This document shows positions 1 to 37,796 of a DNA stretch of 37,796 bases, in pieces. Where the stretch lies: the NCBI RefSeq assembly GCF_025056915.1, contig NZ_JANWVH010000019.1:1-37796 (forward strand), in the 5' to 3' direction. This stretch comes from Meiothermus sp. Lineage in GTDB: Bacteria; Deinococcota; Deinococci; Deinococcales; Thermaceae. Made by a program: the position numbers and the translations under genes. Positions within the stretch are counted from its first letter, which is position 1; each line of letters opens with the position of its first letter. The notes below the pieces were generated by a model. The model was given only the letters and a program-made list of their open reading frames with translations. It searched no databases and was not told the DNA's origin.

Positions 1-1
1 A

Positions 2-358
2 GGCCTCATTTACACTACTGGTGATGTGCGCGGCGTAGATGCGGGTATCTCGATGTGCTTCAACGTATTCAACGGAGATTACGACGGCCCGGTGAATGTG
101 ACCCGCGTGTTACCTTGGGAAGTTAACTACGAATTGGTGGCTGAAAATCGTTACCGGATTACTTCGGTTAGGCAGTTCGAAGCCGAAGGCACTTTGGTCG
201 AGGCCCGCTGGAATGGTTTCTTTGTCATTCATGACGGGCCGACGTTGCCCAACTGTGCGGTCAAGTTTGATCAGGAGAGCTTTCAATGGCTGAATCCCAC
301 GAAGGACGGCAAGGCGCACTACAAGGAGTCTCTACGTCTCCAGACGATTTCGTTGTAG
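2..358 (+). CDS. C-terminal part of an unknown protein (5' end outside window)
   Basis: The frame is open from the first bases of the window, so this is the tail of a longer gene; the GTG at 26 is only an internal codon. I do not recognise the family. The visible part is about 118 residues of mixed polarity without membrane segments or an obvious catalytic motif, and includes NVTRVLPWEVNYEL and VEARWNGFFVIHDGP. Its 3' end overlaps the ABC ATPase start by 73 bases, which suggests one transcript with the exporter genes. Base composition is clearly more AT-rich than the rest of the window, as in the next two genes. It may be the cargo-linked or biosynthetic partner of the exporter, but that is inference. 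Confidence 0.6.
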   Translation, partial: GLIYTTGDVRGVDAGISMCFNVFNGDYDGPVNVTRVLPWEVNYELVAENRYRITSVRQFEAEGTLVEARWNGFFVIHDGPTLPNCAVKFDQESFQWLNPTKDGKAHYKESLRLQTISL

Positions 359-1212
359 AGGCTGTTGACCTTCACAAGTCTTACCCCCCCCGTAAGGTTT
401 TACGGGGGGTTACCACATCAATGCGGGCAGGCGAAATAGTTGGACTGTTGGGCCTCAATGGCGCTGGAAAAACTACTTTCGTAAAACTGCTGGCGGGTTT
501 ACTTCGGCCAGACAGTGGCCAAATCAGGCTCATGGGTAAACCCATTACCCACGCTGCTGTTAGACAACATGTTGCACTTATGAAGGAGGGTCAACCTAGC
601 CTTTCAGAGTTCATGTCCCCAATGCAATGCCTGCTGTACTACGGCCATCTTTTAGGTATCGAGGACGTGAAGAAAAAAGCTGTGCGAGCCCTGGAGCTGG
701 CATCCTTGACGCACGTAGCAGACACGCCCTTACTCGAGCTGTCTTTCGGGACAAAGCGTAGGACTGGACTGGCTTTGGCTTACCTAAAAGGGGCGCGGCT
801 GCTGCTGCTCGATGAGGCCAGTGCCGGACTCGATGTCAAAAGTGTTGCTACCCTCAGAAGCGTACTCAAGAACTATGCCAGCATGGGCAACACCGTGCTG
901 TTGACCGGGCATGAGATGGGATTCATGGAAGCCGTTTGCGATAGGGTGATTCTCCTGCATGAGGGCACGATTGTCGCAGACGGTAAGCTCCACGAACTGA
1001 GCAAAAAATACGCGCTGAAACAACAGGTGGAAGTCTGGTATGAAGGTGAGCCAATTCTAGGCGAAGTGGTAGAAGTACATGACGGACTGGCAAGAGTCAG
1101 ATTACAAATACACGATCTGGGGTCTCTCGACCCTTACAAAGTGCGATACATCAGGCTCTATCAGTCTGTCCTGGAAAACTTGTTGCAGGAGGTGGGCAGT
1201 GTGGAGAGCTGA
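286..1212 (+). CDS. ABC transporter ATP-binding protein
   Basis: This is the nucleotide-binding subunit of an ABC-2 type exporter, hydrolysing ATP at the inner membrane face to drive the permease encoded next. In the 308 residues I see a Walker A loop GLNGAGKT (about 56-63), a degenerate signature LSFGTKRR (152-159), Walker B LLLLDEAS with D176-E177, a D-loop SAGLD and the switch histidine H209 in LTGHEM. The ATG at 286 has AGGAG in front of it, although this gives an unusual 73-base overlap with the upstream gene; no later start would keep the first strand of the domain. The substrate is unknown. A perfect 10-bp inverted repeat lies inside the gene near codons 34-41. Confidence 0.9.
   Translation: MAESHEGRQGALQGVSTSPDDFVVEAVDLHKSYPPRKVLRGVTTSMRAGEIVGLLGLNGAGKTTFVKLLAGLLRPDSGQIRLMGKPITHAAVRQHVALMKEGQPSLSEFMSPMQCLLYYGHLLGIEDVKKKAVRALELASLTHVADTPLLELSFGTKRRTGLALAYLKGARLLLLDEASAGLDVKSVATLRSVLKNYASMGNTVLLTGHEMGFMEAVCDRVILLHEGTIVADGKLHELSKKYALKQQVEVWYEGEPILGEVVEVHDGLARVRLQIHDLGSLDPYKVRYIRLYQSVLENLLQEVGSVES
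386..409 (+). repeat. Perfect 10-bp inverted repeat inside the ABC ATPase gene
   Basis: CCCCCCGTAA (386-395) pairs with TTACGGGGGG (400-409) around a GGTT loop. It lies about 100 bases into the gene. No T-run follows, so it is not a standard terminator, but such a stem could slow ribosomes or polymerase. Confidence 0.6.
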
Positions 1213-1957
1213 ATGGCTGAGGTTTTGGGCCGAGCTTAAGTTTTATAGACAGATGCTGATCAGCAGCTTACTCAATCAGGTGCTCGTCACAGGAGGTATC
1301 TTTTGGGTCATATCGTTGCTGAGCCAGCCCACCATTTCAGGACTCGCGGCGCTGTTTTTTTGGCAATATGTGAGTATTCCTCTTTCGAAAATATCTGCGG
1401 ACATATGGGAGGAATCTACCAGTGGCGCGTTCGAACAAATGTATTTGCACGCCAATCATCCGGTGTTTGTTCTCATAGTCAGGCTCACAAACTATCTGGC
1501 TCAGCAGACCGTCTTTGCGGTTCCGAGCTTTTTTCTAATGGCCTTTCTGTTCGGTTTTACTTTTGATGACTTGGCTCAGTATAACTGGGGGGGGCTACTT
1601 CTGACCTTGATTGTCACATTGATTGGGTTCGTGGGGCTGGGTTTGGCTGTCGGTGGAGTTCTATTAATTTATCGAAATGCTATCGGGTACACCAGCGCAC
1701 TCGAGTACCTTTTGCTGTTCATGGGCGGAACGGTTATACCACTCTCACAGTTACCCAGCTTCCTCCAACCTGTTGCCGTCTGGCTTCCTTTATCGCTGGG
1801 GGTGGAAACTCTACGGCGCTTCGAGACTGGTACGGGTTGGGAAAACACCTTCTGGCTCTTAGTCGTACAGTCGGCAGTCATGCTATTGGTGGGGTTTGTG
1901 CTGTTTAATGTTTGTCTGAGTCGGGCGCTACAGCGCGGCTTCGCTATGAGCAGGTAG
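1199..1957 (+). CDS. ABC-2 type transporter permease
   Basis: This is the membrane partner of the preceding ATPase. I chose GTG 1199 because AGGAGG (1187-1192) sits six bases before it; the frame is open further upstream, but that part reads as non-membrane residues inside the ATPase gene. The 252-residue protein has about six hydrophobic segments: GGIFWVISLL, a central pair near PSFFLMAFLFGF, LTLIVTLIGFVGLGLAVGG, YLLLFMGGTVIP and a C-terminal one. The GTVIPLSQLP stretch before the last helix is typical of ABC-2 permeases. It overlaps the ATPase stop by 14 bases, so the two are translationally coupled. The exported substrate cannot be told from sequence; such pairs handle lipids, peptides or drugs. 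Confidence 0.85.
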   Translation: MWRAEWLRFWAELKFYRQMLISSLLNQVLVTGGIFWVISLLSQPTISGLAALFFWQYVSIPLSKISADIWEESTSGAFEQMYLHANHPVFVLIVRLTNYLAQQTVFAVPSFFLMAFLFGFTFDDLAQYNWGGLLLTLIVTLIGFVGLGLAVGGVLLIYRNAIGYTSALEYLLLFMGGTVIPLSQLPSFLQPVAVWLPLSLGVETLRRFETGTGWENTFWLLVVQSAVMLLVGFVLFNVCLSRALQRGFAMSR

Positions 1958-2447
1958 CACAGCAACGCTTGAAACAAATCGAGCCTGTTAGTAAGTCCTG
2001 TAAACTTTTGGTATGGATCAACACCAGCGACGGAGCGAAGAACTCGAGATTCTCGAGTCCGTCCGCATCGGCGAAGGACAAATTGCCCACGGCAAGTTTA
2101 TTGATAGCAAAACCTTGCGAAAACGAATCCCGAGCGCCTGTTTCAAAACAATTCTCACCCCGACATCGAGAACTCCACGTCGCCAAAATACTGACTCCCT
2201 GAAATCGAGCGCCGCTGGCGGGTTGAGCTTTCGGCGGTAGCAGAACGCGATGCAAGGTGCGTCTTTAGTTGAAACTAGCACAAGTTTTGGGTATGCAATA
2301 CAGCTCAGTTGACGTTTGGTGGGGAACCTTTAGGTGCAGCTAGGGTGCTTCCGTTAGGCTGCCCTCAAGCCCCCTCGAGCTGCTTCAAGAATTTACTTCA
2401 CTTCTTGCTAGCAAATTTGGAGTTTGGCTGCTGGTGAAAACCCAGGC
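1958..2447. other. Gene-poor boundary region with decayed toxin-antitoxin DNA
   Basis: There is no intact gene in these 490 bases. The middle part holds the antitoxin and toxin remnants listed separately; 2273-2447 shows nothing I can name. Composition shifts here from the AT-richer exporter block to the GC-rich, CTCGAG-rich DNA of the rest of the window, so this looks like the edge of an acquired segment. Confidence 0.5.
2013..2272 (+). pseudogene. Remnant of a type II toxin-antitoxin pair (antitoxin start plus RelE/ParE start)
   Basis: The frame from ATG 2013 begins MDQHQRRSEELEILESVRIG and continues to about residue 40 with a helical, charged look and a DSKTLRKRI end, resembling small addiction-module antitoxins. 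It then runs on into nonsense to 2240. In another frame, 2195-2272 reads LPEIERRWRVELSAVAERDA and then stops. The W-R-V-E-L-S-x-x-A-E-R-D pattern is characteristic of the N-terminus of RelE/ParE family toxins. Both parts are truncated and no full toxin exists in any frame, so I call the locus broken. The family assignment is from motif memory only. Confidence 0.45.
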
Positions 2448-3329
2448 TCACAACGGCTTTCTATACCCCACCCACCGGTTGCACACCTCGAGCCCAGCCG
2501 AACGGTAAAAAGCCAGGTTGTCTTCGTAGCAGTAGACCACAGCTTTTCTGGCCCCAAGGCTTTGCAGCCGTCGGAAGCCCTCGGTCAGCACGGCCTTGCC
2601 CAGCCCTTTGCGCCGCCAGGCCGTGCGGGTGCCCACCGGCTCGAACTCGCCCACCCCGTTCAGGGGGTCGTACCAAACGATGCAGTACGAGGCGAAGCGG
2701 CCCTCGGGCGTTGCTGCCACCAGGTCGAGGTCGGGGCGGTAAACCGGGGCGCGGCGGATGTTTAGGTAGGCCTCCAGGCTGAACCTGGAGGGGTGCCAGA
2801 CCTCGAGGTGTATGTCCACCTGTTCCTCAAGTTCGTGCGGCTCGGGGGAGCGTACCACCAAGCCCTCGAGCAGGGTGGGGGCAGGAATCTCCTCACTCAA
2901 GGGGCGCTCGAGGGCGTACATCAGGTCGTCGTCCTGCCCGAACCCGGCGTCCTGTAAAACCTGGGCGGACTCGAGGTCGCGCTCCGAGATGCTGGTGAGG
3001 AGGTTGCCCTCGAGGCCATGCTTGCGGGCTTGCTGCTCGGCGTGGGCCAGCATGGCTGCTAGCAGGTTTCGGCGTGGCTCGGGCTTTAGCCAGGGTGCGG
3101 CGGTAAAGTCGAAGCCCAGCTGCTTTTGCAGGACAAACCCGGCGATCTGGCCGCCCTCTTCCCAGATACATATCTCCCGCTCGGGCCGGTACTGGGCACT
3201 GTTGAGCGTGCGCCAGACCAGGTCGCCCGGGTGCATGAAGCTGTCGGGCACGGCTGAAAGCTGGTGACACCGGGCTACGAACACACTGAGCGGCTCCAAG
3301 TCGGCGGGCTGGTAAGGTCTGGCGAGCAT
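2448..3329 (-). CDS. GNAT family N-acetyltransferase (two GNAT domains)
   Basis: This is a 293-residue protein built from two GNAT folds, which transfer an acetyl group from acetyl-CoA to an amine. The C-terminal half carries the acetyl-CoA loop RRKGLGKAVL followed by ARKAVVYCYEDNLAFYRSAGL, a classical motif A/B arrangement. The N-terminal half (EQQARKHGLEGNLLTSISERD, then AGFGQDDDLMYALE) lacks the glycine-rich loop and is probably structural. The start ATG shares its A with the TGA stop of the upstream acetyltransferase (TGATG at 3327-3331), so the two are translationally coupled. The architecture is that of mycothiol-synthase-like double GNATs, but the substrate is unknown. There is no visible link to resistance or protein acetylation. 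Confidence 0.85.
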   Translation of the reverse strand: MLARPYQPADLEPLSVFVARCHQLSAVPDSFMHPGDLVWRTLNSAQYRPEREICIWEEGGQIAGFVLQKQLGFDFTAAPWLKPEPRRNLLAAMLAHAEQQARKHGLEGNLLTSISERDLESAQVLQDAGFGQDDDLMYALERPLSEEIPAPTLLEGLVVRSPEPHELEEQVDIHLEVWHPSRFSLEAYLNIRRAPVYRPDLDLVAATPEGRFASYCIVWYDPLNGVGEFEPVGTRTAWRRKGLGKAVLTEGFRRLQSLGARKAVVYCYEDNLAFYRSAGLEVCNRWVGYRKPL

Positions 3330-4291
3330 CAGGCTTCCTCGAGCTCCTTCACAAAATCAATCCAGGCGGGCTGCTTCACGAAGCCCAGGGCCTCGTTGAT
3401 GGAGAGCATGGCGCGGTTGCCCGTCTCGTTGCCGGTGCGAATTTCCCTGGCCCCATAGGCCCTGGCGAAGTGGATGGCCTTGAGCTTGAGGGCCAGGGCC
3501 AGGCCCCGGCGGCGGTAGGCCCGGCGGGTGCCGGTAAGGCCGGTGTGCAGGTAGTCGCCGTCGGTCTTCCAGAGGGTGGAGAGGGCCACGTACTGGCCGG
3601 TGTTGCTGTCCACCGCCACAAAGTGCCCTTCGGGCAGGTAGTAGCGGCTCCCAAAAACCCATTTGCAGTAATCCTCGAAGCTCACCTCGCTCAAGGCCTC
3701 GGGGCGCGGCACATCCTGGCGGGCCTCGAGCCAGAGGTCGTAGAGCTTTTGCTTGTACTCGGGGTCGCTTTCCAAATCCTTCAGGCTCTTGAGGTCGAAA
3801 CCGGCGGCCTCCACCGCCTCCACTTTGCCGGCAAAGGGGGAAGGGTCGAAGCGCTCTACATCCAGCCGCGACTCCCAGTAGCGCATCTTCTCGGCGAAGC
3901 CCAGCTTTTGTAGCCAGGCCAGGGCATGGGGCTGGTCTTCGCGGGTGGTGCTCAGGATGGAGATGGGATTATGGGGCCTCAGGGCCTCGAGGGCCTCGCG
4001 GTAGAGCGCCTTTCCGATGCCCTGGCTGCGGAAGTCGGGCCTCACCGTCACCCAGAGCCCAAATTTTTGCGGGTGGTACATGCCTTCGAACTGGGTGTAG
4101 TGGGCCAGGCCCACCATCTGCGGCCCCACCAGGGCCACCAGCCGCCCCCAGCGGATCTGCGGGGCGTGCCGGTCGTTCTCGCGCAGGCCAGCTTCGGTGT
4201 GGGCTTCGTGGGGCCAGGCCGCGTTCAGCACTTCGGCCAGGGCGGGGTAGTCGGGTTCTTCAAAGGGCCGGATTTTAAGGTCTGCGAACAT
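3329..4291 (-). CDS. GNAT family N-acetyltransferase (two GNAT domains)
   Basis: This is a double-GNAT acetyltransferase of 320 residues. Both halves look competent: the N-terminal one has RSQGIGKALYREALEAL, the C-terminal one RRRGLALALKLKAIHFARAYG followed by IRTGNETGNRAMLSINEALGF. I prefer ATG 4291 to the GTG at 4297, because GAGG sits five bases before the ATG and would overlap the GTG start. It diverges from the small membrane protein gene at 4319 with only 27 bases between them. It is paralogous to the genes at 2448 and 4488 and is coupled to the former. The substrate is unknown. Confidence 0.85.
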   Translation of the reverse strand: MFADLKIRPFEEPDYPALAEVLNAAWPHEAHTEAGLRENDRHAPQIRWGRLVALVGPQMVGLAHYTQFEGMYHPQKFGLWVTVRPDFRSQGIGKALYREALEALRPHNPISILSTTREDQPHALAWLQKLGFAEKMRYWESRLDVERFDPSPFAGKVEAVEAAGFDLKSLKDLESDPEYKQKLYDLWLEARQDVPRPEALSEVSFEDYCKWVFGSRYYLPEGHFVAVDSNTGQYVALSTLWKTDGDYLHTGLTGTRRAYRRRGLALALKLKAIHFARAYGAREIRTGNETGNRAMLSINEALGFVKQPAWIDFVKELEEA

Positions 4292-4306
4292 GAGCACCTC
4301 GGGTGC

Positions 4307-4312
4307 TAAGCT
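4307..4312 (+). promoter_or_regulatory. -10 box (TAAGCT) of a probable leaderless promoter
   Basis: TAAGCT ends six bases before the GTG at 4319, the spacing expected when transcription begins at the start codon. The same hexamer sits before dnaX and ridA in this window. Confidence 0.5.
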
Positions 4313-4318
4313 TTAAGC

Positions 4319-4516
4319 GTGAGCCAGAAGATTCGCCGGAAGCTGGCCGCCATCGTGACCACGGTGGTGTTTGGCTTTATTCTCTTCAAACTGCTCGAGC
4401 GTACGTTTGTGCTGATCTGGGTCAACACCCCCTGGTGGGGGGCTTTGCTGATGCTGGTGGTTCTTTTTCTGCTCATTGATTACCTGATCAGCCGGGCCTT
4501 TGGGGTACGGGACTGA
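4319..4516 (+). CDS. Small two-helix membrane protein
   Basis: This 65-residue hypothetical protein has two predicted transmembrane helices: residues about 9-26 (LAAIVTTVVFGFILFKLL) and 38-60 (PWWGALLMLVVLFLLIDYLI), with a basic N-terminus (SQKIRRK) that should stay in the cytoplasm. The start is a GTG with a -10-like TAAGCT six bases upstream and no Shine-Dalgarno sequence, fitting a leaderless transcript. Its 3' end overlaps the convergent acetyltransferase gene by 29 bases. I do not recognise a family and assign no function. Its compact spacing between two acetyltransferases and its clean start support it as a real gene. Confidence 0.7.
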   Translation: MSQKIRRKLAAIVTTVVFGFILFKLLERTFVLIWVNTPWWGALLMLVVLFLLIDYLISRAFGVRD

Positions 4517-5435
4517 GGCGGAGCAGCACCGCCGCAGGCTCCTTCACAAAGCCCAGCGCTTCGTTGAGGGCCAGCATGGGGCGGTTGGCCTGATGGTTGG
4601 AGGTGCGGATGTAGCGGGCCCCGTAGCCCCGGGCGAACTCGAGGGCCCGCAGCTTGAGCGCTAGGGCAATTCCTTTGCGGCGGTGGCTTTGCAGCACCCC
4701 GGTGAGGCCGGTGCGCAGGGTTTGGGGGCGGTTGGATTGGAAGAGCATGCTCACGCCCACCAACTGCTGGTCTGCCAGCGCCAGGAAGTAGCCCTCGGGC
4801 AGCAGGTTGGGGTCGTTCAGGGTGCGCGCCTGCCAGACCTCGAAGGGCCACAGGGTAATGGGCTCGGCGCTGGGGACGTCCAGGAGCAGGTCGGTCTCGA
4901 GCGCGTACAGGGCTTGCTGGAAGCCCTCTTCCTGCCAGGGCAACTCGCTCAGGGGCCGCAGGGCAATCCCCGGAGGAAGGGGACGGATGAAGGGGGCGGG
5001 GTCGAAGGCCGCCAGATCCAGCTCCGACTCCCAGCGGCGCTCCACCTCGGTAAAGCCCCTGGCCACCCAGAAGCGGTACTCCGGCCAGTCCTCCCGCACC
5101 TGTGCCCAAAGCTCGCGGGGTGTATGGGGGGCCAGCCGCTCCAGCAGGAAGGCCCAGAGCGTGTCCTGGAGGGACTGGGCCTCGGGGCACAGGTGGTAAC
5201 GCACCTCGAGCGCCCCCGGCCTGGGGTCGTAGTAGGGGGTGGAGAACTCCAGCACCCCCACCACCCCTCCGGCCTGTTCGATCAAAAAGCGCTCCAGCAC
5301 GTCGCCCGGGGCCCGGCTGCGGTCGGTGTGCTGCAACTGGGCCATGTCCAGCGGGGCCTCGGGGTGGGCGGCCCCGCGCACCGTGGCGTAGGCCCGATAG
5401 TCGGCCTCGGAAAAACCAAAGGGGCGAATCTGCAC
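4488..5435 (-). CDS. GNAT family N-acetyltransferase (degenerate N-domain, active-looking C-domain)
   Basis: This is the third double-GNAT paralogue, 315 residues. The C-terminal domain has SHRRKGIALALKLRALEFAR and then IRTSNHQANRPMLALNEALGF, nearly the same wording as the 3329 protein. The N-terminal domain has lost the glycine loop (YHLCPEAQSLQDTLWAFLL at that place) and is probably not catalytic. The start is GTG 5435 with AGGAG eight bases upstream. Unlike its neighbours it is preceded, on the same strand, by a promoter, a 25-codon ORF with a strong ribosome site and a GC-rich hairpin, so expression may be controlled by attenuation. The substrate is unknown. Confidence 0.85.
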   Translation of the reverse strand: MQIRPFGFSEADYRAYATVRGAAHPEAPLDMAQLQHTDRSRAPGDVLERFLIEQAGGVVGVLEFSTPYYDPRPGALEVRYHLCPEAQSLQDTLWAFLLERLAPHTPRELWAQVREDWPEYRFWVARGFTEVERRWESELDLAAFDPAPFIRPLPPGIALRPLSELPWQEEGFQQALYALETDLLLDVPSAEPITLWPFEVWQARTLNDPNLLPEGYFLALADQQLVGVSMLFQSNRPQTLRTGLTGVLQSHRRKGIALALKLRALEFARGYGARYIRTSNHQANRPMLALNEALGFVKEPAAVLLRLSPVPQRPG

Positions 5436-5480
5436 AGGCTATCTCCTTTTTGAGCTTATGACATCGGCCAGATCAAAGCG

Positions 5481-5509
5481 AGCCGGGGGCTTTTGGATGG
5501 CCCCCGGCT
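5481..5509 (-). terminator. GC-rich hairpin between the leader ORF and the acetyltransferase (attenuator candidate)
   Basis: AGCCGGGGGC (5481-5490) pairs perfectly with GCCCCCGGCT (5500-5509) around a 9-base loop. On the minus strand it follows the short ORF by 17 bases and precedes the acetyltransferase start by 45 bases. The downstream sequence CGCTTTGATC has only a weak T-run, so it may pause or partly terminate transcription. Confidence 0.5.
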
Positions 5510-5526
5510 TGGGTATTCGCTGGCGC

Positions 5527-5604
5527 TTATGGCACGGACGTCACCGCAGGACGGCAGACCAACGATGCGACTCCAGGGGCATGTAGAGAAGGGGCGATCG
5601 TCAT
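5527..5604 (-). CDS. Short leader ORF of 25 codons
   Basis: ATG 5604 is preceded by AGGAGGTGA (5617-5609), a full-length match to the anti-Shine-Dalgarno sequence with ideal spacing. The product begins MTIAPSLHAPGVASL and ends RPAVTSVP. It has no hydrophobic segment or known motif. A promoter lies upstream and a strong hairpin lies between this ORF and the next gene. The terminal proline before the stop recalls peptides that stall during termination, such as TnaC. I infer a regulatory leader peptide; it could instead be a chance ORF with a good ribosome site. Confidence 0.45.
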   Translation of the reverse strand: MTIAPSLHAPGVASLVCRPAVTSVP

Positions 5605-5642
5605 GGGTTCACCTCCTTGGCGATGCTCGTTCAACTTCTGGG

Positions 5643-5672
5643 AGTGTAGCACGTGGCACCCAGGCCCCGCAA
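5643..5672 (-). promoter_or_regulatory. Probable promoter of the leader ORF and acetyltransferase
   Basis: Reading on the minus strand, TTGCGG (5672-5667) and TACACT (5648-5643) are separated by 18 bases. Transcription would begin near 5636, giving a 5' leader of about 32 bases before the short ORF at 5604. Confidence 0.5.
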
Positions 5673-5853
5673 GCCGGATTTCGCTGGCTCCTCCCCTGGG
5701 GTTTAGGGGTCACAGAAGCCCGTTTCGGACGATGAATGTTTTCGGTATTGCTCGAAGGGGGTGGGGTTCGGCCTTTTTTGCGTAACGCTTTTCCCACAAA
5801 AATGGTGCAAATTTCCGCTCGGATGAACCAAATATCGCTAACCTTTACTTGTT

Positions 5854-8601
5854 GTGGAAACGGTTGAAGCCGTCATCTCAATTCTGCTTACAGCCCTGCT
5901 GATGGCAGCCCATAGTGGTCGGGAGCGCTGGGGGCTTACACCGTTCAACATGCTGGCCTCAGCCGTTGGCCTCATGGCCCTGCTGAGCTCTTTTTTTGTG
6001 GACGAGCTGGGGCTTTATTTTGGCCTGTTGTTCACCTTGCAGGTGGGGCTTTTGCTGCTTGTTGCACTCGGAGATGAAAAGCGCTGGCAAAGCACCCTGG
6101 CGGGCTTACTGCTGATTAGCGGGCTGGCCTTCGGTTTGCACAACCTATTACACTTGCTACACCTGCCGCTGGTGCAGGTGGCCAAGAGCACCGGCATCGT
6201 GAACCTTCGTATAGGGGCGCAGGCGCTGGCTTTGCTGCTTGGGGGAATGGCGGCCTGGTGGCTTTATCCCCGGTTGGCCGTGCGAAACCGCATTCAAGCG
6301 CTGGTGGCAGTGCTGGCGGTTTTGAGCCTGCTCAACACAGGACTCCTGTTTCTGCTGGCCCGCGAGGGGCTGCTCGAGCTGGTCGCCAGCTTCCTGTTGC
6401 AAGCGCTTCTGACCGGGCCTTTGCTGGGGCTGTACCTCGAGTGGTCGCGCCGCCAAATGCAAACCAAACCCATCGAAACCGCCTACACTGCGCTTCTGAA
6501 TACGGTCGAGGCCCTGGCGCGGGGAACCGAAGAGGAACTCTGGCCCCGCTTGCTGGAATCGGCGGTGCGGGTGGTGCCGGGGGCCCAGGCGGGCAGCATC
6601 CGGCTGCGCCAGGGTTCCGATTTTGTCTTTGTGGCCCAGCAGGGCTTCGGCGAAGGCATCCTTGGCGTGAGAAGCAGCGAGCTGGAAACCATGACCTGGC
6701 ATGGCAACCCGGCGGCCTGGCGGCAGGGTCAGCCCCGCATTGCCAACTACGCCGACATTCAGCGCACCCTGGCAGCTCACCAGGAAAACAATCAACTGAC
6801 CCAAAAACTCGACCAGAGCAGCGGAAATATGGTTGGTCGGATTCGCTCTACCCTCTGTATGCCCATTCTGCTGGGGGGCGAGGTGGTGGCCGAGATCAAC
6901 CTGGATGCCTTTCGCGATCGGGCCTTTGGTGAGCAGTCGGTGGAAGTGGCCCGCCAGTACGCGTTGCAGGTGACGGTGTTGCTGGCGGCACACCGCCAGC
7001 AGGCTGAGCTCGAGGCCCGCATCCACGAGTTTGAGGTAATCGAGGCCCTGAGTGCGGCCTTGCGGGGTCTGAAGGGCACCGGCGAGATTACCAAGCGGCT
7101 GGTGCGCGAGACCATTCGCCTGATGAACTCGGAGCACGCCGCGCTGCTGCTGATTGAGCCCGACGGCAAGCACATGCGCTGTTATGCGGCAGCCGGCTTT
7201 TTCCTGGAGATCAAGGATCAGCCGGTACCCCAGGGCCAGGGCTTTAGCTGGGCTGCCATCGAGAGCCGGGCGCCCATCTGGAGCCAGCAAGCCCATCTCG
7301 ACAAACGGGCGTTTGGGCGCTTCAAAACGCCCCGTCCGCCGTTCTCGGAAATCGTCATGCCTCTGTTTAGCTCCAAGGGGCATCCCCTTGGGGTGCTGAT
7401 TTCCGCTCGCAACGGCGCCGGTACCTTCTTCGAGCGGGATATGCGCTTGATGCAGGTGATCAGCAATATTGCCGCCAACACCCTCGAGCGGGTGCGGGCC
7501 AACGAGAACCTCGAGGCCGAGATCGCCGAAAAGACTGCCCTTTTGGAGCTTTCCCAGATGCTGGGCGGCAACGACGCCTCGCTGCTGCCGGTAGCCCTGG
7601 AGAAAATCCGTCAGATGGGCCACGCCGACTGTGTGGTGCTGGGGGTGCTCGAGGGCGAGGCTTTCCGGACCCGGGCGGTGGCGGGAGAGGTGCGTCCGGA
7701 GGTGGCCAGGTTGCTGGACAAACACCTGCCCCACAACCACCCGGTGTTCCAGGCGGTGGCCCCGGGTCAGCCCTTCCAGTGGGTCAATACGGAACTTCAC
7801 CCGGAGCTGCGGGCTTTCACGGCGGCAGGCATCCACGGGCTTTACATGATTGGGGTGGTTCACGAAACCGAGCTCCAGGCCGGGATGGCGCTGTACCGCT
7901 ACCAGCCGAGCCAGGGCTGGAGCGCCTCGGAAAACCGTTTGCTGGAAGGGGCTGCCCAGATTTTGGGAGCCCTGCTCTTGCGGCTCGAGCGCACCCGGCA
8001 GCTCGAGGCCGCCTACGACGGGGCCTTGCGGGCCATCGGTCTGGCCCTGGAGGCCCGCGACCGCGAGACCGCCGGCCACACCGACCGGGTGGCCGCCCTG
8101 GCCGAGCAGTTGGGACGGGCGCTGGGCCTGAGCGAGACCGAGCTGCGCGATTTGCGCTGGGGGGCCTACCTGCACGATGTGGGCAAGCTCACCATCCCCG
8201 ATGCCATCCTGCTCAAGCCGGGCAAGCTCACCCCCGAAGAGTTCAGCACCATGAAAACCCACGCCCCTCTGGGCGATAACCTGGTGCGTAACCTGCCCTT
8301 TGTGCCGCTCGCGGCCCGCCAGGTGGTGCGCCACCACCATGAGCGCTGGGATGGGCGGGGTTACCCAGACGGCCTGGCAGCCGAACACATTCCCCTCTCG
8401 GCCCGCATTTTCGCCATTTGCGACGTGTTCGATGCGCTGTGCTCCGAGCGGCCCTACAAAGCCGCCATGTCGCCGGAAATGGCCGCCCAGGAGCTATGGT
8501 GCAGCGTCCAGAGCGGCCATCTGGATCGGCACCTGGTCGAGGTATTTCTCAAAGCCCAGGGACTAGAAAAGGCCATTCTGCTGACCCAGGCTGCCGACTG
8601 A
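5854..8601 (+). CDS. Membrane GAF-domain HD-GYP phosphodiesterase
   Basis: This 915-residue signalling protein probably degrades cyclic di-GMP. The first 200 residues form about six transmembrane helices. Three GAF-like sensor regions follow (about 215-375, 390-550 and 560-710). The C-terminal HD-GYP domain (about 725-900) is complete: GHTDRVAALA near 740, the metal-binding HDVGK near 772, and HHHERWDGRGYPDGL near 826, whose GYP triplet marks the c-di-GMP-specific subgroup. It starts at a GTG with no Shine-Dalgarno sequence and with TAACCT eight bases upstream, which fits a leaderless transcript. It stands alone as a transcription unit. The ligand of the GAF domains cannot be told from sequence. 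Confidence 0.9.
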   Translation: METVEAVISILLTALLMAAHSGRERWGLTPFNMLASAVGLMALLSSFFVDELGLYFGLLFTLQVGLLLLVALGDEKRWQSTLAGLLLISGLAFGLHNLLHLLHLPLVQVAKSTGIVNLRIGAQALALLLGGMAAWWLYPRLAVRNRIQALVAVLAVLSLLNTGLLFLLAREGLLELVASFLLQALLTGPLLGLYLEWSRRQMQTKPIETAYTALLNTVEALARGTEEELWPRLLESAVRVVPGAQAGSIRLRQGSDFVFVAQQGFGEGILGVRSSELETMTWHGNPAAWRQGQPRIANYADIQRTLAAHQENNQLTQKLDQSSGNMVGRIRSTLCMPILLGGEVVAEINLDAFRDRAFGEQSVEVARQYALQVTVLLAAHRQQAELEARIHEFEVIEALSAALRGLKGTGEITKRLVRETIRLMNSEHAALLLIEPDGKHMRCYAAAGFFLEIKDQPVPQGQGFSWAAIESRAPIWSQQAHLDKRAFGRFKTPRPPFSEIVMPLFSSKGHPLGVLISARNGAGTFFERDMRLMQVISNIAANTLERVRANENLEAEIAEKTALLELSQMLGGNDASLLPVALEKIRQMGHADCVVLGVLEGEAFRTRAVAGEVRPEVARLLDKHLPHNHPVFQAVAPGQPFQWVNTELHPELRAFTAAGIHGLYMIGVVHETELQAGMALYRYQPSQGWSASENRLLEGAAQILGALLLRLERTRQLEAAYDGALRAIGLALEARDRETAGHTDRVAALAEQLGRALGLSETELRDLRWGAYLHDVGKLTIPDAILLKPGKLTPEEFSTMKTHAPLGDNLVRNLPFVPLAARQVVRHHHERWDGRGYPDGLAAEHIPLSARIFAICDVFDALCSERPYKAAMSPEMAAQELWCSVQSGHLDRHLVEVFLKAQGLEKAILLTQAAD

Positions 8602-8655
8602 GGGGGTTGGGTTACCCAGCGTTCCTTTCCTTACGCTCCACACGGCCTTTTGCGC

Positions 8656-8661
8656 TATGAT
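8656..8661 (+). promoter_or_regulatory. -10 box (TATGAT) of a leaderless promoter
   Basis: TATGAT lies eight bases before ATG 8670, so transcription should begin at or next to the start codon of the SDR gene. No good -35 element is visible. Confidence 0.6.
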
Positions 8662-8669
8662 GGGGGTCA

Positions 8670-9389
8670 ATGGTCGAATTTTCACGAGATTTGTTGGGTT
8701 TGGAGCAGCGCATCGTGATGGTGACCGGGGCCGGGCGGGGCTTTGGCCGTTCGGTGGCCCGTTCCTATGCCCGCAACGGGGCCACGGTCATCACGGTAGA
8801 CCCCGATGTGGAAATGGCCACCGCGATTGCCTCCGAGGTTGAGCAGCTGGGGGCTACAGCCATTCCCATCCGGGGGGATATGTCGGTGGTGCTCGACGTG
8901 ATGAACACCTTCGAGAAGATTGAAGAGCTCTTTGGCATGCTCGACGGCATTGTGCACGTAACCAGTGCTGAGAGCAAAACGCCCTTTGTGGAGTTGCTTG
9001 AGGGCGAGTGGTACGATCTGCTCAATGCCGATGTGAAATCCAGCCTGTATGTGTTGCAGCAGGGCTTGCGCTACCTGAGCGGGGGGGGCTTCGTGACCCT
9101 GGTATTGCCGCCCCTGCAAAGGGAACAACCCCACGTGGCGGCAATTCGCGGGGCGGTGGCCGGCTTGATCGAGGGAGCCACCCGCATCTTTCCCACCAAC
9201 GTCCGCGTGAATGGGGTCATCCCCAGCCGCGACCCCGTTGGCGAGGAGCACGACCGACCCCTGGTGCGGGTGGCGGTGGCCCTGGGTTCTATGGTTTCGG
9301 AGGGGGTGCGGGGACAGCTCCTGGAGGTTTTGCTCCCCGAGCCGCCCCACCAGCCAGAAATCTACGACTTGCTTCGAGAGTTGCCATGA
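8670..9389 (+). CDS. SDR family protein lacking the catalytic Tyr-x-x-x-Lys
   Basis: This 239-residue Rossmann protein belongs to the short-chain dehydrogenase/reductase family. The N-terminal nucleotide loop TGAGRGFGRS (about 19-28) and an acidic residue after strand 2 (VDPD, which suggests NAD) are present. The usual NNAG region reads HVTSAES. The catalytic Ser/Tyr-x-x-x-Lys segment is replaced by QREQPHVAAIRGAVAGL, so the normal proton-relay residues are missing, while the following VRVNGVIPSR segment is conserved in pattern. It may therefore bind a dinucleotide without classical oxidoreductase activity. It sits just before nrdR on the same strand, 77 bases apart. Confidence 0.8.
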   Translation: MVEFSRDLLGLEQRIVMVTGAGRGFGRSVARSYARNGATVITVDPDVEMATAIASEVEQLGATAIPIRGDMSVVLDVMNTFEKIEELFGMLDGIVHVTSAESKTPFVELLEGEWYDLLNADVKSSLYVLQQGLRYLSGGGFVTLVLPPLQREQPHVAAIRGAVAGLIEGATRIFPTNVRVNGVIPSRDPVGEEHDRPLVRVAVALGSMVSEGVRGQLLEVLLPEPPHQPEIYDLLRELP

Positions 9390-9466
9390 GGAGGGCAGGG
9401 GCCATCGGGCATGCAGGGTAGCCGCAACACGCCGTGTTTGGCTCGAGGCTTTGTGCAGCAGCGATT

Positions 9467-9991
9467 ATGAACTGTCCGTTTTGTGGAAGCCCCGACAGCC
9501 GCGTGCTGGACTCCCGTCCTTCCGACGAGGGTTCGGTCATTCGTCGTCGCCGGGAATGTCCGGCCTGCAAACGTCGCTTTACCACCTACGAGCGGGCCCA
9601 GGTGGAGCCCTTGCTGGTCATCAAGCGTTCGGGGCGCAAGGAGACCTTTGACCCCAACAAGCTATTGCGCGGCCTGAGCCTGGCAGCCCAGAAGCGCCCC
9701 ATTGACCCCGAGGTCTTACAGGAGTTTGCCTTCGGCTTTGAGGACACGGTCAAGGAGATGGAAATCACCTCCGAGGAGATCGGACTCCGCTCGCTGGCCT
9801 TCCTGAAGGAGCTCGACCCGGTGGCCTACATCCGCTTCGCCTCGGTCTACCGCGAGTTTGACAGCCTGGAAAACTTTATCGAGGAAGTGCGCAAGCTGGA
9901 CCGCAAACCCGGCAAAGGGAAGAAAGCGCCAAAGCAGGAAGAGGAAAACGAACTCAATCTGGCCGACGAGGTCAAGCTGGGAACGGTCTGA
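9467..9991 (+). CDS. nrdR: Transcriptional repressor NrdR
   Basis: NrdR is the nucleotide-sensing repressor of ribonucleotide reductase genes. The 174-residue protein begins MNCPFCGS and has the four zinc cysteines C3, C6, C31 and C34 in a ribbon that binds NrdR boxes. The ATP-cone domain follows (about 47-137, from PLLVIKRSGRKETFD to IRFASVYREFDS). I chose ATG 9467 because the family always starts directly at the zinc ribbon; an in-frame GTG at 9434 would add an unrelated 11-residue head. The protein is some 20 residues longer than usual because of a charged lysine/glutamate-rich tail after residue 148. No ribonucleotide reductase gene is in the window, and I see no clear ribosome site. Confidence 0.95.
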   Translation: MNCPFCGSPDSRVLDSRPSDEGSVIRRRRECPACKRRFTTYERAQVEPLLVIKRSGRKETFDPNKLLRGLSLAAQKRPIDPEVLQEFAFGFEDTVKEMEITSEEIGLRSLAFLKELDPVAYIRFASVYREFDSLENFIEEVRKLDRKPGKGKKAPKQEEENELNLADEVKLGTV

Positions 9992-10197
9992 TACCTCAGG
10001 CGCCCAAGCCGCTTTCCAGGGAGCGTGCGTGGGTCTCCACCACCTGCCCGCCAACCCCTGTTCCCTGCCATACCGCGCTGGTTTGCAAAGGGTTCAAGCA
10101 AAGATTACGGGGCCGCAGGCTGCCCAGGTCGAGGGTGGACGGCGCACCCAGGAAGTCGGGGTGGCCTTTTTGAAAACGGACCCAGGCGAGCGATGGC

Positions 10198-10473
10198 TCA
10201 TCCGGCAAACTTACGCAACATGGCGGCAATTTGGGCGGGTTTTTGGGTGTTGCCTTGAGCGATGTCGGTGGCGCAGAGGGTCAGGAATTCCTGAAGGATC
10301 AGGGTGGAGGTGGATTCCATGGCTTTCTTGGTGGCCGTCATCTGGGTGAGCACTTCCTCGCAGGGGCGGCCCTCTTCCACCATTTTCTGCAAGCCCCGCA
10401 CCTGCCCTTCGATGCGGCGCAGGCGTTTGAGAATGGCATCCAGGGTTTCCCCGTTGAGATCGGTGGTGTTCAT
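10198..10473 (-). CDS. CsoR/FrmR-family metal- or sulfur-sensing repressor
   Basis: This 91-residue all-helical repressor belongs to the CsoR/RcnR/FrmR family (the first helix reads KRLRRIEGQVRGLQKMVEEGRPC). Copper sensors of the family use Cys-His-Cys, or Cys-His-His in T. thermophilus. Here the positions read C38, F63 (in QEFLTLC) and C67, so the central histidine is missing. Two cysteines without the histidine resemble CstR, which senses persulfides, more than copper sensors. The start ATG 10473 lies eight bases after TAGACT, a leaderless arrangement. No target gene is adjacent: dnaX is upstream and about 200 bases without a clear gene lie downstream. The ligand is therefore open. Confidence 0.85.
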   Translation of the reverse strand: MNTTDLNGETLDAILKRLRRIEGQVRGLQKMVEEGRPCEEVLTQMTATKKAMESTSTLILQEFLTLCATDIAQGNTQKPAQIAAMLRKFAG

Positions 10474-10481
10474 AGGTTCTT

Positions 10482-10487
10482 AGTCTA
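10482..10487 (-). promoter_or_regulatory. -10 box (TAGACT) of the CsoR-family gene
   Basis: Read on the minus strand, TAGACT ends eight bases before ATG 10473. The same hexamer precedes meaB. A leaderless transcript is likely. Confidence 0.55.
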
Positions 10488-10551
10488 TACCAGCCACCTT
10501 TGGGCTGGAGCGCCCAGGCCGCAGAAATGGACCTGGCCTTGGCCATGAGCG

Positions 10552-12447
10552 CTAGTCTGGTTCTTCCTCCGCATCGGAAGACAAGGCCTCCAGGGCCACC
10601 TCGCGCCCGGCTTCCGGGTGAAACTTGCGCAGCCTTCCACCGAATAGCTGGACCAGTTTTTGAAAACGGGGGTCTTCCAGCAAGCTGGCCTCGAGGGCGG
10701 GCCTGGCTTCGGCCTCCTCCGATGCCTCATCGGGGAGGGTGGGGTCGAACAGCGAGGCTTCGGGGTTCCAGGGTTCCGGTTCGGGCGGCCCGGCCACCGG
10801 GGGGTGTTGCAGCGATGGATGGGGTTCTTCCCAGGGGGGTCCGCGGGGGCCCGCCCGAGGGGGGGCGGCCGGGTTGGGGGGCGCCGCCGGACGGTTTCCC
10901 GGGGGCAGCGGTTTTGGGTGCTCCGGGGCCGCAGGGGTTGGCGGGGCAGGTGCCCCGGCGGGCTCTACTTTGCCGGTGGCCTTCGGGGGGGTGGGCTTGT
11001 CGGTGGGTGAAAAGGGGCGGGCCGAAGGCTCATCCGCTGGTTTTTTTTTCCCGCCCAGCCGCAGTTCGACCTGCTGGAGGCCCAGCACTTCCCGCACGGC
11101 CTGCTGGATGTCCTCGAGGTTTTTCTGCGCTCCCTGGTGGTGGAAGCTGGCCCGCTCGGGAAAGAGCAGCACCACCTTGTCTTCCTCGAACCGGGGCTCG
11201 GCCTCGCGCACAAAGGCCCGCACGGTGCTTTTGAGCACCCCCATGACCCGCCGCCACTCCGAGGCCAGGTCGGCCACACCCGGTGCGGAGGCACTGGAGG
11301 GCCTGGAAGTCTCCTCCTGGCCCTGGGGCCTGGTTGGAGCCCCCTGTCCTCGGGCCTCGAGCTTTCTGGGCCTAGGGTCGAAGTCGGGGAGGGGGGGGCT
11401 GCTCTGGCCGACGGGGGCTGCGTGGAGGGCCTGGTAGGCGCTCAGGAGGGCCAGCTCCAGCGATAGGGCATCGGAGCGCTTGAGGAGGCGCTCGAGGGCT
11501 TCGTCCAGGGCGGTCATGGCCGCCACTAAGCGCTCCTCAGGCTGATTCAGATGGGGGCCGAGGCCCAGCCCCATGCGCCCGTACAGGCCGGCCCGCAGGG
11601 CCTCCAGCAGCCCCTGGGCCAGGGTGCGCGCCGCAAACCCCTGGGTGTAGAGGTGCTGGGCCTGCTCCAGGGCCTGGCGAATCTGCCCCTTATCCAGGGC
11701 CTCGGCCACCGCAAACAGCGCCTCCTGGGGGGGCAGCCCCAGGGCTTCCTCGGTTTGCTGGAGGGTGAGGGGGCCCTCGAGGCTCAAAAGCCGGTCCAAC
11801 AGGCTCTCGGCATCGCGCATGGCCCCGTCGGCCAGCCGCGCAACAAGTTGCAGGGCCTCTGGCTCGGCCTGCCGGCCCAGACCCGCCAGGATGCGCTGCA
11901 GCTTTTCCACAATTTCGCCCTCGGAAAGCCGCCGGAAGCGGAAATGCTGGGTGCGCGAGAGGATGGTGGGCGGCATCCGCTCGGGCTCGGTGGTGGCAAA
12001 GATGAAAATGACGTGCGGGGGAGGCTCCTCGAGGGTCTTCAAAAGCGCGTTGAAGGCGCTCTTGGACATCATGTGGGCCTCGTCGAGAATGACCACTTTG
12101 TGCTGGCCCAGAATGGGGGCCAGCAGAATCCGCTCGCGCAGGTCGCGCACGTCTTCCACCGAGTTATTCGAGGCGGCGTCAATCTCGAGCACATCGGGGT
12201 GCCGCCCCTCCCGCACCAGGCGGCAACCCTCGCAGACCCCACAGGGCCTGGGCTCCTGGCTGCAGTTCACGGCCTGGGCAATCAGGCGGGCGCTGCTGGT
12301 CTTGCCCACCCCCCTGGGCCCGGAAAAGAGGTAGGCCTGGGCCAGCCGCCCCGAACGCAGGGCGTTCAGGAGCACTTCCTTGACGTGCTCCTGGCCCACC
12401 ATCTCGTCAAAGGTGGTGGGTCGGGCCTGGCGGTAAAGGGCGCTCAC
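10552..12447 (-). CDS. dnaX: DNA polymerase III subunits tau and gamma
   Basis: DnaX is the clamp-loader ATPase of the replicase. The 631-residue tau form starts VSALYRQARPTTFDEMVGQE; I chose GTG 12447 because this matches the family start, including Thermus, and because TAAGCT lies seven bases upstream. It contains Walker A GPRGVGKTS (43-51), zinc cysteines C62, C69, C72 and C75, the Walker B segment VVILDEAHMMS and the sensor segment TILSRTQ. A long proline-rich linker leads to the tau-specific tail. A run of nine A on the coding strand (11049-11041) encodes GKKKP. If polymerase adds one A, the frame ends after six more codons at 11030, giving a gamma form of about 472 residues, as in T. 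thermophilus. Confidence 0.95.
   Translation of the reverse strand: MSALYRQARPTTFDEMVGQEHVKEVLLNALRSGRLAQAYLFSGPRGVGKTSSARLIAQAVNCSQEPRPCGVCEGCRLVREGRHPDVLEIDAASNNSVEDVRDLRERILLAPILGQHKVVILDEAHMMSKSAFNALLKTLEEPPPHVIFIFATTEPERMPPTILSRTQHFRFRRLSEGEIVEKLQRILAGLGRQAEPEALQLVARLADGAMRDAESLLDRLLSLEGPLTLQQTEEALGLPPQEALFAVAEALDKGQIRQALEQAQHLYTQGFAARTLAQGLLEALRAGLYGRMGLGLGPHLNQPEERLVAAMTALDEALERLLKRSDALSLELALLSAYQALHAAPVGQSSPPLPDFDPRPRKLEARGQGAPTRPQGQEETSRPSSASAPGVADLASEWRRVMGVLKSTVRAFVREAEPRFEEDKVVLLFPERASFHHQGAQKNLEDIQQAVREVLGLQQVELRLGGKKKPADEPSARPFSPTDKPTPPKATGKVEPAGAPAPPTPAAPEHPKPLPPGNRPAAPPNPAAPPRAGPRGPPWEEPHPSLQHPPVAGPPEPEPWNPEASLFDPTLPDEASEEAEARPALEASLLEDPRFQKLVQLFGGRLRKFHPEAGREVALEALSSDAEEEPD
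11041..11049 (-). promoter_or_regulatory. A9 slippery tract in dnaX
   Basis: Nine uninterrupted A residues on the coding strand sit exactly where T. thermophilus dnaX has its transcriptional slippage site. One extra A gives K-K-K-T-S-G and a TGA at 11032-11030. This would produce the short gamma subunit beside full-length tau. Confidence 0.85.
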
Positions 12448-12454
12448 GGGTTCT

Positions 12455-12460
12455 AGCTTA
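12455..12460 (-). promoter_or_regulatory. -10 box (TAAGCT) of dnaX
   Basis: On the minus strand TAAGCT ends seven bases before GTG 12447, with no Shine-Dalgarno sequence between. This is the leaderless pattern seen repeatedly in the window. Confidence 0.55.
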
Positions 12461-12679
12461 AGGCCCCAGGCCCAAAGCGCAAAGCCGGGGCGGCTTCCAA
12501 AAATCAGCGTGCCCAAAACCGGGAAATGAAGCCATCGCCACGCCAGTCCTGCAATGGAGATGGTTCAGGTTCGCAGCCAGGGGGCTTTCGGAGACTTCCG
12601 GATTGGTTACCCCTCACCACAATGGCTTGCGGAGTGGGCAAAACCAGCCTTTTTACGCACTACAGGCAACCGAGCAAGG

Positions 12680-13906
12680 CTAGATATCCGGTAAATCCAG
12701 GTCGGGAATGCGGTTGAAGGCGATGCGGGTGACGGCGCTTTCCTCGGTGCGGTGCATCCCTGCAAAGTAGAGGGCCTGGGGGCCGTACTTGCCGTTGGCC
12801 TTGTCCATAGCCTGGGCCAGTCGCACCAGCTTCTGGTCGGCCTCGAAGAGGGGCCAGCCCAGCTCCTTCTCGGGAATCAGACTGCCCAGGGCAATCCCTA
12901 CCTTGAAGGGGGTGCCCTCGGGTTTTTGCGCCCAAAGCCGCAGGGCCACGCGCAGCAGGGTCAGGGTGTCCTGGCTGGGCTGGATGCGCATAAAGCCGTC
13001 CCATGAATGCTTTGCACTGCCGTCCAGGAAGCGCACGAAGAGGGCTACAGAGCCAGCCCAGTAGCCCTCGTGGCGCAGGCGGGCCGCCGCACGGTGCACC
13101 AACCGGCTCAACACGGCGCGGGCGCCGGTTTCGCTTCTGAATATGGGCGGCAGCACGTGCGAATGGCTCAGGCTGCGCCGCCTGGTGGGGGTCTCGGGCA
13201 GGTCGGCCCCCCGCAGGCGGTGCCACCAGGCAAAGCCGTGGACCCGGCTGCCCCAGACCTGCGCGAGTTGCAGCATGGAAAGCTGGTAGAGCTGCTCCAC
13301 CGTGGTCACGCCGTGCCTGAAGAGGCGTTGCTCCATGCCGGGGCCAATGCCGGGCAGGTCGCGCAGGGCCAGCGGGTAGAGCCGGTGGGGCAGGTCGGAG
13401 GGTTGCAGCAGGGTCAGGCCGTCGGGTTTGTGCATCTCGGCGGCCACCTTGGCCAGGAACCGATTGGGCCCCAGGCCCACCGAGCAGCGAAGCTCTTGGC
13501 CCACGTGCCGGTAGATGGCCTGTTTGACCTGCTCCCCCAGCCGCAAGGCCCTGCCGGGCTCCTGTTCCCGGCCCATCAGCTTGCAGACCAGCTCGTCAAT
13601 CGAGAGGACAGCCTCGACCGGCAGCACGGTGTCCACCGCCTGCAGAATCTGGTGATGGATGCGAATGTACTCCTTGGGGCGGGCCTCCACGACCTCGAGC
13701 CCAGGGCACAGCAGCCGGGCATCGCGTACCAGGGTGCCGGTCTTGATGCCGTAGCGCTTGGCCTCGTAGCTCGCGGCGATGCAGCAGGTGGTCTCGGCCA
13801 GCATGGGCACCACCGCCACCGGCCTGCCGCGCAGTTCGGGCCGGAGCTGCTGCTCCACCGAGGCAAAGTACGAGTTCATGTCTAAGAACAGGTAGTGGAT
13901 GCCCAT
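12680..13906 (-). CDS. Y-family DNA polymerase (DinB-like)
   Basis: This is a translesion DNA polymerase of 408 residues. The palm begins with FLDMNSYFASVEQ (metal ligand D9), and the second catalytic pair lies in LSIDELVC (D104, E105). The finger segment has YEAKRYGIKTGT, the thumb contains the helix-hairpin-helix LRDLPGIGPGMEQRL, and a little-finger domain follows to the end. ATG 13906 is preceded by GGAGG at good spacing, unlike the many leaderless genes here. The promoter region carries a perfect 7-3-7 palindrome overlapping the -10 box, so transcription is probably repressed by a dimeric regulator and released by a signal such as DNA damage. It could also be called polymerase IV. Confidence 0.9.
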   Translation of the reverse strand: MGIHYLFLDMNSYFASVEQQLRPELRGRPVAVVPMLAETTCCIAASYEAKRYGIKTGTLVRDARLLCPGLEVVEARPKEYIRIHHQILQAVDTVLPVEAVLSIDELVCKLMGREQEPGRALRLGEQVKQAIYRHVGQELRCSVGLGPNRFLAKVAAEMHKPDGLTLLQPSDLPHRLYPLALRDLPGIGPGMEQRLFRHGVTTVEQLYQLSMLQLAQVWGSRVHGFAWWHRLRGADLPETPTRRRSLSHSHVLPPIFRSETGARAVLSRLVHRAAARLRHEGYWAGSVALFVRFLDGSAKHSWDGFMRIQPSQDTLTLLRVALRLWAQKPEGTPFKVGIALGSLIPEKELGWPLFEADQKLVRLAQAMDKANGKYGPQALYFAGMHRTEESAVTRIAFNRIPDLDLPDI

Positions 13907-13952
13907 GTAAACCTCCAGGTTGAGGGGGTTTGACCCGCAGAAGTCCACCCGT

Positions 13953-13969
13953 TTATGTATATTACATAA
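13953..13969. promoter_or_regulatory. Palindromic operator TTATGTA-TAT-TACATAA
   Basis: A perfect 7-bp inverted repeat with a 3-base centre lies about 50 bases upstream of the Y-family polymerase start and overlaps its -10 box. It is far more AT-rich than its surroundings. Its position predicts repression by a homodimeric DNA-binding protein; the regulator is unknown. Confidence 0.65.
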
Positions 13970-13994
13970 TACAACGGTCAGGTTTTTGCAACAA
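13966..13994 (-). promoter_or_regulatory. Promoter of the Y-family polymerase gene
   Basis: On the minus strand TTGTTG and TATTAT are separated by 17 bases, good matches to -35 and -10 elements. The -10 box runs into the palindrome at 13953-13969. Confidence 0.6.
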
Positions 13995-14083
13995 CAAATA
14001 GATTGATGCTCTGAAAGGCCTCCTGGCATCTTGGTTTGAACCCTTTGCAAGCTGGAGCAGTGGGGCAGGGCGCAGGGGCTCTG

Positions 14084-14089
14084 TATAAT
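14084..14089 (+). promoter_or_regulatory. Orphan perfect -10 box (TATAAT)
   Basis: This consensus -10 hexamer on the plus strand has no gene downstream before the convergent terminator at 14251. A 7-bp hairpin, TGGCGAG/CTCGCCA, lies at 14174-14193. A small RNA is possible, but the -35 region is poor. Confidence 0.3.
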
Positions 14090-14250
14090 CACGCTCCGCT
14101 CGTGGATTCTGGAACGTTGCTCGTGCGCCTGAAGTTGGAATCAAACCCGTTTTGCTATCGGACAGAGACTGTGTGGCGAGAACCCACTCGCCAAAACATG
14201 GCCCCCGAAGGCTCCGGTTCCAGGAATGAGGCGTGGGGGGCCCCAAACAA

Positions 14251-14277
14251 AAAGAACCCTCGAGGCGAGGGTTCTTT
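14251..14277 (-). terminator. Intrinsic terminator of the SLH protein gene
   Basis: AAAGAACCCTCG (14251-14262) pairs perfectly with CGAGGGTTCTTT (14266-14277) over 12 bp with a 3-base loop. On the minus strand it is followed by a T-rich run. It lies 23 bases after the stop of the gene ending at 14301. Confidence 0.9.
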
Positions 14278-14300
14278 GGTACGGGAAACGGGGCTTCGAA

Positions 14301-15557
14301 TCAGAAGTTGAACTTCAAGCCGGCCCGTGCGCCCAGGCCAAAGTTGAGACCGGCCTCCAGGCGCGGGTTGGCCTCCACGAAGAAGCCCAGCGGGCCAAAG
14401 GCGTTGATATCCAAGCCCACCGCTGCGCTGCCGTAAACCGGGTTGGCCAGGGCCGGCAGGAAGCGGGCCCCCACCCCCACGTAGGGGTTCAGGAACCCGG
14501 TGCCGAAGTGGCGGGTCAGGTAGGCTTCGATGCCCAGGGCCTGGGTGCCCAGGTTGTAGTCCAGGCCGGCCCGCAGGCCGAAGCCCAGGAATACCTCGCG
14601 CACCCCGACCACGCCGCTGATGGCCAGGTTGTTGGTATTGAAGATGCCGCCCGGAGGCTGGGGAAGAATGCCCAGCGCAGCGCCCGCGCCAAAGTACAGG
14701 TTGCGACCGGCGGGAGCGGGGGGCGTGGCCGGCGGTGTGGGCCGTACCTCGGGCTGGGGCTGGGGTTGAGGCGCAGGGGCAGGCCGCTGGGCCTGCTGGC
14801 GCAGCTCGTTGACCTGGTTTTGCAGGGTGGTCACCTGGCCGCTGAGGCCGCGTACCTGCTCTTCCAGGGCCGCCACGCGGGCGGCGTCGGGCCGGTTGCG
14901 AACCTGCTCTTCCAGGGTGGCGATGCGGCGCTCGAGGGCGACCGCATCCTGCGGAGCAGAGGGCGCTGCCGGGGCCTGGCTCAGGCGCTGCACCTGCTGC
15001 TCGAGGGCCGCGATGCGGGCCTGGAGTTCTGCCGGGGTGGGGCCGGCGGGCTGGGCAGGCTGCGTCGGTTGGGGAGCCTGGGCCAGGCGCTGCACCTGCT
15101 GCTCGAGGGCCGCCAGGCGCTGCTCGAGGGCTGCCGCCCGCTGGCTGGTCTCGATGGCCCGCTTGACCTCGGCCTCGAGCGCGGCCAGACGCGCAGCCTG
15201 ATCCTGGTTGGTGCGCTCCAAAGCGGCAAAGCGCTGCCGGAGCTGCTCCAGCTCGGGTGCGACCTCCTGGGCCCCCCGCTCCACGGCCAGGCGGCACTCG
15301 GGCCGGGTGGTCTCGAGGCGGTTGGTCTGGTAGAGGCGGAAGAAGATGAGGGCAGCCTGGTAGCGGGTCAGGTTCTGGTTGCCCCTAAAGGTGCCATCCG
15401 GGAAACCCTCAATCAGACCGCACTGGACGGCAAACTCCACAGCCTGACGGGCCCAGTGCCCCGCCGGGATGTCCCGAAACTGGGTCTGGGCGTTTGCAAA
15501 CGCACCCAGGAATAGGGCCACCGCAAAGGTGGTCATGGTGAGCCGGCTTTTTCGCAT
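14301..15557 (-). CDS. SLH-domain outer-envelope protein with coiled coil and C-terminal barrel
   Basis: This 418-residue exported protein probably tethers the outer membrane to the cell wall. A signal peptide (about 1-23, cleaving after FANA) is followed by one S-layer homology domain (FRDIPAGHWARQAVEFAV, then GLIEGFPDGTFRGNQNLTRY). A long heptad-rich coiled coil comes next (about 100-270, repeated LEQQVQRL and ALEEQVR units broken by Pro/Ala/Gln stretches). The C-terminal part (about 295-418) is glycine- and aromatic-rich and ends in KFNF, like a small outer-membrane barrel. This plan matches the SlpA/OmpM type of Thermus, Deinococcus and Veillonella, but the barrel is short. AAGGAGG precedes the ATG and a strong terminator follows the stop. 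Confidence 0.85.
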   Translation of the reverse strand: MRKSRLTMTTFAVALFLGAFANAQTQFRDIPAGHWARQAVEFAVQCGLIEGFPDGTFRGNQNLTRYQAALIFFRLYQTNRLETTRPECRLAVERGAQEVAPELEQLRQRFAALERTNQDQAARLAALEAEVKRAIETSQRAAALEQRLAALEQQVQRLAQAPQPTQPAQPAGPTPAELQARIAALEQQVQRLSQAPAAPSAPQDAVALERRIATLEEQVRNRPDAARVAALEEQVRGLSGQVTTLQNQVNELRQQAQRPAPAPQPQPQPEVRPTPPATPPAPAGRNLYFGAGAALGILPQPPGGIFNTNNLAISGVVGVREVFLGFGLRAGLDYNLGTQALGIEAYLTRHFGTGFLNPYVGVGARFLPALANPVYGSAAVGLDINAFGPLGFFVEANPRLEAGLNFGLGARAGLKFNF

Positions 15558-15720
15558 GAAAACCTCCTTCTTGAACCGAACTTTGTAAAGCCAAGAGGTT
15601 CTGGCTCCGTCTCCTACGCTACGCAGCCAGTGTGAGGGCCCAGCTTAGCCAGCCCATAAGCGGAATTAGGGACTTTATCACCCATTTCATGTTCGGGACT
15701 TTCCGCCTGCGCCCTTTGGG

Positions 15721-15726
15721 TACAAT
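15721..15726 (+). promoter_or_regulatory. -10 box (TACAAT) of the CBS-napA operon
   Basis: TACAAT ends six bases before ATG 15733. No ribosome site lies between, so the transcript is probably leaderless. Confidence 0.6.
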
Positions 15727-15732
15727 CCCCCC

Positions 15733-16188
15733 ATGCAGGTCAAAAATCTGATGGGGTTGCGCCCCTATACGGTGCACAAGAACGAAACCCTGTACGCGGC
15801 TGCCGAGCGGATGCTCGAGCACCGCCTGGGGGGCTTGCCGGTGGTGGGCGACGGGGGCGAGGTGGTGGGGCTCCTGGAGATTGACCAGATGCTACCCGAG
15901 CCGCAAAAAGTGCCCTTTTCGGATGTGGAGGCCCTGCGCTTCCTGGACGAGTGGGTAGATCCCGGCTCGTTTGACCGTTTGGTGGAGCGTTACAAGAACA
16001 CGCCCGTGCACCGCTTGATGCGCACCGAGGTGGCTATGGTCGGCCCCGACGACCCCATCGAAAAAGCCCTGGGGCTGATGCTGCAAGACCGGCAGTACCG
16101 GCGGGTGCTGGTGGTGGACGAGCATCGGCAACTGCTGGGCACCCTGACCCGCTCCGACTTCCTGCGTTTGTTTGTGCGGGGGCGCTGA
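15733..16188 (+). CDS. CBS-domain protein
   Basis: This 151-residue protein consists almost only of two CBS motifs (about 1-55 and 92-150: VKNLMGLRPYTVHKNETL and VHRLMRTEVAMVGPDDPIE), which together form one Bateman module. Such modules bind adenine nucleotides or similar ligands and regulate a partner. Here the TGA stop overlaps the ATG of the napA-like antiporter by one base (TGATG at 16186-16190), so the two proteins are made together. I infer that it senses energy or nucleotide state and modulates the antiporter, but no direct evidence for contact exists in the sequence. It has no catalytic or DNA-binding domain. Confidence 0.85.
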   Translation: MQVKNLMGLRPYTVHKNETLYAAAERMLEHRLGGLPVVGDGGEVVGLLEIDQMLPEPQKVPFSDVEALRFLDEWVDPGSFDRLVERYKNTPVHRLMRTEVAMVGPDDPIEKALGLMLQDRQYRRVLVVDEHRQLLGTLTRSDFLRLFVRGR

Positions 16189-17354
16189 TGCACGGCATCG
16201 GGCCTCTGGTCGAGGTGTTTTTCCTTCTGCTGGCCGCAGAGCTGGTGGGCTGGCTGTTTGCCCGCCTCAAACAGCCGGTGGTGATTGGCGAGGTGCTGGC
16301 GGGTGTGCTGGTGGGGCCTGCGCTGCTGGGCCTGGTACACGACGGGGAAATTCTGGAGTTTCTGGCCGAACTGGGGGCTATTTTCCTGCTCTTTATGGTG
16401 GGCCTCGAGACCCGCCTGCGCGACATTCTGGCGGTGGGCAAGGAGGCCTTCCTGGTCGCGGTGCTGGGGGTGTTGTTCCCCTTTGTGGGGGGGTATTTCT
16501 TTGGCCAGAGCATCGGCTTTGGCCAGCTCCCGGCGCTGTTTTTGGGTACGGCGCTGGTGGCGACCAGTGTGGGGATTACGGCCCGGGTGCTCCTGGAGCT
16601 GGGCGTGCTCTCGCGCAGCTATAGCCGCATCATCCTGGGCGCGGCGGTGATTGACGACGTGCTGGGCCTGATTGTGCTGGCGGTGGTGAACGGGGTGGCC
16701 CAGAGCGGCACCTTCGAGCTGGCGGTGGCCCTGCGCATCACCCTGCTCTCGGTGTTGTTGGTGGGCGGGGCCATGCTGCTGGTGCCCTGGCTGCGGCGGG
16801 TCTCACTGCCTCGCTTTACCCTGGGCAACCCCTTCGGCTTTGCCCTGCTGGTGGGGGTGGGGCTGGCGGCGCTGGCGACCACCATTGGCCTGGCCCCCAT
16901 CGTGGGGGCCTTCCTGGCCGGGATGCTCCTGGCCGAAGTGCGCGAAGAGCTGGCCATTGAAGAGCACATCCGGGCGGTGGGGCAGTTTTTGACCCCGATC
17001 TTTTTTGCCATGGTGGGGGTGCGCCTGGAACTGGCCGCGCTGCTGAGTGCGAAGGTCTGGCTGGTGGGCAGTGGGGTCTTGCTGATTGCCCTCTTGGGCA
17101 AGCTTTTGGGCGGATTTCTGGGGGCCATGAGCCAGGGCTTCCGCCGGGCGGTGGTGGTGGGCATCGGGATGGCCCCTCGGGGCGAGGTGGGCCTGATCGT
17201 GGTGGCGCTGGGCCTGGCCGCCGGGGCGGTGAACGAGGAAGAGTATGCGCTGGTGCTGTTTATGGTGGTGGGCACGACTTTGCTGGCCCCACTTTTTCTG
17301 CGGCCCGCCATTGCTTGGGCCGAACGCCGGCAGGTTCCAGAAGATTCTTCATGA
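16188..17354 (+). CDS. napA: Na+/H+ antiporter, NapA type (CPA2 family)
   Basis: This electrogenic sodium/proton antiporter of the inner membrane has 388 residues and about 12-13 helices. Segments such as QPVVIGEVLAGVLVGPALLG, FLLFMVGLETRLRDILAVGK and IGLAPIVGAFLAGM match T. thermophilus NapA almost word for word. The ion-binding pair D156-D157 in GAAVIDDVLGL falls at the same residue numbers as in NapA, and the double Asp marks the electrogenic class. The start is coupled to the CBS gene by TGATG. Its role would be sodium extrusion and pH homeostasis. The C-terminus is short and carries no TrkA-N domain, so the separately encoded CBS protein may be the regulatory part. Confidence 0.92.
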   Translation: MHGIGPLVEVFFLLLAAELVGWLFARLKQPVVIGEVLAGVLVGPALLGLVHDGEILEFLAELGAIFLLFMVGLETRLRDILAVGKEAFLVAVLGVLFPFVGGYFFGQSIGFGQLPALFLGTALVATSVGITARVLLELGVLSRSYSRIILGAAVIDDVLGLIVLAVVNGVAQSGTFELAVALRITLLSVLLVGGAMLLVPWLRRVSLPRFTLGNPFGFALLVGVGLAALATTIGLAPIVGAFLAGMLLAEVREELAIEEHIRAVGQFLTPIFFAMVGVRLELAALLSAKVWLVGSGVLLIALLGKLLGGFLGAMSQGFRRAVVVGIGMAPRGEVGLIVVALGLAAGAVNEEEYALVLFMVVGTTLLAPLFLRPAIAWAERRQVPEDSS

Positions 17355-17400
17355 AAGCCAACCAATGGCTACATGAACGCAAATTCATCGCACTTACGCG

Positions 17401-17406
17401 TATACT
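17401..17406 (+). promoter_or_regulatory. -10 box (TATACT) of the LysM-NlpC/P60 gene
   Basis: TATACT ends nine bases before ATG 17416, consistent with a leaderless or nearly leaderless transcript. No convincing -35 box is seen. Confidence 0.55.
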
Positions 17407-17415
17407 GGCCCTGGT

Positions 17416-18309
17416 ATGCGCCTAAATGCTGTGTGGCTCTGGCTTATTGCGATGGCGCTGGCCCAGGGTGGGCCCACCTACACGGTGCAACGCGGCGACA
17501 CCCTGTTCTCCATTGCCAAACGCCACGATACCACCGTGGAAATCCTGATGCGGCTCAACAACCTGAGCGAGGCCACCCTGAGCGTGGGGCAGGTGCTGCA
17601 GCTGCCGCCCCGGGTGGTGCAACACACCGTACAGCGCGGCGATACGCTTTTTTCCATTGCCCGGCGCTACGGCTCCACGGTGCAGGCCATCCAGCAGGAA
17701 AACAACCTCGAGGGCACCGCGCTTTCGCTGGGGCAGGTGCTCCGCATTCCCCAGGTGAGCGTGGCAGCGCCCCCACCCCCTCCGGCCCCGGCCAGCCCCA
17801 ACCCCGCCCCACCCCCAGGCGCTGCGGCCAATCTGGTCAACTCGACCCCGCTTCCAAGCCCCACCCCGCCCCAGCCCACCCCCGAACCGGCGCCGCAGCC
17901 CCAGCCCGCCGACACCGACTACGACCCCACCCACCCCCTAATCCTGGTGGTGCTCAAATACCTGGGGCTGCCCTACGTGTTCGGGGCCAACTCCGACCGG
18001 GCGGTAGACTGCTCGGCCTTTGTCCAGCAAGTTTTTGCCGAAGTCGGCATCAAGGTGCCGCGCACCAGCCGCGAGCAATGGGGTGCTTTCACCACCGTGC
18101 AGGGGGCCATGCGCCAGGGCGATCTGGTATTTTTCAGCTTTGGGGGCCGCCAGATTGACCACGTGGGCATCTATTTGGGCCGGGGGGTGTTTGCCCATGC
18201 CAACAGCTACGGCAGCCGCGTGGTGATCGAAAGCCTGGACAGCCCTTACTACAAGCGGGTCTATCGGGGGGCCAAGCGGGTGGAGGCGCTGTCGGCGACG
18301 CAGCCGTAA
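17416..18309 (+). CDS. LysM and NlpC/P60 peptidoglycan endopeptidase
   Basis: This secreted cell-wall hydrolase has 297 residues. A signal peptide (about 1-17, ending in MALAQG) leads into two LysM modules (about 22-64 and 69-112, each beginning with a TVQRGDTLFSIA pattern) that bind glycan. A proline-rich linker (about 115-170) connects to an NlpC/P60 cysteine peptidase. Catalytic C199 lies in AVDCSAF and H249 in QIDHVGIY, and the third polar position is probably in FAHANS. It would cleave stem peptides, usually between D-Glu and the diamino acid. It follows the antiporter on the same strand but has its own -10 box. Length and order are normal for the family. Confidence 0.92.
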   Translation: MRLNAVWLWLIAMALAQGGPTYTVQRGDTLFSIAKRHDTTVEILMRLNNLSEATLSVGQVLQLPPRVVQHTVQRGDTLFSIARRYGSTVQAIQQENNLEGTALSLGQVLRIPQVSVAAPPPPPAPASPNPAPPPGAAANLVNSTPLPSPTPPQPTPEPAPQPQPADTDYDPTHPLILVVLKYLGLPYVFGANSDRAVDCSAFVQQVFAEVGIKVPRTSREQWGAFTTVQGAMRQGDLVFFSFGGRQIDHVGIYLGRGVFAHANSYGSRVVIESLDSPYYKRVYRGAKRVEALSATQP

Positions 18310-18394
18310 AGGGGTTCCCAACACGGCTCCGTATGGCAGGGTTCACCCGGTTTGCGTGTGCCCCGACGCCGGATGGGATGCGGTGGTGAATCAG

Positions 18395-19165
18395 CTACGA
18401 GCGCCTGGCGTGGGCTGCCACCAGCCCCGCCACAACCACCAGCAACCCCGCCACCACCCCATACACCACCACAGGTTCGCTGGCATGGGCCACCCCGATG
18501 CCGGCGAAAGCCCACAGCAACACCAGGTTGAAGGGAATGTCGCGCTCACGCCGAGCAAACACCACCCCGACACCTGCTGCCACCAGCACCAGCAGCAAGG
18601 CCCAGACCTGCCCGGGGAGGCCCCAACCGTTCCAGCCCAGTTCAATGAGGGTGATGGCGGCATTGGCAACGGTCGCCACGGTAATCCAACCCAGGTAGAG
18701 GCTGAAGGGAACTCGAGCCAGCCCGCTTTCGGCTGCCGAGACGGCAAACTGCCCCACCCCCAAGCGCACATACAGCAGCAGGGTGAGTAGCAGGCCGATC
18801 ATCATGACCATGCTGGGCACGATCCGCAGGTAGTGCCAGCACAGCAGCCAGGCCACATTGAACCCGCAGGACAGCACGAACAGCCCACGGGTGGCCACCA
18901 GCCGAGGGTTATCTCGCTGGGCGGGTAAGGCCTGGTAGACCGCGTAGGCCAGCAGGGCCAGGTAAATCACCCCCCAGATGGCGAACACATAGCCCGCTGG
19001 GGTCAAGAAACTGGCAAAGCGATCGGAAACCTCCCCGGTCTGGCGGCCCGCAATGGGCAGAATGTTGGCCAGCGCATTGACCGCAATGGTGGCGATGACG
19101 GCCAGCACCACCACCCCCTGCATGAGGGGTGCAGCGGCAGCAGATGACGGGATTGATGGTTGCAC
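18395..19165 (-). CDS. TspO/MBR-like tryptophan-rich membrane protein
   Basis: This 256-residue polytopic membrane protein resembles tryptophan-rich sensory proteins. The segment FLTPAGYVFAIWGVIYLALLAYAVYQALP (shown in part: PAGYVFAIWGVIYL) is the family signature in helix 1-2, and NVAWLLCWHY and YLGWITVATVANAAI follow. It has about seven or eight helices, more than the five of bacterial TspO, so it belongs to the longer branch. Such proteins have been linked to porphyrin and stress signalling. The start is a GTG at 19165 with a -10-like TAGGGT six bases upstream. It diverges from the aminotransferase at 19276. Ligand and role are not deducible. Confidence 0.7.
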   Translation of the reverse strand: MQPSIPSSAAAAPLMQGVVVLAVIATIAVNALANILPIAGRQTGEVSDRFASFLTPAGYVFAIWGVIYLALLAYAVYQALPAQRDNPRLVATRGLFVLSCGFNVAWLLCWHYLRIVPSMVMMIGLLLTLLLYVRLGVGQFAVSAAESGLARVPFSLYLGWITVATVANAAITLIELGWNGWGLPGQVWALLLVLVAAGVGVVFARRERDIPFNLVLLWAFAGIGVAHASEPVVVYGVVAGLLVVVAGLVAAHARRS

Positions 19166-19275
19166 TTTGCTACCCTACCCGGTTTGGCCCATGCCGTATG
19201 GGGTGCAGCGACACATCGGCCACAAAACCGGGCGCCAACCCCGGGTTTCCATCTTGCGGTATGGTAGTGCCCAGT

Positions 19276-20442
19276 ATGTTTCGCTCCCGCCGCACCCCCA
19301 AGGGTGGAGGGGTGTTCCTGGAGATGGACACCGCCAAGGCCGAGGCCCGCGCCCGGGGCCTGGAGGTGGTTGACCTCTCCATCGGGGCCTCCGACCTGCC
19401 CCCGCCGCCCGAAGCCCTGCAAGCCCTCAAGCAGGCCATAGACGACCCCGCCACCTACGGCTACTGCCTCAAGTCGGGGACGCTCCCCTTTTTAGAGGCT
19501 GCCACCGAGTGGTACTTCCGGCGCTACGGGGTGCGGCTCGAGCCCCGGCGGGAGGCCCTGAGCCTGCTGGGCTCGCAGGAGGGGCTGGCCCACCTGCTGA
19601 TGGCCATAGCCGACCCCGGCGATGTGCTGCTGATGTGCGAGGTGGCCTACCCCTCCTATTTTGGGGCGGCCCAGGGGGCGGGCCTCGAGGCCTACCTGAG
19701 GCCCCTGGGCCCCGACCTGCTGCCCGACCTGTGGGCGGTGCCACCGGCGGTGGCCCGGCGGGCCAAAGCCCTGTTGCTCAACTACCCCAACAACCCCACG
19801 GCTGCCCTGGCCTCCGAGGAATTCTTCGCGGAGGCGCTAAAGTTCTGCCAGCACTTTGACCTGCTGCTCATCCACGACAACCCCTACCTCGACCAGGCCC
19901 TAAAGCCCACCCCTTCGCCCCTGGCCCTGCCGGGGGGCCGGGAGCGGGTGGTGGAGCTTTTTAGCTTCTCCAAGAGCTACCACCTGGCGGGGTTCCGGCT
20001 GGGTTTTGCCCTGGGCTGCGCCGAGGCCATCGGGAGCCTGGAAGCCCTCAAAGCGCCCATTGACTTCAACCAGTACCCGGGCATTCAGCGCATGGGCATG
20101 GCCGCCTTGGGCATTCCCCAGGCGCGCTTGCAGGCCGATGCCCAGACCTGGGCCAACCGTCGGCAGGCGATGGTGGCGGCCCTGGCCGAGCAGGGCTGGA
20201 CGGTTCCGCTGCCCGAGGCCGGCATGTACCTCTGGGCCCGGCTGCCGGCGGGCCTGGCCCTCGACGACCTGCAGTTTGCCAGGAAACTGGTGGCCCAGAC
20301 CGGGGTGGCCCTCTCGCCGGGGCGGGCCTTTGGGCCGGGCGGGGTGGGCTATGTGCGCTTTGCGCTGGTGCAGCCCGAGCCGGTGCTGCGCCGGAGCGCG
20401 GAGAAGATCGGGGATTTCATCCGCAGGGAGGCCCAAGACTGA
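19276..20442 (+). CDS. PLP-dependent aminotransferase (class I/II)
   Basis: This fold-type I aminotransferase has 388 residues. Typical features are DLSIGASDLPPPPEAL near the N-terminus, a YGYCLKSGTLPFLEAA segment, LLLNYPNNPTAA, the DNPY segment that holds the PLP-ring aspartate, and the Schiff-base lysine K233 in FSFSKSYHLAGFRLGF. The carboxylate-binding arginine is in VGYVRFALV. Sequence style is closest to the LL-diaminopimelate/N-succinyldiaminopimelate or alanine-type aminotransferases, but the substrate cannot be fixed. I chose ATG 19276; the frame is open to 19129 but that stretch overlaps the divergent gene and lacks family sequence. TATGGT at 19260 is a possible -10 box. Confidence 0.85.
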   Translation: MFRSRRTPKGGGVFLEMDTAKAEARARGLEVVDLSIGASDLPPPPEALQALKQAIDDPATYGYCLKSGTLPFLEAATEWYFRRYGVRLEPRREALSLLGSQEGLAHLLMAIADPGDVLLMCEVAYPSYFGAAQGAGLEAYLRPLGPDLLPDLWAVPPAVARRAKALLLNYPNNPTAALASEEFFAEALKFCQHFDLLLIHDNPYLDQALKPTPSPLALPGGRERVVELFSFSKSYHLAGFRLGFALGCAEAIGSLEALKAPIDFNQYPGIQRMGMAALGIPQARLQADAQTWANRRQAMVAALAEQGWTVPLPEAGMYLWARLPAGLALDDLQFARKLVAQTGVALSPGRAFGPGGVGYVRFALVQPEPVLRRSAEKIGDFIRREAQD

Positions 20443-20806
20443 AGGATGCCAGAAGCCGACGCTCTACCCCCAGGCCAATGCGCTGAGGGGCGTCCGGGGG
20501 TGAGGTGGGGTGTCGCCGAGGAGGTGGGCTGCACCTTTGGATTTGTCCGCATCAAGCGAAGAGCCTGTGCTTTGGCAGAGCGCTCAGGCGAGCGAATTCG
20601 TAGTGGATATAATCAAGCTGCTTGAGGCACACCAGGCCCGACGTAGCTCGAGGCTGCAATCTCCCTCGAGGGGCCGTGTTCAGCGAGACCGAAAACTTCG
20701 GTCCTCCAAGGGGCTTGTTGCAGGCCCTGCTCAAGGAAGTGCTCGAGCGTCAAGGCACACCCCGGACGCATGGGCCCGAGATGCCGTAGAAGGCTTACCT
20801 ACCGCC
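20443..20806. other. Gene-poor region before the glycosidase gene
   Basis: There is no complete gene in these 364 bases. On the plus strand one frame is open from about 20614 to 20790 and ends in FSETENFGPPRGLLQALL and then ERQGTPRTHGPEMP. Its codon use resembles the host, so it may be the tail of a lost gene. A TATAAT (20608-20613) stands alone without a good -35. TTACCT (20795-20800) six bases before ATG 20807 could be the -10 box of the next gene. Confidence 0.35.
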
Positions 20807-22522
20807 ATGGAACTCATGACCCCCGCCCCCATCCTGGACAGCCCACCCGAGCACCTGCCCACCGGGAACCTCGAGGTTCACGTGGAGACGAGCCCCCAGG
20901 CCCCTGCCATTGCCCGCCTGGGGGTGGCCTCCCTTGCGCTAAATGGTTTGTTGGACTGGGTGGGGGAGCCCTTGTTGGAAGTCTCGGGCAGGGGTTGGAA
21001 GGTGTCGCGCACGGCGGACTGGATTCCGGTCTGGGAAAACGAGCAGCTCAAGGTCACGCTGCTGGCCCCCTACGGCGAGCGCGGGCTGGCGCTGCGCCTG
21101 GAGCCCCGTACATCCGGGCCGATTCAAATCGCCGGGAACCTGGAGTACCTGGGGCTGCGGCGCTTCAAGGAAGAGCGGCTCGAGGCCACCTTTCGCACCA
21201 CCCACGACCCCTGGACGGGGAGTTTTGTGCTGGAAGCCCGCAGCGAGCGCACCCTGCTGGCCTTGGGCTGGCAGGCCGACCCCCCTCCCACCCGCGCAGA
21301 CTGGGGCCAGCAGTACGTGCTCGAGTGGGACACCGGCCCGGTCACGCTGTACCTGGGCCTGGCCCCCGAAAGCGACGGGGCCCGCACCACCGCCCTGCAT
21401 TTGCGCCGGGTAGGCTGGGAGGCGCTGCTGCGCAAGACCCTGCACAAGCTGGCCCTGCTCTCCACCCACTACAGCGGCCCCCTCTTTGAGCTCTACCGGC
21501 GGCACCTGATTTTTAGCTACTTCTACGCCCAGGCCGACACCCTGGAAGGCGAGCCGGTGCTGCTCACCTCGCGCAGCCCGCACTACTACGTCTCGGGGGC
21601 CTACTGGGCCCGGGATGGGCTTTTGTGGTTTTTTCCGGCCCTGCTCAAGGCCGACCGCAAGCGGGCCAAAGAGGTGCTCAAGGCGGTCTTCCACCGCTTT
21701 GCCCGCTGGCCGGGGGAGCACGCCCAGTACCTGAGCGGGCCGCCGTTGTATCCGGGCTTCGAGCTCGACCAGGCCGCCGCCTACCCGCTGGCCCTGGCCC
21801 GCTACCTGGAAGCTACCGGCCCCAACCCCGAACTCGTGGCCGAGCTGCGCGAGCCCCTTCGGTGGGTGTTCGAGCGGGTGGCCCAGGAAAAACACCCTTC
21901 GCTGCCGCTTTATCGCACCTTTCTTTCCCCCACCGACGACCCCGTAAAAGAGCCCTACCTGACCTACGACAACGCCCTGTGGGCGGTGGCCCTGGAACGG
22001 CTTGCGCCCTACTGGCCCGAGCCGGAAACCCTCAAACACGAGGCCCGGGCCCTGCGCGAGACCCTCTACCGCCAGGCCGAGCGCAACGGGCGTTTTGTCT
22101 TCAGTTTTGAGCCGGGGGGACATTATACCTTCTCCGATGAGCCGGCGGGCAGCCTGCTCTTGCTGCCGCATCTGGGCTTTTGCAACCGCCAGGACCCCAT
22201 CTGGCAGGCCACCGCGCTGTGGATTCTGGGCCCAGACAACCCCCACCACTACAAAGGGCGCTTCCCCGGCGAGGGCTCGGCGCACTTTCCTTTTCCCTCC
22301 GGCTTTGGCCTGGCCAACCGAATTTTGTCGGGGCTGATGCGACCTGCGGGGGATGCCTTGATGGTGCTCGAGCAGGCCCCCCTAGACCAGGGCTATGCCT
22401 GTGAATCGTTCGACCCCCAGACGGGGAAGAGCCGCACCGGGGTGGGGTTCGCAGCGCTGGCCGGTTTTATCGCGTATGCCCTATCGGCAGGCAAGGAGGG
22501 CCGAACAGCTCCCCTAACCTGA
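20807..22522 (+). CDS. Six-hairpin glycosidase, GH125-like
   Basis: This 571-residue protein has an N-terminal beta-rich domain (about 15-215) and an (alpha/alpha)6 type domain (about 230-565). The second domain contains YYVSGAYWARDGLLWFFPAL, YPGFELDQAAAYPLALARYL, YLTYDNALWAVAL, LLLLPHLGFCNRQDPIWQAT and, near the end, GYACESFDPQTGKSRTGVGF. The order of the PHLGFC, DNPHHY and ACESFDP segments resembles GH125 exo-alpha-mannosidases; related debranching-type glycosidases are the alternative. There is no signal peptide, so it acts in the cytoplasm. I chose ATG 20807 because sequence before it is not protein-like. The 3' end overlaps the convergent PepSY gene by nine bases. Confidence 0.65.
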   Translation: MELMTPAPILDSPPEHLPTGNLEVHVETSPQAPAIARLGVASLALNGLLDWVGEPLLEVSGRGWKVSRTADWIPVWENEQLKVTLLAPYGERGLALRLEPRTSGPIQIAGNLEYLGLRRFKEERLEATFRTTHDPWTGSFVLEARSERTLLALGWQADPPPTRADWGQQYVLEWDTGPVTLYLGLAPESDGARTTALHLRRVGWEALLRKTLHKLALLSTHYSGPLFELYRRHLIFSYFYAQADTLEGEPVLLTSRSPHYYVSGAYWARDGLLWFFPALLKADRKRAKEVLKAVFHRFARWPGEHAQYLSGPPLYPGFELDQAAAYPLALARYLEATGPNPELVAELREPLRWVFERVAQEKHPSLPLYRTFLSPTDDPVKEPYLTYDNALWAVALERLAPYWPEPETLKHEARALRETLYRQAERNGRFVFSFEPGGHYTFSDEPAGSLLLLPHLGFCNRQDPIWQATALWILGPDNPHHYKGRFPGEGSAHFPFPSGFGLANRILSGLMRPAGDALMVLEQAPLDQGYACESFDPQTGKSRTGVGFAALAGFIAYALSAGKEGRTAPLT

Positions 22523-23146
22523 GGCCGCCCGGCCCATCAGAAGCAACAGCAGCACTGCGCCTCCCAGCGCGGTGGTTATGGCCGCTGCACGGGTCTTGCG
22601 GAAAAACAGCGAAAGCCCAAAGCCGGTCAGGGCCACCAGTAGCAAAAAGCCCCCCGAGAGGTCTATCAGCCAGGCCCAGGCCCGGCCCGCGTCGCGCCCC
22701 CGGTGCAGGTCGTTGAGCACGGCCACCGGGCCCTGGGCCACCACCTTCAAGGTGTAGCTGCCGTCGGCTCGGTTAATAAAGGCATCGGCGGCGTAGGCGG
22801 GGGCCCGGAAGCTGATGGAGGCTTCCTGGTCGTCGGCGCGGGTATCGCTTACCCGGCCCTTCAGGCTGTGGGCAGCCCGGAGGGCCTCGGCGGTTTGCAG
22901 CCAGTCTACCTGCCCGTCCCGCTGCCAGTTTTGCGGCAGGGTGCCGCTGTAGGTGTGGGTGGTCTGGGCGGTGCCCAACACCCACTCGGGGTGGTTCAGG
23001 GTGATGCCGGTGGCGGCGAAGAAAAGCACCACCAGCAGGCTAATCATGGAAGCGTAGAGGTGCAGCCAGCGCACCACCCCATAGGCCCTGGCTCGCAGGG
23101 GCTTTTGGAGCTTGTCGGGCCGGGCGGCTTCAACCCTGCTTGTCAT
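22514..23146 (-). CDS. PepSY-associated membrane protein
   Basis: This 210-residue inner-membrane protein has an N-terminal helix (about 24-50: VVRWLHLYASMISLLVVLFF), an extracytoplasmic PepSY-like domain (about 52-150) and two C-terminal helices (about 157-208), the first reading LIDLSGGFLLLVALTGFGLSL. This is the small PepSY_TM plan found in redox and iron-reduction gene clusters, where it is thought to carry electrons or haem. Histidines in WLHLYAS and LNDLHRG could bind haem, an inference. Its ATG overlaps the end of the DUF2271 gene by 17 bases, which indicates translational coupling. Confidence 0.85.
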   Translation of the reverse strand: MTSRVEAARPDKLQKPLRARAYGVVRWLHLYASMISLLVVLFFAATGITLNHPEWVLGTAQTTHTYSGTLPQNWQRDGQVDWLQTAEALRAAHSLKGRVSDTRADDQEASISFRAPAYAADAFINRADGSYTLKVVAQGPVAVLNDLHRGRDAGRAWAWLIDLSGGFLLLVALTGFGLSLFFRKTRAAAITTALGGAVLLLLLMGRAASG

Positions 23147-23672
23147 AGGTGAGCGTCACCTCCTTCAGTTCACCGGCCATGTTGAAGCTGCGCTTGAAGG
23201 GCGTTTGGGCCAGGGTGACTTTTTCGCGGAAAAGCTCGTAGGGGCCGTGCTCCCGCACCATCTCTACGCACACGAAGTAGTCGCCCTGGCTCACCGGGTT
23301 GCCCTTGTCGTCCTTGCCGTCGAAGCTCAGAGCATAGCGCCCCGGCAGGCGGGTTGGGCCCGAGACGGTGTTCTCGAGGCTCCCGCTGCGATACCAACGC
23401 CGCAAGTCGGGCAACCAGCGGGTTCCCTTGCTGGACTGCTCAAACCACAAGGCCAGGGTGCGCACCGGCAAACCCTGGGCGTTCTCGAGCCAGACCGCCA
23501 CGTAAGGAGCGCGGTAGCGTCCTCCGCTGGCGGCTGCTATCTCGAAGGTGATATCCAGCTTCATGCCGGCAGCCCAGCGGGCCTGGGCCAGACTCCTTCC
23601 AGCCCAAAGGGTCAGGAACAGGCCGGTGGCACGGTAGATAAAGCTTCGGCGGCTGATAAACCTGCGCTGCAT
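23130..23672 (-). CDS. Tat-exported DUF2271 protein
   Basis: This 180-residue exported protein begins with a twin-arginine-like signal (SRRSFIYRATGLFLTLWAG, about 8-26), cleaved near SLAQA. The mature part contains APYVAVWLENAQG, TRLPGRYALSFDGKDDKG and GDYFVCVEMVREHGPYEL, the pattern of DUF2271 proteins. These form small beta-rich periplasmic domains and are commonly encoded with PepSY and ApbE proteins. ATG 23672 has AGGAGA six bases upstream. It lies 29 bases after the ApbE gene and overlaps the PepSY gene. I infer a periplasmic electron-transfer partner, possibly an acceptor of a flavin attached by ApbE, but no ApbE target motif is obvious. Confidence 0.8.
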   Translation of the reverse strand: MQRRFISRRSFIYRATGLFLTLWAGRSLAQARWAAGMKLDITFEIAAASGGRYRAPYVAVWLENAQGLPVRTLALWFEQSSKGTRWLPDLRRWYRSGSLENTVSGPTRLPGRYALSFDGKDDKGNPVSQGDYFVCVEMVREHGPYELFREKVTLAQTPFKRSFNMAGELKEVTLTYDKQG

Positions 23673-23701
23673 GGGTATCTCCTTGATATTCATCTTGATA
23701 T

Positions 23702-24610
23702 TCATCGAATCCGTTGTTGCTCGAACCTGGGGTTGCTGTGGGTCTGGCCGCTTGCCTCCACCAGCAAGCAGCCCACCCCGAAGACCTCGGCCAGGGCCAG
23801 GCTGAGCATGGGCTCCAGCACGCAAAAGGTCGTGGAGAGCACGTCGGCCACTGCGGCGCTGGGGGCAACGACGGTGGCCTGGGCAATCTGCGCTACGGGC
23901 CGGGCGCTGCGGGGGTCGAAGAGGTGCTGGCCGCGCCAGGTGTGGCCGCTGGTGGCTACGCCCTGGTTGCAGATCTCGAGCCAGGCCAGTGGAGGGGCGT
24001 TGTCGGCTGGATGGAAGGGATGCGTGACCGCAACCCGCACCCCCTGCGGGCCGATGTGCCGAAGATCCCCTCCCAGGTTGACCAGCACCGCCTGCCGACC
24101 TGCCCCCAGGGCGGCCTGAGCGGCCCGGTCGGCAATCTGCCCCTTGGCCAGGGCGTTGAAGGTGAGGGGCAGAGGGGTCAGCTTGTGGGCTACGCGGCCC
24201 TCGAGCCGCCATAAGGGGCCCTGGAGGGCCGTCTGGAGGGCGGAGCGCTCGGCCTCGCTGGGCCGGGGGTTCTGCCGGTACAGGGCTTGCACGGCGGCTA
24301 CCGCCGGGTTGAAGGCCCCGTAGGTGTGGGCCATCCAGCTTTCGGCCTCGCGCAGCAGGTTTCGCAGCTCGAGCGAGACCACTGCCCTGCCCTGGGCCTG
24401 CCAGCGGGAAAGCTCGGAGGTGGGCAGAAAGCTGCTAAAGATGCCCTCGAGCCGCTCAATCTCGGCCAGCGCCGCAGCCTCGCCCGTGCGTGCACTGCGC
24501 GGGTTGTCGGCCAGCAGTTGCAGCTCGAGGGCCGTCCCCAACACGCCTTCATGGCGAACCCGATGGTGCTGGAGGCGCGGTTTGAGCCAGGTGTGGAAAG
24601 CCAGGGGCAT
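23702..24610 (-). CDS. apbE: FAD:protein FMN transferase (ApbE family)
   Basis: ApbE attaches FMN from FAD to a threonine or serine of exported redox proteins. In the 302 residues I see an N-terminal GTALELQLLAD strand, TYGAFNPAVA (the family's TxGaFdptv), LTFNALAKGQIADRAAQAAL, VNLGGDLRHIGPQG, and the C-terminal ATVVAPSAAVADVLSTTF, which replaces the more usual ADalaTal motif. The start ATG 24610 has GGAG close in front; the frame is open far upstream, but only by chance across the dioxygenase gene. No signal peptide or lipobox is visible, so a cytoplasmic or uncleaved form is possible. The neighbours, PepSY and DUF2271 proteins, are typical partners. Confidence 0.85.
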   Translation of the reverse strand: MPLAFHTWLKPRLQHHRVRHEGVLGTALELQLLADNPRSARTGEAAALAEIERLEGIFSSFLPTSELSRWQAQGRAVVSLELRNLLREAESWMAHTYGAFNPAVAAVQALYRQNPRPSEAERSALQTALQGPLWRLEGRVAHKLTPLPLTFNALAKGQIADRAAQAALGAGRQAVLVNLGGDLRHIGPQGVRVAVTHPFHPADNAPPLAWLEICNQGVATSGHTWRGQHLFDPRSARPVAQIAQATVVAPSAAVADVLSTTFCVLEPMLSLALAEVFGVGCLLVEASGQTHSNPRFEQQRIR

Positions 24611-24693
24611 AAAATCTCCGAACCGTAGGGGCAGTATCCCCAAACAGCATGAGGGTTTGACCAACGCTTGAAGAAGATTGGTTGAAGAAGGGT

Positions 24694-25407
24694 CTACAGG
24701 TTCAGCCCAATCTCGAAGGTAGCCGCATAGCCTGCGCCGCTTTGAACGGGGTTGAGCAGCAACTGGCTCCCGCCGTTGCGGTAGATGCCGTCGTTGGCGT
24801 TGCGGGTGCGGGTGCCCGCCTTGGCGTAGGGGGGGTTGGCCAGTATGCGGTCGCTCAGGGCGTCGTCGAAGAAGAGCTGGGAGGTGAAGTCGCGGTTCTG
24901 GTAGCGGATTTTGAAGTGGATGTGCACGGTGCGGCCCGGATACCAGCCGGGGTAGATGGTGGTGAACTGGGCGAGGCCCTGGGCATCGGTAATCTGGTGG
25001 CCGCGCAGCCACTTCTGCCCCCGGGTGTCGGCAAAGCGGTCCTGCACGCCGGAGTAAAGGCCCTGGGCGTCGCACTGCCAGATGTCCACCATTGCGCCCG
25101 GTAAGGGATTACAGCCGCCGGTCGAGACCCTCGAGACCGCAAAGCGCAACACCAGGGGAACCCCGGCCTTGAGCACGCCCGTAGTGGGGTCGGAGCGGAT
25201 GTCGGAGCGGTTGAGCTGGGTATCCACAAAGTAAGGGCCCTCGGTCAGAGCCGGGCGCACGATGCAAGCCGGCAGCGGTGCATTCTGTGCGCTGGCTTTC
25301 GGCCCGCTCAGAAGCCCGCCCACCCCGGCCAGGCTGCCCAGCCCCAGCACCGAAAGCACCTCGCGGCGGCTCAGGATGCGCCCGATGGGTTTATCGTCGT
25401 TGTCCAT
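24694..25407 (-). CDS. Exported intradiol ring-cleavage dioxygenase
   Basis: This non-haem Fe(III) dioxygenase of the protocatechuate/catechol family has 237 residues. A twin-arginine signal (SRREVLSVLGLGSLAGVGG, about 13-31) and an AQA cleavage site predict folding in the cytoplasm and export. The fold is shown by ALTEGPYFVD, GAMVDIWQCDAQGLYSG, LRGHQITDAQG and YPGWYPGRTVHIHFKI; the two tyrosines and two histidines expected as iron ligands are present in these segments. The enzyme is of the short, secreted type rather than the two-subunit protocatechuate dioxygenase. ATG 25407 has GGGAGG upstream. Other catabolic genes are absent, so it probably acts on external aromatics. Confidence 0.88.
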   Translation of the reverse strand: MDNDDKPIGRILSRREVLSVLGLGSLAGVGGLLSGPKASAQNAPLPACIVRPALTEGPYFVDTQLNRSDIRSDPTTGVLKAGVPLVLRFAVSRVSTGGCNPLPGAMVDIWQCDAQGLYSGVQDRFADTRGQKWLRGHQITDAQGLAQFTTIYPGWYPGRTVHIHFKIRYQNRDFTSQLFFDDALSDRILANPPYAKAGTRTRNANDGIYRNGGSQLLLNPVQSGAGYAATFEIGLNL

Positions 25408-25516
25408 ACAACCTCCCTTTGGATTTATTCTGGGTGCCTCCGGTGGCAAGCGGGTTAGAGCTTGCGGGGTCTTTTTTCATCGGCCCGGGCAACCCAGAAG
25501 CTGGCTGGAGGGTGGC

Positions 25517-25774
25517 TCACCCCCCCAGGTTCTTCTTCAGGGTCTCGTACTCGCTCTGGCTAATCTCGCCCTTCGCGTAGCGCTCACGGGCAATTTCCAG
25601 GGCCCGGTCGGGGCCGGCTTTGCCGTTGGCCGGGCTTCGCAGCAGCCGCGCAATCAGCACCAGCACCAGCGCCAGCAAACCCAGCAGCAACAGTACCCAG
25701 AGCACATCGTCCACCACCCCCAAGCCGTAGTAGCCGAAGCCATCCCATCGTCCTCGGTGATCGATCTGCCACAT
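25517..25774 (-). CDS. SHOCT-domain membrane protein
   Basis: This 85-residue protein has one transmembrane helix (about 21-43: DDVLWVLLLLGLLALVLVL) and a C-terminal SHOCT motif (about 58-84: ALEIARERYAKGEISQSEYETL in part). SHOCT is a short helical hairpin found at protein ends and used for oligomerisation. The aromatic, glycine-rich N-terminus (WDGFGYYGLG) precedes the helix. The ribosome site AGGAGAGG lies within a small palindrome CTCCTCTAGGAG, which could mask it. It lies 73 bases after the secreted protein gene on the same strand. Function is unknown; it may be a membrane partner in the redox operon. Confidence 0.8.
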   Translation of the reverse strand: MWQIDHRGRWDGFGYYGLGVVDDVLWVLLLLGLLALVLVLIARLLRSPANGKAGPDRALEIARERYAKGEISQSEYETLKKNLGG

Positions 25775-25847
25775 ACAAACCTCTCCTAGAGGAGTGGCTT
25801 GCGGTACATGGGTTGCCCACTGACCGCAAGCCACCGGCTACTTGCTC

Positions 25848-26306
25848 CTAGCGTCCGCGGCCCCGGGGGCCATCCCACCCATCCCGCTCGCCCCTGCCCA
25901 GGCGCAGCTGCACCGGCTGGGCGACGAGGGCCTTGGCAACCGCCTGGCTGCTGGCTTTGAGGCTGGTGGCCTGCTGGGCGGTCAGACGCCCGGCCTGCAC
26001 GGCCTGGTCAATGGCCTGGTTGCGGGCCGTGACCAGGGCAGCCTCGAGGGCGGCGGGGGTCTTGCCGAGGTCGGTGGCGACCTGGGCCAGGGTCTTGGTG
26101 CCACCTGAAAGCAGCGCAAGCTCGGCGGGGGTCACGCCCAAAAACTGGGCTGCGCTGTAGTACAGATTGCCCACCCCCAGGCCCCGGAACATCATCCGCT
26201 GCATGGGCTGCACCGGCGCCTGCTGCGGGGCCGGGGTCTGCTGGGCCAAAGCGCCCGCCAGGGCCAGGCTCGAGACAACCAGCAAGGTTTTGACTGTTTT
26301 GTTCAT
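25848..26306 (-). CDS. Small secreted protein with LGVTPAEL repeat-like motif
   Basis: This exported protein of 152 residues has a clear signal peptide (about 1-21, MNKTVKTLLVVSSLALAGALA). The mature part has a Gln/Pro/Met-rich head, then QFLGVTPAELALLSGGTKTLAQVATDLGKT and a further helical stretch, and ends in a charged Arg/Gly/Asp tail. The LGxTxxELxxL...GKTLAQVA wording is common in small secreted proteins of Gram-positive and Thermus-type bacteria (DUF2680-like, uncertain). It is the first gene of the minus-strand run and has GGAGG before its ATG. Its upstream region contains the same 11-bp-spaced direct repeats as the divergent regulator promoter. Confidence 0.75.
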   Translation of the reverse strand: MNKTVKTLLVVSSLALAGALAQQTPAPQQAPVQPMQRMMFRGLGVGNLYYSAAQFLGVTPAELALLSGGTKTLAQVATDLGKTPAALEAALVTARNQAIDQAVQAGRLTAQQATSLKASSQAVAKALVAQPVQLRLGRGERDGWDGPRGRGR

Positions 26307-26367
26307 AGCTTCCTCCTTGTGTCGGAAAGCCCTTCTCGCTTTCCCGAGCCAAAGTGTGCGGCGGCGC

Positions 26368-26385
26368 GGTTACGGGGCAGTTACG
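26368..26385 (-). promoter_or_regulatory. Direct repeats (CGTAAC, 11-bp period) upstream of the secreted protein operon
   Basis: On the minus strand CGTAACTGCCC is followed at once by CGTAACCGCGC, one helical turn apart. It resembles CATAACCCC twice at 26971-26990. The spacing is typical of OmpR-family binding sites, so this is a likely target of the regulator at 27010. Confidence 0.55.
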
Positions 26386-26555
26386 AATCGCTGAGAGGGT
26401 TTCTCATGGGCCGTGGGTGCGTTGGGCACAGCTTTCGGGGTGGTTGGCCGGTATGGGCAGGTGGCTGAAAAAGGGTCGGAAACGGCGCCGCTCCGGAGTT
26501 CACCGGGTCACATAAAAGCCCGTCCGACCACACCCCCACGTTTGGCGAATTGAGT

Positions 26556-26608
26556 CCCACCTGGACTCGCTCTGTCCCTCCCTTGCCGTGCACGGGAAGC
26601 CAGGTGGG
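26556..26608. repeat. Nested inverted repeat
   Basis: CCCACCTGG (26556-26564) pairs perfectly with CCAGGTGGG (26600-26608); the interior contains the palindrome CCGTGCACGG. It lies in a gene-free region. It could be a structured RNA or a protein-binding site. Confidence 0.5.
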
Positions 26609-26697
26609 GTGGCAGATGCTCTTCCTGCCTGATCGGGCGAGGGCCATCCTTCTTTGGAAAAGGCGGAAGTGCAGGGGCATCTTTACAACGGTGTATT

Positions 26698-26895
26698 AGA
26701 GCGCTCTCGACATATTGTTAGCCATTCGAGTTCGAGAAAGCCTGGTTCTGAACAGAGCAGTGGCCGCCTGGAAACTCGAAAACATGCCTCTCGGCCCGGA
26801 CGCAACGCAGACAAGCGTGCCGCACCGAGGTGAGGTACGTCTCTTTGTCCCTTCTCGTTTTCGTGGACGGCCACGTCTGTGAAGAGCGTGATAAC
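26698..26895. repeat. Dispersed hairpin repeat, copy 1 (long form)
   Basis: The copy runs from AGAGCGCTC to GTGATAAC and carries the shared core GCCATTCGAGTTCGAGAAAG at 26721-26740. The two ends are imperfect inverted repeats (CGCTCT versus AGAGCG next to TTCACA/TGTGAA). GTGGCCGCC inside pairs with a partner near the far end. Relative to copy 2 it has about 50 extra bases in the hairpin loop. It looks like a MITE or REP-type element. Confidence 0.75.
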
Positions 26896-26970
26896 TTGGC
26901 ACGTCATATCTCTCGCCATGCCCCTAGATTTGCCCTTCTTTGCAATATCACTCTGTACGCCCGACCTCTT

Positions 26971-26990
26971 CATAACCCCCCCATAACCCC
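26971..26990 (+). promoter_or_regulatory. Direct repeats (CATAACCCC, 11-bp period) at the regulator promoter
   Basis: CATAACCCC occurs at 26971-26979 and 26982-26990, immediately before a -10-like TACAAT (26991-26996). The phasing and position suit autoregulation by an OmpR-type dimer. Confidence 0.6.
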
Positions 26991-27009
26991 TACAATGCAA
27001 GCTGTACAC

Positions 27010-27672
27010 ATGCGGCTTTTGCTGGTGGAGGACGAACCCAACATCGCCCGCCCGGTGATCAGGGCGTTGGAGGCCCAGGGGCACCAGGTGCGTCACGCGC
27101 CGGATTTGCAAACGGCCCGCGAGCTGCTGGCCGAGGCCGAGCCGGACCTGATGATTCTGGACGTGCGCCTGCCGGAGTCGGAGGACGGGGGGTTCATCCT
27201 GGCCCGGGAGGCCCGCCAGGCGGGGTACAAAGGCCCCATCCTGTTCATGACCGCCCGCGATGCCCTGGCAGACCGGGTGATGGGCCTCGACGAGGGCGGC
27301 GACGACTACGTGGTCAAACCCTTCGACCTGCCGGAGTTGCTGGCCCGGGTGCGGGCCTTGCTGCGCCGGGTGAGCGAGGTGAAGCAGAGCCGGGTGCAGT
27401 ACGGCCCCCTCGAGCTCGACCTCACCAACCGCAGCGTTCGCTGGGCAGGGCGGCCAGTGGAGCTGAGCGGGCGCGAGTATGCCCTCTTGGAACGCCTGGC
27501 CCTCTTCCCGGGGCGCATCTACAGCCCGGAGGAACTCTTAGATCTGATCTGGGGCGAGGAAGCCTCAGACCCCGGCGTGGTCAAGGTGTGCGTGCACCAC
27601 CTGCGTAGCAAGCTGGACAGCCGCGTGGTGCGCACGGTGCCGGGGGGCTACAGGCTGGGGTTGGAACCATGA
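27010..27672 (+). CDS. OmpR-family response regulator
   Basis: This DNA-binding response regulator of 220 residues has a receiver domain (about 1-118) with the acidic pair in VEDE, phospho-acceptor D51 in ILDVRLP, T in FMTARD and K in VVKPFDL. The winged-helix output domain (about 125-218) contains LSGREYALLERLALFPGRIYS and VHHLRSKLDSRVVRTVPGGYRLG. I chose ATG 27010, since MRLLLVEDE is the usual start and TACAAT lies 13 bases upstream. The gene overlaps the kinase start by four bases. Direct repeats right before the promoter suggest autoregulation, and similar repeats upstream of the divergent operon suggest a second target. Confidence 0.93.
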   Translation: MRLLLVEDEPNIARPVIRALEAQGHQVRHAPDLQTARELLAEAEPDLMILDVRLPESEDGGFILAREARQAGYKGPILFMTARDALADRVMGLDEGGDDYVVKPFDLPELLARVRALLRRVSEVKQSRVQYGPLELDLTNRSVRWAGRPVELSGREYALLERLALFPGRIYSPEELLDLIWGEEASDPGVVKVCVHHLRSKLDSRVVRTVPGGYRLGLEP

Positions 27673-29015
27673 GCCTGCGGGTGCGGCTGGCCCTTTTCAT
27701 CGCCCTGGCCATTGCTCTGGCGCTGCTGGTGCAGGGCTTCTTGGGCTATGCCAGCTTCGAGCGCTTGCAGATGGGCAGCCTCGAGCGCGAGCTGGATGCC
27801 TACTTAGGGCGCATTGTGGGCCAGCTGGAGGGCCGCAGGGGCCCCTCGCGTTGGTTGCGGAGGGAGCGCGATGGCGATGGCCCCCGGTTCACAAGCCCCA
27901 ATCCCCTCGAGCGCCTTCGCCTCGAAGACCGCGATGTGCCCATGAACCCCACCCAGGCCGGTACCATCGCCCATGCCCGCCTGGTGCACAGCGGCACCGT
28001 GCTGCGCGAGTGGGGCCGTTTTCCCGACGAGCTGCCCTTTTCCAGCAGCCCAGTGCCCCGCCTGGAACAAAACTGGCTCTTCCGCAGCGTGCGCCTGGGC
28101 CCGGAGATGTACCTGCAAGGCGCGGTGGAGGCCAGCCAGGTTCGGGCCAGCCTGGCCGGTTACCGGCAAACCGTGCTGCTGACCGCGCTGGTGGTGGCTT
28201 TGCTGGGCGCGCTGGCGGCCTGGCTGCTCAGCGGGCCGGCGCTGAGGCCCCTGCGCCATCTTCTGGAGGCCACCCGACGGGTGGCTGACTCGGGCGACCT
28301 GAGCCTGCGGGTACCCCCCGAGGGCAGCGGGGAGCTGCGCCACCTGAGCCAGACCTTCAACCAGATGCTGGAAAGGCTCTCGGCCTTCCGCCAGCGCGAG
28401 ACCGAGTTCACCCGCAACGCGGCCCACGAGCTGCGCACCCCCCTGACCGCCTTGCAGCTCCAGCTCGACGCTCATCGGCAGGGGCTTTCGACCCCGGAGG
28501 AGACCCTGAGCGTGGTTCAGGAAGAGGTGGAGCGCATGACCCACCTGAGCGAGTCGCTCCTGACCCTGGCCCGGGAAGGGCGCGGCCAGCGGGTCGGGCT
28601 CGACTTAGCCCAGCTGGCCCAGGCAGCGGCCCGGAACGCCGGGGTTCCCTACCAGGGGCCCCAAGGTTTGCAGATCATGGGCGACCCCTTCCTGCTGGAA
28701 CAAGCCCTGGAAAACCTGCTCAGCAACGCCCAGAAGTACGCTTCTGGGGCCAGGGTGGAACTCGAGCCCGCCACCGACCCCACCTTTGTGGTGCTGCGCG
28801 TCCGCGACACCGGGCCGGGCATGCCGCCCGAGGTGCTCAAGCGGGCCGCCGAGCCCTTCTACCGCGCCCCTGGGGTGCGCGTGCCCGGCAACGGCCTGGG
28901 CCTCTCGGTGGTGGCCCAGGTGGCCCGAGCCCACGGAGGTCGGCTGGTGCTGGCCCCCAACCAACCCCAGGGCTTATGTGCCGAGCTGTGGCTCAGGGTA
29001 GCCGAGCCGGGTTGA
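27669..29015 (+). CDS. Sensor histidine kinase
   Basis: This is the cognate membrane kinase of the preceding regulator, 448 residues. It has helix 1 (about 7-28), an extracytoplasmic loop of about 140 residues, helix 2 (about 172-192), a HAMP segment (RPLRHLLEATRRVADSG onwards), and the dimerisation box NAAHELRTPL with phospho-accepting H253. The ATPase domain has N in ENLLSNAQKYA, G1 in RDTGPGMP and G2 in GNGLGLSVVAQVA. It overlaps the regulator by four bases (ATGA) and the opposing kinase gene by 23 bases at their 3' ends. The signal is unknown; the loop has no named sensor fold. Confidence 0.92.
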   Translation: MSLRVRLALFIALAIALALLVQGFLGYASFERLQMGSLERELDAYLGRIVGQLEGRRGPSRWLRRERDGDGPRFTSPNPLERLRLEDRDVPMNPTQAGTIAHARLVHSGTVLREWGRFPDELPFSSSPVPRLEQNWLFRSVRLGPEMYLQGAVEASQVRASLAGYRQTVLLTALVVALLGALAAWLLSGPALRPLRHLLEATRRVADSGDLSLRVPPEGSGELRHLSQTFNQMLERLSAFRQRETEFTRNAAHELRTPLTALQLQLDAHRQGLSTPEETLSVVQEEVERMTHLSESLLTLAREGRGQRVGLDLAQLAQAAARNAGVPYQGPQGLQIMGDPFLLEQALENLLSNAQKYASGARVELEPATDPTFVVLRVRDTGPGMPPEVLKRAAEPFYRAPGVRVPGNGLGLSVVAQVARAHGGRLVLAPNQPQGLCAELWLRVAEPG

Positions 29016-30270
29016 GGGGAAGCTGCAACTCGAACAGGGCGCCCCCCTCGGGGCCGTTTTGGGCCGTGACCCGGCCTGCGTGCAGCTCGACCAGGGTTTT
29101 GACGATGGAAAGCCCCAAACCGCTCCCACCGGTGGCCCTCGAGCGCGAGGCTTCGGCGCGGTAGAAGCGGTCGAAAACTTTGGGCAGGGCCTCCTCGGGA
29201 ATGCCGGGGCCGGTGTCTTGAACCTTCAGGTAGGCTAAAGAGGCCGAACGGCCAGCTTCGAGCACAATCTTGCCCTGGGCCGGGGTGTGGGCCAGGGCAT
29301 TGTTCAGCAGGTTGCCAATCACCTGGGCCAGGCGGTCGGGGTCGCCCTTGACCGGTATGGGCTCTTCAAGTTTGAGCTCGAGGCCGATCTGGCGGGCTTC
29401 TAAGGCGGCCTGGAAGCCCGAGGCTACGCGCCGCGTCAGCTCGGCCAGCTCGAGTTCGCGCATCACCAGGTTCAAGCGCCCCGCGTCGGCCAGGGAGAGG
29501 GTGCGCAGATCCTCGACCAGGCGGGCCAGCAGCGCGGTCTGGTGGTGCAGGCGGTCTATCTCGGCCTGCTCCAGGGGCAATACCCCGTCCTGGATGGCCT
29601 CGAGCCGCCCCTGCATGACCGTGAGCGGTGTCCGCAGCTCGTGGGCGATGTCGGCAATCAGGGCCTTGCGCTCGGCCTCGAGGCGCTCCAGCGAGGCCGC
29701 CATGTGGTTGAAGTTCTGGGCCAGCCGAGCCACCTCGTCGTGCCCCTTTGGGCTCGGGATGCGTACCGAGAGCTGCCCCTGGGCCAGCCGACTGGCCGCT
29801 TCGGAGATGGCCTCGATGGGCCGGGCCACCCGGCGGGCGAACACCAGCGCCGCCAGAATCCCCAGCACCGTGGCAACCAGACCCGCAATGAGCAGATTCT
29901 GCTGCAAACGGGCCTCGAGGCCGGGCCGCCGGGGACGCGGCGGTGCCTGGAGCCGCAGGGGGGGTGCGTTGGGGTCGTCGAGGGGGGCGACCAGGAAAAC
30001 GGGGTTGGGGTTCTCGGGGTCGGTGGAGGGCCGCATCTGCACCCGTATTTCACGGCCTGCAACCAGAAGCTCGCGCAGCTCGGGGGTCAGGTTCAGGCTG
30101 GGCGGGCGGCCCTCGTTGCGGCGCAGGTACTCCCGAAGCTCGGGGGGCAGGTCGCGGAAGGTACGCTCGCGTTGGTAGTTGTTCAGGGCGATGGTGATCA
30201 GGCTGGTCACCACCACCACCAGCACCATGAGCAGGCTCAGGCGCACTTCGATGCGGTCGAAAAAACGCAT
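28993..30270 (-). CDS. Sensor histidine kinase (BaeS-like)
   Basis: This is the kinase of the second two-component system, 425 residues. Helix 1 (about 10-30) is followed by a short extracytoplasmic region rich in Pro and Arg (REYLRRNEGRPPSLN and PPRPRRPGLE) and helix 2 (about 126-146). A HAMP domain starts RRVARPIEAISEAASRL. H210 lies in IADIAHELRTPLTVMQ, and the ATPase motifs are NLLNNALAHT, DTGPGIPEEALPKVFDRFYR and GGSGLGLSIVKTLVE. The gene lies 8 bases or so after its regulator's stop region on the same strand and ends inside the 3' end of the other kinase gene. The extracytoplasmic part is small, as in envelope-stress kinases. The signal is unknown. Confidence 0.92.
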   Translation of the reverse strand: MRFFDRIEVRLSLLMVLVVVVTSLITIALNNYQRERTFRDLPPELREYLRRNEGRPPSLNLTPELRELLVAGREIRVQMRPSTDPENPNPVFLVAPLDDPNAPPLRLQAPPRPRRPGLEARLQQNLLIAGLVATVLGILAALVFARRVARPIEAISEAASRLAQGQLSVRIPSPKGHDEVARLAQNFNHMAASLERLEAERKALIADIAHELRTPLTVMQGRLEAIQDGVLPLEQAEIDRLHHQTALLARLVEDLRTLSLADAGRLNLVMRELELAELTRRVASGFQAALEARQIGLELKLEEPIPVKGDPDRLAQVIGNLLNNALAHTPAQGKIVLEAGRSASLAYLKVQDTGPGIPEEALPKVFDRFYRAEASRSRATGGSGLGLSIVKTLVELHAGRVTAQNGPEGGALFELQLPLNPARLP

Positions 30271-30301
30271 ATCGCTAAAGGCTAGGGGCCGGCAGGGGGT
30301 C

Positions 30302-30979
30302 TCAGGCCTCGAGCCATAGCCGATACCCTACCCCGCGCACCGTTTCCAGCAGGCCGCCCCCGCCCAACGCCTCCAGCTTCTTCCGCAGGTTTTTGAGGTG
30401 CACGTCCACCACCCGCTCCAGGGCATCGGACTCGGGAAGGGCCGCCTCCAGCAGCTCGGCGCGGGTGAAAGCCTTGCCGGGGGTGCGGGCCAGGGTCTCC
30501 AGCAGCCGAAACTCGGTGGGGGTGAGCTCGAGGCGCACCCCCTCCAGCCTGGCCACCACCTTCTCGCTGTCGATTTCCAAAGGCCCCACCCGCAGGATGG
30601 GCCGGCTCGGTTCAGCCGGTACGGCCCGGCGCAGCACCGCCTTGACCCGGGCCACCACCTCGCGGGGGCTGAAGGGCTTGGTCACGTAGTCGTCGGCGCC
30701 CAGCTCCAGGCCCAGCAGCTTGTCCAGGTCCTCGGTGCGGGCCGTGAGCAGAATGACCGGGGTATGGCCCTCGCTGCGAATGCGGCGCAGCACCTCGAGG
30801 CCGTCCATCTCCGGCAGCATGATGTCCAGAAGCACCAGATCGGGCCGGGCCGCCCTGACCAGGTTCAAAGCCTGCCTGCCGTCCGAGGCCCGTTCGGTGC
30901 GAAAGCCCTCACGGCGCAGATAGCCCTCCAGAACCTCGGCAATCTCCGGCTCGTCTTCGACCACCAGTACCAGTCCCAC
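30302..30979 (-). CDS. OmpR-family response regulator
   Basis: This is the regulator of the second two-component system, 225 residues. The receiver domain has VVEDEPEIAEVLEGYL, D52 in LLDIMLPEMDG, T in LLTARTED and K in VTKPFSPRE. The winged-helix domain has LTPTEFRLLETLARTPGKAF and VDVHLKNLRKKLEALGG. I place the start at GTG 30979 because a TACACT box lies seven bases before it and the protein then begins VGLVLVVEDE; ATG 31009 would add ten residues and is the alternative. The kinase gene follows downstream. Two loosely similar boxes (31026-31034 and 31048-31056) lie in the region shared with the divergent MFS gene. Confidence 0.9.
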   Translation of the reverse strand: MGLVLVVEDEPEIAEVLEGYLRREGFRTERASDGRQALNLVRAARPDLVLLDIMLPEMDGLEVLRRIRSEGHTPVILLTARTEDLDKLLGLELGADDYVTKPFSPREVVARVKAVLRRAVPAEPSRPILRVGPLEIDSEKVVARLEGVRLELTPTEFRLLETLARTPGKAFTRAELLEAALPESDALERVVDVHLKNLRKKLEALGGGGLLETVRGVGYRLWLEA

Positions 30980-30986
30980 CGATTCC

Positions 30987-30992
30987 AGTGTA
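30987..30992 (-). promoter_or_regulatory. -10 box (TACACT) that decides the start of the second regulator
   Basis: Read on the minus strand, TACACT ends seven bases before GTG 30979. It lies inside the coding region if the upstream ATG 31009 is used, which argues for the GTG. Confidence 0.5.
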
Positions 30993-31102
30993 TCGGGAGA
31001 CGGCAACATGAAAAAAGATTGCTACGGGGTTGTGAAGGGCCGGCGTGGGATTTGTGTAGATTTGGGGAAGTCCACCCTTCCCAAAACTGACCCACCGGTC
31101 AA

Positions 31103-31108
31103 TAATGG
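31103..31108 (+). promoter_or_regulatory. -10-like box (TAATGG) of the MFS gene
   Basis: TAATGG ends six bases before GTG 31115. The match is imperfect, but the position fits the leaderless pattern. Confidence 0.4.
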
Positions 31109-31114
31109 GCTTTT

Positions 31115-32359
31115 GTGACGCTGCCCGCAGGCGAGCCCCGCCGTTCGCAAAACCTGGCCATCTGGGAGGGCATGCTGGCCATCCTGTTCATCAACTGGAG
31201 CACCGGGGTGGTCATGACCGGCTATGCCCTGTGGCTGGGAGCGCCCCCTGTGGCCCTGGCTATCCTGGGTGCCCTGCCCATGGTGGGGCAGATGGCGGCC
31301 CCCTTGGCACTGTTTTTCCGGGGGAGCCGCAAGCGCCTGAGTGCCACTTTGTCGGCCCTGGGGCGCGGTTTTTTTGTGCTGACCCTGTTGTTGCCCTTGC
31401 TGCCCGAACCCTGGCGCATCCCCGGCTTGCTGGTCATCGCGGCGCTATCGCAGCTCATCGTGGCGCCCGTGAACGTCCTGTGGACGAGCTGGATGGCCGA
31501 TCTGGTGCCGGAAAAGCAGCGTGGGCGCTACTTTGGCCTGCGAAACGGAATTCTGGGCCTGGTCGGCACCCTGGGCAACCTGGTTGCGGGCAGCCTGATT
31601 GATGCGCTGGGCAAGCCCTGGGGGTTTTTGCTGGTGCTGGGCATTGCGGTCATTGCGGGCGTGGGCGCCACCTTTGTTTTACGGCGGCAGTTTGAACCCC
31701 CCTCGGCCAGCACGTCCCCTCGCTTTGCCGAGTTCGTCCAGCCCCTTTCCGACCGGCGCTTCCGGGGGTTTTTGGGCTTTGTGGTGCTGTTTTTGGGCGC
31801 GGTGAGCGTGGGGGGGCCGTTTGTGTTCCCGCTGTTCCTGGAGCATGCCCGCATGACCTTTACCCAGGTGGGCCTCTGGACGGTGATTGCTGCAACCTGC
31901 GGCCTGGTGCTCAGCCCCTTGTGGGGCCGTCTGGCCGATCGGATTGGGCACTGGCAGGTGCTGCTTTTGAGCAGCAGCGTGGCCGCGCTGGTGCTGCCCC
32001 CGCTCTGGCTTTTGGGGGGGCCGGGGCAGCTACAGACCATCTGGGCGGCGGCGGCCTTCGACGCGGTGGCCTGGGGCGGTATCGGCACGGCCCTGACCAA
32101 TGTGGCCCTGCAGAGCGCATCGCCCGAAAAACGCAACCTTTATCTGGCCTGGTACTGGATGGCCTTTGCAGTGGGGGGCATCCTGGGCTCGCTGCTGGGG
32201 GGGCTGTTGGGCAGCCTGCACGCGCAGATGAAGCTCTTCCCCAGCCCCTACCACCTGCCCATCCTGGTTTCCATGCTCCTGCGGGTCATGGCGGTGTATT
32301 ACCTGGGCTGGCGCATCCGGCGCGACAGGAAGCGGGCCGTTGTAGCTGGGGGGCTTTAG
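31115..32359 (+). CDS. Major facilitator superfamily transporter
   Basis: This polytopic transporter of 414 residues has about 12 helices. The loop after helix 2-3 has FRGSRKRLSATL, helix 5 region has WTSWMADLVPEKQRGRYFGLRNG, a frequent motif in MFS permeases of the unknown-substrate (UMF-like) group, and the second half begins near DRRFRGFLGFVVLFL, with PLWGRLADRIG as the motif A copy. It could export drugs or other small molecules. It diverges from the second two-component system, which may control it. Its stop codon TAG (32357-32359) lies at the very edge of repeat copy 2, so insertion of the repeat may have set the gene's end. Confidence 0.85.
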   Translation: MTLPAGEPRRSQNLAIWEGMLAILFINWSTGVVMTGYALWLGAPPVALAILGALPMVGQMAAPLALFFRGSRKRLSATLSALGRGFFVLTLLLPLLPEPWRIPGLLVIAALSQLIVAPVNVLWTSWMADLVPEKQRGRYFGLRNGILGLVGTLGNLVAGSLIDALGKPWGFLLVLGIAVIAGVGATFVLRRQFEPPSASTSPRFAEFVQPLSDRRFRGFLGFVVLFLGAVSVGGPFVFPLFLEHARMTFTQVGLWTVIAATCGLVLSPLWGRLADRIGHWQVLLLSSSVAALVLPPLWLLGGPGQLQTIWAAAAFDAVAWGGIGTALTNVALQSASPEKRNLYLAWYWMAFAVGGILGSLLGGLLGSLHAQMKLFPSPYHLPILVSMLLRVMAVYYLGWRIRRDRKRAVVAGGL

Positions 32360-32503
32360 AGCGCTCTTCAGATATTATGAGCCATTCGAGTTCGAGAAAG
32401 CCTGGTTCTGAACCGTGGCCGCCTGGAAACTCGAACACATGCGTCTCGGCCCAGACGCATTTTCGTTTTCGTGGGCGGCCACGTCTGTGAAGGGCGCGAT
32501 CAC
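32358..32503. repeat. Dispersed hairpin repeat, copy 2 (compact form)
   Basis: The copy begins AGAGCGCTCTTCA and ends GGGCGCGATCAC, with the core GCCATTCGAGTTCGAGAAAG at 32381-32400. A long stem is visible: GTGGCCGCC (32415-32423) pairs with GGCGGCCAC (32474-32482), and ATGCGTCT (32439-32446) pairs with AGACGCAT (32453-32460) around a CGGCCC loop. The ends also form an imperfect inverted repeat. Confidence 0.8.
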
Positions 32504-32603
32504 TGCAAGCGGGGTTGGGTAGGGGACAGGTGCTGGCCCACAACCCACTCCCTCCCCTCCTGCCTGGTGGAACCTTGGAAGTTGCTTGTGCCTGGGGTTG
32601 GCA

Positions 32604-33533
32604 TTACCCGGCCCGCAGGCCCTCGCGCACGCCGAGCAGTTGCAGGGCGGCTTCCTCGGGGGTGAGGTCGCCGTGGGCTACCCTGGCAATCAGGTCGTGA
32701 CCCTCGCGGGTCTTGCGGCGGCCCCACTCCTGGATTACGCTCTCGATTTCAAAGCGGGCCCGCTCGAGCCGGTCGGCCTCGAGCAGGTGGTGCTCGCTCA
32801 AGTGCCGGTAATGGGCCTCCAGGGCCTCGAAAACCTCGGGAACCCCCTCGGCCTTGGGGGCCACGGCGGTCAGGACGGGCGGCTTCCAGCCTGCGGGGCG
32901 CGGGGCGGCAAGCTCGAGGGTGGTTTTGAGTTCCTGCACGATGCGCTCGCCCCCCGGCAGGTCGAACTTGTTGACCACAAACACATCGGCAATCTCCATC
33001 ACCCCGGCCTTGAAGGCCTGCACGGCATCGCCCGCCGCAGGGGTCAGAATGAGCACGGTGGTATCGGCCACGCGGGCAATGTCCACCTCGCTCTGCCCCA
33101 CCCCCACCGTCTCCACGAAGATGCGGTCAAAGCCAAAGGCTTCCAGCAGGGCCAGGGTGGCTACCGTAGCGCCCGCCAGCCCGCCCAAAGCCCCCCGGCT
33201 GGCCAGCGAACGAATGTAGACTTTTTTGTCCTGATGATGGCGCATCATGCGGATGCGGTCGCCCAGGATGGCCCCGCCGGTAAAGGGGCTGCTGGGGTCT
33301 ACAGCCAGCACCGCTACACGCTCGTCCCGCTTGCGGGCCTCCTCAATCAGCCGGTCGGTGAGGGTGCTTTTGCCCGCCCCAGGGCTGCCGGTGAGGCCCA
33401 CCACCCGCGCATGGCCGCGCCCGCGCAGTTGGCGCAGCAGGGCCTGCCCTTCGGGGTAGCCCGACTCCACCAGGGTAATGGCCCGCGCCAAAGCCCGCAT
33501 GTCCTGGGCCAGAAAACGCTCGTAGAGGTTCAT
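32604..33533 (-). CDS. meaB: Methylmalonyl-CoA mutase-associated GTPase MeaB
   Basis: MeaB is the G-protein chaperone that loads and protects the B12-dependent methylmalonyl-CoA mutase (or a relative). The 309-residue protein has GLTGSPGAGKST with Walker A at 49-57, AVDPSSPFTGGAILGDRIRM, the switch segment FVETVGVGQSEVDIA, and base recognition by NKFDLPGG. The C-terminal helical arm (about 245-305) is the dimerisation part of the family. Formerly such proteins were annotated as ArgK / LAO-AO transport ATPase. ATG 33533 has TAGACT six bases upstream, so it is probably leaderless. No mutase gene is present in the window. Confidence 0.93.
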   Translation of the reverse strand: MNLYERFLAQDMRALARAITLVESGYPEGQALLRQLRGRGHARVVGLTGSPGAGKSTLTDRLIEEARKRDERVAVLAVDPSSPFTGGAILGDRIRMMRHHQDKKVYIRSLASRGALGGLAGATVATLALLEAFGFDRIFVETVGVGQSEVDIARVADTTVLILTPAAGDAVQAFKAGVMEIADVFVVNKFDLPGGERIVQELKTTLELAAPRPAGWKPPVLTAVAPKAEGVPEVFEALEAHYRHLSEHHLLEADRLERARFEIESVIQEWGRRKTREGHDLIARVAHGDLTPEEAALQLLGVREGLRAG

Positions 33534-33539
33534 GGGCTC

Positions 33540-33545
33540 AGTCTA
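33540..33545 (-). promoter_or_regulatory. -10 box (TAGACT) of meaB
   Basis: On the minus strand TAGACT ends six bases before ATG 33533, the same hexamer and arrangement as the CsoR-family gene at 10473. Confidence 0.55.
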
Positions 33546-33733
33546 TCGCGGTTGGGCAGGTTTTTTGCCATGCTCCGGACTCAATCGTCTTTTTGGGATT
33601 GCAAAGCAGGCAGCCACTCCGATGGAATTACAAACCCCTGCACGATTCCGAGGCGTGGCCGATGTGGAGTCTCACGGGGATAGGGGCCGGCAGACGGCAA
33701 GGCAAGAAGAGTTCTTGGTAGAAGCGGAGCCAT

Positions 33734-33767
33734 GCCCTTGGGCGGCTTTTCGCTTTCCGCCTTGGGC
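33734..33767 (-). terminator. Hairpin after the second Rid gene
   Basis: GGCGG pairs with CCGCC and, across an AA/CAA internal loop, GCCC with GGGC. It lies just beyond the stop at 33776. There is no T-run on the minus strand, so termination is uncertain. Confidence 0.35.
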
Positions 33768-33775
33768 TTTTGGCC

Positions 33776-34216
33776 CTACACGACCTCAAAAATCCCCTCG
33801 ATTTCCACGCTGCTGCTAAAGGGCAACTGGGCCATACCCACCGCCGAGCGGGCGTGTTTGCCTTTCTCGCCAAATACTTCCAGCAGCAAGTCTGAGGCGC
33901 CATTGATGACCCTGGGCTGCTCCTCGAAGTCGGGCATGGAGTTGACCATGCCCAGCAGTTTGACCACCCGACTGACCCTGTCCAGGTCGCCTACCGCGTC
34001 CTTCAGCACCGCCAGCAGGCGGATGGCGACCTCGCGGGCGGCGTGGTAGCCCTGCTCGGTGCTAACCTCGCGGCCCAGCTTGCCCTTGAGGCTCGAGACC
34101 TGGCCCGAGATGAAGACCAGGGAGCCGCTACGCACCCAGGGCACAAAGCTGAACATGGGGGGTTTGACCTCGGGTAACACGATGCCAAGCTGTTCCAGGC
34201 GCTGTTCAATTGTCAC
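33776..34216 (-). CDS. RidA-family protein (second Rid paralogue)
   Basis: This 146-residue member of the YjgF/YER057c/UK114 (Rid) family is longer than ordinary RidA. It has VRSGSLVFISGQVSSLKGKL, EQGYHAAREVAIRLLAVLKD, VVKLLGMVNSMPDF and the functional arginine segment KHARSAVGMAQLPFSSSVEIEG. This wording matches the Rid subgroup with the NxxPDF motif, whose roles are less clear than RidA imine hydrolysis. The GTG at 34216 has AGGAG six bases upstream. The gene is last in a ridA-usp-rid run on the minus strand. A potential alternative hairpin lies directly before its ribosome site (34232-34261). Confidence 0.88.
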   Translation of the reverse strand: MTIEQRLEQLGIVLPEVKPPMFSFVPWVRSGSLVFISGQVSSLKGKLGREVSTEQGYHAAREVAIRLLAVLKDAVGDLDRVSRVVKLLGMVNSMPDFEEQPRVINGASDLLLEVFGEKGKHARSAVGMAQLPFSSSVEIEGIFEVV

Positions 34217-34231
34217 TGAAGCTCCTTGTGG

Positions 34232-34261
34232 CTGCCGGTAAATATCCGGTGCTACCGGCAG
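34232..34261 (-). promoter_or_regulatory. Alternative hairpin before the second Rid gene
   Basis: CTGCCGGT (34261-34254 on the minus strand) can pair with ACCGGCAG (34239-34232) over 8 bp. The same CCGGT can instead pair with a nearer ACCGG over 5 bp. The element ends a few bases before the Shine-Dalgarno sequence. Confidence 0.45.
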
Positions 34262-34295
34262 GTGTTTTACGTCCAGGCATCAGCGAGCCTCGCGC

Positions 34296-35078
34296 TCAGG
34301 GCTGCACAAAGACCGGAACCTGGGCATGGTTCAGAATCCAGCGCGTGACCGAACCGAAGAAGCCTCCGGCCCGGCTGCGCCCCACGAACAGGGCATCGGC
34401 CTGGTGCTCGTGGGCGAAGCCCAGCAAGGCTGCCGCCGGCGACTGGTCGGTGGAGAGCACCTTGGCCTCGAGGCGGCCTTCCAGGGCCAGCGGCAGCGTC
34501 CGGATGGCGTGGTTGAGCGGCTCGAGTTGGTCGGCATCCCCCACGTGCAGCACGGTCATTTTTCCGCCGCTGGCCTCGGCGATGTGGTGGGCCAGCCGCA
34601 GCACCCGCTCGGCGCCGGGGGTGGGGCCATAACCCACCAGCAGATGGTCGAGCCCCTGCACTTCGGCCACCTGGGGCACGGCCACGACGGGTCGGGTGCT
34701 CTGGGCAATCACCCGCTCGGTGGTGGTGCCCAGCAGCCGGTCGGCCAGGCTGTCCTCGCCGTGGGTGCCCATCACCACCAGGTCGTGGTCGGCAGCGTGT
34801 CGGAGAATCACCGGGATGGGTTTGCGGGGCTCGAGCACGGTCTGGGCCCGGGTGTCCAGGGCCTCCAACTGCCGGGCCATGAGCACCGACCAGGCTTGCT
34901 CGGCTTCGTCAAAGATTTTCTCGGTCTGGGTGTCGAAAAAATGGGCCGCACTGGCGTAGCGAGGTTCGGCGGCGTGCACGATGGTGAGCGAGCCGCCGGT
35001 CAGGTCGCGCAGCATCTGCGCCAGCTTCAGCGCCTTCTGCGAAGCCGGGGAAAAATCGGTGGGGTGGAGGATTTTCAT
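34296..35078 (-). CDS. Universal stress protein with two Usp domains
   Basis: This 260-residue tandem UspA protein of the cytoplasm has a first domain (about 1-140) that begins MKILHPTDFSPASQKALKLA and has the nucleotide-binding signature GTHGEDSLADRLLGTTT (G-2x-G-9x-G-T), so it probably binds ATP. The second domain (about 147-260) has LLVGYGPTPGAERVLRLA and FVGRSRAGGFFGSVTRWIL, where the signature is altered. ATG 35078 follows a GGTGG weak ribosome site; the frame extends 12 codons upstream, overlapping nothing, but the family start is MKILxxTDFS. It is the middle gene between two Rid-family genes, with 22 bases to ridA. Role: stress adaptation, details unknown. Confidence 0.9.
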   Translation of the reverse strand: MKILHPTDFSPASQKALKLAQMLRDLTGGSLTIVHAAEPRYASAAHFFDTQTEKIFDEAEQAWSVLMARQLEALDTRAQTVLEPRKPIPVILRHAADHDLVVMGTHGEDSLADRLLGTTTERVIAQSTRPVVAVPQVAEVQGLDHLLVGYGPTPGAERVLRLAHHIAEASGGKMTVLHVGDADQLEPLNHAIRTLPLALEGRLEAKVLSTDQSPAAALLGFAHEHQADALFVGRSRAGGFFGSVTRWILNHAQVPVFVQP

Positions 35079-35100
35079 GGAACCACCCGGCGGCGGGGCC

Positions 35101-35478
35101 TCACAGGAGCGCAATACAGGCCACTTCGACCCTCACATCGCGCGGGAGGCGGGCGACCTGCACGGTGGCCCGGGCCGGGAAGGGTTCGCGCACGTACTCG
35201 GCATACACCTTGTTGAACACCGGAAAATCGTTCATGTCGGCCAGGTAGCAGGTGGTCTGCACCACTTTGGCAAAGGAGCTTCCGGCGGCCTCGAGCACCG
35301 CGCCCAGGTTTTTCATCACCTGATGGGTCTGGGCCTCCACATCGCCCGCAACCAGCTCCCCCGCTGGGGTCAGGGGAATCTGGCCCGAGCAGTACACCAT
35401 GCCGCCTGCCACGATGGCTTGGCTGTAAGGGCCGATGGCCTGGGGTGCCTGGTCGGTCTGAACTCGTTGCTGGCTCAT
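35101..35478 (-). CDS. ridA: 2-iminobutanoate/2-iminopropanoate deaminase RidA
   Basis: RidA hydrolyses reactive imines formed by PLP enzymes. The 125 residues contain QTDQAPQAIGPYSQAIVAGG, VYCSGQIPLTPAG, VQTTCYLADMNDFPVFN and FPARATVQVARLPRDVRVE, with the essential arginine in PARATV. I prefer ATG 35478 to the GTG at 35484, because TAAGCT lies six bases before the ATG and would lie directly against the GTG. The gene heads a unit with the usp gene and a second Rid-family gene. Length and motifs are normal. Confidence 0.95.
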   Translation of the reverse strand: MSQQRVQTDQAPQAIGPYSQAIVAGGMVYCSGQIPLTPAGELVAGDVEAQTHQVMKNLGAVLEAAGSSFAKVVQTTCYLADMNDFPVFNKVYAEYVREPFPARATVQVARLPRDVRVEVACIALL

Positions 35479-35484
35479 GCCCAC

Positions 35485-35490
35485 AGCTTA
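35485..35490 (-). promoter_or_regulatory. -10 box (TAAGCT) of ridA
   Basis: Read on the minus strand, TATAAGCT precedes ATG 35478; TAAGCT ends six bases before it. It should drive the ridA-usp-rid unit as a leaderless message. Confidence 0.55.
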
Positions 35491-35614
35491 TACCAAGCCC
35501 GCTTCATGGCTATAGCCCGAGTTGCCCAAACTGGCCGGGGCTTCGCTTGCAGCTTTTGGCCTCAGGCGCTTCAAGGGCTGTTTGTTGAGCGCCAGCGGCT
35601 GAAAGGAGCCCCGT

Positions 35615-36073
35615 TCAGAAACCCTGGGTGGCCGGGCGGGCCGGGAGGGGCTCGTGTACCAGGGTGGTCTTGGGCGGCCTGACCTCCAGGCCCAGGTAGG
35701 CCAGAGGGGTGTTGGACTCGAGGTCAGCCGCCATGATCAGATAATCCACTTCTTCCAGCGTCCACAGGTGAACCCCGTGGGCTTGGGCAAGCTCCCGAAA
35801 CAACGGGCTGTACTGGCCATTGATGGCAATGAGGATAACCCCCTCGGCGCGATGGGTCTGCTGGGCGGCCCATAGAGCTTGCAGGGCGTTTTCGTGGCCG
35901 GGGGCTCGGGCTTCGACCTGGAACAGGTAACGCAGGCCGGTGGGTGATTGGGCCAGAACAAGGCCCTGGTCGGGGGTTAGCGAGGCAACCCAGTGGGGGC
36001 ATCGGTTCAGTAAACCGGCCACGTAGCGCAAAAAACCCTTGAGGTTGATGCCCGGCATCGCATCTATCTGCAT
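35615..36073 (-). CDS. Restriction-endonuclease-like (Mrr-type fold) protein
   Basis: This protein of about 152 residues resembles a small PD-(D/E)XK or Mrr-cat domain. LVLAQSPTGLRYLFQVEARAPG has the pattern of a metal-binding strand (D in TPDQGL, then Q-V-E), although the usual lysine is missing (VEA instead of VKR). RAEGVILIAINGQYSPLFRELAQAHGVHLW and LEEVDYLI match the downstream strand-helix pattern of Mrr-type domains. I prefer ATG 36073 with GGGGGT upstream; in-frame ATGs at 36091 and 36094 and a TTG at 36118 are alternatives. The loss of the lysine suggests an inactive or DNA-binding role. It lies beside the DnaA-box cluster. The family call is tentative. Confidence 0.5.
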   Translation of the reverse strand: MQIDAMPGINLKGFLRYVAGLLNRCPHWVASLTPDQGLVLAQSPTGLRYLFQVEARAPGHENALQALWAAQQTHRAEGVILIAINGQYSPLFRELAQAHGVHLWTLEEVDYLIMAADLESNTPLAYLGLEVRPPKTTLVHEPLPARPATQGF

Positions 36074-36198
36074 AGATACCCCCTGAACCATCATGGTAGA
36101 ACCCGGCTGTGGAAGCAAGTGAAGTTTGTACTCATATAAGGCTTATAGCCCTTTTAGGATTGGACTCATTTTTTTCTCAACAGGTGGCGGCGGCAGCC

Positions 36199-36252
36199 TG
36201 TGGATAACTCTGTGGATAACCCCGACCTTTTTGTGGATAACTCTGTGGGTAT
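36199..36252. promoter_or_regulatory. DnaA-box cluster (three perfect TGTGGATAA, one degenerate)
   Basis: TGTGGATAA, the reverse complement of the consensus DnaA box TTATCCACA, occurs at 36199-36207, 36211-36219 and 36232-36240, with a relaxed copy TGTGGGTAT at 36244-36252. The start-to-start spacings are 12, 21 and 12, all in one orientation. AT-rich stretches flank the cluster on both sides (36126-36185 and 36280-36350). This fits a replication origin, a DnaA-titration site or a DnaA-regulated promoter. Confidence 0.8.
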
Positions 36253-36352
36253 CGGAATGTTTCTCGTCAGGAGAAGTCGGGTTTTTTCGATTGAGACGCG
36301 ATTATTTGTGTGAATCGAATTGTGAAACGATTGTCACCTGAAGCCTTTTGTA

Positions 36353-36940
36353 CTAAAGCGACTTGACCCAGAACACCATGGGTTTGGCAGTGGCCTGCGG
36401 CTGGCCCAGGTCTTGCCAGGAAAACTGACAGACCAGGTCTGGGCGCTTGGAAAAGCCCCGCCGCTGCCAGAAAGCATCCAGCGGCACATAGTCAGCTGGC
36501 TTGAGGGGGTGATTGGCCGGGCGCTCCACCGCACAAAAGGTGAGCTGTCGGTAGCCGAGCTGTAAGGCCCGGGCCTCCCGATGATGAAAAAAGGCCACCC
36601 CCAGCCCTTGCCCCCGGTAGGCTGCTTCCAGCACCGATTCCCCAAAGTAGTACCACTCGGCTGGGTTGAGCCCGGCCTTCAAAAAGGGTTCTTGAAACTC
36701 GGTCTCGGCCAAGGCCAGGGGCAAAGCGGTGGAAGCCCCCACCACCCGTTCGCCGTCCCGCACCACAACCAGGGTGCTCTCGGGCCATTCCAGAAACTTG
36801 GCCAGGTAGTGCTCCTCGTACTCGAGGCTCCCCTCGTACAGATAAGGCCACTCCCGAAAAACCAACATGCGCAGCCGGGCCAGCTCCGGGATGAACGGGG
36901 CCACCTCGGCGCCGGAAAAAACGTCCAGGCGTAGGCTCAT
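36353..36940 (-). CDS. GNAT family N-acetyltransferase (single domain)
   Basis: This 195-residue GNAT protein is different from the double-domain paralogues at 2448-5435. The acetyl-CoA loop is EAAYRGQGLGVAFFHHREARA, preceded by YYFGESVLEAAYRG and followed by LTFCAVERPANHP and FWQRRGFSKRPDL. The early segment FREWPYLYEGSLEYEEHYLAKF is typical of a GNAT subgroup widespread in bacteria, whose substrate is not known. ATG 36940 has TATCTT seven bases upstream, so it is probably leaderless. It is divergent from the rhodanese gene, with 55 bases between the two starts. Confidence 0.9.
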   Translation of the reverse strand: MSLRLDVFSGAEVAPFIPELARLRMLVFREWPYLYEGSLEYEEHYLAKFLEWPESTLVVVRDGERVVGASTALPLALAETEFQEPFLKAGLNPAEWYYFGESVLEAAYRGQGLGVAFFHHREARALQLGYRQLTFCAVERPANHPLKPADYVPLDAFWQRRGFSKRPDLVCQFSWQDLGQPQATAKPMVFWVKSL

Positions 36941-36947
36941 GGCTTCC

Positions 36948-36953
36948 AAGATA
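36948..36953 (-). promoter_or_regulatory. -10 box (TATCTT) of the GNAT gene
   Basis: On the minus strand TATCTT ends seven bases before ATG 36940, another leaderless arrangement. Confidence 0.5.
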
Positions 36954-36982
36954 CATGAACTGTTGCGAAGCCAAACCTTCGC

Positions 36983-36988
36983 TACAAT
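36983..36988 (+). promoter_or_regulatory. -10 box (TACAAT) of the rhodanese gene
   Basis: TACAAT ends seven bases before ATG 36996, with no ribosome site between. It is the same box as before the CBS gene. Confidence 0.6.
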
Positions 36989-36995
36989 CGGACGT

Positions 36996-37685
36996 ATGAT
37001 TCTGAGCGCCGACCCCCCTGCCGATGCCTTGCTGATTGATAGCCGCTCCCCCGCCGAGTATGCCCAGGGGCACCTGGAAGGTGCGCTCAACGTGGATCTA
37101 TCGGGTTTTCGGGGGCGCTTGCGAACCGAGGAGGAGTTCCGGCAGCTCGAACAGGCCCTGGCCGACCTCATCGGGCGGCTTGGGGCCGGCCCCCAGAGGC
37201 CGGTGGTGGTCTACGACACGGGCCTCAACACCCGCCTGACCAAGACCGCCTTCATGCTGGCCCTGGGCGGGCTGGAGGTGTACCTGTGGCCCCAGGGCTG
37301 GGAAGCCCAGGCGACCAGCCAAGCCTCGGTTCAGCCCAAGGAGGGCGAGCCCTGGGCCCGGCTCAACCGCCAGATTCTCCTGACCGCCGACGAGATTCTG
37401 GCCCAGCCCGAAGCGCTTCTGCTGGACGTGCGCGAACCCCACGAGTTTGCCACCGCCCGCATTCCTGGCGCAAAAAACATTCCCTTAGGCGCCTTCGGCC
37501 CCAACAATGCAGGGGCCCTGGGCCTGCAAGCCGGACAAACGGTGGGAGTTCACTGCCGCAGCGGCGCGCGCAGCGCAACAGCCTTCTGGTTGCTGCGGCA
37601 GCAGGGGGTGCTGGCCCGCAACTACCTGGGCAGCATGCTCGAGTGGGAGGCCGAGGCCGACCTGCCGGTGGAGCGGGGAAGCTGA
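36996..37685 (+). CDS. Two-domain rhodanese sulfurtransferase
   Basis: This thiosulfate sulfurtransferase-like protein has 229 residues and two rhodanese domains. The N-terminal one (about 5-108) has LIDSRSPAEYAQGHLEGALNVDL but its catalytic loop reads YDTGLNTRLTK without a cysteine, so it is inactive. The C-terminal one (about 125-225) has LLDVREPHEFATARIPGAKNIPL and the active loop VHCRSGARSATA with C187. This inactive-active order is the classical plan of mitochondrial and bacterial thiosulfate sulfurtransferases. It would move sulfane sulfur from thiosulfate or a persulfide to an acceptor. The start is leaderless, and repeat copy 3 begins 14 bases after the stop. Confidence 0.93.
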   Translation: MILSADPPADALLIDSRSPAEYAQGHLEGALNVDLSGFRGRLRTEEEFRQLEQALADLIGRLGAGPQRPVVVYDTGLNTRLTKTAFMLALGGLEVYLWPQGWEAQATSQASVQPKEGEPWARLNRQILLTADEILAQPEALLLDVREPHEFATARIPGAKNIPLGAFGPNNAGALGLQAGQTVGVHCRSGARSATAFWLLRQQGVLARNYLGSMLEWEAEADLPVERGS

Positions 37686-37699
37686 ACACTGTGTTGCAT

Positions 37700-37796
37700 A
37701 GAGCGCTTTTCACATATTGTGAGCCATTCGAGTTCGAGAAAGCCTGGTTCTGAACAGAACAGTGGCCGCCTGGAAACTCGAAAACATGCGTCTCGG
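37700..37796. repeat. Dispersed hairpin repeat, copy 3 (cut by window end)
   Basis: The copy starts AGAGCGCTTTTCACA, and the core GCCATTCGAGTTCGAGAAAG (37723-37742) begins 23 bases in, exactly as in copies 1 and 2. It reads through the GTGGCCGCC and GAAACTCGA segments and then leaves the window. Its first bases are the best match to the inverted far end of copy 1. Confidence 0.8.

Follow-up and report, generated by a model that had tools for sequence, protein, structure and literature searches.

The window, a 37,796-nucleotide stretch of a Meiothermus sp. contig (NZ_JANWVH010000019.1), contains six confirmed minus-strand open reading frames between positions 26306 and 22514, opposite a divergent two-component system. 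The genes and associated features are as follows.

25848..26306, minus strand: small secreted, predicted all-helical protein P0006, with no Pfam match over cut-off
25517..25774, minus strand: SHOCT protein P0005 (PF09851, 1.3e-8) with one transmembrane segment, assigned by eye
24694..25407, minus strand: intradiol ring-cleavage dioxygenase P0004 with a Tat-type leader (PF00775, 1.3e-14; RR motif)
24916..25056, minus strand: span with the codons of four predicted Fe(III) ligands of the dioxygenase (alignment of six rows)
24611..24693, minus strand: conserved noncoding stretch 5' of apbE, GGGGATACT, a candidate promoter of its own
23702..24610, minus strand: ApbE (FAD:protein FMN transferase) P0003 (PF02424, 1e-44)
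23130..23672, minus strand: DUF2271 protein P0002 with a Tat-type leader, predicted FMN carrier (PF10029, 1.7e-34)
23352..23363, minus strand: SGPT motif, residues 104-107 of the DUF2271 protein, with the predicted FMN site Thr107
22514..23146, minus strand: PepSY_TM_like_2 membrane protein P0001, predicted haem-b electron conduit (PF16357, 9.1e-37)
26368..26384, plus strand: candidate regulator box GGTTACGGGGCAGTTAC, upstream of the small secreted gene
26972..26988, minus strand: candidate regulator box GGTTATGGGGGGGTTAT, before the regulator gene and adjoining a TACAAT -10-like hexamer
27010..27672, plus strand: divergent OmpR-type response regulator (PF00486 match at 27448-27657)
27669..29015, plus strand: sensor histidine kinase (HAMP, HisKA and HATPase_c matches)

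The original prediction of six same-direction genes with gaps of 110 bases or less was confirmed: the spacings from the small secreted gene to the DUF2271 gene are 73, 109, 83 and 29 bases, and the DUF2271 and PepSY genes overlap by 17 bases. Five of the six proteins scored over Pfam cut-offs, the small secreted protein being the exception. The run is nevertheless better described as a pair of modules than as a single operon: module A, comprising the small secreted protein, the SHOCT protein and the Tat-type intradiol dioxygenase, and module B, comprising ApbE, DUF2271 and PepSY. The stretch just 5' of apbE looks, by its sequence, like a conserved separate promoter region, which places a single transcript for all six genes in doubt. 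CTTCA repeats occur in this stretch in some relatives.

The dioxygenase P0004 matched Dioxygenase_C (PF00775) with 54.5 bits against a cut-off of 27.3. Residues Tyr118, Tyr156, His162 and His164, the predicted Fe(III) ligands as in other intradiol dioxygenases, are invariant in all six alignment rows, leaving the Tyr2-His2 iron-ligand set intact. An RR-x-hydrophobic leader motif was found in 31/31 dioxygenase rows, and P0004 is predicted to cut open catechol-type molecules outside the inner membrane. Its best PDB sequence matches are the spider-mite DOGs 5vg2 and 6bdj, together with 4ilt/4ilv, presumably an extracellular Streptomyces enzyme. Membership of an exported intradiol family is common to P0004 and these secreted enzymes (6bdj, 5vg2; 4ilt/4ilv; PMC9167512), whereas the Meiothermus enzyme has a Tat-type leader and adjoins a two-component system. 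No paper connecting two-component systems with an exported intradiol dioxygenase was recognised in a search of the open-access literature.

Within module B, P0003 is the sole ApbE detected in the genome, in which no FMN_bind client of ApbE was detected, and it has no evident signal peptide. RR-x-hydrophobic leaders were present in 18/18 DUF2271 rows (simple scan and visual inspection) and 1/18 ApbE rows; by simple hydropathy, however, ApbE and DUF2271 leaders overlap, which counts against the reading preferred below. The original prediction saw no obvious FMN-attachment target and left the flavin acceptor open. According to PMC8238504, DUF2271 proteins are experimentally demonstrated ApbE substrates and FMN acceptors, and the acceptor Thr107 is invariant in 10/10 aligned DUF2271 rows from two phyla; an FMN acceptor is therefore encoded at the locus, very probably in the form of the DUF2271 protein with Thr107 of SGPT as its attachment site. 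The acceptor motif published there is [S/T]GA[S/T], to which the window's DUF2271 protein gives no strict match; SGPT occurs in 16/17 relatives and AGPT in one (L098). The idea that SGPT is a unique acceptor variant was dropped, since TSPT, SAPT and SSAT were found elsewhere. A scan of viral contigs with DUF2271 gave no match.

The PepSY protein matched both PF16357 (9.1e-37) and PF03929 (1.7e-8) beside ApbE and DUF2271, and its His29, His52 and His148 are invariant in 9/9 rows. PepSY-like systems are defined in PMC8238504 by a PF03929 or PF16357 protein in a flavinylation-associated cluster; by PepSY family and cluster context module B belongs to this published kind, in keeping with the original description of ApbE-DUF2271-PepSY as a known redox set. 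PepSY proteins are assigned a haem role in PMC11334425. Module B represents an established kind of electron wire combining flavin and haem, with iron as its presumed acceptor. The structural model of the PepSY protein was poor (pLDDT 71, pTM 0.47): Foldseek returned no match with E <= 0.001, the top VIA-align rows (Z up to 8.3) were ABC transporter chains and other unrelated proteins, and a fold match to FoxB was rejected, FoxB being absent among the matches. A candidate rule coupling cytoplasmic ApbE to Tat-type DUF2271 fitted the Deinococcota loci seen but was broken by two proteobacterial loci, in which ApbE without evident signal peptides pairs with Sec-type DUF2271, indicating that cytoplasmic loading needs no Tat. 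Two plasmid clusters adjoin TonB siderophore receptors, which was counted for the iron reading, as were published links of PepSY systems to iron (PMC8238504, PMC11870441). A DUF4405 match was observed in G006.

Compared with the PepSY-like flavinylated systems of PMC8238504, the cassette shares clustered ApbE, DUF2271 and same-Pfam PepSY genes and keeps the acceptor Thr. It differs in having SGPT in place of [S/T]GA[S/T], a Tat-type DUF2271 protein, an ApbE without evident signal peptide and no adjoining DUF4198; in addition, a two-component system lies opposite the cassette in Thermus-like genomes, and its neighbour in Meiothermus is an exported intradiol dioxygenase. The Caulobacter CCNA_03155-03159 operon likewise combines PepSY and DUF2271 genes with a flavin-related gene and has been proposed to act in periplasmic ferric reduction, but it is a Fur target with DUF4198, whereas two-component control would apply at the Meiothermus locus (PMC11870441).

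The small secreted protein P0006 has orthologues in Meiothermus and relatives at two Chloroflexota dioxygenase loci, L233 and L251. A P0006 profile matched the L233 protein at 8e-7 and, more weakly, LGVT-repeat cyanobacterial proteins (best E 0.0026); the L251 protein aligns to P0006 at 34%. A DUF2680 match was sub-threshold (E 0.011), and P0006 gave no match to LTXXQ (PF07813), the Spy/CpxP family. Its model (pLDDT 68) produced no convincing fold match, with a best Foldseek E of 0.64 and a best VIA-align Z of 4.6 (rmsd 4.7, 82 aligned) to ribosome recycling factor. A Spy-like identity, considered for this protein, is therefore unsupported.

The divergent two-component system is the common link between modules A and B. 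Its OmpR-type class was confirmed by a winged-helix regulator and a HisKA/HATPase kinase with HAMP. In the phylogenetic tree, the Meiothermus regulators and three ApbE-linked regulators from Thermus-like genomes (an inferred label for genera g4/g5) form an 8-row clade (100/98), apart from six other own and six other Thermus-like OmpR regulators. A candidate box, the GGTTA-N6-RGTTA direct repeat with an 11-bp period, is present both where the regulator faces apbE (Thermus-like loci) and where it faces module A (Meiothermus). In all 15 Thermus-like loci the regulator faces apbE across 71-118 bases with a box on the regulator side, and 13/15 carry both orientations, which overlap in L060. Thermus-like loci gave 28 box matches against 0.005 in mononucleotide shuffles, and 17 further spacers (16 from the genus plus G002) gave 31 against 0.01, with both boxes in 14/17; these expectations serve as a guide only, because the patterns were drawn partly from the scanned sequences and the genomes are related.

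The genome of the window holds four box matches and its reversed control none; two lie at this locus and two are DnaA-box-like. Across the 18 genus genomes, 65 matches stood against 19 for the reversed control, which counts against the link, and in G006 and G012 real and reversed-control matches were equal (4 and 4). Boxes nonetheless accompany relocated parts, which was counted for the regulator-box link: the single match in 16 kb of G006 sits just upstream of the relocated apbE, and in G015, where regulator and kinase are found on a different contig, they have kept their box and the secreted gene retains its own. None was found in six other Deinococcota cassettes, nor in L081, L169 or L170. 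In Meiothermus, the boxes lie upstream of module A and the sequence upstream of apbE is different, which weakens the case for regulator control of module B there. Control of Meiothermus apbE by a second regulator (RR2) was considered; the half-sites look alike but are too weak to support a claim.

Dioxygenase-ApbE adjacency occurs in 11/18 genus genomes, this one included, arguing that the arrangement is no chance event; contig ends interrupt the run in G008, G020 and G021. The predicted extracytoplasmic redox locus with an exported dioxygenase beside a two-component system is supported. Conservation of gene order, proposed as a check across Meiothermus and Thermus, was seen in part of the former only: none of the 11 Thermus-like dioxygenase loci mapped is linked to the cassette. 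The claim of one functional operon is not supported: in the seven genus genomes without an adjacent cassette the regulator faces module A and the dioxygenase remains beside it (7/7), and no module B gene was found near the dioxygenase in 73/73 non-Meiothermus loci, some on short contigs. One catabolic operon for the sensing and oxidation of aromatics is accordingly improbable, despite the shared strand, the short gaps and the adjacency; besides the cassette-less genomes and the promoter-like sequence 5' of apbE, scanning 30 window ORFs revealed no aromatic-catabolism family other than the locus's own dioxygenase. The same scan revealed no iron-transport family.

Separate inheritance of the modules makes a shared task unnecessary, which counts against the preferred reading, as do the lack of further iron-transport or aromatic-catabolism families among the scanned ORFs, the departure of SGPT from the published acceptor motif, the cassettes in which no box was found and the two proteobacterial ApbE-DUF2271 pairs. 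Module B might be a plain PepSY-kind ferric-reductase or iron-assimilation system, and the dioxygenase module an unrelated neighbour sharing the regulator's promoter region. This possibility, which we regard as somewhat doubtful, is consistent with module B standing alone beside the regulator in 15/15 Thermus-like loci, with the 73 cassette-free dioxygenase loci, with the lack of a dioxygenase match at seven cassette loci of other Deinococcota families (L162-L168) and with published links of PepSY systems to iron (PMC8238504 and PMC11870441). It sits poorly with the box upstream of module A and with the regulator adjoining module A on one contig in 16/18 genus genomes; in G020 both halves run up to contig edges, and G015 is the one genome with the regulator on a different contig.

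Dioxygenase neighbourhoods in other phyla bear on the role of module A. A divergent OmpR regulator lies immediately upstream of the dioxygenase in 16/28 cyanobacterial loci, many of which are related to one another, and 11 of these 16 also encode, on the same strand and no more than two genes away, a secreted protein of the LGVT-repeat or LTxxQ type; all three LTxxQ proteins scanned matched PF07813. With 9-38 OmpR regulators per 3.4-9.8 Mb genome in the ten genomes counted, this recurrence speaks against a coincidental neighbourhood in which regulator, dioxygenase and cassette are functionally untied. Such a coincidence is very unlikely: each part does occur somewhere without the others, but box sharing, regulator orthology and the boxes that accompany relocated parts in G006 and G015 oppose it. 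The cyanobacterial pattern would also suit an envelope polyphenol-stress module without iron, in which regulator, secreted helper and dioxygenase shield envelope proteins from catechols or tannins and module B reduces quinones. Tannic acid is a known spy inducer (PMC12503329), and secreted mite dioxygenases have been proposed to detoxify catecholic plant compounds (PMC9167512). This alternative, which overlaps the preferred reading, is likewise tentative: P0006 has neither an LTXXQ match nor a convincing fold match, the cyanobacterial loci are not all independent, and no regulator lies within 3 kb of the dioxygenase in 13/13 Nitrospira-type and 19/23 Chloroflexota loci.

A functional parallel is offered by Streptococcus pneumoniae SifR, a quinone sensor controlling a catechol dioxygenase, a flavin ferric reductase and a haem ferric-reductase-domain protein (PMC9218516). 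The same three kinds of protein stand under one regulator, and iron-catecholate handling thereby has a cytoplasmic precedent, yet the likeness drawn here is one of working only: the dioxygenase under SifR belongs to the 2,3- (extradiol) type and acts on catechols once these have entered the cytoplasm, and SifR is an Rrf2-family repressor, whereas the Meiothermus regulator is OmpR-type.

We favour, at a probability of roughly 45%, a catechol/iron response outside the cytoplasm, in which two separable modules are linked to a single orthologous two-component system. The architecture is well supported by the genes observed and their conservation, by the shared boxes, the orthologous regulators, the separability of the modules and the intact catalytic and acceptor residues; the function is what we infer from them. 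In this catechol/iron response, the kinase would detect an envelope signal, possibly catechols, quinones or their iron complexes, and the regulator, binding GGTTA-N6-RGTTA repeats as their conservation suggests, would drive the small secreted protein, the SHOCT protein and the exported dioxygenase. The dioxygenase would open catechol-type rings outside the membrane, before quinone formation or iron lock-up. Flavinylation of DUF2271 at Thr107 by ApbE would take place in the cytoplasm, and the loaded protein would be exported folded via Tat, receive electrons through the PepSY haem protein and reduce ferric iron, ferric catecholates or quinones, with direction and acceptor both conjectural. More speculatively, the locus could be an envelope catechol-iron device under a dedicated sensor, in which the dioxygenase cleaves catechols outside the cytoplasm and a pre-loaded, Tat-exported flavoprotein and haem membrane wire reduce the freed or chelated iron; the regulator-dioxygenase pair, recurring in Cyanobacteria and in some Chloroflexota, would then constitute an envelope response that has not been described, with the flavin cassette as an exchangeable add-on.

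These findings suggest for module B a candidate regulator of its own, whose short DNA target is common to two genera but scarce in the genome of the window. They also indicate that two-component systems and exported intradiol dioxygenases are paired repeatedly. Both the acceptor site and the regulon are directly testable in a tractable thermophile, and could reveal the signal behind envelope flavin-based reduction.

The six genes of the locus, originally predicted as a same-strand run with gaps of 110 bases or less, are all present in the window with those gaps, and are listed here with their neighbours.

25848-26306 (-), small secreted protein (module A)
25517-25774 (-), SHOCT protein (module A)
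24694-25407 (-), Tat-type intradiol dioxygenase (module A)
23702-24610 (-), ApbE (module B, the cassette)
23130-23672 (-), DUF2271 protein (module B)
22514-23146 (-), PepSY membrane protein (module B)
27010-27672 (+), divergent OmpR-type response regulator
27669-29015 (+), its kinase
26368-26384 (+) and 26972-26988 (-), candidate regulator boxes in the divergent spacer
28993-31009 (-), second two-component pair (RR2/HK2), behind the first
20939-22519 (+), convergent neighbouring gene that matches GH125 (PF06824, E 3.3e-10)

Five of the six gene products were identified over the Pfam cut-off, the small secreted protein matching no family above it. The window is contig C102 of a 3.0-Mb, 94% complete genome (G000), in which one ApbE copy and no FMN_bind protein were detected. 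The locus is conserved and real. Its dioxygenase occurs in all 18 Meiothermus genomes, the window's own counted (E <= 3.6e-84), and the predicted linkage of dioxygenase and ApbE is kept in 11 of them; the cassette is placed elsewhere in one (G006), and ApbE was not detected in six (G005, G011, G012, G013, G014 and G019). Where no cassette adjoins it, the dioxygenase still lies next to the divergent regulator (7/7). The regulator adjoins module A on one contig in 16/18 genomes; in G020 the regulator side and the module A side both stop at contig edges, and in G015 regulator and kinase lie on a different contig from module A. The full arrangement is also present in a sister genus (G002). The GH125-match neighbour adjoins the locus in 13 of the 18 genomes, window included.

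The same linkage does not extend to Thermus-like genera, in which the dioxygenase (36-42% identical) lies away from the cassette in 11/11 mapped loci (L082-L092). There the regulator is directly divergent from apbE in 15/15 loci, with 71-118 bases between them, and five wider maps (L095-L099) contain no match to the secreted protein, the SHOCT protein or the dioxygenase. In a tree of 28 OmpR regulators, the Meiothermus regulators and three Thermus-like locus regulators form one clade (100/98), separate from six other own and six other Thermus-like OmpR regulators, while RR2 groups with two dioxygenase-linked Chloroflexota regulators (98/96). In nine of the 11 mapped loci, several kb separate the Thermus-like dioxygenase from an upstream HK2-like kinase match (31-46% identity).

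Near each of the two genes flanking it, the divergent spacer contains a direct repeat with a period of 11 bp, which reads GGTTAY-N5-RGTTAY in Meiothermus and GGTTAG-N5-SGTTA-like in most Thermus-like loci. Both boxes are found in 14/17 spacers from the genus and G002 (31 matches vs 0.01 expected from mononucleotide shuffles), and the regulator-side box in 15/15 Thermus-like spacers (28 vs 0.005, likewise shuffled), expectations that overstate the case because some of the same sequences served to define the patterns. Thermus-like spacers contain a match in both orientations in 13/15 cases, overlapping in L060. The window's genome holds the pattern four times, two at the locus and two as GGTTATCCACAGGTTAT, against 0 for the reversed control; the GGTTATCCACAGGTTAT sites resemble DnaA boxes. 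Such sites, GGTTATCCACA[A/G]GTTAT, lie at G000:C120:17048-17064 and G000:C137:18904-18920, and the type recurs in 12/18 genus genomes. Across all 18 genomes the pattern gives 65 matches vs 19 for the reversed control, real and control counts being equal in G006 and G012. Two rearrangements are informative: the relocated apbE of G006 has the sole match in 16 kb just upstream of it, and in G015 the regulator and the secreted gene, on separate contigs, each retain their own box. In G056, from another family, apbE is preceded by a weaker match; no box was found at L081, L169, L170 or six further Deinococcota loci (L162-L166, L168).

In Meiothermus, a conserved noncoding stretch upstream of apbE contains GGGGATACT, and several relatives have CTTCA direct repeats there. 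Between the dioxygenase and apbE, the gap has widened to 412 bases in L066 (8476-8887) and 245 in L065 (8890-9134), possibly through mobile-element remnants, and both retain a related noncoding stretch. These features suggest that apbE has its own separate promoter, although it may also be co-transcribed from upstream.

Module B belongs to a known class; its acceptor motif is a variant one, and it has a candidate dedicated regulator. The flavin acceptor, left open by the original prediction, is very probably the DUF2271 protein: according to PMC8238504 (Meheust et al.), a cognate ApbE flavinylates a DUF2271 protein, and replacing its predicted Thr abolishes the modification. The corresponding site in the window is SGPT (residues 104-107), which differs from the published [S/T]GA[S/T] at the third place but keeps the acceptor residue, Thr107, invariant in 10/10 aligned DUF2271 proteins from Deinococcota and Proteobacteria. 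SGPT is found in 16/17 relatives, the exception (L098) being AGPT. His29, His52 and His148 of the PepSY protein are invariant in 9/9 rows, consistent with the haem-binding PepSY protein described in PMC11334425. The relocated G006 cassette lies on another contig (C11), where an RR2/HK2-like pair precedes it and a DUF4405 protein (L080 6346-6957; PF14358, E 3.8e-12) lies between the two; the same source describes DUF4405 as a flavinylation-associated cytochrome. In G013, L169 (G013:C24:37000-49500) encodes a DUF2271 protein (5981-6520, SGPT kept) and PepSY beside another two-component system, despite no ApbE being detected in this genome, rated 100% complete; either ApbE was missed or FMN is supplied by another route.

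A simple scan found an N-terminal RR-x-hydrophobic motif in 18/18 DUF2271, 31/31 dioxygenase and 1/18 ApbE rows. Leader hydropathies of ApbE and DUF2271 overlap, and ApbE was judged by eye to have no signal peptide. Together, the DUF2271 leader and the apparently leaderless ApbE suggest that FMN would be loaded onto DUF2271 in the cytoplasm before Tat export.

The less expected association is that of an exported dioxygenase adjoining a two-component system. A genome-contig scan with the dioxygenase gave, as the best 80 loci among a larger number of matches and grouped by record title, 7 Meiothermus, 28 cyanobacterial, 23 Chloroflexota, 13 Nitrospira-type and 9 other loci. By tblastn, no ApbE, DUF2271 or PepSY relative was found in the 73 non-Meiothermus loci, some on short contigs. 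Among these best 80, 16/28 cyanobacterial loci have an OmpR regulator within 3 kb, always upstream and divergent; a regulator is that close in 4/23 Chloroflexota, 0/13 Nitrospira-type and 1/9 other loci. As ten of these genomes, when counted, hold 9-38 OmpR regulators each in 3.4-9.8 Mb, such placement by chance would be rare. An LGVT-repeat or LTxxQ secreted protein lies within five genes in 13/28 cyanobacterial loci, and in 11 of the 16 with a regulator such a protein is at most two genes away and on the same strand as the dioxygenase. Since many of these cyanobacteria are related filamentous forms, the loci are not independent events.

The closest solved structures to the dioxygenase are secreted spider-mite enzymes, proposed in PMC9167512 to detoxify catecholic plant compounds, and a response to polyphenol stress remains a close alternative. 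A plain iron response also remains close: PMC8238504 and PMC11870441 tie PepSY clusters to iron through regulation by Fur, neighbouring iron transporters and fitness under EDTA, and PepSY-DUF2271-DUF4198-ApbE clusters on Sphingomonas and Methylobacterium plasmids (L176, L178) adjoin TonB siderophore receptors. A scan of 30 window ORFs found no iron-transport family, and no aromatic-catabolism family beyond that of the dioxygenase. The L176 and L178 clusters also adjoin an annotated Fe2+-dependent dioxygenase, by annotation of a different type. A precedent for combining catechol and iron functions is the pneumococcal regulon outlined in PMC9218516, in which a quinone sensor controls a catechol dioxygenase together with a flavin ferric reductase and a haem ferric-reductase-domain protein. 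Given this precedent, the PepSY-iron links and the spider-mite enzymes, we favour an envelope catechol/iron response as the function of the locus, whose signal, substrate and electron acceptor we infer.

Follow-up and report, generated by a model that had tools for sequence, protein, structure and literature searches.

A conserved DnaA-box array outside the replication origin of Meiothermus, a candidate site of DnaA titration

A compact array of DnaA boxes, located in the window (the whole stretch of 37,796 nucleotides, from a draft genome of the hot-spring bacterium Meiothermus, that was analysed), is present in 17 of 18 Meiothermus genomes. The analysis makes it fairly probable that these boxes form a dedicated array outside the origin but close to it, and that the array titrates DnaA. 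The first-pass annotation had proposed a replication origin, with DnaA titration as the alternative, and the latter emerges as the best of the remaining readings. The array probably helps to control the timing of replication start, because its spacing is the same in all but one of the genomes although the neighboring genes change. Once-per-cycle control of replication is poorly known outside Escherichia coli and Bacillus subtilis, and a compact array of fixed geometry, kept genus-wide amid changing neighbors, provides a clean target for testing initiator titration in the Deinococcota.

The array comprises three exact copies of the DnaA box and one degenerate copy within 54 bp (36199-36252), all in the same direction on the minus strand and with start-to-start spacings of 12-21-12 (Table 1), exactly as the first-pass annotation had described. 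The position of the degenerate box is occupied by an exact TTATCCACA in G001 and G017, and the array is therefore regarded as a four-box 12-21-12 array. Its presence is not attributable to chance, because the whole genome contains 28 exact DnaA boxes versus 4 matches to the reversed control word, and 7 tandem box pairs with 2-3 bp between the boxes versus 0 in the control. The GC content is 0.41-0.49 at the array versus approximately 0.6 in its surroundings. The AT-rich CGATTG/CGAATTG words noted earlier in the flanks are real in this genome but are not conserved across the genus, and the array spacer is 58-60% GC in three relatives. A search for Rfam matches across the window found none.

Table 1. 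Coordinates of the array, the flanking motifs, and the neighboring genes in the window.
Feature	Position	Strand	Remark
Degenerate DnaA box ATACCCACA	36244..36252	-	12 bp before first exact box; read from sequence
Exact DnaA box TTATCCACA, first of three	36232..36240	-	Unchanged in 17 genomes
Exact DnaA box TTATCCACA, 21 bp from previous exact box	36211..36219	-	TTATGCACA in G017 only
Exact DnaA box TTATCCACA, 12 bp from previous exact box	36199..36207	-	
GAGAAAC motif	36259..36265	-	25-26 bp before first exact box in 14/17 genomes
CGTTTCACA motif	36321..36329	-	Contains GTTTCAC
Small gene weakly similar to Mrr_cat (restriction endonuclease-like)	35615..36118	-	Away from array in four array-bearing relatives
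GNAT acetyltransferase gene	36353..36940	-	Array just beyond its 3' end
Rhodanese-domain gene, next gene outward	36996..37685	+	

Among the 17 genomes that carry the array no insertion or deletion was detected between the three core boxes, and the core box columns (the 27 columns of the three exact boxes in a gap-free anchored alignment) reach 1.99 of 2 bits versus 0.49 for the flanks. In G016, for instance, it occupies C1:3045320-3045361. The single exception, G012, is a genome of 84% completeness in which the GNAT gene is also missing. The species records with the same locus include M. hypogaeus, M. taiwanensis, M. rufus, and M. luteus. No boxes were found beside the GNAT gene in two Calidithermus records and two genomes of a further genus, g2, that have this gene, and in ten inspected genomes of the Thermus-like sister genus g5 (presumably Thermus itself) the 12-21-12 pattern lies inside oriC, beside dnaA. 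As a separate element, the array thus looks specific to Meiothermus in the genomes compared. Within the collection of papers covered, a search for Meiothermus in combination with the DnaA box returned only work on Thermus genomes.

The gene order in most genomes is rhodanese, GNAT, array, Mrr_cat-like gene, and RidA, and several genomes depart from it. The Mrr-like gene is missing from this place in G009, where RidA is the next gene after the array, and unrelated sequence takes its place in G013 and G005. The neighbors of the array in G001 are the rhodanese gene on one side and, on the other, a polyprenyltransferase-like ORF that runs in the opposite direction and ends toward the array. The GNAT gene was not detected in G001, G004, and G017. 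Control of one fixed gene by the array appears unlikely, because the array is retained in genomes in which one of its usual neighbors (Mrr_cat-like, GNAT, or rhodanese) is missing or displaced. Besides the boxes, a GTTTCAC motif precedes the array in 17/17 genomes, at 87-89 bp from the first exact box in 15 and at 73 bp in two. This motif was also considered as half of a canonical parS site, a reading that was rejected since GTTTCNCGNGAAAC was absent from G000, G002, G003, G007, G013, and G016.

The chromosomal origin lies elsewhere. A single dnaA gene was detected, on another contig of the same draft genome (C126), which agrees with the earlier remark that the window lacks dnaA, and there ten exact DnaA boxes are located between dnaA and dnaN (10896-11220). 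After the last of these come a second weak box and CCCCTACTACTACTGTTACTAA, a DnaA-trio (the term for this unwinding motif being used in the sense of PMC8287927), and this oriC carries the trio TACTACTACTGTTAC; among the other oriC loci tested, four have the same module. Cumulative GC skew, sampled from stretches of the genome, has a local minimum at 11-12 kb of the same contig. The larger cluster beside dnaA that the first-pass annotation had envisaged as evidence against an origin was accordingly found, together with a local skew minimum; the lack of conservation that it had envisaged as well was not, the cluster in the window being widely kept. The array itself is outside the dnaA-dnaN interval, the usual place of oriC in this order, and a DnaA-trio of the form TAN x3 as unwinding element was detected in 0 of 17 arrays. 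The proposal that the array is the chromosomal oriC was consequently abandoned. A second or cryptic origin, or a chromosomally integrated plasmid replicon, could be imagined from four clustered boxes next to AT-rich DNA in this genome; it is extremely improbable, given the canonical oriC with its trios elsewhere, the absence of trios from the arrays, and an AT-richness that is not conserved in relatives. Moreover, the skew keeps its sign at the array within the window, and the flanking genes (MeaB, RidA, Usp, GNAT, rhodanese) are chromosomal genes that the relatives share, which leaves the earlier suggestion of an integrated replicon without support.

Two further explanations assign the boxes a regulatory role. 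They might form a DnaA-controlled promoter that regulates the downstream Mrr_cat-like gene and ties its expression to replication, as the array lies approximately 70-150 bp before this gene and is directed at it in most genomes, and transcriptional regulation by DnaA is known from other bacteria (PMC4447404). This is nevertheless unlikely: the array is kept without an adjoining Mrr_cat-like gene in G009, G013, G005, and G001, a sigma-70-like promoter was sought between array and gene and none was found, and the gene evolves fast (37-76% identity). Its Mrr_cat match is below the Pfam cut-off and was detected in 4/12 members. Strict conservation of spacing suggests a defined complex over a loose sink, and a partner protein could bind at the conserved motifs GTTTCAC and GRGAAAC. 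Both points would suit a nucleotide switch of the datA/DARS type, in which the array would not only hold DnaA but also induce it to hydrolyse or exchange its nucleotide. In datA and DARS the change of nucleotide state depends on IHF or Fis; the box arrangement of datA and DARS differs from that of the Meiothermus array, and such a switch is judged quite improbable. It is also rather unlikely that the array represents a relocated half-module of oriC, at which DnaA and a partner bound to GTTTCAC would form a defined complex and act as a genus-specific initiation switch and not as a passive sink.

The position of the array relative to oriC is in line with the titration reading. In the draft genome itself, array and dnaA are on separate contigs; in the five relatives in which array and dnaA/oriC share one contig, the distance is 52 kb (G016), 31 kb (G013), 117 kb (G002), 140 kb (G007), and 11 kb (G003), so that several consensus boxes are clustered outside, and within 11-140 kb of, oriC. 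Shared gene order may be partly behind this nearness, but the side of dnaA on which the array is found is not the same in G016 as in G013. The idea that the array is always directed toward oriC was dropped, as it holds in G016, G013, G002, and G007 but fails in G003. A strong excess of exact boxes in the vicinity of oriC in general (p = 0.0003) could likewise not be upheld, because it was inflated by box pairs in CRISPR leaders; after their removal 12 loci remained versus 6.6 expected (p = 0.03, a value that treats genomes as independent when they are not).

Other DnaA-box sites were encountered as well. A second non-coding array (G000:C137:18906; L011:1907-1950) reads TTATCCACA-2-TTATCCACA-3-TTATCCACA followed by TTATTCACA, with a spacing of 11-12-11; the fourth box is TTATTCACA in the relatives as well. 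G003, G002, and G013 retain this array although its flanks have diverged, and in the latter two its distance from dnaA is approximately 145 kb. Two conserved tandem pairs of exact boxes, C and D (L012:1971-1991 and L013:2051-2070), are inside genes for an NFACT-domain protein and a 2-hydroxyacid dehydrogenase, so that coding constraint may explain them. Finally, a palindromic pair of exact boxes, TTATCCACA-N6/7-TGTGGATAA, was found in CRISPR leaders, both in Meiothermus and in two of its sister genera. Of 17 loci tested, 15 have the pair at 63-68 nt from the first repeat, on its leader side (L205, L206, L208-L218, L220, and L221; e.g., G016:C1:11744-11768); it has no match in 27 g5 genomes. 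Any protein acting at this pair may be DnaA or another palindrome-binding protein. Within the collection of papers covered, none was found that connects CRISPR leaders with DnaA boxes.

For the array in the window, titration would operate as follows. DnaA is expected to bind the four same-direction boxes cooperatively, and the geometry suits DnaA because the same 12-21-12 module is found inside oriC of the sister-genus genomes checked. The locus would be copied soon after initiation, upon which free DnaA would be bound by the array and oriC would be less able to refire (initiator titration). Several observations speak against this reading: a few extra boxes constitute a small sink beside the approximately ten at oriC, exact boxes in general show little excess near oriC when the CRISPR-leader pairs are left out, and the fixed GTTTCAC motif is left without explanation.

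Initiation control by boxes outside oriC has precedents. For B. subtilis, the review PMC5295017 describes several DnaA-box clusters outside oriC (DBCs; Okumura et al. 2012) that restrain initiation, and reports early initiation upon deletion of all six, the effect being strong only then. The Meiothermus array resembles the DBCs, as described there, in being a box cluster outside oriC, but it belongs to another phylum and keeps its exact spacing genus-wide. In E. coli, DnaA boxes are more frequent in the vicinity of oriC, and there is evidence for a titrating effect (PMC12371093); datA, which restrains initiation, is likewise a non-coding box cluster outside oriC. However, datA spans approximately 1 kb with five boxes and requires IHF (PMC5295017), whereas the Meiothermus array has four boxes in one direction within 54 bp. 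The closest likeness in geometry is to the oriC arrays of g5, which have the same TTATCCACA boxes and 12-21-12 spacing, and the spacer of the array is similar to those of oriC (p = 0.005 with all 12 columns counted; 0.06 without the box-flanking columns). Unlike those arrays, the Meiothermus array is found without a DnaA-trio and without dnaA-dnaN context, at 11-140 kb from dnaA.
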